This document shows positions 1-64,000 of a DNA stretch of 64,000 nt, in pieces. The DNA comes from Diplosphaera chodatii. Lineage: Eukaryota; Chlorophyta; Trebouxiophyceae; Prasiolales; Stichococcaceae. The DNA is taken from assembly GCA_032358165.1 (NCBI GenBank), contig JAALGY010000032.1, forward strand, positions 620,001 through 684,000, written 5' to 3'. Numbering within the stretch: the stretch's first letter is position 1; each line of letters starts with the position of its first letter. The notes below the pieces were generated by a model that saw only the letters and a list, made by a program, of their open reading frames with translations, was not told the origin of the DNA and did not search any database. Made by a program: the position numbers and the translations under genes.

Positions 1-50
1 GGCATGGTTGAACAGAACACATCACTGTCAAGTGTAAATCTAATGCATAC

Positions 51-794
51 CTATGGCATAGTAGCCATTGTAGAGGAAGCTCGCTGCGGCCACGACTGAA
101 AAGGCCTTCAGCATTGCCTGGGACACAGCAAGCCTGGCAGTCAGCACAATGCACCTACCAGGGACATAGCATGCATGCAGACAGGCCTCCCGAGGGGGGC
201 AACGCGGTCAGCAGCCCGAGCCTTGCCATGAGGTTGTCCTACAGGACCCTGGATACAGGTCCCTGCCATCGTCACTCGACACTCGCAAACAAGCAGCCAG
301 CAGAGGCAGGTGGTGACAGGCACAGCGGGTACGGGATCGTTGCGCAGCATCCTCACTGCGGCAAACTGCACCTTGGACTTCTTGGGGTTCCTCTGTGGCT
401 TCGCGTTGTTCCTGGCCGGTGGCGCCGCCTGTGCAGGCGGTGCGGCCGGCCCCGCTGCACGCTTCGCCAGCCTTGGTGCCGGCAGCACGTTGGACAGTAC
501 CTCCTGCACTCGGGGGCCTCACTTGAGTGGCCAGCAGTGTGAATCGAGTTCAGCATGGCTTGACTGAGCCAAAAGCACTTCTGCCAAAAAGTACTTCTGC
601 ATCTGCCAATGCCGCTGTCACAACTGGTTGGCGGGGCTGGCCACATAAAGATCAGACGGTGACTGTGAGTCACAGGCACTTGCGCGCACCTGAGGTGGGC
701 GCATGGGCATCTCAGCGGGTGCAGCACTGCCGTTGTTTGAAGTGCTTGGCTCGGTGGGCGGCACAGGGGTGGCTGGCACACCAGCTGGTGTCGC
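51..794 (-). CDS. Rieske oxygenase paralogue, 5' part only (runs off left edge)
   Basis: Three internal exons can be read on the minus strand: 794-690, from 503 down to a donor near 320-360, and 117-51. They match the order and splice phases of exons 2, 3 and 4 of the complete Rieske gene at 3793-7768. The first two end in MRPPQ against HSPPQ just before a GTGCGC donor. The second pair open with VLSNVLPAPRLAKRAA against ALSNIVPAPGLASRAA. The third pair end in NGYYAI against NGWFAI with the same phase-1 donor. The Rieske cluster and iron site would lie beyond base 1, so enzyme identity rests on this similarity alone. The Pro/Ala-rich start resembles a plastid transit region (inference). The first exon with the start codon was not found; it should lie between 795 and about 1000. 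Confidence 0.6.
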
Positions 795-1240
795 CTGCAC
801 CGGGTTGACAACTGCTTTGTGTGGTCATTACATCTTCATGACCTGCATCACCACCGCCATCAGGCCTCAAGTCCAGAGTTTGTGATGCATGGACTGGTGC
901 ACTGTCAGGCCTGCAGGTGCCTGCGGGTCTCTGAAGGTAGAGCCACAACTGGTGTGTCTGGCTGCATCCACAAGCAAGCCTGGCGAGGCCCTTCAGCCCA
1001 GAACCTTCTGTCTAAACCCTAAAGGTGTCACACATACAGGGTGACACCAGGCATCGCATGGGCGGATAATGATACGGCTTGAACCAATGCTGTGAACACC
1101 GTACCCAAGATCGACCTTTCACAGATATCTGTGAGACATCGGTGGAGGAGTTCACTATTACAGCTCCGCTGAGAGTAGTGAGGCGGCATGCTGGCAGACT
1201 ACTGATACGTGAGATTGGTGTAGATACTTTTGTACACACC
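795..1240. other. spacer without resolved gene
   Basis: This stretch should hold the first exon and promoter of the truncated Rieske paralogue, plus the 3' end of the gene to its right. I see no exon with convincing splice sites and composition. Confidence 0.3.
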
Positions 1241-2914
1241 TGAGACGGGTTGGAGGGTGGCACGGCTGCAGCGTCGCTGCCGTCACTCGCGCAGAGAGGT
1301 TCGGGCAGGTCCAAGTGGGGCTGCACCAGAGGTCGTGCCAAAGACGTGCCCGGCTGCCACGCCGGCTGCGCATAGCCCAAGATTGCACAGCATTGCCAGC
1401 CAGTCTTCATGCCTGATCCTTAGTGCAGGTGCACAGCTGACCCTAACCTGCTTGATCCAGAAATGGGCCTAAGCATACAGGCATGTACCTGGAGTCCGCA
1501 CAGCATCCTTTTCAGCTGCGTCACCCATCGGAAGGTGCACTCCAGGCACTTCTGCAGCATCCTCTGCAGGTGTGAACGCCCAATGCCCTGCAGCCAAAGA
1601 AGTCAGCCACCCTGGACAACTTGTGCAGCGGCATCATGCTGCAACCAGAGGCTGGTCGCAGATGCCGGACCTATTCCACGTGTGGTTGCACACCCACACA
1701 TTTGGTTCCTCAAGACCTCCAAGGCATGTGTGTCAGTGGCACGCACCGAGACCTTCGACTTGGCGCCGTGCTGCGTCTGGTTGATGAGCACAATGGTCGC
1801 CCCCAGGACAGCACACAGGGCCGGACTTGCGCTGCAGACCACACCGTTGTGAACAGCAGATTCCAGACGAGGGTCATCACGGCGATGCAACTGGCCGTCA
1901 GACTACTCAAGGGTTGCAACTGGCCGTCACGATCACGACATCCTGGACCCAGCTCACATGTCGGCGAGATGGTCTGCCGCACACAGCAGGCACAGCAGTA
2001 GTGGGCTCGCAACGGCCATGGCCTGCAGGACAGAGTGAGCAATGTGTCATCGGTCTGCATGGTTTAGGCACCATGCAGTGTGCACCGATCCGAATGCACG
2101 TCTCCGAGGGTGACTTCACGCTGAGGGTCCTATAATGCGTCGGGTGCAGCGCTTGCATCAACAAGATACATGAAGTCGACGATCAGCTGCTCTGCCGCTG
2201 TGCTAACAACATCGGCGTGTAGGGTTTTCACTGGAGCTTGCCCTTCCTTCCGACAGCTGACAGACAGATAGCGAGCGATGAAGCCAGGTGCAGCACCTTG
2301 CCGGGGAAGCGCAAGCTCGTCAAACTCCTTCCGACAGCAGGTGCCGGACCACCTAGGGTCCCGTTGTCGCCTCCAACGTTCTCCGCCTTGCGAGGAGCAT
2401 CCTGCAGAAATATCATGTACCCTCCGTTACGATCCTGCTGGGCATCAGTTCGCCGGCCGAAACCAGCCGGCAACATGCACAGCGCTCACAGAACAGGCAC
2501 GTAAAACTGCACAGCGGAGCGGATTGCGCTGCCGGAGAGGGTTCTGCGAGCTCGACGGGCCGCTGGTTGCCGACAGGACGGCAGTGCAACCGGGCATTTT
2601 GACCCCAGATCCGCCCGGGCACCCCAGAAAGGTAGTTTCATGTCATGCTTGGACATTATGTCTGGTCAATATTGTCAGCAGGAGAGGCAGGGCACCTGGG
2701 CAATGTCTGCCTTGCGGCCTGAGATGCCGAAAGCCACAGGCGTCTTGCGCCGTCCGGCGCTCTTGTAGGAGTCTGACTGGGCAGTTGTGACCTTGCTGGA
2801 TGGCCTGTGCATGGTGCGTGCGGCTGCATTAGCCGAAGCTGGTGGTGCGGATGAAACCCTTGTGGCCGGGCTGCAGTAGTGCCACTCACAGGCGAGCTGC
2901 GAAGCGCTGGCCAT
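1241..2914 (-). CDS. putative multi-exon gene, function unknown
   Basis: The clearest piece is a first exon at 2914-2696: ATG in the context ACCATGG, 73 codons, ending in a GCCCAG|GTGCCC donor. Its protein begins MASASQLACEW and is Ser/Ala/Lys-rich, ending RRKTPVAFGISGRKADIAQ. Further coding-like exons on the same strand lie near 2562-2440 (RPVELAEPSPAAQS), 2430-2360 (DAPRKAENVGGDNGTL), 1835-1748 (a hydrophobic ALCAVLGATIVLINQT followed by a basic HGAKSKVS, with TGCAG acceptor and GTGCGT donor) and 1400-1241 (a Pro-rich segment ending PSNPSQ). I could not chain them in phase, so the number of exons and the stop are open. No family is recognised. The N-terminus could be an organelle-targeting or nuclear basic region. 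Confidence 0.35.
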
Positions 2915-3792
2915 GGTTCCACAGAGAGGTCCACTTGGGGACGAGGGAACTGAAGTGTTCAGATGTTTTAGCAGTGCAATGCCCAACAATGAGCCCCGCG
3001 TGCTTGTTTCATGGCAGTATCGTAGCTGGCTGAAAGATGCTTGCAAGATGCTTGGCCCTCGGACACGTGGCAGCGTGCAAGATCCCTCGAAGTGCATAAC
3101 ATTATGCTCCCCGCAGCTGCGCGCAGCATAGACTCACATCGCCGCGCCGTTACAGCACGCATATCCCCCAGCTGCAATCCGCATGCAGGAACGCGCAGGC
3201 GCACTCTTTTCCTTGGTTTCGATTTGATCACTTCCAAGCAGCTGCCTGCCGAGGAAGCCGCCAAGAGGTCATCAGGATAGGGGCATGATTGTCCATCTAC
3301 ATACGGTACACAGCCATGCAAACTGACCTGCAGAAGAACCCTCGGCCTCAACTTAGAGCTCATTGAAAATAGGCACACCCACGACAGCATGTCCAGTGGA
3401 GATGGTGGCAAGCAATCTTGAACACTGCTGATGACTCACACTCCTGAACAATGCAATGAAACTATGAATATGCGGCCGACCTCACAGTTACACAGCGCAC
3501 AACCGCGTCACAACTCTGCATGCGCTGTGCTTGCCACTGCTGCATGCATGCAAATGAAAGCTGTACAAGCCAAGCATTGCTGCACGTCATGCCCTGCGAA
3601 TCCCCTCCGCTCCTGCGAATCCCCTCCACTCCCGAGTTCTCAATTACAGCTGGGCTCTCCCATGCATTTGCGGTGTTCCCGGTGAATACCTGGTCCCGGT
3701 GCTGCAGTTCCGGTTCCACACTTCATGTCGAAGCTTGCACCTATCAGCTACTGTACAAGACCGAGGCCCCAGGCCACGGCGCTCAGGTGCAG
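2915..3792. other. spacer between two minus-strand genes
   Basis: This holds the 3' flank of the Rieske gene and the upstream flank of the gene to its left. No exon stands out on either strand; the short ORFs here lack consistent splice sites. Confidence 0.35.
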
Positions 3793-6700
3793 CTACTCCT
3801 CAGCACGCCATGGCCCCTCCTTCATCCATTTCTGGCACCAGAAACGGCAACACAACGAGTCGTCCTGGTGTCGGGCGCTTGCTGCTGCTGCCGTACAACA
3901 AATCAGGCTGTCCCTAGCACAGGAGATGCAGTGCCAGAGAGCATAGGCTCCTAGCAAGGACAGCGTCATACAGACTGCCGATGGCATCCGCACCTTGCGC
4001 AGGACTCTGTAGGCAAGCTGCACACGGTCGGCAGGGAAGGACACCTGTGTCAAGAGGCCACACTTCATCTACAAATCAACAGATCAAACAGGTCGTGACA
4101 TGAACAGCTGATGTCCTGTTTCCGCCGCCAGCCAGTACGCCGGCAGCACCATGCAGCTTGACAGCTTTGGCAACATCACCATTGATGATCAATGTCGCAC
4201 CTCGTTCTGGATCAGATCTGGACGCAGCTTCTCTAACATGACCTTGTCCTGCAGAATGCACATAGCAAGCGGAGCTTCGCACGGCAGTAGGCATGACAAA
4301 AGTCGCCAGTGGTCGGCGCGGCGCATTCACACTGGACCACACGAGGCATAGTGCACGGTGCCCTCCCCAGGGAAGGCTGCCAATGCACCCTCGGTAGGGC
4401 TACCGGGGGTAGGGCTACCGGCACTATGCCGTCGTGTCAGACACGCCCCGATGATGTATGAAGTTGACCAGCTCACCTCCTTCTGCACCCTGCAGTCAGC
4501 ACAGCCATTTGGGTGAGCTTAAGCCTGTGGCAACAGCGCTGCGACGAGTGCTATGGACGTGGAACATAAGGGTGGACTGCTGACCGCACGCCCAGAGCAC
4601 GGCACTTGTGAAGGTGCGCTCACGCCATCATCGCCTCGTACACAATCTTGTCCCAGATCTCCAGGTTGAGCGCGCAGTTGGCGAGCTCCTTGGCGAAGGG
4701 CGTCTGCAGGCTGCGGACGACGGCGAAGCGGTTGACCGTCGTCTGCTCGTCAACCGGCGCCACGTTGACGAAAGTGGAGATGGAGAGGCCGTTGCCTGGC
4801 ACAGGGGCACACAAGTTGGACTTCGCACGCCACAACGCTCCAGAACGTACCAACCATGTGGTGATCCTGCAGATGGCGCCAGCAAAGGTTGCGCACTGAC
4901 ATGTGGCCCCGCAAACTGGGCCCACAAGCTGGGGGCAAGCTCACCCAGGGTGAATGTAATGACGGAGCTGGCCGGCAGGAACACCTCCAGCTCCACCTTG
5001 ACCTCCTGCACCTGCGACACCCGAGCGACAGCAGGGGTGAGCCGAGCCAGCACCGCCAGGAAAGCGCCTTGACCGCACCCGAGAACTGCTGGCTGCAGAC
5101 AGGCGCCATGTCAGGAGCGTACACATGGTGGTTGCAACTGTAAGATCGCGCTGTGCTGGCACCTTGATTGGGTTGAACAGCGGGTTGACGGGCTGGTTGG
5201 TCAGCGTGAAGCTGGCGGTGATGCCGTACGCCCCCGTGTGCACCCTCAGATCGCGCACTGTGGCATCATTCTGCGGTCGCACACAGCCCGTCATCAACAC
5301 CAGCACTGTCAGTATACCACAGCTGCTGACACTCACCCCAGCTTTTAGCACTGGAAAGGCATTGCAGGATACTGCACAGCTGCTCTACATACAGGCATCA
5401 AACTACCACTGGCTGTTGTACAGGGCCCTACTGGTCACCTTGCTGCCGAAGGCATGCACGAAGAAGATGTGCGCAATGTCCATGGTGTTCTCCATAGACA
5501 CCAGGTGCTCACATGCGATGACCACCTCGCCATACACAGCATGCCACCTGCACGGAGCTCAGACACATGCACTTGCACACTGGCCATCCAGGGTTGAAAG
5601 CCTGCTGAGTCGTGAGGTACAATTCTAAATAATTCACAGGCCCATAGGTGCAGCCCTGGTGGCACTGCAGGATACGCATGAGGCAAGGACAAAGGAAGAT
5701 GTGGTGTATGCAGTGGACTTTCTGAAGTCGCGGAAGCAGCATACGAGAGATCCATCTCGTGTCGGGACAGCTGGGCAACGTTCGGGGGCGACACGGTGCG
5801 CAATGGCACGCACTTGGGGTCCGCCAGCTGGGGGACGAAGGGGATGGGCGGCCGCTGCTCCATCGGCAAGTCCTTCTCGCCATACCACAGCCACACCCAC
5901 CCGCCCTTCTCCGCCACCTCGTAGGCGGCCGTCACCGGCACCTTGGGGCACTGGTACTGCGCCGCGACAGGTGCACACCATGTGGGCACTGCAGGTGTCA
6001 GCTCTGGAGCTGGCAGAGGCATGCGGTGGATGTTGTGCGCCAGAGGGCACCAGCTGTGCGCATACATGTTGAGTCCGTGGCTGCCATTGCTGAAGCAATT
6101 GGCAGCTCCACGTGAGAGCACACCTTGTTGGGCTTGTCGGCTGAGGGCACATCCCGCAGGTAGCCTTTTGCGTCAAATGCAGCGCCGTGGTAGGGGCACC
6201 TCACGCACGTGTGGCCGTCCACCTCGTCCACCCAGCCTGTCAACCGGGTCACAGCACGATGTTACGACTGCTGAGCCAGCCAGACTTGCTATCCCGAGGC
6301 ACTGCGCAGCACATTGCACGTGGAGACTGCGGCGGGGACCAGCTGAAGACATGCGCCCTGGTCGTGACAGCACTGTATGCCAACTGTCAGGGTGGGTACA
6401 GGTGAGAAAATGCAGATGAGACACTGGGGGTCACAACGGGCACACCATCTTGCAGCAGGGCGCCGCGGTGGGGACAAATGGCGTTGATGGCGCACACCGT
6501 GCCGCCCTCATCACGGAAAAGCACGAGGCACTTGCCCAGAGCCTCGACACCCACCGGCTTTCGAGCAATCTCCTTCGCTTGCGCTGCAAGATGCACATGA
6601 GCGTCAGCAATGCAGCGGGCAGGCAATCTGCGGCGGCAGCTGGGAGCACCATGATCAGACGTCCCCAGCAGCCAGCGCACAGGAGCAGCCAAGCAGGCGG

Positions 6701-7768
6701 CCTGAGAGCAGCATGGTCAGACCCCCCTGTGGCCGCCACACAGGAGCAGCCAAATAGGGAAGATGGTTGTTGCCAGCGCGGCACACACCGATGGCGAACC
6801 AGCCGTTCGTGACAAACGCGCTGCGCATGCGCAGCTCCTCCTCGTGCAACGCAGCCGAGCCACCGCTCACAAAGTAGAAGGGGTCCGGCACCGGCACCTG
6901 AAGCATGCCAGGCTTGAGATCAGCAGCTGCCAGCATGAGGACGCAATGCTTGCAGGGCCAGTGCCTTCCTTTACTGGGCAGGTTCCTCTTCGGGCTTCGA
7001 AACGAGGAGAGGTCAGAGGGTCCATGCAATAGGGCAACAGCCGATCTGGAGGGGGACAGCAGCCAGCAATGAGCATAAGATAGCAAGTACAGCAAGTGCA
7101 GGCGGACATGCAAGCATCGCACACAGACCCACAGCACCTTGGAAACCTTCATGTAGTCGCTGCGCATGTCCACGTCAGCCTCGGGCGGCAGCTCCCCAGG
7201 CGCGTCGGGCGGGGCGACAGCGGCTGGCTGTGCATCTGGCGCAGCGGCACGACTTGCCAAGCCTGGCGCTGGCACGATGTTGGACAGCGCTCCCTATCCA
7301 ACAACACGAGGTCGTGTGGGGTTGGCGCCGGGCATTGAGATGGCCTGACCGGGCAAAACAGCATACAGGTGTGCTACTCTACAGGACTTCGTGAGCTGAG
7401 GACGAGCAGCAACCTGCATGCAGACGATGTTGACGGCACAAAGCGCGCACCTGAGGTGGGCTGTGAGGCAGCATGGCGGGGGCCAGGGCTGCAGCATCGC
7501 CAGCGCCCAGGGTAGCGGAGCGACTGGGCGGGGGCATGGGCGCCTGCACCGGCGGGCGAGGCGACGACGTGTCCACCGGCGGCCATGAGTGTGCTGCCTG
7601 CAGGAATAGACAGTGCGCACGAGGTGGCTGTGTCGACATTGGACCCTGATCTTCTTGTGTTGGCGGTGCAGCAGGCGAGCCTGGTCACAAGGCGCAAGGC
7701 ATCCAGCTGGGAGCGGGTGACATCACACCAGCCGCTTCAGCAGTGAGACGGTACAAGGCAGGAGCCAT
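3793..7768 (-). CDS. Rieske non-haem iron oxygenase, PAO/CAO-like
   Basis: Exons (minus): tentative first exon 7768 to about 7730, then 7597-7451, 7293-7147, 6897-6789, 6583-6446, 6236-6124, 5956-5745, 5547-5439, 5270-5163, 5011-4945, 4795-4624, 4489-4477, 4248-4201, 4068-3994 and 3831-3793. All junctions after the first agree in phase, giving about 510 residues. The first 110 residues are Ala/Pro-rich and transit-like. The Rieske [2Fe-2S] motif is CPHRGA...CPYHGA, split by the 6446/6236 intron. The mononuclear iron site is NTMDIAHIFFVH (N-x2-D-x2-H-x4-H) in exon 5547-5439. Family knowledge: such enzymes open or oxidise large rings (pheophorbide a oxygenase, chlorophyllide a oxygenase). The C-terminus stops at MKEGPWRAEE and lacks the CxxC and membrane helices of PAO, TIC55 and PTC52, so substrate and exact subfamily are not assigned. 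A plastid location is inferred. Confidence 0.85.
4393..4419. repeat. tandem palindrome, GGTAGGGCTACC x2
   Basis: The 12-mer GGTAGGGCTACC occurs at 4393-4404 and 4408-4419 (period 15). Each copy is self-complementary apart from its centre, so each can fold into a hairpin. Both lie in the intron just downstream of the 13-nt microexon. Confidence 0.8.
4477..4489 (-). other. 13-nt microexon of the Rieske oxygenase gene
   Basis: The exon ending at 4624 stops in phase 2 (..ATG ATG GC) and the one starting at 4248 begins in phase 0 (GAC AAG..). Direct joining gives a stop within a few codons. A 13-base exon bounded by TGACTGCAG and GTGAGC restores the frame as A-V-Q-K-E before DKVMLEKLRP, a natural continuation. 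It is too short for most gene finders. Confidence 0.7.
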
Positions 7769-7828
7769 TGCAGCACCGTCCTCAGCTGCCCCAACGTGTC
7801 GCCCTGCGAAAAGACATACCAAGCACCC

Positions 7829-9157
7829 TTAGCAAAATGCGACACTGTCAAAGTTGCCCTGCAGCTGGCCCTGCGGTCTGCCAACAGCAACTGTGCTCGT
7901 ACATCATCGTGTCACTGCATCTCCTGCTCACAGTGCATGGCGCGACATGGTTAATAGACTGAGTGGGACGCACCATGGCAGCCCTGTTGCTGGCAGCCAG
8001 GACCATGATCGCACCCGCAGCCGCGACACGGAACAGCACCCAACATGCGCTGCGAAAATCAAGATACTATGAATGATGTATGTGGCAGACCGTGCACATG
8101 CACGATGGGTCCGGCAATGTGCCACACGGCAATCCAGTCGGACATGGACATGCATGCAACCGGATGGACTCCAACATCAGGTGCGTGGGCAGTACCTGAC
8201 GCCCAAGAGATCGTCCTGGAATGGTGCCAGCTGCTCGCATCGTGCGAAGTGGCCCAACGCACCCACCACCTGCAGCAGAACCCAAAGATTGTGCTACCCG
8301 CTCAGGGGGCACCAGGTGTGCCTTTCTTGAGGCATGCCCGGCAATCCCAATCCTCCAGCACTCCTTATCCCTCGACGGAACGCGCTCAGACATGCAATGC
8401 GCGATGCTGCAATGATTGCATCCATGTGTTCGGATGCTGATGAGGGTTTATGCTCGGGGGCGTGCAAATTCATGAAAGCTCCTGATGAGTCAGCGGAGCA
8501 ATCAGGAAGGGTGCAGCACCTTGCTGGTGACATGCTGCGCGACCGACGCAGCTCCTGCGACGAACCCGCACATCAACCAATGTCGGAGGGCCTTCCGTGC
8601 GTTGTCCGTTGCCTCTGTGTGGCAAGCCGCTCCGCCATCGTCACCCTGCAGCATGCACACACCATCGTTAGCGGCTAGAGTGCGTCAATAACAGTTGACA
8701 GCCAAGCGAGCCGTTGATGATTCCTGTATCTCTGTCGTGCGTGCGCAACCTGCGCGGCAGAGTTGAGCCGATGTGCACCCAGCAATACAATTACCACCAC
8801 TGCACCTTGCCGCTCACGATTGTAGCAGTTCCGGGCGGCACCCACGGCCCCGAGGCGTCTTACATGCTACATAAACTCATAATGCATTGATCTGCCCAGT
8901 CTGCACCTCGGCAAGCAGTGTTTCGCCCAGTGCACCTGCGGGTGGATAGGCGTGCCGCTCTTGTCGCCGTCAGCAGACGCACCAAATGTGCTGCGTGGGC
9001 TCGCACGTCTCACAAGGTTGTGATGATCAAGTGAAGCACGTTTGCGTGTACGCCGCGCAAAGCGAGGTGCCGCGGCGCGCGGCGCTGTTGCCTGTGTTAC
9101 GAGCCCCACTGAGAAGCCGCACCGCTGCTGGAGGCAGAGCCCCGCCGCGACAGGCAT
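7829..9157 (-). CDS. small plastid-type protein with one membrane helix
   Basis: Four phase-consistent exons: 9157-8936, 8269-8196, 8049-7974 and 7870-7829 (stop TAA), giving 137 residues; an extra exon in the long first intron is possible. The N-terminus begins MPVAAGLCLQQ and is rich in Arg, Ala and Ser with no acidic residue for about 40 positions, which looks like a chloroplast transit peptide. The mature part contains GALGHFARCEQLAPFQDDLLG, then a hydrophobic segment of about 17 residues (CWVLFRVAAAGAIMVLAAS) and a short tail ending NFDSVAFC. I do not recognise the family. It lacks the ELLNGRLAM-type motif of one-helix light-harvesting-like proteins. Location in a plastid membrane is an inference. 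Confidence 0.6.
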
Positions 9158-9389
9158 CTTCAGTTTGACTGCTTTGATGGCAGATCCGACTCGAGCGGCG
9201 AGGTGAAGCAGACTGGATTGTGAGGCAGCCTTGCTTGAGTATTTGTGTCCCTATTGAGTAGCTGTGGCTAAACCCTGCACGTGGGCGCTCTATCTAATAT
9301 AGTTGACATCTACTCGATGAACATAACGTCCCCTTGGTGCACCTGACATCTACTTGAGGTGCCTCCTGACACGCATCTTGAAGGGATGG
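9158..9389. other. spacer, likely promoter of the small plastid-type gene
   Basis: No coding signal. It is locally AT-richer (around 9285-9345) than its surroundings and contains the near-repeat GACATCTACT(C/T)GA at 9305-9318 and 9347-9360. Confidence 0.4.
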
Positions 9390-12111
9390 TCAGCCCTCAG
9401 CCGACAGCAGGAAGCAGGTCAGGGTGCACAGCTGCCTGCCGGTGCAACACCCAGCTCTCTGGGCAGAAGGCACCTCCAGCAGCACATCCACAGCATGCGT
9501 GTGCAGTGCCATACGTTACGTGCATGCAGTGAGCTCTTGCATCCATGCTGGCGCCTACGTCCGTGTCAATTGAGCTGTACCGTGAAATTGATGAGCTTGA
9601 GGCCATATGACAGATCGTCTTCCACACCTGTAAAAACCAGATGGCAGGTCTCTCGTACCTGTTGGCATGCTAACAACAGGTCTGCAACTCGCCTTCAGGA
9701 GCTGCGCAACTATGACGTAGGGCGCGTGTACAGTTGCACGGCATCAGATGTACAACAGATAGAGCTGAGGTGTTGGTGTGCGCAGGGTTGCCGGCTGCCG
9801 TGTGATCTGACAGATCAGTCGAAGGTGAACCCATTCCGCTGTGCCGCATCTTATGCTAACCGCACAGCATACATGGGCGCATGGCCTTGATAGCGTTGCT
9901 GCTCATCATTGCACAGAGGGTCAATTTGCGAGTATGCTGTCTGCTGCAGCATGTGCACTCCTACGCTGAACCCTGGTGACAGCAGTAGGTTTGTCTCAGG
10001 TTTGAGGTTACCTCAGGTGAGGCGCAACGGGCGCCGCCTCCACAGCTACGATATCACTGATGGCATCGGTGGAAAGCGAGGTTCACTGGTCGCCAAGATG
10101 CATCATGGCCACAGTCTACCGGTATTCACACAAGCCAGCAGTGTTCCACACACTGCACGCATACGACTGCTGCAGTTCGTGTACCTTATCAGGACGAGGA
10201 CCAGTGGTGGAGACAAAACGCCGACGTATGGATGCAGCGTGTACACATCGGTGTATACCGATCACCAAAAGAGAGATTGGCTTCTTGCTGCGGATGCTTG
10301 CGGCGGACGCTTGCTTGTTGACGCTATCGCTGGACTTGGGGCCGAAGTCTTGGGCAGCTCACAATCCAAGCTGGCTGCGCGGCACAGGCAACCAGGATTG
10401 TAGCATGCCTTGGTTCCAGGTGGAACGCAACTCAGCTGCGCGGCCCTTTGGCATTGAGCCTTCCGTTGGGAGAAGTTGGGAGATGTTGGGAGATGCTGTC
10501 ATGCATGCCCCACCGCACCAGCCACTCAAAGCTAGGCCTTCCACAGCGACTGCAGTGCACCGTCCCGCTGACCAGGCAGCCAGCGTGGGCTACCATAAGC
10601 ATCTGTGGAGGCAGTTTGCCCCGGCGTGGTTGTGGACAGCAGCCCGCAGCGGCCGTGACATGTGTCCGTGGACGCACATGCTGTGACACACTGCAGCAGC
10701 GCCAGATTAAAGAAGCGTAGCCACCTTCCTGGGTGCTTCGCGTGCTTTCTTAGCAGAGTCTGACGCATCTGTGTGCAGGATGAAGTCGGCGTTTGGCTGG
10801 ACGACCCGCAGCACGGGCGCTGCCGTCACTCGATTTTCGCAGGCATGCGAAGAAATCTGACAGCCGGCAGTCGAGTGGTGTGGAGGGCCGTCAAACAATC
10901 AGATGAACATGCCCCTACGTTCGCAGCATGTATGTTGGGACCACTCTCTTGGTCTGGGTGTGCAGTATAGCGTCTGAGCTGCGCCGCTTCCCACTCCCAT
11001 GTAAAATGACCTTGTGAAAAAGAAGCAGTGAGGACTCTGCTGCTGCCGGCGGCAAAGCTTACAAAAGCTCAAAGGCATCGAGGCCCCACAACCCGATGGG
11101 CGCTTCCCTTTGCACAAGGCTGGCCACCCTACTTCGGCACGACCGCAGATCTAGGTCTTATGACCAAGCCGAGCTCCCAACAGTGCAGGCAACAACCTCG
11201 CACCCTGCCGGCGCGCTGCAGTACGGGCGCTATTGGTATCGCGTACTGTCCGCAGCAAGACCACTGCTTGCCTGCAGCCCGTGGGCAGGGCGGGAACGCC
11301 GCATCCTGCATGTACAGGTGCGATGGCCCGCCCACTTATTGGAACCTCTGTGCAGCTGTCTACATTGTGTCACCGATCATAGGCTGCTGTGCACCTGAAG
11401 GGGCTCTTCTCGATCAGCTTTGCATCGGTTGCAAAACAATCAGGCTTTTGGGGGTGCATACAGCAACAGTGAGGGCGAAGTAGACAGGCTTTTGTTTGGC
11501 TCGCTGATCAGTTGCGGGGCTTTCGACGCAGCAAGTGGCTTTTGTGGCTGTGTAGCATGCTTCTGAGAGGCCTCTTGGCTGGTCCCAGGCTGCGGCGCAC
11601 ACACACCACTCTCAGCAAGGTTGTCGGAGTTCATGTACTGCACAGCATGAAGAGCGCGCTTTGCGCGATGTGCAGCCCATAAGTGACATTGCAATGCCCT
11701 GTAGACCAGCCACTGGATGTGCGTGCAGGCGTAGCCGTGGCCAAGGCTCTCGAGCTCCTGCCAGCTGGACGACATCGGCCCGGGGGAGGTGCCAGCAGCT
11801 GGCCAAGCTTGAACCTTTACGGCAAATGTGGGAGGTCAGGGCCTACTGGATCATGTAGGGCCTCCTGAAGGGCCTCTGCGCTGCATAGCACAGAGCGATC
11901 CTGCGCAGCAGACGCTGCGCAGCAGGCGGAACGCTGGTGCGCATTAAGCTGGACAGTTGTTGAGGGCGGGTACTGGAGCGCCGCTCGCTCAGATGTCCCG
12001 CTTCCTGTGGCAGAGAGAGAGCGTTAGGACAGCCCGCCGGGCGGCAGCCCGCCGTCTGCCGGCGATGTGCCGGCAGAACTGCAGGCTGCTGCCTTGCCAG
12101 TGACTGATGGC
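9390..12111 (-). CDS. putative multi-exon gene, function unknown, model incomplete
   Basis: Several coding-like minus-strand exons with good borders suggest a gene. An ATG at 11775 opens a 111-codon frame (MSSSWQELESLGHGYACT..., stop 11440). An exon near 10875-10725 reads VTAAPVLRVVQPNADF and ends REAPRK at a GTGGCT donor. It joins in phase to a Cys-containing exon starting near 10690 (CVTACASTDTCHGRCG). Others are near 10350-10260 (DFGPKSSDSVNKQASAAS) and 9628-9582 (EDDLSYGLKLINFT, GTACAG donor). A last short exon joins in phase 0 and stops at 9392-9390. The 11775 ORF may be a separate small gene. An upstream basic frame starting at 12111 could be the true 5' end. No family is assigned. Confidence 0.35.
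10466..10495. repeat. 10-bp tandem repeat, 3 copies
   Basis: TTGGGAGA(A/T)G is repeated three times in a row at 10466-10475, 10476-10485 and 10486-10495. The last two copies are identical. Confidence 0.8.
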
Positions 12112-12191
12112 GCATTGCTGCATATAGACAGCACCAGCCGGGCAGGCGCCCTCGGGAGCCCTCTGTGCCGCAGCGCTGCTGCCACCCTGCA

Positions 12192-15100
12192 ATGACCGCG
12201 GTAGCAAGCAGCTCCACAGCGGGCTACGAGCGGCCATGCAGGCCACGACTGGCAGCCGCAGCTCCTCTGCACAGCGTGCGGCCAGAGTCAGCGCGCTGCC
12301 GGGGCAGGGCAGCCGATGCCGCACCACAGCTCGCAGCGGTGCTGCTGCTGCTGATCCTCGCCGCCGCCTCGGTGCCGGCGGCTTCAGCGGTGACGCTGCC
12401 CACCGACAAGCTGGCCCTCCTGGCATTCAAGGCGGGCATCACCTCGGTGCGCCGAAGTCTGTTGCGGACGCTGTACGGGGCAGAATTGCTCGTGGCAGCC
12501 GGCGGCAGGGCGTGCCACACAGCCAGCAGCATCCGCCGTGTTTGCGCATCGTGCCTGCTTGCAACCAGCGCCGTCATGCGCACTCGCAGGATCAGGGGCT
12601 CCTGGAGACCTGGACCAATGACACGGACCCCTGCGTCCAGCCGTGGCGGGGCGTGAACTGCAGCTGCACCGCCTCCAGTCCCTTCGTCGCGTGCCGGGAG
12701 CCGTCGGGCAACCAGGCACAGCGTGTGTTGCAGGTGAGCAGATGCACAGGCAACGAGATGTTTCGCCTGTAGACCCCTCTCATGGGCTGCGGCTCCCTCC
12801 TTGAACATGGTCAGTTGCCGCGGAGGAGCAGCAGCGTAGGGGTGGCTTGGGCCAACCTGCGGCTGAGACTGCTGATCCACCATGGCAGCGGAGCTGCTAT
12901 TCCGCACACGCGGCGTGAACTGATGTTGTCATTGCAGCTGGACTTCGGGCTGCCTCCATCGCCAGATGCGCCGCAGCTGACCGGCCAGATATCTGCGGAG
13001 CTGGCGGGGCTGACTGCCCTGCGGCGCTGGGCGCTGCCGCGCATGAACCTGCTGGTCAGTCAGCAGCGCAGCTGATCAACGTGCTGGAGGATGTTGCTTG
13101 CCTGCATGATGGGTCGCATGGTAACACCATGAGCGGCGCACGTTGCACTGCTGATGTGTGCTGTCAAGCCTCTGGGCCGGAGTGGATCGCGAGCCATATG
13201 TGAGAGTGGACTGACGTGCTGCAGGGCCAGCTGCGGGAAGATCTCGTTGCGATGGACAACCTGGAGCAGGTGGAGCTGCAGAGCAACCAGCTGTCCGGGT
13301 CGCTGCCAGCCTGGGGAGGCAACCTCACCAATGGGCAGGTGGGGAGCGGCCCCCCGGCATGAACACCGTCTCGCTTGTGCCAGCTCAAAGCCGGGCCGGT
13401 ATTAGTGCAGTGAGCGTCTACAGGAGCATGAATGTCACGCTGTGACTCGAGAATTGACATCCGAACTTGCTATCTGTCCGTGTGCTGCAGATCATGCGCC
13501 TTGACAGCAACCTGTTCACTGGGTCCATCCCAGCTTCGTGGTGTCCCACGATGCCCCCTGTGCCGACCTACCCTGTCGCATTGGCAGGGAATGCAGGTAC
13601 ATCCCCAGAGTCGAACTCTTGTTTCCACGGCAACGAGTGCATGCTGGGTGCCAGTGCTGCTGAGGGTCCTGCCAGATGCTGGGTGACGAACCAGTGCCCA
13701 TCGGCGCTGCCTGCTGGCAAACATGTCATACACGGAGTGCCGCAGAAACTGACAACTGTTCATGTTGACGCAGGGCTGTGTGACACGGTGCCAGCCTGCA
13801 TGGAGTCGCGGCTGCCGTCGACATCCGGCACCAGCCTCATCTCTGCGGGCAACAGCTTTGGGTCCACCGGCGAACTGTGCAACGCGACCTCCACGCCGCT
13901 GTGCAACGCCGCGACGGGCTGCGGGTAGGGTTTCTGGCAGCCTACAATCAATGCTGCTTGCTGTAATAAGCTTCAGACACCCAAGGAGCTTGTGCCTGCA
14001 TGATGCGCTGCTTCAGCGCTTGAGGTGCGTGATTTGCACTGTGTGCACCGCTGGTGATGTCAGGTGTTTGGCTGTGCATGCTGCCAGATGAGCCTTCACA
14101 TCGACCCCAGGCGCGGTGTCGATGCTGCAAACAGCTGACACTAGCTTGCCTGCACCTCAACACCCCATGGCAAAGGGAACATGCCGTGCCCTACCGGCAC
14201 AGCCTTTCGTACTGCATCAGCCGCTGGTCATGGCCCCTGCAGGATCATCATCTCGCAGTGGAACACGATAGTGGACACCATCAGCTTCAGCTTCACGCCC
14301 TTTGCGCCCGGCAACGCCAGCGCGCGCGCCCCCAACGGCGGCGTCACCTACTTCTGGGGCCTGGGCACCATCAAGGGCCAGGACAACGTGCTGACGCTCA
14401 ACGTACGGTCCACCCTCCTGACTGCCTGCCATGAGGAAGTCTTCTGACCCATGTCTCAGCAGCTGTGTACGTAGATGCTCTGCCACAGACTCTCTCTGAA
14501 GCAGTGCATGGTTGGTCTGCACAGCAGATGAGAACACCCTATTGCGGCACATTTGCGTCCGGCTCACAGGCTGGTCCTGCGATGCTGATGTTCCTGTTGC
14601 GCGGATGCAGCCAGTGGACACCAACAGGAACTACACGGGCAACGTGACCACGCCCAGCAATGCGACCGTGAGGCGGCTGCTGTATGGCGTGGCACAGACG
14701 CTGTCGGGTGTCGCATTCATCAATGGCCAGGTGCGACTTGCGTGGCATGATGCCCATAACATCATCGGCCATGTTTCCCCCCTGCTGGCTACAGACTGGT
14801 GCCCAACTTGTTTGCATAGTCACAGCTCAATACAGCGCCTGACAGCATCGTGACTATTCACTTCCGAAGCAGCTGTGGCGCTCATCGGAATGGTGCTTGA
14901 CACCTGCTGCTGGACGTTGCAGACTTACTACCCTGTCATCACAGCCTCAAGCCAGTTTGACCCATCTCTAGTCGCCAACCTGACGGGCCCCAACACCACG
15001 GTATGCATCTCTCCCACATTTGCCAAGCATATGCCAATTGCTGCTGTGCGACCACGGCACAATGACACACCACTCAAGTCACTGATGCTTATGACGCACG

Positions 15101-18100
15101 GCTGTAAACGCTGCAGACGGATACGGACCCTCCCATCCTGCCGCCAGGCTCCACAATCGACAACACTGCGGACTACACCATCGTACAAACGCAAGAATCA
15201 ACGACAGAGATGGGGTGCGTGAGAGATCTTTTCGCACCAGTCATCAAGAGCCTGGCAGCTTTCATCCAGCTGTGCCACGGTGCAAACTAGACCTGGTGCA
15301 TGTGGCACCACAGCAACAGCCTCAGATGACATGGTTGGATCAGATTCTTACCAACGCCCGTGCCTGCCGGTGTGCGCAGCGTGTCATGGGACGACTGGGT
15401 GGACAAGCAGAGCGGCATCGCCGGCTACGCGTACCAGATCGTGGGGGTCAGCGACCTACAGGGCAGGGGGAAGGCCACTGTCTTCACAAACGCCAGCGCG
15501 ATGGTGCGCCTTGTGCTTATCGGCAGCAAGCGCAGCTGAAGTGCACACGGGGCTGCGGCGTGTCTGTTGGTATAAAGTGTCGACACATCTACTGCATCAC
15601 TGAGGCTCCTTGCATGTGGACGCAGGCATGTCCTTGTCCTTCCTGGCATGATGCGGACCCTCGTGTGCTTGTTGGCAGGTGGATGTGGGCCTCAACACAT
15701 CGGCGGTGGCGACCGGGCTGACGCTTGAGCCGGGCAAGCGCTATGCTGTTCGCTGCACAGCCACCAACAATGCTGGGCTTTCGGGCTTTGCCGACTCGCC
15801 TGCCCTGGTACACAGCTGCTGCCTGCATCTGCATACACGATTCCTGTTGACACCAGCCATGATTTTGCGCAATGTTTCACCCCGGAAATTTTCAACAATC
15901 CGAGCCAGACGTCTGCAATCCCCATTCTTTGTACCTCACCTGACGCTGCAGTTGATCGACAACGGCGGAGGAGTGTCGACCTCAAGCGCAGCAATCATTG
16001 CGGCCGCGTGCATTGGCATCTGCTCCATTATCGTGGCGCTGATCACCGTCTACGTCGTGCGATCCAGGTGAGCTGCACACCTGTGTTCTCAGCTGGCCCC
16101 CTGATTACTGTCGCTGGTGGAGCTCACTGCCGTATTTCCTCACCTGCAGTGCCGGTCAGCATCAGCTGAAACATCTAACCCTGACACGGTCAGGTACAAC
16201 GCCCGGCGCAACTCGCGGCGGGAGCAGCGGCGGCAGATGAAGGAGTTCAAGGCGCTGATGTACGGGCTGGTGTCCACGGGCGGCGACCCGCTGCAGAAGC
16301 GCATGGACCAGATCCGCAACAGCCGCCAGCTGTGCTTTGTGATGACGGACCTGGAGGCGTCCACGGCGCAGGCGGCCGCCGACCCGGACGCCTTCCTGCA
16401 GGTCCAGGACATCCACGATACGGTGCGCACCCCGCCGGGGAGCGGCCGCCTGGGCCACACAGGGTGCTGGGCACGGGGTGCGAGCCTGACGGCTTTCTGC
16501 GGGTCTGGGCCCTTGACTTGGCGGTCCAGAAAGCAGGGTTCTGCAATGGCAGCATGGGACTGTCATTGCTAGCAACAGTCGGCAGAAGCCAAACAAGTGG
16601 CAGTAATGCGCCACGTAACTTCTCTCGGGGGCCAGTAACATTCTTGATCTGCAGGTGATGCGGGAGGGCATCGCCAAGCACGGCGGCTACGAGATCAACA
16701 CAGAGGGCGACGCCTTCCACGTCGCCTTCACTACGGTGCACCAGGTAGCCGAGCACTTTTTTGTGCAAGTGGCCGAGAGCAGCAGAGACCAGCAAATCGG
16801 TATTGGCGTCAAAGCAGCACGGGTTGGCCGCATGTCGCTGTGCTGCGCGCCTCACATTGCACGGTGCAGCGAATGAGAGATGCACAGCGAGTCTGCAGTC
16901 GGGGCTGCTGGCTACCGGAGGCTTGAAAAGCAGACCGGTGAGCTGCAGCAGCACCTCACATGCACCCTCACACCGCGAGCGCTGCGCCGCGCAGGCGGTG
17001 CTGTTCTGCCTGGAGACGCAGTACCGGCTGCTGGAGAGCGCCTGGCCGGCCGAGGTGCTGAAGCTGCCCAGCTGCAAGGAGGCCACCGCGGCGGACGGGT
17101 CGGTGCTGTTCCGCGGCCCCCGCGTGCGCATGGGCATCCACTGGGCCGGCGAGGGCACCGTCGCGCACAGGTGATCACCATATCAGAATCTTCATCAGGA
17201 CTCTATGGATTGTTCCATATTCGAAACGTATCAATCTGTGTAACGTTGGAAGCTCACAGCACCGGACGTTAGACTTACCATCCAAGAAGGTTCACAGGGT
17301 TGCGGCCGGTTTCATGGCGCTGCTATGCTGAATACCCTATGCCTCTGCTCGTGCACTTGGGTCTAGCTGCCTGCTGCCACCTGCTTCTAATGCTGCAAGT
17401 TGTGACCGCATGCAGGCTGCACCTGCTGACGAAGCACCGGGTGTTCTCGGGGCCGGGGTTCGCGGTGGCGCAGGAGATCGGGGACGCGGCGCACGGCGGC
17501 CAGGTGGCCATCAGCCACGACGCCTGGCTGGAGCTGCGCAACAACATGGACCAGGTGCCGGCCGCTGGTTGACCTGCCTCAGGCTGCGGCACACACTCTC
17601 GCTGCAGCCTCATGCTGCTCGGAGAGCCAGCATTGCAGCATGCTCCTGTCGTTGCGAGGAATTGCAAGAGGCCAAGCCTCTTTAGACACTTGCCTGGCGT
17701 CAGGACTGACAGAGGGGTGGCATTCATGCTGCAGGCGGGGTTCCCAACGGTGGAGCAGCTGGGCCTGTTCAAGCTCACCTCCTGGCCCAGCCCCGTCTGG
17801 CTGTACCAGGTGACCAACATGACCACATGCAGCAAACATGTATATATACATATCAGGACCAAATCATGTCAATCATCAGATATCCAAGTTAGCAATAAGG
17901 CCGCCAGTGCATCAAGCTGTTTGCCTGTACGTGTGCAGGTGACGCACCTGCTGGGCAAGCCGCTGCTGCGGGTGTTCGACCAGATGCGGCGCATCCTGCA
18001 GGTGGAGCCCGGCTGGGGCCTCAACATCGTGCCGCCCCCCATCCCCCGCTCGCCCCAGGTGCGGCTGACAAAGCTGAAAAGCACCTCACCTCCTGTCTGT

Positions 18101-21100
18101 GCTGGGCTTGTGCAGTGAAGTGCCAGTGCCGTGACTGCCCTGCTTGCTGCTCAATGCTGCTTGCTCAGTGCTGCGACATATGGTGAGAAGAGTGCTTAGG
18201 AGGAGGAGCTGCAACTACAGCTGCATCTGAGCTCTGCAAGCACGTCCGCGCTGCAGGGCCCGCTGACATTTGTGGCGGTGCGCGCGGCGCTGGACGAGCT
18301 GGGCCTGGAGTCGGCGGCGGGCACGCCGCCGCTGGAGCTGCCGCCCAGCATCAGCCGCAAGCTGTACGAGATCATTGCCATCACCGCGATGCAGTTCCGC
18401 GGCTACATCTTCAAAGTCAACGAGCCGCAGGTGACTCCCGCTGCACCTTCTGCAGCAAGCCTTGTACCTTGTACCGCAAACCTTGATGCCTTTCCATCAA
18501 GCAGAGCAGGAGTGTCCGCCCTGCCTTCTGGCCTGCTGTGCAGCATAGGATGCGTACGATGCTGTGAACCTTCGTGCTCTCGTCCAGTTGAGCATGAGGG
18601 ATATTGAAATCTGTGCGCTCACATCATGCTGCAGGGCCGCTTCATGCTGGCGTTTGCGAGCACGCTGGACGCGGTGCGGTGCTGCCACGCGGTGCAGGCG
18701 CACGTGCTGTTCACCAGCTGGCCGCCCGAGGCCATCGTGTTCAGCGGCGCCACGGAGCACATGCCCGACGGCCGCCTCGTGTTTCGGGGCCCCCGCCTCG
18801 CCACCGCCATCCACGAGACCTCGGAATATGGGTGCGCCCCCTGATCAACATGGCCTGAACGCTTCATGCCTGTTTGCATGCCTTTGGTATTGCTATGACC
18901 AGATTGCGAGATACGTAGTGTTGTTTTCTCGATATCTGATTGATTGTCTCAACAAAGGAGTTATGTCCCTCGGTCATATACTTCCAGGGCTGGAGAGGGC
19001 TTGGGTCATCTGCTGCTGGAGGTCTGGCAGCAGGGTTCCAGCCTGCGCACAGCCTGCTGACTCTGACAGTGGAACAGTGATGAAAAGGAGTGCCTGCCCC
19101 TACAGGGTGGCGGAGGTGGCGCCCGCGGAGCTGGACGGCAAGGCGCAGCACCTGCCGGTGGAGTACTCGGGCCCCGGGGAGACGTTTGTGCGGCACATCG
19201 CCAACGCCACGTACGGCGGGCAGGTGGTGCTGACAGAGCCCGCGTGGACGACGGTGCAGGACCACATCCCTGGCCAGGCGCAGGCATGCTTTTGTTCTAC
19301 ATATGCATTAAATACCCACCAGCTGAGAAGTGCTGTCTTGCTCTGACCTGCGCACGCTCTGTCGGCTTGGTACCACATGGCCTGCTCTGTCCGGCTTGGC
19401 ACTTGGTACACTGGCAGCAATTGCAGCGAGCTGTGCATTGGAGGGCAGTGTACGTGATGTGCTGCGTTCTGTACAGGTCATCTCGCTGGGCATCCACGTC
19501 ATCGAGGTCGGCCCCGAGGCGTACCGTATGCTGCTGATGGAGGTGCGCACAACCTTTGCTGGTCCATCCTGATCAATTGTTCAACCATGCAGCGCAGCTC
19601 GCAGACTGAAATGCTGCTACACATGACTGTGCTGGTGTCAACATGTGCACTTCCTCAAAACTCGCACTCCTGCCCTGGCGGCAGGTGATGCCCAGCGTGC
19701 TGGCGAGGCGCACCTTCCCGCCGCCCCGCACCGCCGCGCAGCTGGAGCCCGGCTTCCGGGACGCCCCCGACCCCGCCCACCACCTCGCCATCCTGTTCAT
19801 GAAGGTGACCCCTGGCTCAAAGTGCAACAGGTGTTGACGTCAGTTCAGCAGTAACCTGCAAGAAGACTGGACAGTGTTGCAGTGCTGCCCACGCCACTGA
19901 GTATGAGATCCGCCCTGCTGCCTAGCTCCCACTCAGTACTCTGCTTTTTAATAAATAAATAAAATCAATCATATACTGAGGTTGTGTTGAAACAACTTCC
20001 AGGCCAGCAAGCCGGAGGAGGTGACGGCGGCGGAGCAGGCGGCGGGCTCGGTGGCGGACGAGCTGGTCATCTCCACCATCACGGAGTACAACCTGGCGGT
20101 GGCGATGGTGAGCCGGGCGGTGCGGCAGCTGCTGCCCGCCTACGATGGCTACGAGTGCAAGGAGCCCGAGGCCGCCAAGTTCACGCTGGCCTTCAGGTGC
20201 GCATTGGCGCAGCTGCCATGGTGGAGCGGCGTCGCTGCCGCTGCCGTTGCAATGTGCGCTGGGTCTCATCAGGCAGCAGAGTGGACTCGGTTGGTCATTC
20301 CCGGTCCTCTCGTACAAGAGAATGGCTCTTCAAATACATTTTGAAGGTGGAATAACCTATGTATGTAGTTGAAAATTTTAAATTACTACTTAAAAAATCC
20401 TTCTTGGCTGCGGTGCAGGAGCCTGGAGGCGGGGCTGCGCTGGGCGGCGGCGATGCAGCAGGAGCTGCTGCAGCTGCCGTGGCCGGAGGCGGTGCTGCAG
20501 TGGGGCGCGTGCTGCGAGGGGCGCGACCCGGGGGGCCGCCTCGTGTGGCGGGGCCTGCGCGTGCGCATGGGCATCGCCTGGGGCGGCGCCACCTACCGCA
20601 AGCCCCTTAACACAGGCGCGCCCTGCCCCCTTGCTACCGAGCGTGCGACCCACTGCCGTCTGCAGTCATATGTGCTGCTCTTCCAGAGCGGGGTGACGTA
20701 AGACCTGCCGCTGCTCTGTATTGCCTTCGACTACAAAAACCCGGTGGCAAAGATGCAAGCACCGGTGGCAGCCTCAAGCACCCAGGCACAAACAGCTCTG
20801 TGATGCCGCCAGTGCTGCAGTCCCTCTGTGAAGTAGCATTACGAACACCAGCCATTTTCGCTATGTCTTCGTCCGTTTTAAAACCAAACCGTCTTGGCCG
20901 CAGGCCGCGCGGACTACTTCGGGAACCTGCCCAACCTGGCGGCGCGGGTGTCGGCGCTGGCGGCGCCCGGGCAGGTGCTGGTGGAGGGCACCGGCCTGGG
21001 CCTGGACGACACCGCTTTCACCATGCGCGAGGACAGCGCCGTGCTGCTGCCGCCGCTGGAAGGTGCAGTTTGCAATGGTCGCCGTGAAGCGACCTTGGCT

Positions 21101-24100
21101 GGCTGAGCATTCAGGGGTTGTGGCCCTGCCACCCACGCACCAGCGCTTTGCAGTGCGGCTGGAGCACGCGCTAGCAGCGAGTGCACAAACAACACCATGG
21201 CGCGTATTTGAGCTCCAGACGCACTCCACTGGGCAGAGCGTATGGTTGGCAGGGAGTGACTGCTCAACCTAGGTACCTCACTGACGCAAGGCAACCTTTC
21301 GTGCGCTCCGGTTCGATGGTGGTCACGTCCGTCAACCAGACTGGAAGGCGGCATCTGCTGTGCTTTCAGGCGGCCCGGCAGCAGAGGACAGCGGCCTCAA
21401 CTCGCTGCGGGGCATGTTCAGCGAGACGCGGCCGCCGCTGCGGGACCTGAGCGACTACGGCAACGACGCGGACGACCGGGGCGACTCCCGCTACTCCTCC
21501 CCGGTCTACCTCAAGTGCCTGGGCCAGTTCATGCTGAAGGTGGCGCCCCTGTCTGCTGTCCTCGTGATGCGCGTTTCATTGTTCCGTTGAGGGTTCTGTA
21601 GAACTGGAGAGTTGCCGTGTGCACTGCTGAGCTGTATGCTGGCCTGACAGCGCAGACTCTGTTCATGGAGCTGCTGGCTGCTGCAGGGGCTGAGCGAGCC
21701 CAAGATCATATGGCAGGCGCTGCCGACGCGGCTGGCGGCGCACCGCTCCTTCGACCTGCCGCCCGAGCACATGGCGCAGCGGGTGCCCTCCGCCACCGTC
21801 CGCCGCACCACCCGCTCCGGCGCGGTGCGCCCTGCCAAGAATGCTGCCGCCTCTTGCATCTCAGCTGCTGCTGGCCGCCCGGACCTGCAGGTTTGGCAAT
21901 GGTTCTCGGCCCAGCGTTCTCCTATCACGATGAGACATGCCCCTGTTGAAACCCATTCTTTGCGCTGTTAAGGTGGTTCCCCTGCCCACCAAGCTCAGCT
22001 TCAACAGCTCCGACTCGTCGGTTGGGGTGGTGCGGGGGCTGTCCGGCGTGCCCAGGTGCGCCTGCAGCCGTGCTGCAAGTCTATCCTCCTCCGGGCTGGA
22101 CTTGCCAGTCAGCCCGGGGGATGTGACCCTGGCCGGCTGCAGTTTGCCAGTTCGGTCCTTCTCTTGGCTCTACTGCATACATGTGCTCATAAGTCTGCAC
22201 TTTTTGATCACAACTGTACCTGTCTTATCCTCAGCGCTCAATTGATGCAGCAGGTTCATCGGGTGCAGGAGGTACTGCTGAAGCCGTCACGGTGAAGTGA
22301 GGATGAGCTCCTGCCTTTGGCTGCAGGAGCGTGCTGGAGCTGGTGGGCCTCAAGCCCAAGCGGAGCAGCGGCACCGTCAACGGCTGCGACTCGGACAGCC
22401 CCGGCATCTGGGTCGCCGGCCGCTCCACCAGCGTCACCAGCCGCCAGGACAGGTGCTGTCCCGCGCTTGGGGCCAAACCCTTATCCAAGCGCTGCGCTAG
22501 ATGACTGATAGCAGTCTGAACGCTGCTCTCCTTTACATGTTTATGCATCTGGCATATGCCCAGCTGGGCCAGGCCCCCTTTGTATGTACGTGTACCATAC
22601 AAATGCAGCTGGCGCTGCGCACGTGGTGAGCCTGCTCAGGATGCTGACTCGCCGTGTGCTTTCTGTGCTCCCAGCAACCCCAGCGGGAGGGAGGGTCGCT
22701 GCGCTAACGGGCAGGCCAGCCGCTCCTGCAGCCTGGGGCGCCACCAGTCGCCCAGCACCTCGGGCACCCCGCCCCTGGAGCGCAGGTCGGGCCCCGACAC
22801 TGGTCCACAAACACCCCTCAAGTTAGGGAGAAACCAGCAAAGCGTCCAGCACGTGCGCGCTGTGCAGGCAACACAGCTCTGGCTGCTTGCTCGCACCTGC
22901 CAGCAGCCTGTGCCAGTGCATGGCGTCTGCACAGCACTGCGTCTGCGTGCTTCACGAATATGCCTGCTGCTGCAGCTTGACGGCCGGCACCGTGGAGCGC
23001 ACGCCGTCGTACTCGGACGAGCACCCGCCGCCGGCCCGCTCGACGTCGCGCAGGTCCCGCACCTCCTACACCGATGGCGGAGGTGTGCCCTGCTCTTGCC
23101 GGCAAGCAGCGTGGCAACCATCACAGCTGGAATCAATGCAGTCATTGCCATGTGATCATGTTACAGTCCACTGGCACCTTGCATCTCCTCGTCGGTGAGT
23201 CTCATTGTTTGGTGACAAACGACGACTGATGCAAGCCTGAGCAGCAGCTGGCACATATTGCTACAGGGCTGGCGCAGGAGACGCCGCGGCGAAGCGCTTT
23301 AACCGTCGGCTTTGCACGCCGCAGCAGCCAGCAGAGCAGCTCCAGGTGGGGCCCAACACCAGCTGCATGTGTTGCTGCCGACAGACATCCATTTTAACGG
23401 TGAAAGGAATGGAGTGAGTGCAGGATCTGATGTGCATTTCATAGAAGAAACCCTGCCGCATGCCCTCACATGCAATGCACGGCTGCAATGCTGATGGGGG
23501 GCACATGCGCCTGTGCAGGTCCGGCCACGGCCACCGGCTGGACAACCCCTTCGCGGTGGCGATCGCGGCGGTGCAGCGCAGCTCGCACTCCGCCAGCAGC
23601 ACGCCGCCGCTGGGCAGCAGCCCGTCGGGCGGCGGCGCGTGGGACCCGCAGCCGTCCGGAGGGTGCGCCTGAAGCTGCAGTCCGCCTGCGTGCCTTACCT
23701 TGACAGTCACAGGTCATGTATGCCGACTGATGGCTTGGCTTGGTGACTTGAGCTGACGAGATAGCCAGGCCACCTGTTGCTGCCATGCAGCAGGATGCAC
23801 ATATGTGTGCCAGCTGACGTAGGGCACTCGAGGGCCTACCGCATCTGACAGCTGGCGCACTTGACCTGACAGCTGTGCACAGCACCAGCGAGCGTCAAAG
23901 GCCTGCACCCTGAGATGGTGCAACTATGCTGTCGACACGAGCATGCACAGCAGGGATATCTGGGAGTGTAACAGGAAACAGCGTTCCAAAACATTGCTCC
24001 TGTTCCTCCGTCTGACATTCGATGCTGTCATCACCGCAGCTCTGCGGACCAGCTGCCGCGGGTGGAGAGCAGCGGGGCGGGCAGCGGCGCGGGGAGCACG

Positions 24101-25359
24101 CTGGACGATCTGGCGCCGCCGCCGCCGCCGCCGCCGCCCACAGCGGACGCCCCCGACGACTACGGCAGCAGCGGCAGCATGCCCCTGTTCGTGCGCGGCG
24201 GCGGCGGCGAGACCGTCATGAGCCGCTCGCACACCGAGCCGCCGGAGGCGCTATCAGGGCAGCTGCCGCCGGCGCCCAGCGGCAACAGCGGGGCGTCAGC
24301 GCTGAGCCAGGTACGGTCGCCCTTCGCCCGGGGCAGCGGCTCCGAGCGTGCCGTCCAGATGTACTCGCAGCCTGGGCGGCAGCAGGGCCTGCCGAGCGGC
24401 GGCAGTGAAACTGCTGGTGGCAGCGGCGGCGGCAGAGGTGGCGGCACCCGGTGAGCATGTCTGCGTTGTCCTGACACCATGTTGCACCACGCAGACTGCC
24501 CTATTTCTTTTGCCAGATCCCTGCTGTGATGTAGAGCTCAGCATCTCAGTCCTGTACACAGGCATGTGGGCTTCGACACCGCGCCCTCAGCGCCCGCAGC
24601 AAGCAGCGGCCAGGCCCAGGCGGCGGCGGCGCAGGCGCGGCCGCAGTTCAGGTGGGACAGCGACGCGGCGCGGTTCGGCACCGCGTCCATGGGCTACGCG
24701 CGGGAGGTGGCGGAGCTGTTCCTCGCCCGCAACCCCGCCCGCGCATCGCTCGACCAGGTGCACATTGCTATCAGGGGTCTCTGCGCCTGCAAGCCTTTGG
24801 GAGGTTGGCCGGCCGTAGGGTGCAGAAGCAGCTGCCGCAGCAGGTCTGCCTGTTCCGTGTGTTCGAAACCGTACTTATACGGGTGGGCGTCACAACACTG
24901 CCTTGACAAGTCGAGATGCGTGGTCAGAGTCCAGAAAACTCCATGTGCAGGGGGCCAGCAGGCTGGGCGGCGGCGCATCTGACGGCAGCTCTGCGGCCGC
25001 CGGGCGCAGCAGCGCCTCCCCGCAGCAGTGAGCCAAGCTCAGGGGACATAGCACACAGTCACTCGTCGTATCAAAGCGTGCATGCAAACGGCCTGGGCCA
25101 TTTGGTGAGCCGGTTGTGATGCTTGCGGATGGTGTAAAGAAGTGGCGACCGCCTGCCCTACAGGAGCCAGGCCAGCCAGTGCGACCTGGATGCAGCCGAG
25201 GCTGACGCCATTGCAGAGGCCGCCGCTGCGCGTTTTGCTGCACAGCGGAATAGCGGCGCCGGAGGGCGGCGCACAGGCGACGGCAGCGCCGACGGTGGCG
25301 CCAGGCCGCCGGATCCACTGCGGCGAGCCTCCGGCAGCTCCGAAGGGTCCGTCGGCTGA
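12192..25359 (+). CDS. receptor-like class III nucleotide cyclase: LRR, FN3-like, TM, three cyclase homology domains
   Basis: I chained 39 exons with consistent phase from ATG 12192 to TGA 25357-25359, giving 1887 residues. Order: hydrophobic signal or anchor (about 45-68); LRR N-cap with WTNDTDPC..WRGVNC (about 86-133); LRRs such as QSNQLSGSLPAW (exons 12938-13596); a Cys-rich LRR cap; an unassigned region; an FN3-like part ending NNAGLSGFADSPAL (exons 15380-15807); one TM helix (exon 15952-16067). Then come three cyclase homology domains: CHD1 about 617-815 (exons 16194-17809), CHD2 about 848-1074 (18257-19542), CHD3 about 1083-1378 (19685-21824). The last 500 residues are low-complexity Ser/Gly/Pro, with a poly-Pro run near 24120. 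CHD1 keeps metal Asp624 and Asp666; CHD3 keeps Asp1226, Asn1233 and Arg1237. Known role of the family: NTP to cyclic NMP. Adenylate specificity and a plasma-membrane location are inferred. Two introns use GC donors. Confidence 0.85.
15952..16067 (+). other. transmembrane exon of the receptor cyclase
   Basis: This exon encodes IDNGGGVSTSSAA followed by about 22 hydrophobic residues (IIAAACIGICSIIVALITVYVV) and then RSR plus a long run of basic residues in the next exon. It separates ectodomain from cyclase region and fixes type I topology, with the cyclase domains inside. Confidence 0.8.
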
Positions 25360-26112
25360 GGGTTGCGGGCCCCAAAGCACGGTCAGCAGGATGTGTTTTC
25401 GCTTCGGTAATCAGTCTACCAATGGGCAGGTTTCGGGTCATACGCAAGCTGGCTGTACAATGGAACGACTGCGCCCGGTCGCCCTGCGTATCAGGCCCAT
25501 CGCCCGACTCTGTGGACCCTTCAGGGAAGATGATCACAGGCTAATCTGCAAGCTTCCGACGGGGTGCTGTAATTAGTCGGGGTGCTGTAATTAGTGATCA
25601 GGCACGGCCGTCTGCAGGCAATTGAACACCTTTGCTGCGCTGGACCAGGATCAGCATGATCAGCAGCTGGGCAACTGGGCTGGAGGTTAGCATTTTCAGC
25701 ACTTGGCCAGGTGTCGAAGTGCCAACCCGCCACGGCTTTAGCCACATGTACGGCTGTACTGTACACAAAATGCCAGCTTGTGTTTCTGTTTGATGGCATG
25801 GTTTGCTCAGGTAGGGTGGTAAACTGCAGTGTCGAACGATGTACGTGAGCTGTTGAGAGACCCTGCTGTTGTGAGAGCAGGACTGAGACGTCTCCCACTT
25901 CCTGCCTCCAGCCAGCTGTTTGAGTTGTCACCCAGCCCACGTGGCAACTCGGATCTCAAGCTGGCTGACCGCTGTCGAGCAACAGCGCAGCTCACACACT
26001 CGACCGCACACGCACGCGGCATCACCCACACTTCACACACATCGGATCTGACAGGTTTTGTTCCGGCAAGGCGCCTCAGACACTGTCGCGCTTCGTCAAC
26101 AGCACAGCAACC
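25360..26112. other. intergenic region between cyclase and secreted-protein gene
   Basis: Holds the cyclase 3' flank and the promoter and 5' leader of the next gene. An 18-bp tandem duplication (GGGGTGCTGTAATTAGT + C/G) lies at 25561-25596. No convincing exon is seen on either strand. Confidence 0.5.
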
Positions 26113-28577
26113 ATGGGCATCGGCCGCTGGGCGTGCGTGGGCCTGCTGCTCGTTGCAATGGCAGCTGCATCGGTGCGTGGCTCCCTTCACTGCTACATAG
26201 CAACGATCCTACCAGCAAAGCACACTCGGCGCCGTGTGGCCGGCTGTGCGCCTGTGGTTTGTGCCCTCCTCCGCGAAGGGGTGCTCAGGGGTGCTCACTT
26301 CTAATGCCCCGGGTCAGCATCGGGCGGCTCACTGCACCGAGTGCATGCTCGCGCTCAAAAGGGTTCTCTAGCGCCCCGGCGGGCAGCCCTCTGACGGGTT
26401 TCGCTGCGGCTGCACTCGTTTGATGAGACTCCGCACATGTGAAAGTTCGGCTGCCCTGACGCTGATTACTGAGTGTTCATGTGTTTGCTGGTTTGAACCT
26501 TGACCTTTTCTGGAGCTCTGTGGCCGTTTACATCGCTGCGTACTGCTGTGTCTATTGCCGCGACATGCCTCCTCCGGCTTGCCAGCCGCACGTCGTGCGC
26601 TCTTCACTTGTACTGGCGCCCCGGTCCTCACACCTTTCATCAACAGCTGTCACGGCGGCTCTCCCGCAAGCAGGAGCACCGAACACACGATTCACACGGC
26701 TGCCTTGATCTACCTGGTCCAGCGCCATACAACATCCGGACGCTTGATGAAGCCAGCTGTAAGCGTCTCGGCGCGTGGACAGGCGTCGACTGAGTTGCCA
26801 CCGTGGACTTTGTCAAAGTGGTATCACATCTGACAGGTCATGGTTGCCCCTGCGCAGGTGGCCGCACAGCAGAACGAGGCTGAGTTCGAGCTCGATGTTG
26901 CTGGTGAGCTCCAGTGCCACGCCATTGCACAGATGTCGCTCTGCTACCCACTTTGCAGTACAAGTCTTCACACAAGTCACCAGCCGTCAATCAAGACTGA
27001 CAGTAGCGCCTGGAGTGCACTTGCACTGGTTAATTCCAACAAGATTTGCGTGTCAGTGGTATGCATCAGCACGGCTCGTAAACCAAGCGATGGTGGTGCA
27101 ACGCCTATGCTGGGCTCTGCTCACGCTGTGCCTGCTGGTGTGAACTGTCTTGCAGACCATCATGTGCATTGTGCCCTGCAGGCTCCGGCGGCCGCCAGCT
27201 GCTGCGCGAGGCGGAGCCATACGACGACAAGAAGGTCGCCTGCCACAAGTCCAAGGGCAAGAGGGTCTGCGTCACGACCTGCTACAAGCGCATCTGCCGC
27301 AAGTGCGCCTCCCGCCCACACAAAGCACTATTGCTGTAGTACAGCAGCGGGTGCTGGGCCCAGCCATCAGTCAGTTCCATAGCGGACACCTGCTGCTTCC
27401 TTGTGTGTGCTTTGCCCGCGGGCTCGGCACCGTGTGCGGCTGTGGACTCTGCAGTTGACAACCCCGCCTCCTGCATGCTGCAGGTCCGCCGGCAAGGTGC
27501 TGTGCCGCAAGGCCAAGGTCAGCTGCAAGAAGGCCACCGCCAAGCGTGCCACCGCCAAGAAGGTGGACGACAACCCCAAGGCCCATGGCGCCGGCCACAC
27601 CCGCAAGCTGCAGTCCGACGCAGACGCCGAGGTCGAGGTGCGGTGCTGTCCTCCGCTGCCGTGACGTCTTCTAGCTTTGCGGCTTCACCACGGTGCACAT
27701 CCAACAGCACTGCTCACTGGAAGCTGCTGCTTTTAGCCTCAGACAGCTGTCTTGCATCTGTGCAGCAACAGCAGCAGTGCTTTGGACGATCTGTTGCGCT
27801 TCACATGTTTATTACAGGTGCTGGAGCCCGAGACCGGCCGCCAGCTGCTGCGCGAGTCGGAGCCCTACGATGACAAGAAGGTCTTCTGCACCAAGAGCAA
27901 GGGCAAGAAGGTGACCGTCGATGCACAGCTCCACTCTGAGGCGATGCTGGCTGTGTGCCCACCAGACTACATGCATCGGCCACAGCCGGCCACATGCTTC
28001 GTCACAAGGGTTACAGGAGAACTGAGTGGTGTCTGTGCAACGCGCAGGTGTGCCGCACCGAGTGCCGCAAGAAGGTGTGCACCCGCTCCAAGAGCAAGAA
28101 GCTGGTGTGCAGCATGAAGGCGTGCAACTGCAAGACCGGCCGCGTGATCGTCGCGACGCCCAAGAAGACGCCCAAGAGGACGCCTAAGAAGACCGCTACC
28201 AAGCCGCGTGCCGTCTACAAGTCGCCACCCGCCTACCGTGCCGGCAAGTCGCCGCCCGCCTACCGTGCCGGCAAGTCGCCGCCCGCCTACCGTGCCAGCA
28301 AGTCGCCGCCCGCCTTCCGTGGCGGCAAGCCGCCGGCGTACGATGACCATGTGGGTACTGCTGTGGTGCTGGACATGAGAAGCATCTGCCGATGATATGA
28401 GCCATGCAACACGTGCATGTCGCATTGCTCTATCAACGGTTGTCAGGCGGCTTCACGACCATGCAGCAGATTGTGATGGTGACCACTGTCGCTGCATGTT
28501 GGCTGCAGGGTGGCAAGGGCTCCAGCGGCAAGGGCTCCAGCGGCAAGGGCTCCAGCGGCGGCGGCGGCGATGACTAG
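26113..28577 (+). CDS. secreted Cys/Lys-rich protein with duplicated module and SPPAYR repeats
   Basis: Seven exons in consistent phase: 26113-26172, 26858-26903, 27182-27302, 27484-27637, 27818-27910, 28048-28350 and 28509-28577, giving 281 residues. The start ATG sits in CACCATGG-like context (AACCATGGG) and opens a signal peptide (GRWACVGLLLVAMAAAS). The mature part has two copies of a module, GGRQLLREAEPYDDKKV and TGRQLLRESEPYDDKKV, each followed by a Lys/Cys-rich stretch (CHKSKGKR..CVTTCYKR; CTKSKGKK..CRTECRKK). Then come TPKKTPKRTPKK, three KSPPAYRAG-like repeats plus one KSPPAFRGG, and three GKGSS repeats. The protein is strongly basic. No known family is recognised. The Pro-rich repeats resemble hydroxyproline-rich wall proteins and the Cys-Lys modules may be disulphide-bonded; a cell-wall or extracellular role is inference. 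Confidence 0.75.
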
Positions 28578-29530
28578 AGTCCCGCACCCGCACCCCTGCC
28601 GGAATTGCTTAGTGATGCGGGCAGTGACCTGTTGAAGGGGTTCCTCGTCCTGCACAGACTGCCAGCTGCAGTGTCGCCTCCCGATCCCATTTTGTGGCAT
28701 TCCGCTGTTGTTGAGGCGCACGCTCCCACAGTTGCACAAGCCCGGCGGTTGCCACAGAGGCGCAACTGTGCGCAATAGTGCACCGCCCGATAGACAGATA
28801 GCCTTCCAACATTGCTCAGCAGTAGAGATAGCAGTCTATACTTAAATGCGCAGTGTGGCGAGCGCCTGGTGCTGTGGCCACTAATGCCATGTTGAGACAC
28901 TGACAATGCCTGGAGTAGCAAGCATGCATGCAGAAATTTTGAGCTTGAACATGTTGTCTTTGTTGATGCCAGCGCTGTCTTGGTATGGGGTGCTGTGACC
29001 ATCAAACTTGTGTCAGGCCCGTGTGGTCCCTGAAACTGGTGCTGACTGATGAAGTGTAAGCACCGTTTTTGATCCTTTGAAGCAAGCACATGCAGTGGTC
29101 ATGCTATCCATAACCCTGTTGTGTAAACCGGAGGGTTTTCTCCATCTGCGATACCTACTGTTCACTGCAACATTCGTGGACCGTACTGTGGTTGCCAAAC
29201 AGAAGACCTGATGCAGTAACAGTTGCGGCTTCATCATGGGAACTTTGATTGGGAAGGTTGTCCCCGTGCCAATGACTGCAGCCGGTATAATACGAGACAG
29301 CCACGTGCCTTTCAGTCTGCGGCACCGAGATCTTCACGGTGAACCTCGCCAGCCAGCCAGCCGACGTTGACCCAGTTTTCTGCCGCGTCGGTGCTCACGC
29401 CTGTCACTCCTGAAAGCTGCCGCTGCATCGTCAATCGGCATCTACAGCACCTGTGTTGTAGACCGTTTCGGACGCCAGTCCGTCAGGCTCAAGCTTGCAA
29501 TATCGCCTCAGAACACCAAAGGCCATCATA
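28578..29530. other. intergenic region between the two secreted-protein genes
   Basis: No exon-like ORF. It should contain the 3' UTR of the upstream gene and the promoter and leader of the downstream one; the base composition is lower in GC than the exons on either side. Confidence 0.5.
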
Positions 29531-32500
29531 ATGCGCCGCACAGGAGTCTCGGTGTCGCTGCTACTGGCTGCGGCTGCGCTCATCGCGCTCGCACCGCAGG
29601 TGGCCGTTGTTGTGTCGAGTGCTTGAAGTTTCGACCCAGCTGCAGATGGCGGGTGCAGCCTGCAAGAGGCTGTCCTGCATCACGCCAAACCCCGCCATGG
29701 ATGTCTTTTACGTTCACTTTGATATCAGAGAGCCACCGGGCTGGGGATTGCATGCTGCGGCACCATTGGCCCACCGCTCCTCTCCTCCATGCATGGTCAG
29801 AGAACATCAAACTATCAAAGTGACCAAGGACCGACAGCACTTGTGACCCGCCTGTATGCGCCGCACAGGTCGATGCAGCCCGACTCGGCAAGAGCCTCGG
29901 GACCGCGCCAGGTGCAGGCATTTCGATGCACCCATGCATGCTGGCTGACCGTACTGCAGCCCTGTACCAGTCGTGCAGTATTCACGGCCTACCCGCTTGG
30001 CATGCCAAAAGTGGGGCCACTGCGACTTACTATAGCCATAGATGGCGATGTTTGAACATGTAGGGCTCCGACAGGGCTTCGACCATGCCATTACATTGCT
30101 TGCAATAGGACGTGACTTTGCAACGACTCTGTGTGCAGGCGGTGATCTCCTGGTGGACAGCTCGAACGAAGGCATCGTCGGTCTGCAATCAGCCCTGGTG
30201 CGCCTCTTCAAAACTGATTTCAATCATACTTCCAATGACGAGGTGTCACACAACAGATGGTGTCCGCTTGCTTGGCCACTGTGGCCTGACCGTGCGCCGC
30301 TGCGGCACGGTTGTCCCGCCATGTTGCACTTTCAGGCCAGGTCATGGTTGATTCATGCTACACATATTTGCTGATGCGATGCGTGCAGCCGATGCGCGGC
30401 TTGCTGGCGGCAAAGTCTGCAAAGACCGCGAAGCGCAAAGTCATCATCATCAAGCCGGTATGGCCCTTGAACACTCATCTGCTCAAAGCGCACACAGCGT
30501 ATTGCAAGCGGTCCACCAATTGCTCTGCACTCACATTTTTGGCGCATTCATGCACGCGAGCACACATGTCACACACGGCGGCAGTGCAGTCGCCATGTGC
30601 AAGCGCATGCTGATGTCCGCTGCCTGGTTGTGACTACTGCAGGCTCCCAAGAAGGCGCCGATCAAGAAGCTCATCAAGATCATCAACAAGCTCATCAAGG
30701 TGATCACCTGTGTTCGTTTGACTACTCCTGTACCGATTGTTCACACCTCTGAATGCGACCGGCCACCACGATGTGTCCCTCGTCTGCGCTTCACAGCAGT
30801 CAGTCATGCAGATGCCTCATGCTTGCAGATCATCAACAAGCCCAGGCCGGTGCCGGTGCCGCTGCCCAAGCCGCTGCGCCCGCCCACGCCGCCCCGCGCC
30901 CCGAAGCCGGACTGCAAGCCGCCTGCCATGCCCACTGCCTCGGTATGCTTCGTATGTGCATTGCTTTTCTCTGGCATAGCAGCCTCCCTTGGTATCTGCC
31001 TTCAGCACGTTGAGGCGGTCACCCCAGATGTAGTAGAAGCGTCTTGGGGCGCTGACCGCCGACTTGGCCTGACTGCAGCCAACTGAGGCGCCCACTACCG
31101 CACCGACAGAGGAAAGCATGCCCACTGACGAACCGACGGCGGAAAGCACGCCCACATCTGCGCCGACAGAGGAAAGCATGCCCACCGACGCACCGACGGC
31201 GGAAACCACGCCCACATCTGCGCCGACAGAGGAAAGCATGCCCACCGACGCACCGACGGCGGAAACCACGCCCACATCTGCGCCGACAGAGGAAAGCATG
31301 CCCACCGACGCACCGACGGCGGAAAGCACGCCCACATCTGCGCCGACAGAGGAAAGCATGCCCACCGACGCACCGACGGCGGAAAGCACGCCCACATCTG
31401 CGCCGACAGAGGAAAGCATGCCCACCGACGCACCGACGGCGGAAAGCACGCCCACATCTGCGCCGACAGAGGAAAGCATGCCCACCGACGCACCGACGGC
31501 GGAAAGCACGCCCACGTCTGCGCCGACAGAGGAAAGCATGCCCATTGACGCACCGACGGCGGAAAGCACGCCCACGTCTGCGCCGACAGAGGAAAGCATG
31601 CCCACTGACGAATCGACGGCGGAAAGCACGCCCACGTCTGCGCCGACAGAGGAAAACATGCCCACTGACGCACCGACGGCGGAAAGCACGCCCACGTCTG
31701 CGCCGACAGAGGAAAGCATGCCCACTGACGCACCGACGGCGGAAAGCACGCCCACATCTGCGCCGACAGAAGAAAGCATGCCCACCGATGCACCGACGGC
31801 GGAAAGCACGCCCACATCTGCGCCGACAGAGGAAAGCATGCCCACTGACGCACCGACGGCGGAAAGCACGCCCACATCTGCGCCGACAGAGGAAAGCATG
31901 CCCACTGACGCACCGACGGCGGAAAGCACGCCCACGTCTGCGCCGACAGAGGAAAGCATGCCCATTGACGCACCGACGGCGGAAAGCACGCCCACGTCTG
32001 CGCCGACAGAGGAAAGCATGCCCACTGACGAACCGACGGCGGAAAGCACGCCCACGTCTGCGCCGACAGAGGAAAGCATGCCCACTGACGCACCGACGGC
32101 GGAAAGCACGCCCACAGCCGACGCGCCACCGACGGCCGAAGCCCCATTTGACCAGGGCACAGCCACCCGCATTACTGGAGGTGAGCCCGAGCAGCCTGCC
32201 ACAGCTTGCCGGGACCAGTGTTGCTGACATCACCTGCTACTGTTGTTACAGCAGGCTGCTCACAGCCTGCACAGCCATTGACTGCAGTTGCAGTCAATTG
32301 TCTTGATCTTCCAGCCTTAATGCCTATTTACGAATGCAGCCAACACATTCTTCACTGCTGCGGTGACGGACGCCCCGACAGCAGCCCCGACAGCAGCTCC
32401 AACGGCAGCGCCTACCCGCAACAGCAAGGCGGAAGCAGCCCTGGCACAGCTCCTGAAGCAGCTCGAGGTGTGCGTTGCTGAGACAACGCCCACTGTGACA

Positions 32501-32765
32501 ATCTTCTGACTCCTGAAGCTTGGCGAGGCAGACATTAATGTGGTTAATCTGTCCATATATTATGCCTTTGCAACCCCTGCTAGCACTGCAGATCGGGTGC
32601 CCCGTGCCATGCGAAGTGCTTGATGTGCCAGCTTCACACCTTCAACTGCAGGAGGCAAAACAGCGGTTGGAGCAGAAGGCGAGGGAGCAGGCAGAGAAGC
32701 TGCGGAAGGAGATGGAGAAGAAGCAGCAGCAGAGCAACAAGGGCAAGGGCCGCGGCCGCCTGTAG
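29531..32765 (+). CDS. secreted Pro/Thr-rich repeat protein with basic N-part and coiled-coil tail
   Basis: Nine exons in consistent phase: 29531-29599, 29869-29911, 30139-30197, 30389-30457, 30643-30699, 30829-30942, 31079-32180, 32340-32467 and 32652-32765, giving 584 residues. Exon 1 is a signal peptide (MRRTGVSVSLLLAAAALIALA). Exons 4-6 are Lys-rich and then Pro-rich (KKLIKIINKLIKIINKPRPV; PLPKPLRPPTPPRAPK). Exon 7 is dominated by a 20-residue repeat, MPTDAPTAESTPTSAPTEES and close variants, 17 copies, followed by PTAAPT repeats. The last exon is charged and probably helical (RLEQKAREQAEKLRKEMEKK), ending in GKGRGRL. The Thr/Pro/Ser repeat looks mucin-like and heavily glycosylatable. Function is unknown; an extracellular-matrix or wall role is inferred, in line with the secreted neighbour upstream. 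Confidence 0.75.
31118..32137 (+). repeat. 60-bp tandem repeat array, 17 units, coding
   Basis: Seventeen units of 60 bp start at 31118 and then every 60 bases to 32078. Units differ by a few bases (ACC/ACT/ATT GAC, GCA/GAA/GAA-TCG, ACA/ACG TCT). Units around 31498-31677 and 31918-32097, 420 bp apart, share the same rare variants (ATT GAC followed by GAA), pointing to a seven-unit segmental duplication. The unit length is a multiple of three, so the reading frame survives copy-number change. Confidence 0.95.
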
Positions 32766-34093
32766 CCATGCCGATGATCGGTCAAGCCAGGCAGCACACA
32801 TGCTGCTCCTGTGGCGGCGGGTCGGGGCATACACTTGCTTTGTGTGACTCTGACGATGCCTGCCAAATGGCACTCTCTGTGTGCGTCAAGGAGTGTTTGA
32901 TTGCACCGGGAATCACGGAGCATATCACCAACGCCGCTTGGGGTTTATGTGTAACAGTCTGGGTGTTGTTCAATACCCTGTTTGAACATATAATGCGCTG
33001 CTTTCAGCGTTGCTTGTGCTCCCTGCTCTGGGCCAGGGTTTGGCTAGTGTGGCCTGCTTGAGCAACAGCGTGCATGCTCAGTTACAGACAGCATGGACTA
33101 CTGTCTGTATGAGCACGGCGCTCTTGCAGTGTACGTTGGGTACTTCAGCTCGGCAGAGGTTGCGGATCATTCAGCTTCAACCTTTGTGTGTTTCACAACA
33201 GAAACAAACGAACAAAACGAACGACACAAGCAACAGTCGAACAGTGCACAGGGCATGGCCTGCAAACTTCAACCTGGTGGACCTGCTGTTTCGTAGCAGA
33301 CCTTGCAACGGCTTCAAAAAACGAAAGAGGTTCGGCAAAGACTGAAAACACTGGCGCAGCCTGCTAGGCAGCCTGCTGGCGCAGCTAGGCTGCGCTGCGC
33401 TGAAACCCAGCAATATCGGCTACAAGGAACGGAGCCGTTTCTGAGCCTGAAACACGGTCACATGCCCTGACCTAAAGGAGACGTAACACATATACTGTAC
33501 TTGCAAGGCATGACACATGCCGGGTCGATGGCATGTGAACATGCCAAGCAACAGACACAAGAGAAGAAACGAATCGAGACAAGCTGAGAACTGGCAGGTC
33601 GAATGTTGTGCTGATTACTGCTGCGCAATGCACCGCAGCAGTCCTGTGCAGACGAACAGTGTTTGCACCAGTGGCGCAGTGAATGGCGGCGCCGTGGCAC
33701 ACCTCAGAAGGGCACCAAACCCTCGCCTGTGGGCACTGATGTCCAGTGATGTCATGTCTTCGATGCCCCTTCAGAACTCCTCTCGTCGTTCTTGCTGGTC
33801 TTTGACGTTGTGATGTGACTAGCAGTCAACCGACCAGACACACAGGGGCAGCTCCCTGCTGCTTCCTGCTGCTGCCCTGTGCGCCTGGCCGCTGCCACTG
33901 CCGAAGTCCTTGCTGCAGCTGTTGCTACCGATGTGCTACCGATCCGTGCTGGCGAATCCTGACGTCGCTGCTGCGTTGTCGGCTGACGGGGATGGTATGC
34001 TTATGTGTGCTGGGGCTGATCCACAGCCATACACCCCCCCTCCGTACTTCAGGCTGCCTGGATACTAGGTGCAGCAGCCCTTGCAGCGGGACC
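32766..34093. other. intergenic region between converging genes
   Basis: Both flanking genes end here, so it holds two 3' UTRs. An inverted repeat (GCGCAGCCT 33354-33362 / AGGCTGCGC 33387-33395) inside a CAGCCTGCT-rich stretch could fold. No supported exon. Confidence 0.5.
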
Positions 34094-37000
34094 CTAGCCC
34101 CGCAGCTGGCCCTCGCGCTCGGCGGTGCTCCAGTCCGAGAGTCCCGCCATAAGGTGATCTAGCTCGCGGTCCGCCGCCGCCTCCGCCTCGGCCACCCGCC
34201 GCAGCGACACCGCCCGGCAGCTGGCCCGATGCTCTGCCGTGTCGCCTGCAGAATTGCATGATATATTGTGTGTCACGATTGTGAAGCGCAACACGCGCCA
34301 GGCGTGTGTTTGCACCCATGCAAGCAGAAACTGTCGAGGGGGTCTGAGCATTGTGATTACACAAAACAACCATGCAAAGAAGGTGTCAACTGCAGGTCGC
34401 AGGTGCACATCTACTGCAGCGTAAGTGTGGCTGCTGCACGAGCTGACAAGCAGCTGCCGCAGTATGAATTTGTGCACTGCTGACCTGAAGTTGTGCATGG
34501 AAAAGAGCTGTTGAGGGCAGGCGGTGCCTTCAGGGGTTGCTAGGTTGCCCCCCGCAGGATTGTCATCCTATTCCCTCCAGTGTTTGACAGTTGCAGCACA
34601 GCAGCCACGCACCTGCGCTGCAGTGCTCGGCCAGAGTCCGGTGGCCGTCGCCATTCGGCATGCTGCGAGAGTACCTCAGGCCATGTCCATTCATGGAGGG
34701 CTGCTGCCCTGTGGCTGCTGCAGGGCAGGAATGATTCGCGGTGTCAGCCCGCATGGGGAGCTTTCTGAAACAGCTGCATGCGAGGTGCTACACATGCAAG
34801 GTGGGGGCAGCAGCAAGCTGCTGAACGCACATCGGAGGACTGGAGGCTCGCTGCCTGGCGCGTAGGGGGTGACGTCCCGGAAGTAGCCGCTGGTGCTGGG
34901 CTCGTCCTCCGCGAATGGGCTGCGCGGCAGCCGCACCCTGCAGCAGTACAAGGGAAAAGCCTTCAGGAGTGGGCCTTCCACAGGCTGTGCTCCTCGTATG
35001 GGTGGACTTTCGACAACGCCTGGAGGCGGGCAGCAGCCGCTGCACTGACATAAACCAAGGTGGGGGGCTTCATGCAGACTCCATGCAGCATCATTGCGCT
35101 TGCACAAAGCACGGTCATGCGGGGATATGTATATGTGTGCGGACCTGCCAGGCGACGCATTGGGGGAGGGCTCGCGGCCCTCGGGCACTGCGGGCACGCT
35201 GGCGGAGCGGGCCGCACGCGCCGCGCTGGCCGCGTACGCGATGCTGCTGAAGGGGCTGCCCGCACGCCCTGCAGCAGAGCAGCAGAGACTGAGCATGACC
35301 ATTACTTGACCAGCATGTACACGCTGGCAGCAGCTGATGTGCACAGACGCTTCAAAGGCATGACGCATGTCAGTGCTGACAATGCAATGTGGACAGTGCG
35401 CAGGAGGCCAAAGAGTTGTAGTTCTGCAGTAAGTGTATGACAAGGAGACAGGGGCTGGCGGCGGGGCGGCACCGTTGGAGGGGCGGGCGGTGCGCACGGC
35501 GGGCGGCATGGACTTCATGCTGGCCAGGCGGGCGGGCAGGTCCTCCAGGCGCTCCAGGGGGGCGTCCTGCGCCTCGCGCGCCCTCTCCGCCGCGGACCGC
35601 GCGTCTAAGATCGCGTCCAGCGCCGCCAGGCCGTCCTGGCGATAGGCGACATCTCCACATTCGGCATGTGACCTTCCTCTGGGTCTGGCGCTAGGTCGTG
35701 GATTTGTCTGATGGTGGAACCTCCCACCAAACGGTTTTCGGTGAGGCACCACGCCACTGCCAGCCGTTTATGCACAGGCATAGTCTGTGACCAGATGGGC
35801 ACTTGGGAGCAGATGACCTAAAGATGCAGTACAAGCCACATGATGGTTCTGCACTTTGGCAAAGAGCCCAAGATGCCAATGTACGGGTCCCACCTCGTTC
35901 AGTGACGTGGCGGAGGCGCTGCCGGCGACTGTGAGCGCCGCCAGGGGCAGCATCGACGGCCGGATCTTCTGCGTGTGCCGCCGCACACTGGTCCGCCGCA
36001 GCTGCGGCCGCCCCTGCAGGTCGCACCGAGTCAACCTCGCTCATGCAAAGCCTTATTGAAGGCAAAGCTGCAGGGCCCTGCTCCATGGGAGGCAAGAGGC
36101 ACCACTTGAGGCAGGTCTTTCAGACATAAGCACCCTTCAAAGCAGTGACATGGTCTGCTGCCAGCAAAATGGCAGAGCGTGCAAGGGGCATTCTGGATGC
36201 CAACTGAACATCAAGAGCTATGGGCCAAAACCGTAAGCATGGGGGCACAGTAAGCGCGCCACCTATGCGTGTAAATGAGGCGCAGCTAGATACACTGACT
36301 CCAAACTGGGTGAAACAGCACGGCACCTGCACTGTGGGCGGGGCGTCGCCGTCACGCGGCGTCGGCTCCCGGGACTGCGTGGGCGTCTCGGGCGGCACCA
36401 CGGGCTTGCCGCTCGCGTGCGCCGCGTGCGCCGCCTTGTGGCCGCCGGCGAAGCGGCTGGCCATCGCCTCCGCAGCAGCGTCCGCCGCCGCCCGCACCTG
36501 CGCAGCGCCCTCCACTGGCAGCCTGCAAGGACGGGTTCGCAGCTGATGCGGCACCCTTGTAATGAAGTTGGGATGCATACGACCATGGCGGTCATGCATC
36601 GTGTGCCTGTGAGTGGTGTGACACCAGCAGAGAGCGGCGGCATCCAGGCCTCCTGCCAGCTGTGACCAGGGTATGACCCTGGCTCAAGCAGGCGGCAAAC
36701 AGGCAGGCAGGATGGACAGCTGCAGCACGGATAGCGGCTCACCGTTCAGGGGTCGCGGCGCGGCTGGCCTTGTACGCCGCTGCTGACGCCAGCAGCGCGG
36801 GCGTGGTGTCGCCCTGCCGCTTGGTCGGCGCTGAACCAGCAGAGGTGCCGCCGTTGGGCTGCGCTGCCGGCGGCGCCGCCGGCACGGCTGCGGCTGCAGT
36901 GGTCTCGGGCTGCGGGGGCGGCCCCATGAAGTCGGCGTAGGGGCTGCGGGGCGGTCCGCCGGCGGCAACCGCTTCGCCATCGGCCTCCATGGCCGCCGGC

Positions 37001-40000
37001 AGCAGCGGCCGCGCCGGGGGGCGCGACACCGAGCGTCGGGACACCGAGGCGAGGCCCAGCGACGACCTGGACGCTCAGCAGAGAATGTTTGTCAGGACAG
37101 AGACATACTTCAGAGGCCAGTTTGACATCAAAGCTCTGCAGGAAGATCACGGCGCTGCTTGATGCTGTGCTGAAGCAACTATCGTCGAGTGAGTGCTGCA
37201 GCCTGACCTGCCGAGCGAGGGGCGCCCCAGGGTGGGCCGCGAGATGCTGCCCCGCGACACCGACCGCACAATCTGCCTGCCCGGGCCGCCGATGGCGGGG
37301 GGCGCGTCGTCACCAGGTGGCAGCTGCGCCATGCCCTCGCCCCGCTGCACCGGCGGCACCGCGGGCAGCTGCACGCCGGCAGCGGCCGCCGCCGACGGCA
37401 GGCGCGGCTGCAGGGGCTCGTGCGCCTGCTCCTGCTGATCACGCTGTTGCTGCTGCTGCGCCTGCACTGGCTGCTGGCGAGCCGGGCTGTGCGCCTCTGA
37501 TGGCGCTGCAGGGCTGGTGGCTGTGGCTGTCGCCGGCGCCTGGGGTCTGGGCCGCACAATCGTGCTGGGCTGCCGCTCCTCGTCCTCATACGCAAACTGC
37601 GCCACGTCCTCGAAGCTGGGCCGGCTCGGCAGCGGCAGCGGCGGCGGAGGCGGCGCCTGCGCGCGTGCTTCGGCACCCTGCTCACCAGGCAGGGGCTCCC
37701 GGGCGCTGCGGGTGGCAAAGGAGGGCGTCCTGACGCTGTCCCCGGCCGCCGTCGCCACCGCCGGCGGCCGGTTGGTGCCCCAGCGCTGCCAGATGTCCTG
37801 CAGCAGCGCCCTGTCGGTGGCTGGCTCCCCAAAGCTAGACTCCGGCACGAAGATGGGGTGGGCGGCGGCCATCGCCGCGCCGCCGGACTGCCTCATGCGC
37901 GCGATGCTCGGCGCCGAGAAGCGGCGGACCGACGTCACGCCCAGGCTCGGCTGCGGCTGGAAGCCTGCCCATGCACTGGGGGGCTCCGGCGACAGCGGCT
38001 TCTTCGGCGCCGACTTGGCCCGTGCAGTGCCGCGGCCGCCCGTCTGCTTCCCGGCGTCGTCAGGCAAGGCCATGACCTCGTGAGGCAGGGCTGGCACCGC
38101 CGCCGTAGCACCCGGCTGCTGCGCAAACTTGGGCGTCGGCGGCAGAGACGCCTCGTGCGACCAGGGCTGTGCGCTGGCGGCTGCGAAGGCTGCGTAGGGC
38201 CCAGCGGCGGCAGGCGCCACTGCGGGCTGTGGTTGCAGCTGCGGCGGGGGTGACGCCTGCTGTGACCTTGGCGACAAGGCCTGGGGCGAGCCGCCAGACG
38301 ACGCGCCTGCCGATGGCGGTGGTGACGCCTGTCTGCCGCTGCTGGCCGCCAGCGGCTCTGGCGCCTGCAGTGGGTGACAGCATTGCGGCAATGAGTCTAC
38401 AAAATGCATTCATGCTGACATAGTCTGTCCACGTCTCACAACACCATCTCATTTGTTGCATAGCAGCATCCAGATGTAAGCTCCAGATGCAAGGGCATGG
38501 GCAGTGCAGGGCCAGGTGGTCACCTTCCAGTTCTCAAACGACACCGCCCGGTCCCCTTTCTCAAGGCTGCCAGAGCGCCCCTCCTGTGCAACAGTCGGCT
38601 GCGGCACCTGCGGCTGCTGCTGCTGCTGCGGCTGCTCTGCGCTGGGCATTGACATCTGCACTGAGAGGGGGCCCGAGCCGCTGTTTCTGCTGCCCAAGGG
38701 GCCGCTGCCGTCTGCTGATGAGTCGTCCGCCGACTGCAGCGACAGGCTGGCATATGGGCTGGGGGGCGGCCGACGCGGTGATACCGACATCGAGCTCTGC
38801 GGGGAGCACATCGCAGGTTTCGGACTTGATGCAACATGTGCGCATACTGGCACCATGTGTGGCGGAAGACAGTCAGCCCTGGTGCAGACTTGGCACTCCT
38901 TGCACTCTGCTGTGCAGTCAAAACACGCCTGAACACATTCTCCATGCTGCGCATGCAAGTCAGGCACCGGCACATGACGTCCAGACAGCACCTGTGGGGA
39001 CAGTGAGCCCTGCGAAGTGGCGGAGAGGGAGTCTTGGCGAGCGCCCGACAGCTGGGCGAATGGGTTTGGCGGCGACGCCCGCTGCACGTCGGGCACCGCA
39101 AAGGGGTTGGCCGGCGGCTGCGCGTCCGAGCCGAAGGGGTTGGGGCCAATGACGGCGCCGTTGAAGCCTGGGGTGTTGGCGCCCGGCGCGAGGCTGGGCT
39201 CCGACCAGAGGCTGGAGACTGCTGAGGCGGCAGCGGCCAGCCCTGCGGAGGCGGCTGCCACAGAGCCAGCCACGGCGGCGGCCACCATGCCGCCATGCGC
39301 CGGTGAGGCGAAAGCCGACTGCCGCAGCCGCTGCAGGGCGAGCACAAGGTGGTTGCCATACATGCTGATCAAAACGCGCACCATTTCTGCCGCCCTTCAA
39401 CACAGACTGAATGCATCGATAAGCCTGCAACTGCTAACGAAAGCACACACCATGCAGGGTCCACGATACCGACGGTGTCATGTGCAATGCAGCTCAAGAT
39501 CTGGCTATTGAATGGAATTTTTCCAGGTGGGCACCTCGCCGCGCTGGAAGTCGTGGCTGGATGGCGACTCCAGGAACGTCATGTACGGATTGCCGGCGGG
39601 CGGGCCATTGTACATGGGCTCGTCCAGCCGCTGCAGCTTTGGCGGCCCATTCTGCAGCACAGACCCGAGACCTTGCAGGTTCAGAACTTGGTAGCGGCAA
39701 ACAGTTTCCAGTCTTCGATCCCTGCACAAAGGACTGCAGCAGCTGCAGCAACGCCTGCGAGCAATGCTGATGCAGTGCCCAGCCTGCCAGCAGGGTGCAG
39801 GCGCGCAGCAGCCGGCTGCCGCCTCGTACCTGGGGCGCAGCGATAGGGAGGCTGTAGATGGCTGCGTAGGGGCTGCTGCTGCCGGGCGGGGCGGGCGGCG
39901 CCCGGGCGGCCTCGACGCGCGCTGGCCGCTGCAGGCAGCGAGGCAGGGCAGATCACTACCAGCCGCAGCAGCAATCGGGCACACAGAGTCATGATGCATG

Positions 40001-43000
40001 CAGCTGTGCCCCAGTGATGTGTGCGAGTCAGCGCGCCGCAACCCCTGAACCCTGAACCACTGCATGCGACCGCCACGCACCCTGCGGTCGGGCGTGACGT
40101 CCCCCGGCGCATGGCCGTCCCCGCCCTGCCGGGCTTTGGGGCTGGCGGGCGGCAGCGGCGGCCGCCGCACGCGCCCGCCCTGGCTGGCGCTCGGCCGCGA
40201 CCCGCCGCTGCTGTCGCCCGGGGTTGCAGTTCCTGCTCACGGCGGCACACAGCAGATGTCAGTTATCCGTCAACAGGCATGAAGTACGTTGCCACCATTG
40301 CTCGCCAAGCGGACAGGCTCAACAGGTAAGCTGTCTAGAAAAATGGCATGGTTTGCAGGGTACAGCTGAGCTGTCAGCCAGTGAGACGGTCAACTTTCGG
40401 GCAGCAGACTTCAGGTTTGAACCAACACCTGGCGGGGAGCTGCTGCTGCCGGCCTGGCTGGCGCTGGCGGGGCTGCAGCTGCCGACAGAGGCGAGGCTGC
40501 TGCCGAGGGGCGTGCCGCCGTGGCCGTGCGCCAGCACATTGTCCGAGTCAATGCGCAGCCCGCCGCTGAGGTGCTCCTGATACCTGCACCGCGAGCATGA
40601 GGAGCGCGTGTTAAGGTCACACCCACCGTGCTCTCATCGGAGACTGTGGAAACAGCCTCAGGTTGAAAGCCGTCAACATGGCAGGTCCAGCGTTACCAAC
40701 GACACAAACGACCGCTATCAAGTTGCTATGTGCAGAACGTTGGGCAGCCGAGGCTGAGTCGTGTGCCGGCACTCGTACCGCGCGTCACTGAAGGGGTTGG
40801 CCGGCTCCACCGCGGAGGCGCTCACGACGCGCACGCTGGGCTCCCTCGCCGGCGGGCGCATCATCTCGGCGGACCCAGCGCGGTGGTGCCGATGCTGCGT
40901 AAAAGTTTCATATTAATTACGGAAAAAAATGAAAAATATTTTCAAGATAAATACAATCGAGCCAGCGACAGCACGCACATCAGCCAGAAGGGCGCCCTTG
41001 CTGTGTCCCAATTGGAGCAGCCCACCCCATGCATCTGGGCACAGGCTGATGTGCAGCTGGGGATGCGGATGAATGAGATGTGGCAAACCTTGCCGGCAAC
41101 ACAGCAGCATGCCCAGACATCACCACGGATCAGCGCCCAGTGCAGGCTCACCACCTTGAAGCAACTCTGGCAGTGTGGTGGGATGCTCACGTGGTGCGCA
41201 TGATGGGGGTGGCGTTGGCCGCCGGCCACCGCCGCCGCCGCCGCCGTCATGGCCGCCGCGCACTCCGGGCTGGACAACGTCTTCAGGTGTGGAGACAGGG
41301 CGGAGCGCTGGCCCGGGTGCTGCTGCGGCGGCGGCGTCTGCTGGCCCTGCGCCGCGTCGAAGTCGGCGTACGCGTTGTACGCCGCTCCCGGCGCGCCGCA
41401 GCTGATGCTCGGCCGCAGCGAGCTGCCCCAGTCCTGCAAGATAGACTGGCAGCTCAGCAATGGCCCACACGCCGGCACGCTGTTACACCAACCAGCACAC
41501 TGACCAGTAGGCTGACAACACCAGAAGGCCAGTGAGGAGCCTTGAAGAGCTGCTTCTGCATCTGCTGTGCAGAAAGGGTTCGCAGGGGGGCACCCTGCGG
41601 GGCGAGGGGGTGAGCGCGTTGCCGCCGCTGTTGCCGCGCTGCAGGGCCGCCTGGGCGCCCGGCCACGGCCCGAAGATGGGCGCGCTCTCGGCGCGGAAGC
41701 GCGCCACGGCGGCGTGGCGGTGCCACCGAGCCGTGTCCCGCGACGGGATGGCCGCGTGCCCCGAGTGCCGGCTGAAGGAGCCTGCACACCGCAGGCGCAC
41801 CCGTTCCAGGATCACGTGACGGTGTGATGAGAGCATGCGGCAGCAGACTGCACCCAGTAGTGGAAGGGGGCAGCAAGGGAGGGACATGTGAGGAGGCATA
41901 GCCATGCTACGCACCGCAAGGTGACTTTGATGACTGCTGCTGACAGCTCATCAGACCCCAGTTCCGATGGAACCCTATGCTCACCTGCTGCGCCCACACT
42001 GACGGAGGAGCGCTCGATGTGGGTGCTGGGGCGGCTGGCCCTGCTGGCGTGGCTGCCCTGCGACCTGACTGTGCCGCCAGTGCCGCCCTGCCCGCCCTGC
42101 ATGACAGCATGTCTTATCAGAGATGTACTACCCAGAAATCCTCCGTTGGATTTGCACGATCTCCATGTTGTACAGCCGATCTGAACACTCGATCTCTTAG
42201 TAACGATCATGACAGCCTGGCTGAAAGGTTGGCTGCATCACGGTTTCTGAACCTTGAAGTGAGGCGTGCCGTGCACAAAGACGACATGCAGAAGCGACTG
42301 AGGTGCTGTTTCAAAAATGGCACCTGGCTGGACACCACGCTGGTGTTGCTGGGCAGGCGGGCGCCCAGCGGTGAGGGCCCGATCAGCGGGCGGCTGCCCC
42401 CCTCCTGCATCACAGTGGCTAAGACGCTTCAGAACCTCGATCAGCGCTGGCATCCCACCAGCTGCCTGATGTTCCATGCCTCCACGTGTTGCCCTCGTTG
42501 TCAGCAACGCGACCAAAGAGGCGCAGCAGAGAAGGATGCCGTTGTGGTGACCACTGCACAGTCAGGTGACGCCAGGATTGGATTCCTGCCACTGCGCTGG
42601 AGTTGCATGGAAGACATCCTCTAAGGCCCTGACCTCCTGCACGGGGTGCAGCGGGCCGCTGGCGTGGTTGCTGGTGCCGGCAGATTCGGAGCTGCCGCCG
42701 TTGTGCAGGCAGTCTGCGGACCCGTGCCAGCCGCTCATGGGGGCGGCGGCGTCGCGCATGCTCTCAAACACCCGCCGTGCCGTCGGCCGCTCGTCGGGGT
42801 CCGGCTGCAGGGCAGATGCTGGTGTGTTGTCAAAGTGTAGTGTCAAGCAGCATGGCAGCAAGCTGCACACTGGCTGCTGCTGAACCTGGAAGTCTGTCTG
42901 GAGGCATGGTTAGCTCCCTGAACGATACTGATGGAGGCAGCCAATCGTAGCACAATACAGCACATGACGATCTAGTGACACTGCAGGCTGTCTGCTGGGC

Positions 43001-46000
43001 ATGGGCATGTACTGGCTCGCAGCTTGGGCAGGATGACATGGCTAGCACGCACCCGCATGCAGGCGGAGATCAAGTCGGCGATGGTCTGCGGGCACTGCTC
43101 AGGGACCACCGCCGGGTGCAGCCGGCCCCGCGTCGCAAAGCCGCCCGTCACGATCTCCCAAAGGACTACCCCAAACGAGAAGATGTCACTCTGCAGCGGA
43201 CAGCACAGTTGTTGAGGCTTGCAACCCACCGCAGTGCCTTGTGAGTGCATCAATTTCTCAGATGCAAGGGGGTTAGATCAGGGCTGCACTGCCTGTACAG
43301 CCAAGACAACAAGGAAGCAACATCTACCTTCACGCCGGAGTCGATGCCAAGGAGCGTCTCCGGGGCCGCGTAGGCGAAGGTGCCCATCGCGACCTCGTTG
43401 GAGCCATCCTTGGCGTGCATGAAGCGCGCGACGCCGACATCTCCAATCTTGGCCACCTCCCACCCGCGCGTCAGCAGGATGTTCAGGGCCTTGAGGTCTG
43501 AGTGAACGACCTGCAGTGCACATAGCACATGCACACTGTGTGCACAAAGTATCATGTGAAAGGTCGGGGGAACAGCTCCGAAAGACAGTGCAGCTCAGTG
43601 CTACCAACACACAGAGCGGTGTGGTGTACAGCCATATGCAGCGTGGGCCGTTGAAGGTCCAGAAGCAGTTTTGACACGAGCTCGAGTCAACTGGACTGCT
43701 GCCAGGCGCACATTGATGCCATGCAGAAAGGACAGGCCGCGCGCGACGTCCAGCGCGATCCTGTGGCCAGAGGCGTACCACCCCAGCTGCCGCTCGCCGT
43801 CAATGTCTGCCTCAGCATTGTCTGCGGCCAGCGCGCCCCTGCCATACAAAAGCACTGTGGAGTCAGGCCGCAGAAAGCATAGGTCGTATGTCCTCACAAA
43901 GATCAGTGTTCAGCATGTGAACTTCAGTGTGCGCATGGTACTCTGATTGTCATCCCAGCAAACGGGCAGCCTAGTCCCAATGCAGGTGGGTGCGGCCATG
44001 CGCTTGCACGGCACCTGAGGTCGCCACCCTCGCAGTACTCCAGCAGCAGCATGGGCTCGGTGCCGACCATGGTCGCGCCGTAGAACTGCACGATGTTGCG
44101 GTCGTAGCTGATGGACTTCAGGATGCCGATCTCCTGCGGGTGAGAGGGGGGTAGAGAGTGTCACATGCATGCCAAGAGCCATCAGTCAGATGAGTTGAAC
44201 GAGGTGGGCACACTGGCAGATGTAGTATGCTCGAAGGCAGCATGCACAAGGTACTGCTTGGCTACGGTGCAGGCCTCACCTTCTCGAACTGCAGCAGCTG
44301 CTCCTCGTCGGTCGCCAGCAGCACCTTGACGGCGACGTCCTGCACCCCACCCCGCAGCGCCTTGTACACCTGTGCAGGTGCAAGACCACAGCTCGGATGA
44401 AAAGACGAGCAGCGCAGGGGTCTGGCAAGGCACCAGGGCTTGCATGTGGTGGGCTCCCCCCCCGCAGCATGCTCTCTTGCTGGTGCACGGCGGAATCGCT
44501 GCGCTGACGCCACAACCTTGGCGCCCAAGCCTATGACACACTGTTGAGCAGGCAGTCAAACTCGAAAGGGTTCCCGGCCAGCAAGGGCGCCCACCTTGCC
44601 GTAGCTGCCGGTGCCCAGGAGCCAGTCCTCGCCGTCCTCGGGGCGCTTGCAGATTGAGACCTCCGCGGGATTGATGTACCAGCCCTGTATGCTCGCGTCC
44701 ATCTTGCCCATGGTGCGCATCCCGCGGCTGCTGCCGGCTGCACGTCCAGGAGGCAGGGCACATGTCAGTGGAGCGCCCGTGCCTGCTGTGCATTGTAGCC
44801 TACCTGCCTGGCTACCGTAAGAGCACTGTGCTGCAAGGCGTGTGCACAGCAAGCCCAGCGGCCATGCAGAGGCCCATGATACACTTGACAGCGGCGGGCC
44901 CAGGACTAGATGAACGCACATTTCACGCTCCAGACGGACATGCGGGAGATGTCGGGCTTGCCGCCGAACATGACTGTGGACTGCTTGGAGGTGCCGCCAT
45001 TGGCATCGTAGCTCTACAGTTCAGGTAACATGGACTGAGGATCCTCGTGACAGTGCGAGCTACAGAGATTCCATCCAAGGCATGCTGCTGAGTCTCGAGG
45101 AGTATGGCTTGACAGCAACAGCACACAACGTGCAATCTTACCATTGTGGGCAGCAGCATGACATCATCGTACTGCTGCCTGCGCCGCCGCCGCGCCACAA
45201 ACAGCCACACCAAGACAGCAGCAAGTACCATGCCCAGCACGACACCTGCGCGATCAGCAGGGTGGCAGGCTTCAGATGGTACCACGGCTCACCATGACAC
45301 CAGCATAGCCACAGCGTAGTGTGCAAACCTCCAGGACCTTGTGCATATGCGTACCAATGACGATGCCAGCAATTGCGCCGCTGCTGGGCTGGGACTGGGG
45401 AGCGGATGCCGCTGACAAACTGCCGGACGTAAGCCCAAGCCCCGACACCAGGATGTCAAACGCGGTGAGGTTTCTGAAGTCGACCCCATTCACAGGGGGA
45501 CCCTGCACACGAGCAGACCCACGCGTCACATGCATTCATGCCGGGCCCCAGGCAGCAACGCCAGCCTGCATGCTAAGAGCTCAGGACCCGCTGATGCAGG
45601 GTCACTTGCTCACCGCCGCCAGCGCTGCCTGAGCAGCACGGATGGTGGAGTCTGCGCCATCTGAAGACGTCTGCCGTAGGTCACCGATGATGTCGCCGGC
45701 CTGTGGGCCTGGTGCTGAGAACGCTGCAGTGAACATGACCTGCTGCAGCTTGCCCCTGAACTGGGCTGCGCCGGCGCCAACAGCTGCAGGCGAGCAGGAG
45801 CGTGCCTCAGCAGACATGACGCAGCAGACCAGCAGCTCCCCAACTGCAACAGTCATGGCATCGAGATGCAGGTGCAAAAAGCTGTGGGCATCGTCCAGAG
45901 GCCCAGCAGTTTTGAACGGAGAAAGCTCCTGTGCGCAGCACGCACCCGTGGCGAGCTGCTGTGATGACAGGCGGCAGCCGATGCCCTGCGTGCGGGGTTC

Positions 46001-49000
46001 CTGGCACGCGTAGTGCCCAAGCTGCTGGACCTGCGGGTCGAGCTGCGCCAGGGCCGGCACCTCCTGTGTCAGGGCCGACAGCACTGCCTTCGCGGCAGCA
46101 TCCCCAAAGCGCAGCAGCGCCGTCCCCTGGAGCCGCACCGTGAGCTGCACATCCACCTGCATGAGAAGGGCAAGCATGTCTGCATGGTGGAGGCTGTGAT
46201 GTTGAAGGAGGTGCAATGCTTGCAGTCGTCCTGTAAGCAACGCTGGACACGCAGCACCACAGCCACTGCTGGGCATGAGAGCCTGTTCGGCAACCAGTCG
46301 ATCAATTCAGGAGAAAGCGCACCCGTGGGATCGTGTCAAGGGATGCGGTGCCGCTGGACAGCACATAGTTGCGCGTCCACAGCTGTGTGGACCCAGCCGC
46401 GCCGCTGCTGCAGGACTGCATCTGGGCATTGTTGAGCACAGGCACCTGCAGCCCAGACCAGGCACCACCAGGGTTCGAGCCAACATTCCAGGTGGCCACG
46501 GAACAGATTGCGCCTTGAATGACTGCGTACAGTTGGCCTGACGACCTTCGGCATGCACAAGTGCGCGATGGGAGCAGGAGGGACGCGCACAAAGTTGGTG
46601 TCGTTGCTGACGGGCGTGGACGCCCAGGACAGGCTGTCGTTGGTCAGGGCATTCCAGCAGCGGTTAGGAATGACGGTGTTCTCGGTTGTAAGCACCTGCG
46701 CGGAGACAGCAGGCACTGTGACTATTCTGCCAGGTAAATGTTCAGCAACACATCCCCTGCATGTGCTTCCCGACGGACCAGCTCTCTGTTCACAGAGAGA
46801 TAGCATCCAGCGCTATTCGGCAGGAAAGAAACGCACCGACAGGGGCCTGGGAGGCTGGCCGTCCATGACACATATGGGCGCATAGCCCAGACATGCCCTG
46901 GAGCCAGTGGCTGCCGCCGTTATCGATTGTGTGGGTGATTGGCGCGCCGCGCCCGCTGCGCTGAATGCCCACTGCTGATTGCTTGCGCCAGAGCACTGCT
47001 TCCAGCCTGCAGCACGCACAAAAGCACACCACTCTCCGCCTGGGGCCCTGGAACGATGAGAGACTACCAGCTGAGAACCTGCTCGTTTCCTCTGCAGTCA
47101 GCTGCATGCTAACGTAACAACCTGTGAGCAGATTGGCTGCAAAGTAATGCACTTGCAGCATGGCAAAAAAGCATACCAACATTGCCGGTGACGCCAGGAA
47201 AGGCGCATGCCCCTGTGATGTCCCCAGGCAGGCACTCATCCAGGCAGCCGTCCGCCTGCACAGCAGGAGACCCTCTCTGTTCCACACGAACCCTGCTGTA
47301 AAGGTGTGCGCCCTGCTAACCAGCTGTGGAGTCGGGAGATGGGCTGGCATGCCATGTTGTGCTCGCCATCTGAATGTGTTGACCTCGAAGTGTTGTGAGT
47401 CATAGAGCAAGCCCAAATGCAGATCGCTTTGCCCGCCTGCTTGGATGCCTCCAGATCAATCCCCAACAGCTTGCACTGTCGCAGCCAAGATGCAGGAGCC
47501 CGTGGGCGCCAGTGTGGCTGGCAGGGTATCCAGGGTGCAGAACCCAGATAGTTGCGGACAGAATGGGTGAAGCCGTTGCTGTGCAGGACAGCCTCAAGGT
47601 GGACTAGGCAGCGCACCTGTGGGGCGCCCGCCCACCGCAGCAGGTTGGCCGTCCCAGGTGCGCTGAACCACACGTCCTCGGGGTGCTGCCCCAGGGGGGC
47701 CGTCGCGTAGGCGTCGCAGCCCCGCACTGCGGCGTTGTGCCAGGAGCACACCGCCGAGTCCACACCCGGGTTGCAGGCCGTCTCGTACTCGGCCATCAGG
47801 CACTGGGTGCCTGGCACGCCCGCCGCCACCAGCTGATACGTGCCCAGCTGCTGTGCCTGTGCCACAAAAGCATGGCGCTGGTGCAAGCATGACCAGCAGG
47901 CAAAGGCTCCAAGGGGCATGCCTGGGACGTGCCCTTCATGCTGCAACTGCCCTCATGACGCTGCTGCCAATGGAACAGCATGACCGGCAGAGCCAACCGC
48001 CAGCCAACTGTGCAAGACAGCGGCAGAGGCTGCATTGCACCTCGGAGAGCGGGGCCGGCGGCAGCAGCCTCGGCGCCGGCGGGTCCGCTGCCAGCTCGAC
48101 GGGCGACGCGGCCGGCGTGTCATTGGTCACCCACGCCGTGGAGGGCGTCTCCGCGCACGGCCCCGCAATCATGGAGTGCTGGTTGCCGACGGGCGCGGAG
48201 GCGTTGGTGCAGCTGCTGAGGTCGCCGCACGACTGCGTCTCCGCGGTGATGCAGTAGTCGTTGGCGCTGCGCCACTGCCGCTTGGGCGCCTGCTGCCACA
48301 GCTGGAAGGGCGAGTCCGCGCAGCCCGCCCAGTACACGCCCACGTGCTGCTCCAGCTTCGACAGGATCTGGTTGTGCACCGCGCACGGCCCCTCCGTCGA
48401 GTTCTGTTCACGCACGGGGCGGCCGCCGTCAGTGAAACCGCACAGCACGTCGTGCTGCATGCCTGACATTTCACAAGCCGACCAGCAAGTGCACTCCCTG
48501 GACCCAGCTGCATGGCAACTCTCACGCGCCAAGCTGCTGGCGGATGCTTTCCGGACTGGGTTTCTCACCTGTGTGGGGCACATGGTGAGGCACAGGTCGG
48601 GCTGCGACTGGAGCCGCAGGTGCTGCGTGTCATTGTCCCACAGCCAGCGGCTGTCCGGGGTGCCGCAGGGCGCCAGGTACGCCGACTGATACAGGCACTC
48701 GTACCCGCCGAAGCACGGCGTCAGGCACGTGAACTCTCCGAACAAGTCCTGACCGATGGTCTGCAGTGGCAGATCGACAAGTATAGTGACGATGCATTGG
48801 TCTGTGACGGTCCGCGCCAGCGTTGTGGCGGTGCCGCATTCATACCAGCATGCAAAGTGACCAAGCGTGTAGCTTGATCTGCGTCATTCAAGCAGCACCA
48901 ACACGTGCACGGTGGACGCTGCAAGCATCTGGAACAGCCGCAGGCTGCGGGGCTATTGCACCGGGGTGGTCAGCTGTCAGCACGCACCAGCACACGCTGC

Positions 49001-49227
49001 TGCGCCGGCTGGGCGTCCACCGTGGCTGCCTGCCGTTGAGACCGACGCTGCAGCAGCTGGCGGGCGTGCTGATCGGTGAGCGCGCCGCGCTGCCCCAACC
49101 TGCCTCTCGGGTCACCGGGATGGTGACGTTGCTGCGCAAAATGACCCTCTGCCCCGGGCCCGCCGGCCACCAGCGCCAGTAGGCACACGGCCAGCACCTG
49201 CCGCTTTGCCCCGCTGCGGCGCGCCAT
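34094..49227 (-). CDS. receptor-like Ser/Thr kinase, R-type-lectin-like ectodomain, non-RD kinase, long NPF-containing tail
   Basis: Phase-consistent exons: 49227-48988, 48760-48569, 48454-48041, 47856-47617, 47255-47177, 47006-46837, 46695-46591, 46445-46323, 46156-45946, 45843-45614, 45502-45355, 45245-45142, 45013-44920, 44737-44595, 44369-44280, 44133-44015, 43838-43712, 43510-43328, 43190-43053, 42804-42634, 42404-42324 and 42096-41985. Further tail exons continue to TAG 34094-34096 (largest about 38370-37200). The signal peptide is QVLAVCLLALVAG. The ectodomain is Cys-rich with WLWDNDTQHLRLQSQPDLCL and CSGASNQQWAFSAAG, typical of QxW beta-trefoil lectins. One TM helix ends ARRRRR. The kinase (about 825-1090) has GTGSYGKV, Lys846, HSDLKALN, DVG, APE and PDERPTA. 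The tail exceeds 1000 residues, is disordered, and has four NPF motifs. Ligand and pathway are unknown; a plasma-membrane location is inferred. The tail exons after 41985 are read by frame and composition, not all by phase. Confidence 0.8.
37200..38370 (-). other. largest disordered-tail exon of the receptor kinase gene
   Basis: About 1.17 kb without a stop in the coding frame, rich in Pro, Ala, Gln and Ser (PPPPLPLPSRPSFED, QQQQQRDQQEQ). Islands of more ordered sequence occur, such as ALLQDIWQRWGTNRPP and FAYEDEERQP. The composition is the same as in the neighbouring tail exons. Confidence 0.6.
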
Positions 49228-50749
49228 GCGGCCCCGGCGCTGCCGCTACCTAGCTACGAACCTCCCACGTCCCGCTTGCCCATCCTGCTCCGCTGGCCGC
49301 TGCGCCCTCACCGTCCCATACGGCAGCCTTGCGTGCTGTGTAGACCTGCAAAGCACGGCAGATAGGCTGACTGTCCATAGACACACGTGCAACCAGCAGG
49401 TGAAAGCCACGACAACGTGTACCGAGGTCGACCTACCTCTAGCCTGCCTGTTGGCCCCTATGCAAGTGAGACGCTGTCATAGCTCCCGTAGGTAGCTTCG
49501 GAGTTCATTCACATGTGCGGCTCAGGCAATGGCCCATGCCATGCATGCTGCTCGCCCCGTCTCGTCACGCCTAACAAAGCTTCGAAGGCTGCGCACAAGC
49601 AGCTGCTGGCAATGCTGTACATCAGCGCTCTCCAGCCAGAGACATCGGTTACAGCCGACGTGGACAGGACACTGGTCCGTAGGCGCGGCACAATGGCGCT
49701 GGGCTGGCTGAGTTTAGCTGTCACGCCCGTCCTAAAACGCCAAAAGGTTCTCTTTCCGACACATCACTCCTGAAAAGTTGTCGCGGCGCAGGTGGTACGC
49801 CCCGCGACGCACCACTGGCGAACCCTGCTGCGCTGCTGTGCCCTGCTATGTGCCTGTACTTGGCGGGGCCCTTGCTGTCGGTGTGAATCCACCAGGATCC
49901 GCGGTGCTGCCTCCTCCTCGGGCCCCCTTCGTCACGAAACGCTGCCGCTACCGGCCCGCCGTCCAGCACCGGGCACTTGTATGTGCACAATGCAATGCCA
50001 CCATACAGAACTTCCGTGCCTGAGCTCGCCAGGTCAAGCTGCTCGCCTGTGGTGAGCTGGATGCAGCAGGTGACACTGTGCGCACGACCGTCCTCCCGCT
50101 GGCGCTGTGCGTCCCAGATCGCAGCTTCCAGCCCACTCGAGGCCAAGGAGGGTACGAGGCGTCGCGAAGCCGTGGCATTCACAGTTTCAGTATGACCCAG
50201 TGCAGAGATTCACAGTGGAAGTGGGAAGTGCAGGAAGCAGTGCGGCTTTCGCGAGTTGACACCCAGTTTCCAGGGTGTACGGTACCCGAGCAAACCTACT
50301 ATAAACCGGCACATCGAAGCCTGTGAGGTGAACGACCGCCCCTGACACTCTGCAGCATGGCGTATGCATCACAGCAGCATTCTCTCAAAGCCGCTTCCAC
50401 CGAGGTGGAGGCTGAAGTGCATCAAATCCGACAACAGTCAACGGCGGCAGTGCTGTACTGCAAGCTCATATGTTGGCGCTCTGCCGAGCGGTCCACACAC
50501 ACCACAATGCAAGCAATAGCCTGTGAGTACGGTCAACTGCAGGTAGCCCCTGACACGTCCCCTTATTTCCTCTCAGTTTGCAGGCGGTGCTGCAAATGGT
50601 GCCAACTCGGCCTAGCTACTGGCTTCCACAGAACTCCGCACTGGTCAGCAGCTGAAATGTACAGACTGGAGTTCCAAAATTGCAGTGCCCTCTGAATACT
50701 GACCGCGCAACCTGGCGTTGCACAGAACCCTCCTCATCAGTCACCAGGC
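49228..50749. other. spacer between kinase gene and PDZ gene, one unexplained minus ORF
   Basis: Contains the kinase promoter and the 3' flank of the PDZ gene. On the minus strand 50182-49721 is open for 150 codons without an ATG (SLASSGLEAAIWDAQRQRED...) and has a mixed, protein-like composition, but I find no start or flanking exons, so it is not called as a gene. Confidence 0.35.
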
Positions 50750-52055
50750 CTAGCAGCGCTGCAGCTCCAGCCGCACGTCTCGCTGCGCGGGGTGGCTCCT
50801 GATGGCCGCCATGATGACCGCGAAGTCCTGCAGTTGCATGTGCGACGGCGCTGTGCTATGCACTCTCGCCAGGAAGTTGCGCGCCTTGTCAGCAGGGCGG
50901 AGCCTCTGGCGCACATGCTGTGCAGAAGCAGCACATCAGGTCGCTGCACTTCACACAGGCCGGTGCTGAGCCATACCTCGCTGTGTGCCGTCAGGCGCAC
51001 CACGCGCTCGCCGCTGCGCACTTGGACGGACTGGTACTGCGTCTCCCTCTCGTAGGTGACGCCGCTGGTGGCAATCAGCTGGTCACCCTGCAGTGTGCAG
51101 AGGATAACTGTGACGGCAATGCCCTCGCCAGGAGTCTGACGCACTGAAGCCAGGCTGTCCAGTCTGCTTGAGTGTTTCCGGGGTGAGGTGTCTCTCTGCG
51201 TGCTGTCTGGTTCAACAGTTTGGATCGCTTGTGCTAGCAACTGCTGGGTGGAAGCATTTTTGGTGCACCTTGCTGACGAGACCGGACTTTGCAGCATTGC
51301 CTCCCTCTGTCACCTCCGCCTGCAACGTCATAAGAAATTGCCTGCGAACAGAGTTGCTTACGCAGCCTGTTCGCAAGCACAAAATAACGCCAGACTCTTC
51401 AAAATGTCTGGGCATCTGACACTGATGCAAGCCAGGTGGCCTGCGCCACATGTAGGTGGCAAATGTTGTTGACTGCCTGCAGGGCATCCTGGTGACGCAC
51501 CACGAAGATGCTGCCGTGTCTGTCCTCCTCCAGCACCAGGCCGAGCGGCTTCCGCAGCTCCACTGAGTAGCGGCTGCACCCTGGCGGTGCCTGCATGCAC
51601 CAACCATGTTGCCGCCGCTTGATGTCGCAGAAAATCGCCTCCGGGCATTTCCGGCAGCTTGATGACCTTGACATGGTCAGGCTCGATCACAGGGCCGTGA
51701 CAGGGCAAACTCCCCCGGTCACCTGCTCCGCTGAGGCTTTCGAAGAATGCGATGGGTCAGCAGCAGCAGTCACTTGCCAGGCTGGCTCCTGTCTGTGACG
51801 CCGGGGCGTGTGGGGCTGGATCACCAGGTGAGCCGCCTGTGACGATGTTGCTGGTGTGGGGTGCCGGGATCGCTGGAGGGCAGCCGCGGGTCGCTTGGGC
51901 ACCCGCCTGTTGGCAACAGCCGTCACAGCCGTGCTGACATCCGCCGCTGTTTTGCTGCGCTGAACCTGTGCCGTGAAGAGCGTAAAGCTCTTGAGACCCA
52001 GCTGCCGCTTGGAGCACACGCAGCAGGGCTGCTGGCTGCCTGCCGCTGTGTCCAT
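50750..52055 (-). CDS. PDZ-domain protein, plastid type (5' part unresolved)
   Basis: The last four exons chain in phase 0: 51590-51501, 51319-51269, 51087-50977 and 50917-50750 (stop TAG 50752-50750). Together they read YSVELRKPLGLVLEED, then GSIFV, AEVTEGGNAAKSGLVSK and GDQLIATSGVTYE. This is a PDZ fold with the GLVLEE carboxylate-binding loop and the G-N-A-x-x-S-G-L-V-x-x-G-D-Q-L-I-A core seen in green-lineage plastid PDZ proteins. A helical end follows (RPADKARNFLARVHS...RDVRLELQRC). Upstream, a frame from 52055 (MDTAAGSQQPCC..., basic and Ser/Ala-rich, VTAVANRRVPKRPAAALQRS) could be a transit peptide, but its splice to 51590 was not resolved. PDZ domains bind C-terminal peptides; the partner is unknown. 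Confidence is high for the domain and low for the start. Confidence 0.65.
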
Positions 52056-52895
52056 GGCAGGGATGGGTGCGCGTCACATCCCGTGCACAATGCTGTGCTG
52101 GTGAGCAAACGGAGCGGTCGCACACGACCGATGGTCCTTGAGCCTCTGAGATGCAGGCATGCGGTGTGCGGGGCGGTGGCAGGCAGATCACGCAGTCCTT
52201 GCGCGCATACAGCCACGTCGTCCTTTTCCGAGACTGGCGAGCTGGTCTGACAGTGGTCTGACAGATGCAGAGGCGATCATTGCGGGCGTGGCAGCACTGC
52301 TGTATGCGTTCACGGGACCACTCGACGTAGCCAGGAATGTTCCAAGCAAAAGCAGCTGCTGCCCAAACCCATCAGAGCAATCCTGTACTCTCGAGCTTCA
52401 CAGTCTCTACAAGTGTCACCCTGCGAGGGCGGCAAAAATATTGGGGTTGAGGGGCGTCGCAAAGTCATTACCGGTATGTGCCAAGTAAGATGGAGAATGC
52501 CGTTGTCCGAAGACATGAACACCAGAACGTGATGCGCTACGGCATCAAAGCACGACATGCGAAGACGTCCGCTGAGGTTAAACAGCACAGCAAGAGTCGA
52601 TTCATCGGGCGTGCATTGGCTGCCACCACTTGTCTGGCGCTACACCAAAGATCCAGCTTCCAGTCCTCGAGTCCTGACGTGTACACTTTCGGTACCAGAC
52701 GGCAGCGGTGCGCCGCCGCTAGTGTGCGCTCGGCCGCCAATGAGTTTGCGGGCTGCGCTGGCAAAGACCAGTGCCGCCCAGCAAACAGTGCTGCTGCAGC
52801 ACCACAATCGGTGCTGGCGTCGCCTCCGCCCTCGGCCCCATTCATGTCGACGTTGCCGGCCGCGCCACTGCACGTCGCAGACCAGGCACAGCACT
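52056..52895. other. spacer between PDZ gene and zinc-ribbon gene
   Basis: Lies between the probable start of the PDZ gene and the stop of the next minus-strand gene. A minus frame just past that stop (NVDMNGAEGGGDAST) looks coding-like but follows an in-frame stop in the natural continuation. I see no separate gene. Confidence 0.35.
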
Positions 52896-55800
52896 TCAGG
52901 CCGCTGTGGCCGGGTCCAGCAGCCGCTGGCGCTTGGCGCCCCACTGCGCAAGCACGTCGCCGACCACGGCGCTGGGGTCGGCGCGGCTCCTGACGGCCGC
53001 AGCGGCGGCGGCGGCGGCGTTGCCGGTGGAGGTCATGGACTGGCTGCCGCGGTGCAGCGACCCCGAGTTGCTCAGGCTGCTGCTGCTGTGCAGGGTCGCG
53101 CCCGACGTCAGTGCCGACAGCTGCAGAGCACAGGCATTTGAACTAAAACACTGTACAAGACGCACGTGTGGAGCATTCGGTCCCACAGGTTGACTCGCTG
53201 TTCAGGTTCTGTCCTACAAGGTGATGAGGTGCACATAAAGGTGCTTTGCTGTTGCTGTGACCGCTGATGTTAGGTTGGTCGCTGGACCAGGCAGCTGCCC
53301 TCCACTGGAGGCAGCACACCTGCGAGGAGTTTGACAGCCGCTGCAGGGTGTTGGTCTCGTCTGACACGCGGCGCAGCGTATCCTGCTGCTGCTGGCGGGC
53401 GGCCGCCGAGTCACTCAGGCTGCGCCTGCGGAACAGCATGCAAACACCGTGGTGAGGCATCATGGCCTGCCAGTCGACAGGTAGTGCCGCCACAGGCGTT
53501 CAGTCAGCTGACCGCAGATGAGCTGTGCACAGCCTGGCAAGCTGCCAGCAGGCCATCACCAGCCTGGCAAGCACCTGACCTAGAAAGTATAGTTCAGGTG
53601 TCAAATGCGGAGGCGGGCACCACCGCCTGACTACTTCCGTCAGGTCGACCTGCCCTGAAGCAGTCCGTGTGGTGCGAAAAGAGCTGCACCTGTAGGCATG
53701 GGGCTTGAGGGGAGATGTGGCGCCGAGCGGGGGGCCGCCAGCAGCGCCTGACCCAGCCGCAGCGCAGCATGTCCTGCAGGTGACACCACAGAGGTGTGAT
53801 GCCCGTAGAGTCAGATGTTTCAAAGACCTTCTGACACATCACCACAGGGGCAGCTATGCACAAACACTGTGTGCAGACCAACCAGCTTTGCTGCGGACCA
53901 GTCCACCGTGGTGGAACTGGAGTCCCCTACAGCTGGTGGTGCGGGTGCATGATGGACTCGTGTGCCACCCTGCAGCAGCACCGCACCTGCAGCGGGGCAG
54001 GGCGCGCCCGGCGTTGCGGGCGCTGAGCAGGAACTCGGTCGCGGGCTTGGCGGCGCAGCACCCCGGGCATACAGAAAGCTGCCCCGACGCATCCTCTGCC
54101 GCCAGGGACGCAGCGTATCTCGGGGGCGAGGCCCCGGCGGCGGATGTGCCGCCTGCGTGGCCACTGGCGGCGGCCCCCAGCAGCTGCGCTGCGGCGAGGG
54201 CAGCGGCGCCGTCCACGGGCCGCTGCCCAGCGGCCAGCGCCTCGAGCGCCGCCTGCACCGCCGCCGCCTGCGCGGCCTGCTGCTGGCTGTGCGACGCGGC
54301 GGCGGCGCTCGCCAGCAGCTCCGCCAGCGAGCCCTGCTGCTGCGCGGGCTGTTGGTCGCCAAAGCCGCCCACAGACGCCGTGCGCAACCCCCTGCTGCTG
54401 GTGCCGAAGCCATCCTCGAAGGCGCTGGCGGGCAGCGGCTCCTCGCGCTGCCGCCGCTGCGGCTGCTGCTGCGGGGCCAGCCGCCCCAGGGAGGGCGGGC
54501 GCCGCGCCACGGGGCGGGCCACGCGGCCGCCGCCCAGAGCGCCCGGCGGGCTGTACAGCTCTGGGTTGCTCAGCGAGCGCTGGCGCGACATCTGCGATGT
54601 AGATGAACCACAGTGTGAAGGCAACTCAGATAAACGTGTGCATAGCAATGCAGAGCACGGCTCTGTCGAGATGAATGACCGAGCCAACATACATGAGGAT
54701 GACATTGTTGTTCAATGGTCAGGCAGCACGGCAGGTGAGGGTGGTACCTGCAGGCTCGGCGCAGCAGGTGCAAGGTCCGGTGCAGAGTCCCGCTGCAGGG
54801 TGGGGTGCTGGTGGGGTGCGGAGTCGCCGCCCAGCGCGCCCGCAGCAATTAGCTGCTGCAGCAGCCCGGCCTGCATCGCCTCCTGCTGCTGCTCGTGCAG
54901 CTGCTGCTGCTGCCGCTGGCCTGTTGTCGGCAGTGCCAGTTGCGAGCCGGGCCAGGAGCGCTGCTGCCCCAGGGCATCCAGGCCGTGCACGGCATGCTGC
55001 GGGGTGGGCTCGGGGGCCTGCCTGCCGCCGAGGCCCCGCGCCTGGGCCGCCTGCAGCCGCTGCATCAGTGCTGCACCCGCTATGCGCTGCGATGGCTTCT
55101 GCTGTTCACGCTCGTGCTGCTGCACCAGCAGGTATGCTGTAGGTGTCGAAGCTGATCAAGAGCGCTGAGTCACAAGCAACGTTCGTACTGCCTGAGATGG
55201 CACAGCAGGGGCAGGGCAATGCACGATGTATGAGAAAGCACCCACCTGCAATTGCGCGAGCAGGTGCAGGGCGTGCTCCGGCTGGTGTGCACTCTTGCTG
55301 CTGGCGCGGGGCGAGGCCTGCGGCGAGCTGCGCTGGCCGGTGCCCAGCGACGGGTTGCGGCCAGCAGGCGGCGGTGCCGCGCCACCCCGGAGCAAACTGT
55401 CCGGCGCCTGGGGCGCTGGCCTCCCTCTGGCGCCGCCTCTGCCCCTGCGCAATTGGAGCAGGGTTGCAGGGTGACCAGCTGAATGCCTCTGCCTTCACTT
55501 CATGAACCTGATAGTACTAATGAGTCGTTGCTGGTCAACCTTGGAAACCTCCTACGGGTGTCGACCCACGGTCCCAAACCACCAACGCAGTACAGCAGGG
55601 ACAACCGAGTTGGGGGGCGTGGTACAGTGCTGATCAGTGCTGTGGCTGCAGAGCAGGTGACATGGTGCAAGGTGCCGCCGCTGCAGATGGCCAACTGAAT
55701 CACCTGACAGGCGACGTCGCCGGAGGCAGCGCTGCGCCCGCCGGCGGCCACCCCAGCTTGGACATGTTGGTCGCCGTCTGGCCTGCGGTAGGACAGTACC

Positions 55801-56471
55801 ACAGCTGTGTTGGAGGATCCAGTGAAGGATGACCTCCCGGCTATCTGACAAATAGGTTGCGCCTTTCTGGCAGGTATGCAGCCTGTGTTCCAGTGTGATG
55901 GCGTAAGCTGCAGGCTCGTAGCGGGAAGCCATGCTTGGGCCACAACAAGACCAAGATGATTGGCAGCATCGTGTGACAGCCCCAAAACACGTGTGCATAC
56001 AGATACAGATACTCCAGATGGCGACTGGTAGCAACTGCACCCGGCCACTGACTGACCTGCCAACTCCTGCGCCTCCCGGATGGCGGCCTTGGCGGAGCTC
56101 AGCAGGCTCTGGCACCGCCGTGTCGCCGCCGTCGGCACCGCCAGCAGCTCCGGCGGCGGGCCGCGGGAGCCGGCGGGCCTCTGCCTTGCAAGCTTGCCCT
56201 CCTCCAGCGGCGTGGGAATCCGCCGCTTGCGGGACGCCCTGCCTCCGGCGCCACCGCTGGTCTCCATCTGGCTGGTCATCTGGGGCAACACTGGGCGCCT
56301 GCCCCCGGCGCCCGCCATCCTGAGCGCATCCTGCTGGCTGCTGTGCCTCTGCGTGGCCCCTGCGGGCTGCTCCAGCTGCGAGGACGCCGCGAAGAGCAGC
56401 GCATCGAAAGAGGATCCCGCCGACAGGGTCGCCCGCCCCGCTGCGCTGGCGTCGGCGGCCATGGCCGGCAT
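52896..56471 (-). CDS. Gln/Ala-rich protein with CxxC-x22-CxxC zinc ribbon
   Basis: Eight phase-consistent exons: 56471-56057, 55782-55704, 55444-55246, 55119-54748, 54591-53987, 53773-53690, 53425-53320 and 53120-52896 (stop TGA), giving 694 residues. The start ATG gives MPAMAADASAAG. A basic cluster (RASRKRRIPTPLEEGK) could be a nuclear signal. Residues about 235-355 are Gln-rich and helical (QRQQQQLHEQQQEAMQ). A C-x2-C-x22-C-x2-C motif near residues 529-560 (CPGCCAAKPATEF...CRTC) is split by the 53987/53773 intron. It has the KPxxEF spacing of small zinc ribbons of the HNH-associated kind. The C-terminus is Ser/Ala-rich and ends GAKRQRLLDPATAA. Nucleic-acid binding or transcriptional regulation is plausible from composition only; no named family is assigned. 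Confidence 0.7.
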
Positions 56472-56519
56472 CACTTGCGGGCCAGCTGCTGGTGTGTGGT
56501 GGCCGCTACGGTGGCAGTG

Positions 56520-57309
56520 CCGTCGTGATGATGCTGGAGCCGATACAGGAGGGTGACGCTCCGCCTGGCTGAGTAGGCCCGCCTACAGTGGACAGCCACC
56601 GCTGATGCAGTCACACAGGCGAGCTCCTGAGGTGACAGACGGCGAGTTCTGGCGTGCGGCAGGGGCGCGGGCGACAAGTACTGCGAAAAAACGTCGTGAT
56701 GACTAACTGACAATAAGTCTGTCCTTGCGGCACACAGCCAGGGGCAGCTGAGCGCCGGGCAGGCCGCGTGTTGACGTCGCGACAGCCTCGATCGGCACAC
56801 AGGAGTGGAAGCTGGCAGGGCTGGTGCAATACAACGGGCAAGGCCTGCCGTGGTACCTCGGCCAGACGTGGCAGGCACACACCCTGGAGGCCAATACCCC
56901 ACGTATGTTGCACCCCACGGCTGCGAGCACTCGAGCACCCCTATCAACGCTCCACGCTGCCTGTTGTTTGCAAGCTGGTGGACACCCGCAGCCGGGCGAT
57001 CGGCGGACCGGCGGCAGGCGGGAAGCCTTTCCAATACAGCTGGAGCCAGGTGGGACCCTCGCTGGATGTTGTTGACCCCGCAGTGGGGCCACTCCAGGAC
57101 AAGCTGTTGCCTCTGCAATGTCACCTGATGGGCAACTGTTGGGCTCACAGGTGCCGCCCTTTGACCGCCAGGCTGCCTGTATTACGCACAGCCTTGAGCC
57201 CGCGATGACGGGGTTTGGTTGCAGCGCGCGCTTTCGGCCAGCCCAGCCTGGCGACACTGTTGCGCGGTCTCGGCTGTTTCGTATCGCGGATTTGAGCGCT
57301 GTTCAATAG
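56520..57309 (+). CDS. putative small gene, 5' end unresolved
   Basis: Three plus-strand exons look coding. One near 56770-56901 reads EWKLAGLVQYNGQGLPWYLG and ends NTP at a GTATGT donor. One ending at 57048 reads KLVDTRSRAIGGPAAGG then PFQYSWSQ. The last runs from 57151 to the stop TAG at 57307-57309 (VPPFDRQAACITHS...FRIADLSAVQ). The last two join in phase 0. I could not join the first pair nor find the start, which should lie just downstream of the divergent zinc-ribbon gene start at 56471. No family recognised. Confidence 0.4.
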
Positions 57310-58588
57310 CCTGTCGTGCGCAAAACGGCGCGCGAGGGGCCAACTGGCAGGACCTGGCTTTGCAGCGCCAAATAGCTGGCTTCCTGTGGAAGTCCTTGCT
57401 TTGTATGCTGCACGAAACCTAGCCGAGGCTGTACCGGCTAGGGTTCGAACATGATAAATTAGCTAACCTGGCTTCGCCATAGGGTTCAGCTGGCTCCTAC
57501 TCGGCAGCTTCATGCCTCCTGTGCATCCTGTTCAGCACGGTTGGTGTGTCGGCATTTACAACAGCCCACTCGCACAAACACCTGCTACCTGCTACTCCCT
57601 GCCCCAGCCGCCGTCCCCACTGCTGCCAGCGCCCCTCAAGCCGCTACAGCAACAAAGGTGTGACCAAGCTGCCACCGATCCGATACAGTTCCCCACGTCA
57701 GGACCGCTTGCCACGGTCTGCAACGCCATGGGTGTGCTCGATGGGGGTTTCTGGACGATTTAAGCACTACAACGCTCGCTCAAAACCGTCGACGGTGCTT
57801 GCGTGCCGCCTGTGTGCGTGCACACAGGCCAGGTGCAACCGTACCACATCTGTTGCCGCCTTGCACTGCAACATGCAGTCGACCTACAATTCTGGAGGAC
57901 ATGTTCTTCAACGGTCAGCTTGCATGATGGGGTTTGCGGCTCACCGTCATGTTGCAGCATTCGTCGACAGCTGGGCACGAATACCCCGCACGGAGTCTGC
58001 TGCCACTGTGCAAGGTAGACACCCGCCCGCAGGCGTCTGATGCACTTCAGAATATCATCGATAGCCTGCCCATGCTGCGTGTTGTTCAAGACGGTCGGCA
58101 GCCTGGCGGGGTCGTGCCATTTTCCGAGAGTGTAGCAGCACCGAAGCTGATGGTCGCACCTCGAGAGTCACGCTTCGTGTCCGGCGGCCTGAGCGTCAGC
58201 TGCACAGCTGCGTTGATGCGTTCTGTATGAAGCTGCAGCTCACGTTTGAGACGTTTATACCGAACGGGCGTCAGCAGCAGTAGCACCGTGACTGTGCACC
58301 ATGTCGCTCTTGCCCCTGCTGTGACGGTTGGTCCCGCGGACCGGTCAGCTGGTGCACGCAAGCAGCACTCGACCACATTCTTTGTTCCTCTGTCGCAGAT
58401 GTCGTCATACCAGACCGGCGGCCTGCACCAGGGTGGCGTGGCCAACCCAGTTGGGGGACATGTCCATGGCCAGACAGGTACACTCCAGCGCTTCCCAGTC
58501 AGAAGCACCAGCAACAAGGACATCAGTTGTCCGGGTCGTGGACACATGGACCAAATTGTGGGACAGCTGCCGATGTCTTGGCGATACC
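57310..58588. other. intergenic region upstream of the four-helix gene
   Basis: No supported exon on either strand. It should contain the 3' UTR of the plus gene to the left and the promoter of the plus gene to the right. Confidence 0.45.
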
Positions 58589-58645
58589 ATGGCTGCAAGT
58601 CTGAGGATCAAGAGTGCCACTGTAGGAGCGCTGCACCCAGGCGGC

Positions 58646-60549
58646 ATGCAGCCCGGCATGAACACTGGCATGAACGTGGCACCCGTCGCCGAGACGCGGG
58701 ACACCCGCGACCACGACCGGCGCAGCCAGCACTCCAGCACCACCAAGGTGCCGAGCTGTTGCACTCTGTTTACGCAGTGCACAGGATCGGTACAAGCGCT
58801 TGCACTTCCCGCCATGACCGGCTGCTTTTGACGACTTGTGTTTGTTGACGTTGCGCTGACTTCGTGTCGTTGGTGCGCGCAGAACACGAACATGAACGCA
58901 GAGGACAAGGTGGGCGTCGCGGAGAAGGCGGTCAACACGTATGGCCGCATCATGTCGCTGCTCGCCATCCTGGGCGCACTTGCGGTAAGCACAATGCCCA
59001 CCCTTGCCCTACATGGTGTCGAGCAGCAGCCAGCAGTAAGTGTGGTGGCGCTGAGCATTGCCAGCACCCCGTCATCACATGGTGCCCTAAGGCCGTGCCC
59101 TACTCAATACACTGCACAGCACCAGTTGGGGAACCTGCAAACATTCATGTGGTTGTTTGGAAGCCGCTGCCCCCTTTGTTGTACCTTTCTTCAGACATCT
59201 TGTCATGCAAGTCATATAACGCATTTACGTTTCTGTGATTCAGGGCGTGCTGATCTACCTGGCGGGCCTGGCACTCCTTCAGCGCCGCTCCAACGACGGC
59301 GCCATCGCCGGCGCCGGCTACTCCGAGACCTTCCAGTCCAGCCTGCAGGTGGAAAGAAGGACACCTGCCTTTTGCTGCCGCAACAATGCCCTCGTGCCGC
59401 TGCACCTGCTTTGCCTTTGCAGGTTGCTGTTGGAAAGCTGCTAGTGTGCTGCGTCTGCCACATGACCAGCACGGTCAAGTGCTGGGATGTTGACACACTC
59501 ATGTGCGCATCAACAGGTGCCATACCCCACCCAGGCATCCAACCAGTGGGCGTTCCAGTGGTACCTGGCCGCCATTCAGGTGAGCGGGAACATGCTGCAA
59601 TTCGCAAACCTGTGCACAGTACTGCCACCTGTGCATGTCCATCCAGTATGCTAATTGACAGTTCTTTCTTGCTGCTCTGCAGTTCTTCGTCACGATGCTG
59701 TGCCTCTTCACCCTGTGCCTGCCGCAGCGTGAGTTGCACTGCTGCACCTGCCATGACACTACTTGTTGTAGTCTCACTGCTTGAAGGGTTGCGCTGTTTC
59801 AGTGTGCACATCATTGGGGCAAGGCATTTGGCCTGATGTGATGGCAGACCTCTGACATCTCTGCTTCTTGCACTGCAGGCATTCTGCAGCGCTTCAAGGC
59901 CGCCACCATGGTGCTCCTCGGCTACTGCCTTGTCCTGTTCACCTATGAGGTGCGTGCCTACACAGGCAGCCGTGGCACACACACGAGCTGCACGCATGTG
60001 TCCTGCCCTGTGCGTGCCATCTGCAACGGCGGCTGCACCCTGGCAGAGTGTAACCTGATGTTTTTCCTGTACACAACCAGCAGGAAGCACAGCTGATGCG
60101 TGCGTGTTGTCCCCGCAGGTCCAGTCGCTGCTTTTCCTGAAGCGCAACTCCCTGGCGACTCGCCTGTTCAGCCGCAAGCGCATCCTGGTCACCCTGATCG
60201 GCGCCATCCTCGTCGCCATCTTCGATGGCCTCACGTGAGCCTCCCATTCATTAACACCAAGTCTCTGGGGATGCGGTCATACTGTGCGTGGTCATGTGAT
60301 TATGTGATGTCTGCCCCTCACAATGCTGACGACCATGCAGTACGTGTGCCGACTGTCGGATGTTGTATGCTGACGATGGTGCCGGTGCTGCGCAGGCTGC
60401 TGAACCTGAGCCTGCTGAAGGAGACCAACCGGGACCTGTTTGGCCCGGGCGGCAAGCGCGTGGCCGAGGAGGCGCAGCACCACTCCCAGACCGACGACCA
60501 CGACCACGACTACGAGCGCAACGTGCACCGCGGCCCCGGCAACGTCTGA
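58646..60549 (+). CDS. four-helix membrane protein with His/Asp-rich tail, unknown function
   Basis: Eight exons in consistent phase: 58646-58747, 58883-58984, 59244-59348, 59517-59579, 59683-59728, 59879-59949, 60119-60234 and 60396-60549, giving 252 residues. An in-frame ATG at 58589 would add 19 residues. The polar N-terminus (about 55 residues, ETRDTRDHDRRSQHSST) is followed by four hydrophobic segments: IMSLLAILGALAGVLIYLAG, FFVTMLCLFTLCLP, TMVLLGYCLVLFTYE and RILVTLIGAILVAIFDGL. The loops contain YSETFQSSLQ and QASNQWAFQWYLA. The tail is charged and ends in HHSQTDDHDHDYERN. I do not recognise the family; it resembles small eukaryotic tetraspan proteins only in topology. The His/Asp cluster could bind metal, which is conjecture. 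Confidence 0.8.
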
Positions 60550-61326
60550 TCTGGGCCATTACACCCTGATCTGGCAGAGTAGCCCCGGCACTGCCACACT
60601 GGGCAAGATGCACCGCTCGGCCGGGCGGCACCCATAACTAGGGCAGTACCTTGTCATGGGGGCCCGTCTGGCAGGCGGCAATTGGTGACCAAGACGCTAT
60701 GGCATTGAGAAGTTTGCACCGCCACTTCTGTCTGAACAACAGATGTGTCCGCAGCACCTGGTTTCCCGGCGTCGGCCACTGCACAGCATCGAGCACGATG
60801 ATAGCAGCACAGCATTCAATTTGTACCGCTTGGTGGTTGAGTTTGGGGGTGGGCTGCCTTATTAGTGCAGTATGGGCAGGGTCTGTGTCACTTCCCCAAG
60901 GCGACTTGCATCATTATGGGTGCTCGACACAGTGGCGGGTCCTTGCTTGTGCATCAGCCACCTTGTATGACTCTGTCCTGATTTTGACCATTCTTACTGG
61001 ATGCACTGGCTGTGCATTGTCAGGTTTTTGCTGTTGTCACATGTAATATCGATGGAAAAACATTGCAGCTCCAGCAAAGCTGACGCCTCTCACTCTCTTG
61101 CACCGCATGTGTCAGTTCTCTTCTCTCAATGACACACCATACGACCATCTATGCTCCTCATTGTTGTATTGACACTGTGGCACATGCCCCGCCTCGTAGC
61201 CAGTATACTGGTACCTGCAGCAAACACGCTGGAAGATTGCGTTCAGTGCTATGCTGCTGTTCATGAAACACTCTGGGCATCGCGGAAGAACTTCCTTTCG
61301 AAAGAAGTCCAACTTCGACCAACTGT
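60550..61326. other. intergenic region between converging genes
   Basis: Both neighbours end here. It holds their 3' UTRs and no exon-like sequence. Confidence 0.55.
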
Positions 61327-63872
61327 TCACAGCAGCAAGTAGAGTGGTGACCGTGAACCGCACCCCAGCAGCCGGGACCACAGCAGGGTGCTGCGCGGCG
61401 GGCAGCACAGGCCGTCCCAGCTGAGCGCGCGGGCTGCCCGGATGGCCGCCTCGCCGCCCAGGCCGTACCGCAGCCAAGTGCGCCGCCGGGCGAGGCGCTG
61501 CGAGTGCGGGTGCCGCTGCCGCACCCACGACACATAGCTGGCGTACTCCGAGAAGCCTGCGGCGCAGGAAGCAGACGGTCGATGACGTCTTGCAAGCACG
61601 GGATCCTGATCGCCATGGGCAGCACCGCAGTTTCTCGCTGAAGCTCCCCGCAGCCTGAACCCTGAACTGCAGCTGCAGTGACCTGTGCAGTGACCTGTGC
61701 ATCCTGAGCTCCCTGGATGTTGCAGCTGGAACAACAGGATGTGCAGGGCTGCAATCCCTGGCGCTGCACCCCCTGCACAGTGCTACAGCCACTGGTCACC
61801 TAGGTTCAGGGTGCCAGGTGACAGGGCCTCGAACACCGCATCGGCGAAGGCCGCCATGCTGACGCTGCCGCCACCGGTGCTGCTGCCGGTGCCGCTGCTG
61901 CTGTTCCCTGTTGCCGCGCTGAGGAACTCGTGCAGGTACGGCTGGTACACCACCTGTGCGACAAGGTGTGTCACTTTGCAGCAGCAGCAAGCAACACCTC
62001 GACACGCGCTTTTGCCCTCAACATGGGAGGATCGCTGCTGCAGCTGTTGGCACTCTGTGGGCGCGTTAGCGGCATCAAATCGAGAGACGCTGCTTGCAGT
62101 GGGTTCGACATGACAGCAGAGATCACAGGTGTTGCCCACCATCCAGTGCGTCACGAAGGAGGAGCCGTCCGGCGCCTGCGCGAGCGGCGCGCCGAACAGC
62201 CTCTGGTAGGTGGCGGCGTAGCCCGGCGCGCTGGCGCCGCCCACGTTCACCACCGTCTGCAGGCCACACACCTCAGCACCCTCACTCCACGCTGCATGGC
62301 TGTGCCAGGCCCTCTCCGGTCGGCCTGGCTGCTGTGCCGCCAGCAACGGAGATGGCGAGAGCATGCTCCCGCCGCCGAATTGAGCATCAGCGTCGGGGCA
62401 TGCGCTGCGGTGCTGTGATGTCGGACGACAGGGCATCGGCTGCTGGTTTGCTGCCCCTCGCACCTGCACGGGCGCGCCCTGGCCCAGGCGCCGCCGCGGC
62501 ACGTGGAACAGCCGCAGCGGCCGCAGCGGGATCATGTCGGCGTCCCACACCACGAAGTGGCGGCTGAGGCCCGGCAGCGCCCCCGCCGCGCCCAGCTTGA
62601 TGAACTGCGTTCACACACGGGCAGTGGTGCTCTCGGCTACCTTCTCTCATGAGACACCCTGCAGCTGTGGCTGGCGCAACACAACACAACACAACACGTT
62701 GCAACAGGTTGGGTTGACAGGGCCTGCAGGAACAGTCGGTGGATGTGGTCGCACCTGCTGCAGGTACCAGCCGGCCAGGTTGCGACCGCGGAAGGTGCTG
62801 CTGCCGCTGGCGCCGAAGCGCCGCTCCAGGGCATCCGTCACCGCCTGCCGCGTCAGGCCCGGCAGGAACGAATCCTGCACAGCACCGTGAATGCAGATGT
62901 GTGTCAGGTGTCACATGCGTTCTACCCGGGTGACCTGTCAGTGGCTGATGTCAGTGCCCATAGGCGATGCCCAGGAGCCAGCAGCGTCGGCGCACCTGAA
63001 GGTGGCACTGGATGTTGGGCGCCCACGACTCGAAGATGTCGCACTGCGGCTGCGTGGCTGTGACCACGTGAATGGTGCGCGGCCGCAAATACTTCCGCAC
63101 GGCTGCCAGTGCTGCCCTGTTGATGCATGTCGGCTTCACGGCCACGCCTGCAGGGGTCCAACAACCGCCTGACTCGGTGGCGCACGGAACCTGGCCACTG
63201 GTCAGCAGCAATGTGGCACAGCACCTGCCAAACACAATGGCTGCCACCATCACGCAGCTGGTGCCAGCAGCGCAGGTATCGAGACCTCAGCGATGCTGGG
63301 GACTAGCTACACTGACCATGCACAAGTGGGCCAGCAACAGGTGCAGGGCGTCACTCACTGACGACATCTAGATCCGTGGCTGCGAAGCCCCGCCGTTGCA
63401 TTGGCAGCCAGTCGAGGATGCCAACGTACAGCGCCGCGTACGCAGCCAGCAGCAGGAGGCCCATCCGCCATCGCCGCCGCGCCTGCAAGGTTGGCAGGAC
63501 CCAGGGTCTGTCAGCGAACCCTTCAGTTCAAACGGCACATGGCACGCATGCACCGATGCATGTGAATGTAATATGACGGGTGGATGCAATGTTGCCAATG
63601 CTCTGATGCAGCCGGTAGTTGCTGCGGTCAGCCGCTGCTGCTGCTGCTGCTGCTTTGAGGCACGGCGGCGTGTTCAAATGCATGTGATGACCCACCGATG
63701 CTTGCATCCGGCGGTGCCGGCTGCCGGGGGGCGTGCCGCCGCCGACCCGCCTGTCCAGCTTATGTGTGGGACTTGCCACTCCGGCGCAGCCGCCGCCGTT
63801 GTTGCCTCTGCCACTGCCGGAGCCGCCAAGTGCGCAGTGGACGTTGCGGGGCGTCAGGGGCGACCCCGGCAT
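61327..63872 (-). CDS. type II membrane GT-A glycosyltransferase-like protein (DUF6492-like)
   Basis: Eight exons in consistent phase: 63872-63696, 63482-63359, 63147-62996, 62874-62755, 62604-62464, 62256-62140, 61953-61800 and 61556-61327 (stop TGA), giving 404 residues. A Gly-rich cytosolic N-terminus is followed by a single anchor (MGLLLLAAYAALYVGILDW, about 66-84). The lumenal domain has IHVVTATQPQCD, the GRNLAGWYLQQ/FIKLG pair, the nucleotide-sugar motif VVWDADMIPLRP (Asp212/Asp214) and GFSEYASYVSW near 329-339. These motifs in this order fit the DUF6492 family of GT-A-fold proteins as I remember it. Family role: probable sugar transfer in the Golgi; donor and acceptor are unknown. The frame is open upstream of 63872, so a longer N-terminus is possible. 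The C-terminus is Arg/Leu-rich and less certain. Confidence 0.8.
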
Positions 63873-64000
63873 GCCACCAGCACCGGCGGCAGCCACAGCC
63901 GGCTCAGCCCTCGGCACCGGCTGATCGCCTGCCCCGCCAGTGCTGTGTTCCTACGTCTTACTGCACCATCGACGCCCTCCTCTGGCCTTTCATGTCATGG
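63873..64000. other. upstream flank of the glycosyltransferase-like gene
   Basis: Too short to assign; part could be an upstream extension of the first exon since the minus frame stays open to about 63924. Confidence 0.3.

Follow-up and report, generated by a model that had tools for sequence, protein, structure and literature searches.

The question raised by this locus is what kind of enzyme is encoded by a gene that places three class III cyclase homology domains (CHDs) in one chain. In the window, by which we mean the whole analyzed stretch of 64,000 nucleotides from the green alga Diplosphaera chodatii, positions 16194-21824 correspond exactly to exons 14-29 of a larger gene and encode the three CHDs. 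As judged from the sequence, the gene product is quite probably a single-pass receptor adenylate cyclase with one composite CHD1-CHD3 active site, in which CHD2 would be structural or allosteric.

Gene model and receptor architecture

The whole gene (12192..25031, + strand, as are all features given below) has 38 exons that encode 1823 amino acids and end with a TGA codon at 25029-25031, the first ATG and the C-terminal end being uncertain. Thirty-five of the 37 introns have GT donors and two have GC donors, the acceptor is AG in all 37, and the refined gene model places the acceptor of exon 11 at 15380. A second genomic copy of the gene on contig C27 has GTG where the window gene has its ATG, and the splice dinucleotides of exons 2-33, including both GC donors and the exon 11 acceptor, are kept in this copy, which rules out a gene-model artefact. 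The residues of the second copy are identical at both metal-binding Asp positions of CHD1 and at K1145, D1226, N1233, R1237, and K1092 of CHD3; at the Asn site of CHD1, which is already lost, the window gene has Ala and the second copy has Leu. Because the introns of the two copies are 65-79% identical along the whole gene (32 introns), gene conversion is unsupported as the reason why the CHD exons have diverged so little; constraint on exonic codons or splice signals is a possible explanation. A PF00211 profile search of the alga's own genome gave no match, probably because introns cut the domain, and there was no match to plasmid records with 16194-18194 as query or to Rfam within the window.

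The order of the encoded parts is leucine-rich repeats (LRRs), then one transmembrane helix, then the three CHDs. A signal-peptide-like hydrophobic segment (amino acids 49-67, 12336..12392), identified by a hydropathy scan and placed by the frame of exon 1, is followed by an LRRNT_2 cap and LRRs (amino acids 70-218, exons 1-5, 12399..13514), with Pfam matches to LRRNT_2 (amino acids 70-110, 1.6e-11, 44.7 bits at a cut-off of 20.7) and LRR_ComC (amino acids 185-230, 3.1e-6, 27.5 bits at a cut-off of 27). Exons 10-12 (15177..15783) encode a putative fibronectin-III-like extracellular stretch; the fn3 profile has no match in the window protein and matches four of five scanned relatives, above the cut-off only in P0147. 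The single transmembrane helix (exon 13, 15988..16067) starts at amino acid 545 and has a hydropathy of 2.85 over 19 residues, and no segments other than this helix and the N-terminal one exceed 1.6. With its LRRNT_2 cap, LRRs, and one transmembrane helix, as found by Pfam and hydropathy, the protein has the composition of an LRR receptor, and we infer that the LRR part lies outside the cell. The basic juxtamembrane segment before CHD1 (16194..16320) is predicted to be helical, as the AF2 model of the relative P0005 has a long helix. By comparison with the same relative, whose pLDDT is below 50 over most of the tail, the long Ser/Pro/Gly-rich C-terminal tail (exons 30-38, 21973..25028) is probably disordered.

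A catalytic set divided over CHD1 and CHD3

CHD1 (amino acids 614-803, exons 14-18, 16321..17797) contains the two metal-binding residues D623 (16348-16350) and D666 (16709-16711); its Lys site is occupied by N662 (16697-16699), and its Asp, Asn, and Arg sites by V745, A752, and E756. CHD3 (amino acids 1084-1366, exons 24-29, 19778..21788) has K1092 at metal site 1, lacks the Gly-Asp, and contains K1145 (20159-20161), D1226 (20912-20914), N1233 (20933-20935), and R1237 (20945-20947). The two sets are complementary, with both metal Asp residues but nothing else in CHD1 and Lys, Asp, Asn, and Arg alone in CHD3, and the full set of two metal Asp, Lys plus Asp, and Asn plus Arg reaches one site only by combining the two domains. 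The motifs that an earlier note on this sequence had named for CHD1 and CHD3 were all found in the refined gene model, and its residue numbering agrees with that model except that the first Asp is residue 623, not 624. The alignment with class III profiles that it had proposed gave Pfam Guanylate_cyc (PF00211) at 43.4 bits against a cut-off of 21.9, in two stretches and with CHD1 as the best, and the CHD fold was found in the CHD1 part of a relative.

Conservation was counted in 75 database relatives and the window gene, using the rows that cover the respective site. The metal Asp residues of CHD1 are present in 67/68 and 69/69 rows, and CHD3 has Lys in 67/70, Asp in 68/68, Asn in 69/69, and Arg in 68/69; exceptions are an Asn at metal site 1 of P0020 and a Gln at the CHD3 Lys site of three relatives. 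The residue split is thereby confirmed as real and conserved, and since it holds across 75 relatives and the window gene with few exceptions, the comparison indicates that the pattern is not due to chance. The previously claimed division into a C1-like metal domain and a C2-like domain for base and transition state is borne out by the residues across this family. In the tree, the CHDs of the window protein fall into the C1, C2, and C3 clades, respectively, colinear with the order CHD1-CHD2-CHD3, and the three-CHD chlorophyte proteins that share this order and the catalytic residues are the family to which the window gene belongs. Three-CHD chains occur in Trebouxiophyceae, Ulvophyceae, Chlorophyceae, and Tetraselmis; LRR matches were found in those of Coccomyxa elongata, Trebouxia, Micractinium, Nannochloris, Bryopsis, and Ostreobium, and none in the gene models of Tetraselmis, Gonium, and Tetrabaena. 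These relatives carry database names only, such as 'Adenylate cyclase' or 'hypothetical protein', and no description of a three-CHD or LRR-CHD algal cyclase was found in the titles and abstract openings among the literature matches listed, subscription journals being largely outside this search.

The complementary split is not peculiar to the window gene. Tandem two-CHD cyclases, which are found in Mesostigma, dinoflagellates, and diatoms and include some Trebouxia and Myrmecia proteins, have it as well, and their second CHD is in one clade with CHD3 of the window family; 31 of 117 two-CHD relatives depart from the strict split rule. The split thus spans chlorophytes, a streptophyte alga, dinoflagellates, and diatoms, and since the two-CHD cyclases of these last three groups share it, it predates the three-CHD family. 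Two-CHD cyclases are without CHD2 and have other accessory domains (PF13407, PF05517, and PF01590 in some), whereas the window gene has a third CHD in between and is not of the two-CHD type.

Mechanism, domain pairing, and substrate

We infer catalysis, ATP specificity, ligand control, and membrane topology as follows. The LRR/FN3-like outer part would sense a ligand, and the transmembrane and juxtamembrane helix would relay the signal to the three CHDs. CHD1 with its two metal-binding Asp residues would meet CHD3, which would supply Lys and Asp for the adenine ring and Asn and Arg for the transition state, and at this composite site ATP would be converted to cAMP, as animal adenylate cyclases do with their C1:C2 pair. 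The mirror site of the CHD1-CHD3 pair would be empty, and CHD2, which would be unable to build an active site together with CHD1 or CHD3, would be retained for a structural or allosteric role.

The composite site could also be formed in trans, by CHD1 of one chain and CHD3 of the other in a receptor dimer whose two CHD2 domains may face each other on the two-fold axis and whose ligand-driven formation would be the on-switch, a reading to which we give somewhat less than an even chance. Single-transmembrane receptor cyclases of other families are dimers, which we counted in its favor. In the AlphaFold model of the two-CHD relative P0219, the pTM of 0.66 suggests a fixed domain placement, and sAC and AC9 chains with two CHDs each, aligned over >500 columns in a superposition without positive control (rmsd 18.3-20.0, TM by target 0.27-0.31), match it over only about one domain. 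Because these chains superpose so badly, the neighboring CHDs of P0219 seem not to be in a C1:C2 arrangement. The AF2 model of the three-CHD relative P0005 (pTM 0.71) gave an rmsd of 18.6-24.9 and a TM of 0.26-0.32 with the same kinds of chains, scores that give no hint of canonical pairing and do not tell which CHDs were aligned. Among the best 50 rows of the VIA match lists of both models, the matches were single-CHD ones, and the absence of AC9 and sAC chains there was not counted as evidence. However, monomer predictions cannot reveal a dimer, and CHD1-CHD3 pairing between two chains is about as likely as the pairing within one chain that the earlier note had proposed. A more elaborate receptor dimer of six CHDs (CHD1:CHD3', CHD2:CHD2', CHD3:CHD1'), in which two composite sites flank an empty CHD2:CHD2' pair on the two-fold axis that acts as a ligand-driven dimer clamp or nucleotide-sensing switch, we consider rather unlikely.

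The Lys and Asp of CHD3 would favor ATP as the substrate, and the adenylate-type specificity that had been proposed is consistent with the retention of this pair across the family. The available part of PMC4215837 gives K101 and D157 as the ATP-specifying pair of Ma1120 and also mentions residual guanylyl cyclase activity of this enzyme, so that such a pair is not absolute for ATP. The tandem two-CHD relatives differ from the window family in that their Lys site is mostly occupied by Glu or Gln (Lys-Asp sites E-A in 37/86 and Q-D in 36/86), and substrate preference may therefore have shifted in the superfamily. This would speak for a guanylate or dual cyclase, but the near-invariant Lys with Asp of the three-CHD family makes such an activity improbable for the window protein. 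It is also very improbable that the protein is a pseudo-cyclase receptor in which the CHDs are a signaling scaffold and cyclic-nucleotide synthesis has been lost: CHD2 is empty, CHD1 and CHD3 are each half empty, and P0020 has lost one CHD1 metal Asp, but at all six catalytic positions the residue is kept almost without exception, each time in CHD1 or in CHD3 and never in both, which is unexpected for a dead enzyme.

The middle domain and known systems

CHD2 (amino acids 848-1056, exons 20-24, 18257..19696) has R856 at metal site 1 and K900 (18413-18415) at the Lys site, and lacks the Asp of metal site 2 as well as Asn and Arg. The earlier note had called it degenerate and given it a structural or regulatory role, and indeed its catalytic set is incomplete while its sequence is conserved. 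None of its 209 residues differs between the two gene copies at a dS of 0.13; CHD2 is under purifying selection and, because of this identity, not decaying. That it is a decaying, functionless relic of a duplication, as its incomplete catalytic set and the longest stem among the CHD clades (1.52 versus 0.61 and 0.52) might suggest, is hardly tenable in view of this identity next to the diverged introns and of a family identity near that of CHD3. Between the two copies, CHD2 is better conserved than CHD1 and CHD3 pooled (Fisher p 0.0043, post hoc), but this does not hold generally, as the family identity over 20 rows is 0.413 for CHD2, below the 0.541 of CHD1 and near the 0.434 of CHD3. Since the Lys site of CHD2 is basic in 39/70 rows of the family and its adenine site is Asp in 42/71, the domain might bind a purine nucleotide without turnover. 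In the best tree, CHD2 groups with CHD1 as well as the first CHDs of the two-CHD relatives (SH-aLRT 95); topologies that join C2 with C3 (AU p 0.48) or in which C1 is joined only by the first CHDs (AU p 0.41) were not rejected, and the tree data appear compatible with either CHD1 or CHD3 as the source of CHD2. The two-CHD and three-CHD proteins provide a natural series for studying the gain and retention of an empty cyclase domain and for relating Lys, Glu, and Gln changes to substrate choice.

Signaling by cAMP is in use in green algae, one example being zygote formation in Chlamydomonas (PMC8115329). Fungal LRR adenylate cyclases (P0152, P0154) resemble the window gene in combining LRRs and a class III CHD in one protein, but one CHD was found in each, and these CHDs lie outside the C1, C2, and C3 clades. 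The receptor-type adenylate cyclases of T. brucei share the single-transmembrane receptor plan, and GRESAG4.1/4.3 (1fx2, 1fx4) contain the closest solved CHD by sequence and, among the matches listed, by fold. However, the GRESAG4 catalytic domain has all six residues in one CHD, whereas the window protein divides them over two of three, and none of its CHDs is complete, as one homodimerizing CHD of the trypanosome type would be. In mammalian membrane adenylate cyclases such as AC5 and AC9, two six-helix membrane parts are combined with two CHDs, of which one holds the metal Asp residues and the other those for base and transition state. That the catalytic residues are shared out between C1 and C2 is described in PMC9552081. 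The window protein has the same kind of division in one chain. It differs from the mammalian enzymes in its LRR ectodomain and its third, empty CHD, and, by hydropathy, one transmembrane helix and the N-terminal signal-like segment are found instead of two six-helix membrane domains. A plant-type LRR ectodomain appears to be joined directly to a cyclase with an animal-type division of labor.

Catalytic residues of the three cyclase domains

By sequence, the closest cyclases of solved structure are the GRESAG4 enzymes of T. brucei, and their residues were used to set the catalytic register of the three cyclase homology domains (CHD1, CHD2 and CHD3, in order along the chain). CHD1 has both metal aspartates, D623 and D666; its Lys site holds N662, and its Asp, Asn and Arg sites hold V745, A752 and E756, respectively. 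In CHD3, K1092 occupies metal site 1 and there is no Gly-Asp at site 2, and the domain carries K1145, D1226, N1233 and R1237. Taken together, CHD1 and CHD3 thus supply each of the six class III catalytic residues once. In CHD2, metal site 1 is taken by R856 and the Lys site by K900, and both an Asp at metal site 2 and the Asn/Arg pair are lacking. The earlier note had read CHD1 and CHD3 in the same way, which the GRESAG4 register bears out, and had rightly taken CHD2 to be catalytically degenerate; its numbering also matches the refined model, except that the first Asp is residue 623 and not 624.

We aligned the window protein with 77 database proteins, two of them with two CHDs, and counted 76 rows, window included, which take in fragments and close relatives and are therefore not independent; in this count, the CHD1 metal Asps are found in 67/68 (site 1) and 69/69 (site 2), with Lys in 0/70, the adenine Asp in 0/70, Asn in 0/70 and Arg in 2/70. 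CHD3 shows the metal Asps in 0/72 and 0/70, Lys in 67/70 (Gln in three), Asp in 68/68, Asn in 69/69 and Arg in 68/69 of the same rows. There, CHD2 has Asp at metal site 1 in 0/70 (Arg in 34), Asp in 1/73 at each of two candidate columns for site 2, Asn in 1/71 and Arg in 4/72; a basic residue occupies the Lys site in 39/70, and Asp the adenine site in 42/71. Family members come from Coccomyxa (Trebouxiophyceae), Bryopsis (Ulvophyceae), Gonium (Chlorophyceae) and a species code that we take to be Tetraselmis (Chlorodendrophyceae), and further from Trebouxia, Micractinium, Nannochloris, Ostreobium and Tetrabaena. Domain listings give leucine-rich repeats (LRRs) in members from C. elongata, Trebouxia, Micractinium, Nannochloris, Bryopsis and Ostreobium, matches below the cut-off in the C. 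subellipsoidea member, and none for the available Gonium, Tetrabaena and Tetraselmis protein models. P0020, a three-CHD LRR protein from the database, has Asn at CHD1 metal site 1 and an intact CHD3, and is possibly an inactive or altered family member.

Gene model, second copy and selection on CHD2

The D. chodatii genome (85.6 Mb) is rich in introns, and on the plus strand of the window the gene was read as 38 exons from 12192 to a TGA at 25029–25031, of which exons 14–29 (16194–21824) make up the range of the earlier note. All 37 acceptors are AG, and the donors are GT in 35 and GC in two; the GC-AG introns, at 19283 (in CHD2) and 20615 (in CHD3), are both kept in a second copy of the gene. 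This copy lies in opposite orientation in the same genome (G000, contig C27:3533099–3538976, minus strand, L013). Among the best candidates scored, 32 of 33 exon matches with E ≤1 fall in the two copies, and the sole other one, on contig C18, is weak (E 0.59). By comparison with this copy the exon 11 acceptor was placed at 15380 and not at 15344, which gives a protein of 1823 residues and splice dinucleotides common to both copies for exons 2–33. Both ends of the model are provisional, since the second copy does not keep the start ATG and there may be further coding-like sequence beyond the stop codon. Downstream lie a perfect 18-bp tandem duplication at 25560–25595 (CGGGGTGCTGTAATTAGT) and, at 31089–32116, a 60-bp tandem repeat (17 copies, 96% matches) that is open on both strands, with a Pfam Decapeptide match (6.9e-17) in the minus-strand ORF and a 20-residue Pro/Thr-rich repeat that the plus strand would encode.

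In Pfam searches, the N-terminal part matches LRRs headed by an LRRNT_2 cap (1.6e-11), and the inner part the cyclase family. Hydropathy gives one transmembrane helix apart from the N-terminal hydrophobic segment, and Ser, Pro and Gly abound in the C-terminal tail. We infer a fibronectin-III-like stretch ahead of the membrane segment; Pfam fn3 had no match in the window and matched four of five relatives scanned, above the cut-off in P0147 only.

DNA identity between the copies is 91–98% in CHD exons, 80–93% in ectodomain exons and 65–79% in introns, which have diverged along the whole gene. As dS is about 0.13 in the CHDs versus 0.39 in the ectodomain, the CHD exons are unusually conserved, synonymous sites included. 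CHD2 has 0/209 amino-acid changes (dS 0.13), CHD1 8/190 and CHD3 8/285 (CHD2 against the other two, post hoc Fisher p 0.0043), and across 20 family members the conservation of CHD2 is close to that of CHD3. By these comparisons, CHD2 is under selection.

Two-domain relatives and the origin of the split

Proteins with two CHDs in tandem were retrieved by a database search from Mesostigma, dinoflagellates, diatoms and trebouxiophytes, with Mesostigma accounting for 61 of the best 120 of 156 matches, isoforms among them. We scanned 124 proteins (119 from the match list and five found earlier), and by a strict rule the CHD1/CHD3-type split is present in 86 of the 117 that were readable in both domains. 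Six of the 31 failing ones (P0062, P0231, P0234, P0244, P0262 and P0294) have another arrangement, some being complete in one CHD, and the remainder miss one or two required residues or are cut in reading. The Lys/Asp pair of the 86 split proteins is Glu-Ala in 37, Gln-Asp in 36 and Lys-Asp in one.

In the domain tree CHD1, CHD2 and CHD3 each form one clade (SH-aLRT 97, 100 and 98), as again in a wider tree (89, 98 and 91). In six two-CHD proteins the second CHD groups with the CHD3 clade (support 99.9), and as the split is shared with two-CHD relatives, the division of labour predates the three-CHD family. For CHD2, affinity to CHD1 or CHD3 was not separated by the AU test (AU p 0.48).

The two-CHD set of Mesostigma viride (P0046, P0177 onwards) is very large and mostly has Glu at the Lys site and Ala at the Asp site; it is a possible guanylate-type receptor expansion. 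Among the matches listed, 11 of its proteins contain PF13407, a periplasmic-binding-protein family, and eight full-length rows have Gly at metal site 2. P0243, P0231 and P0234 have four CHD matches each, and in the latter two both middle CHDs carry all six catalytic residues, unlike the three-CHD family.

Comparison with known cyclases

In Ma1120, Lys and Asp form the ATP-specifying pair, and Asn-Arg is the transition-state pair in most cyclases, according to passages of PMC4215837. Because the six residues are split as in C1/C2 and include the Lys/Asp ATP pair and Asn-Arg, we conclude that the gene product is a predicted receptor adenylate cyclase. The individual parts are already known; among the matches listed in searches of the open literature, no paper describes their combination, in which a plant-type LRR receptor has an animal-type division of catalytic residues and a third CHD that is empty yet conserved, and named database entries for family members carry generic names. 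As in CHD1 and CHD3, the active-site residues of the animal C1/C2 cyclases are divided between two domains, and passages of PMC9552081 describe C1 and C2 as sharing out the catalytic residues, with neither active alone.
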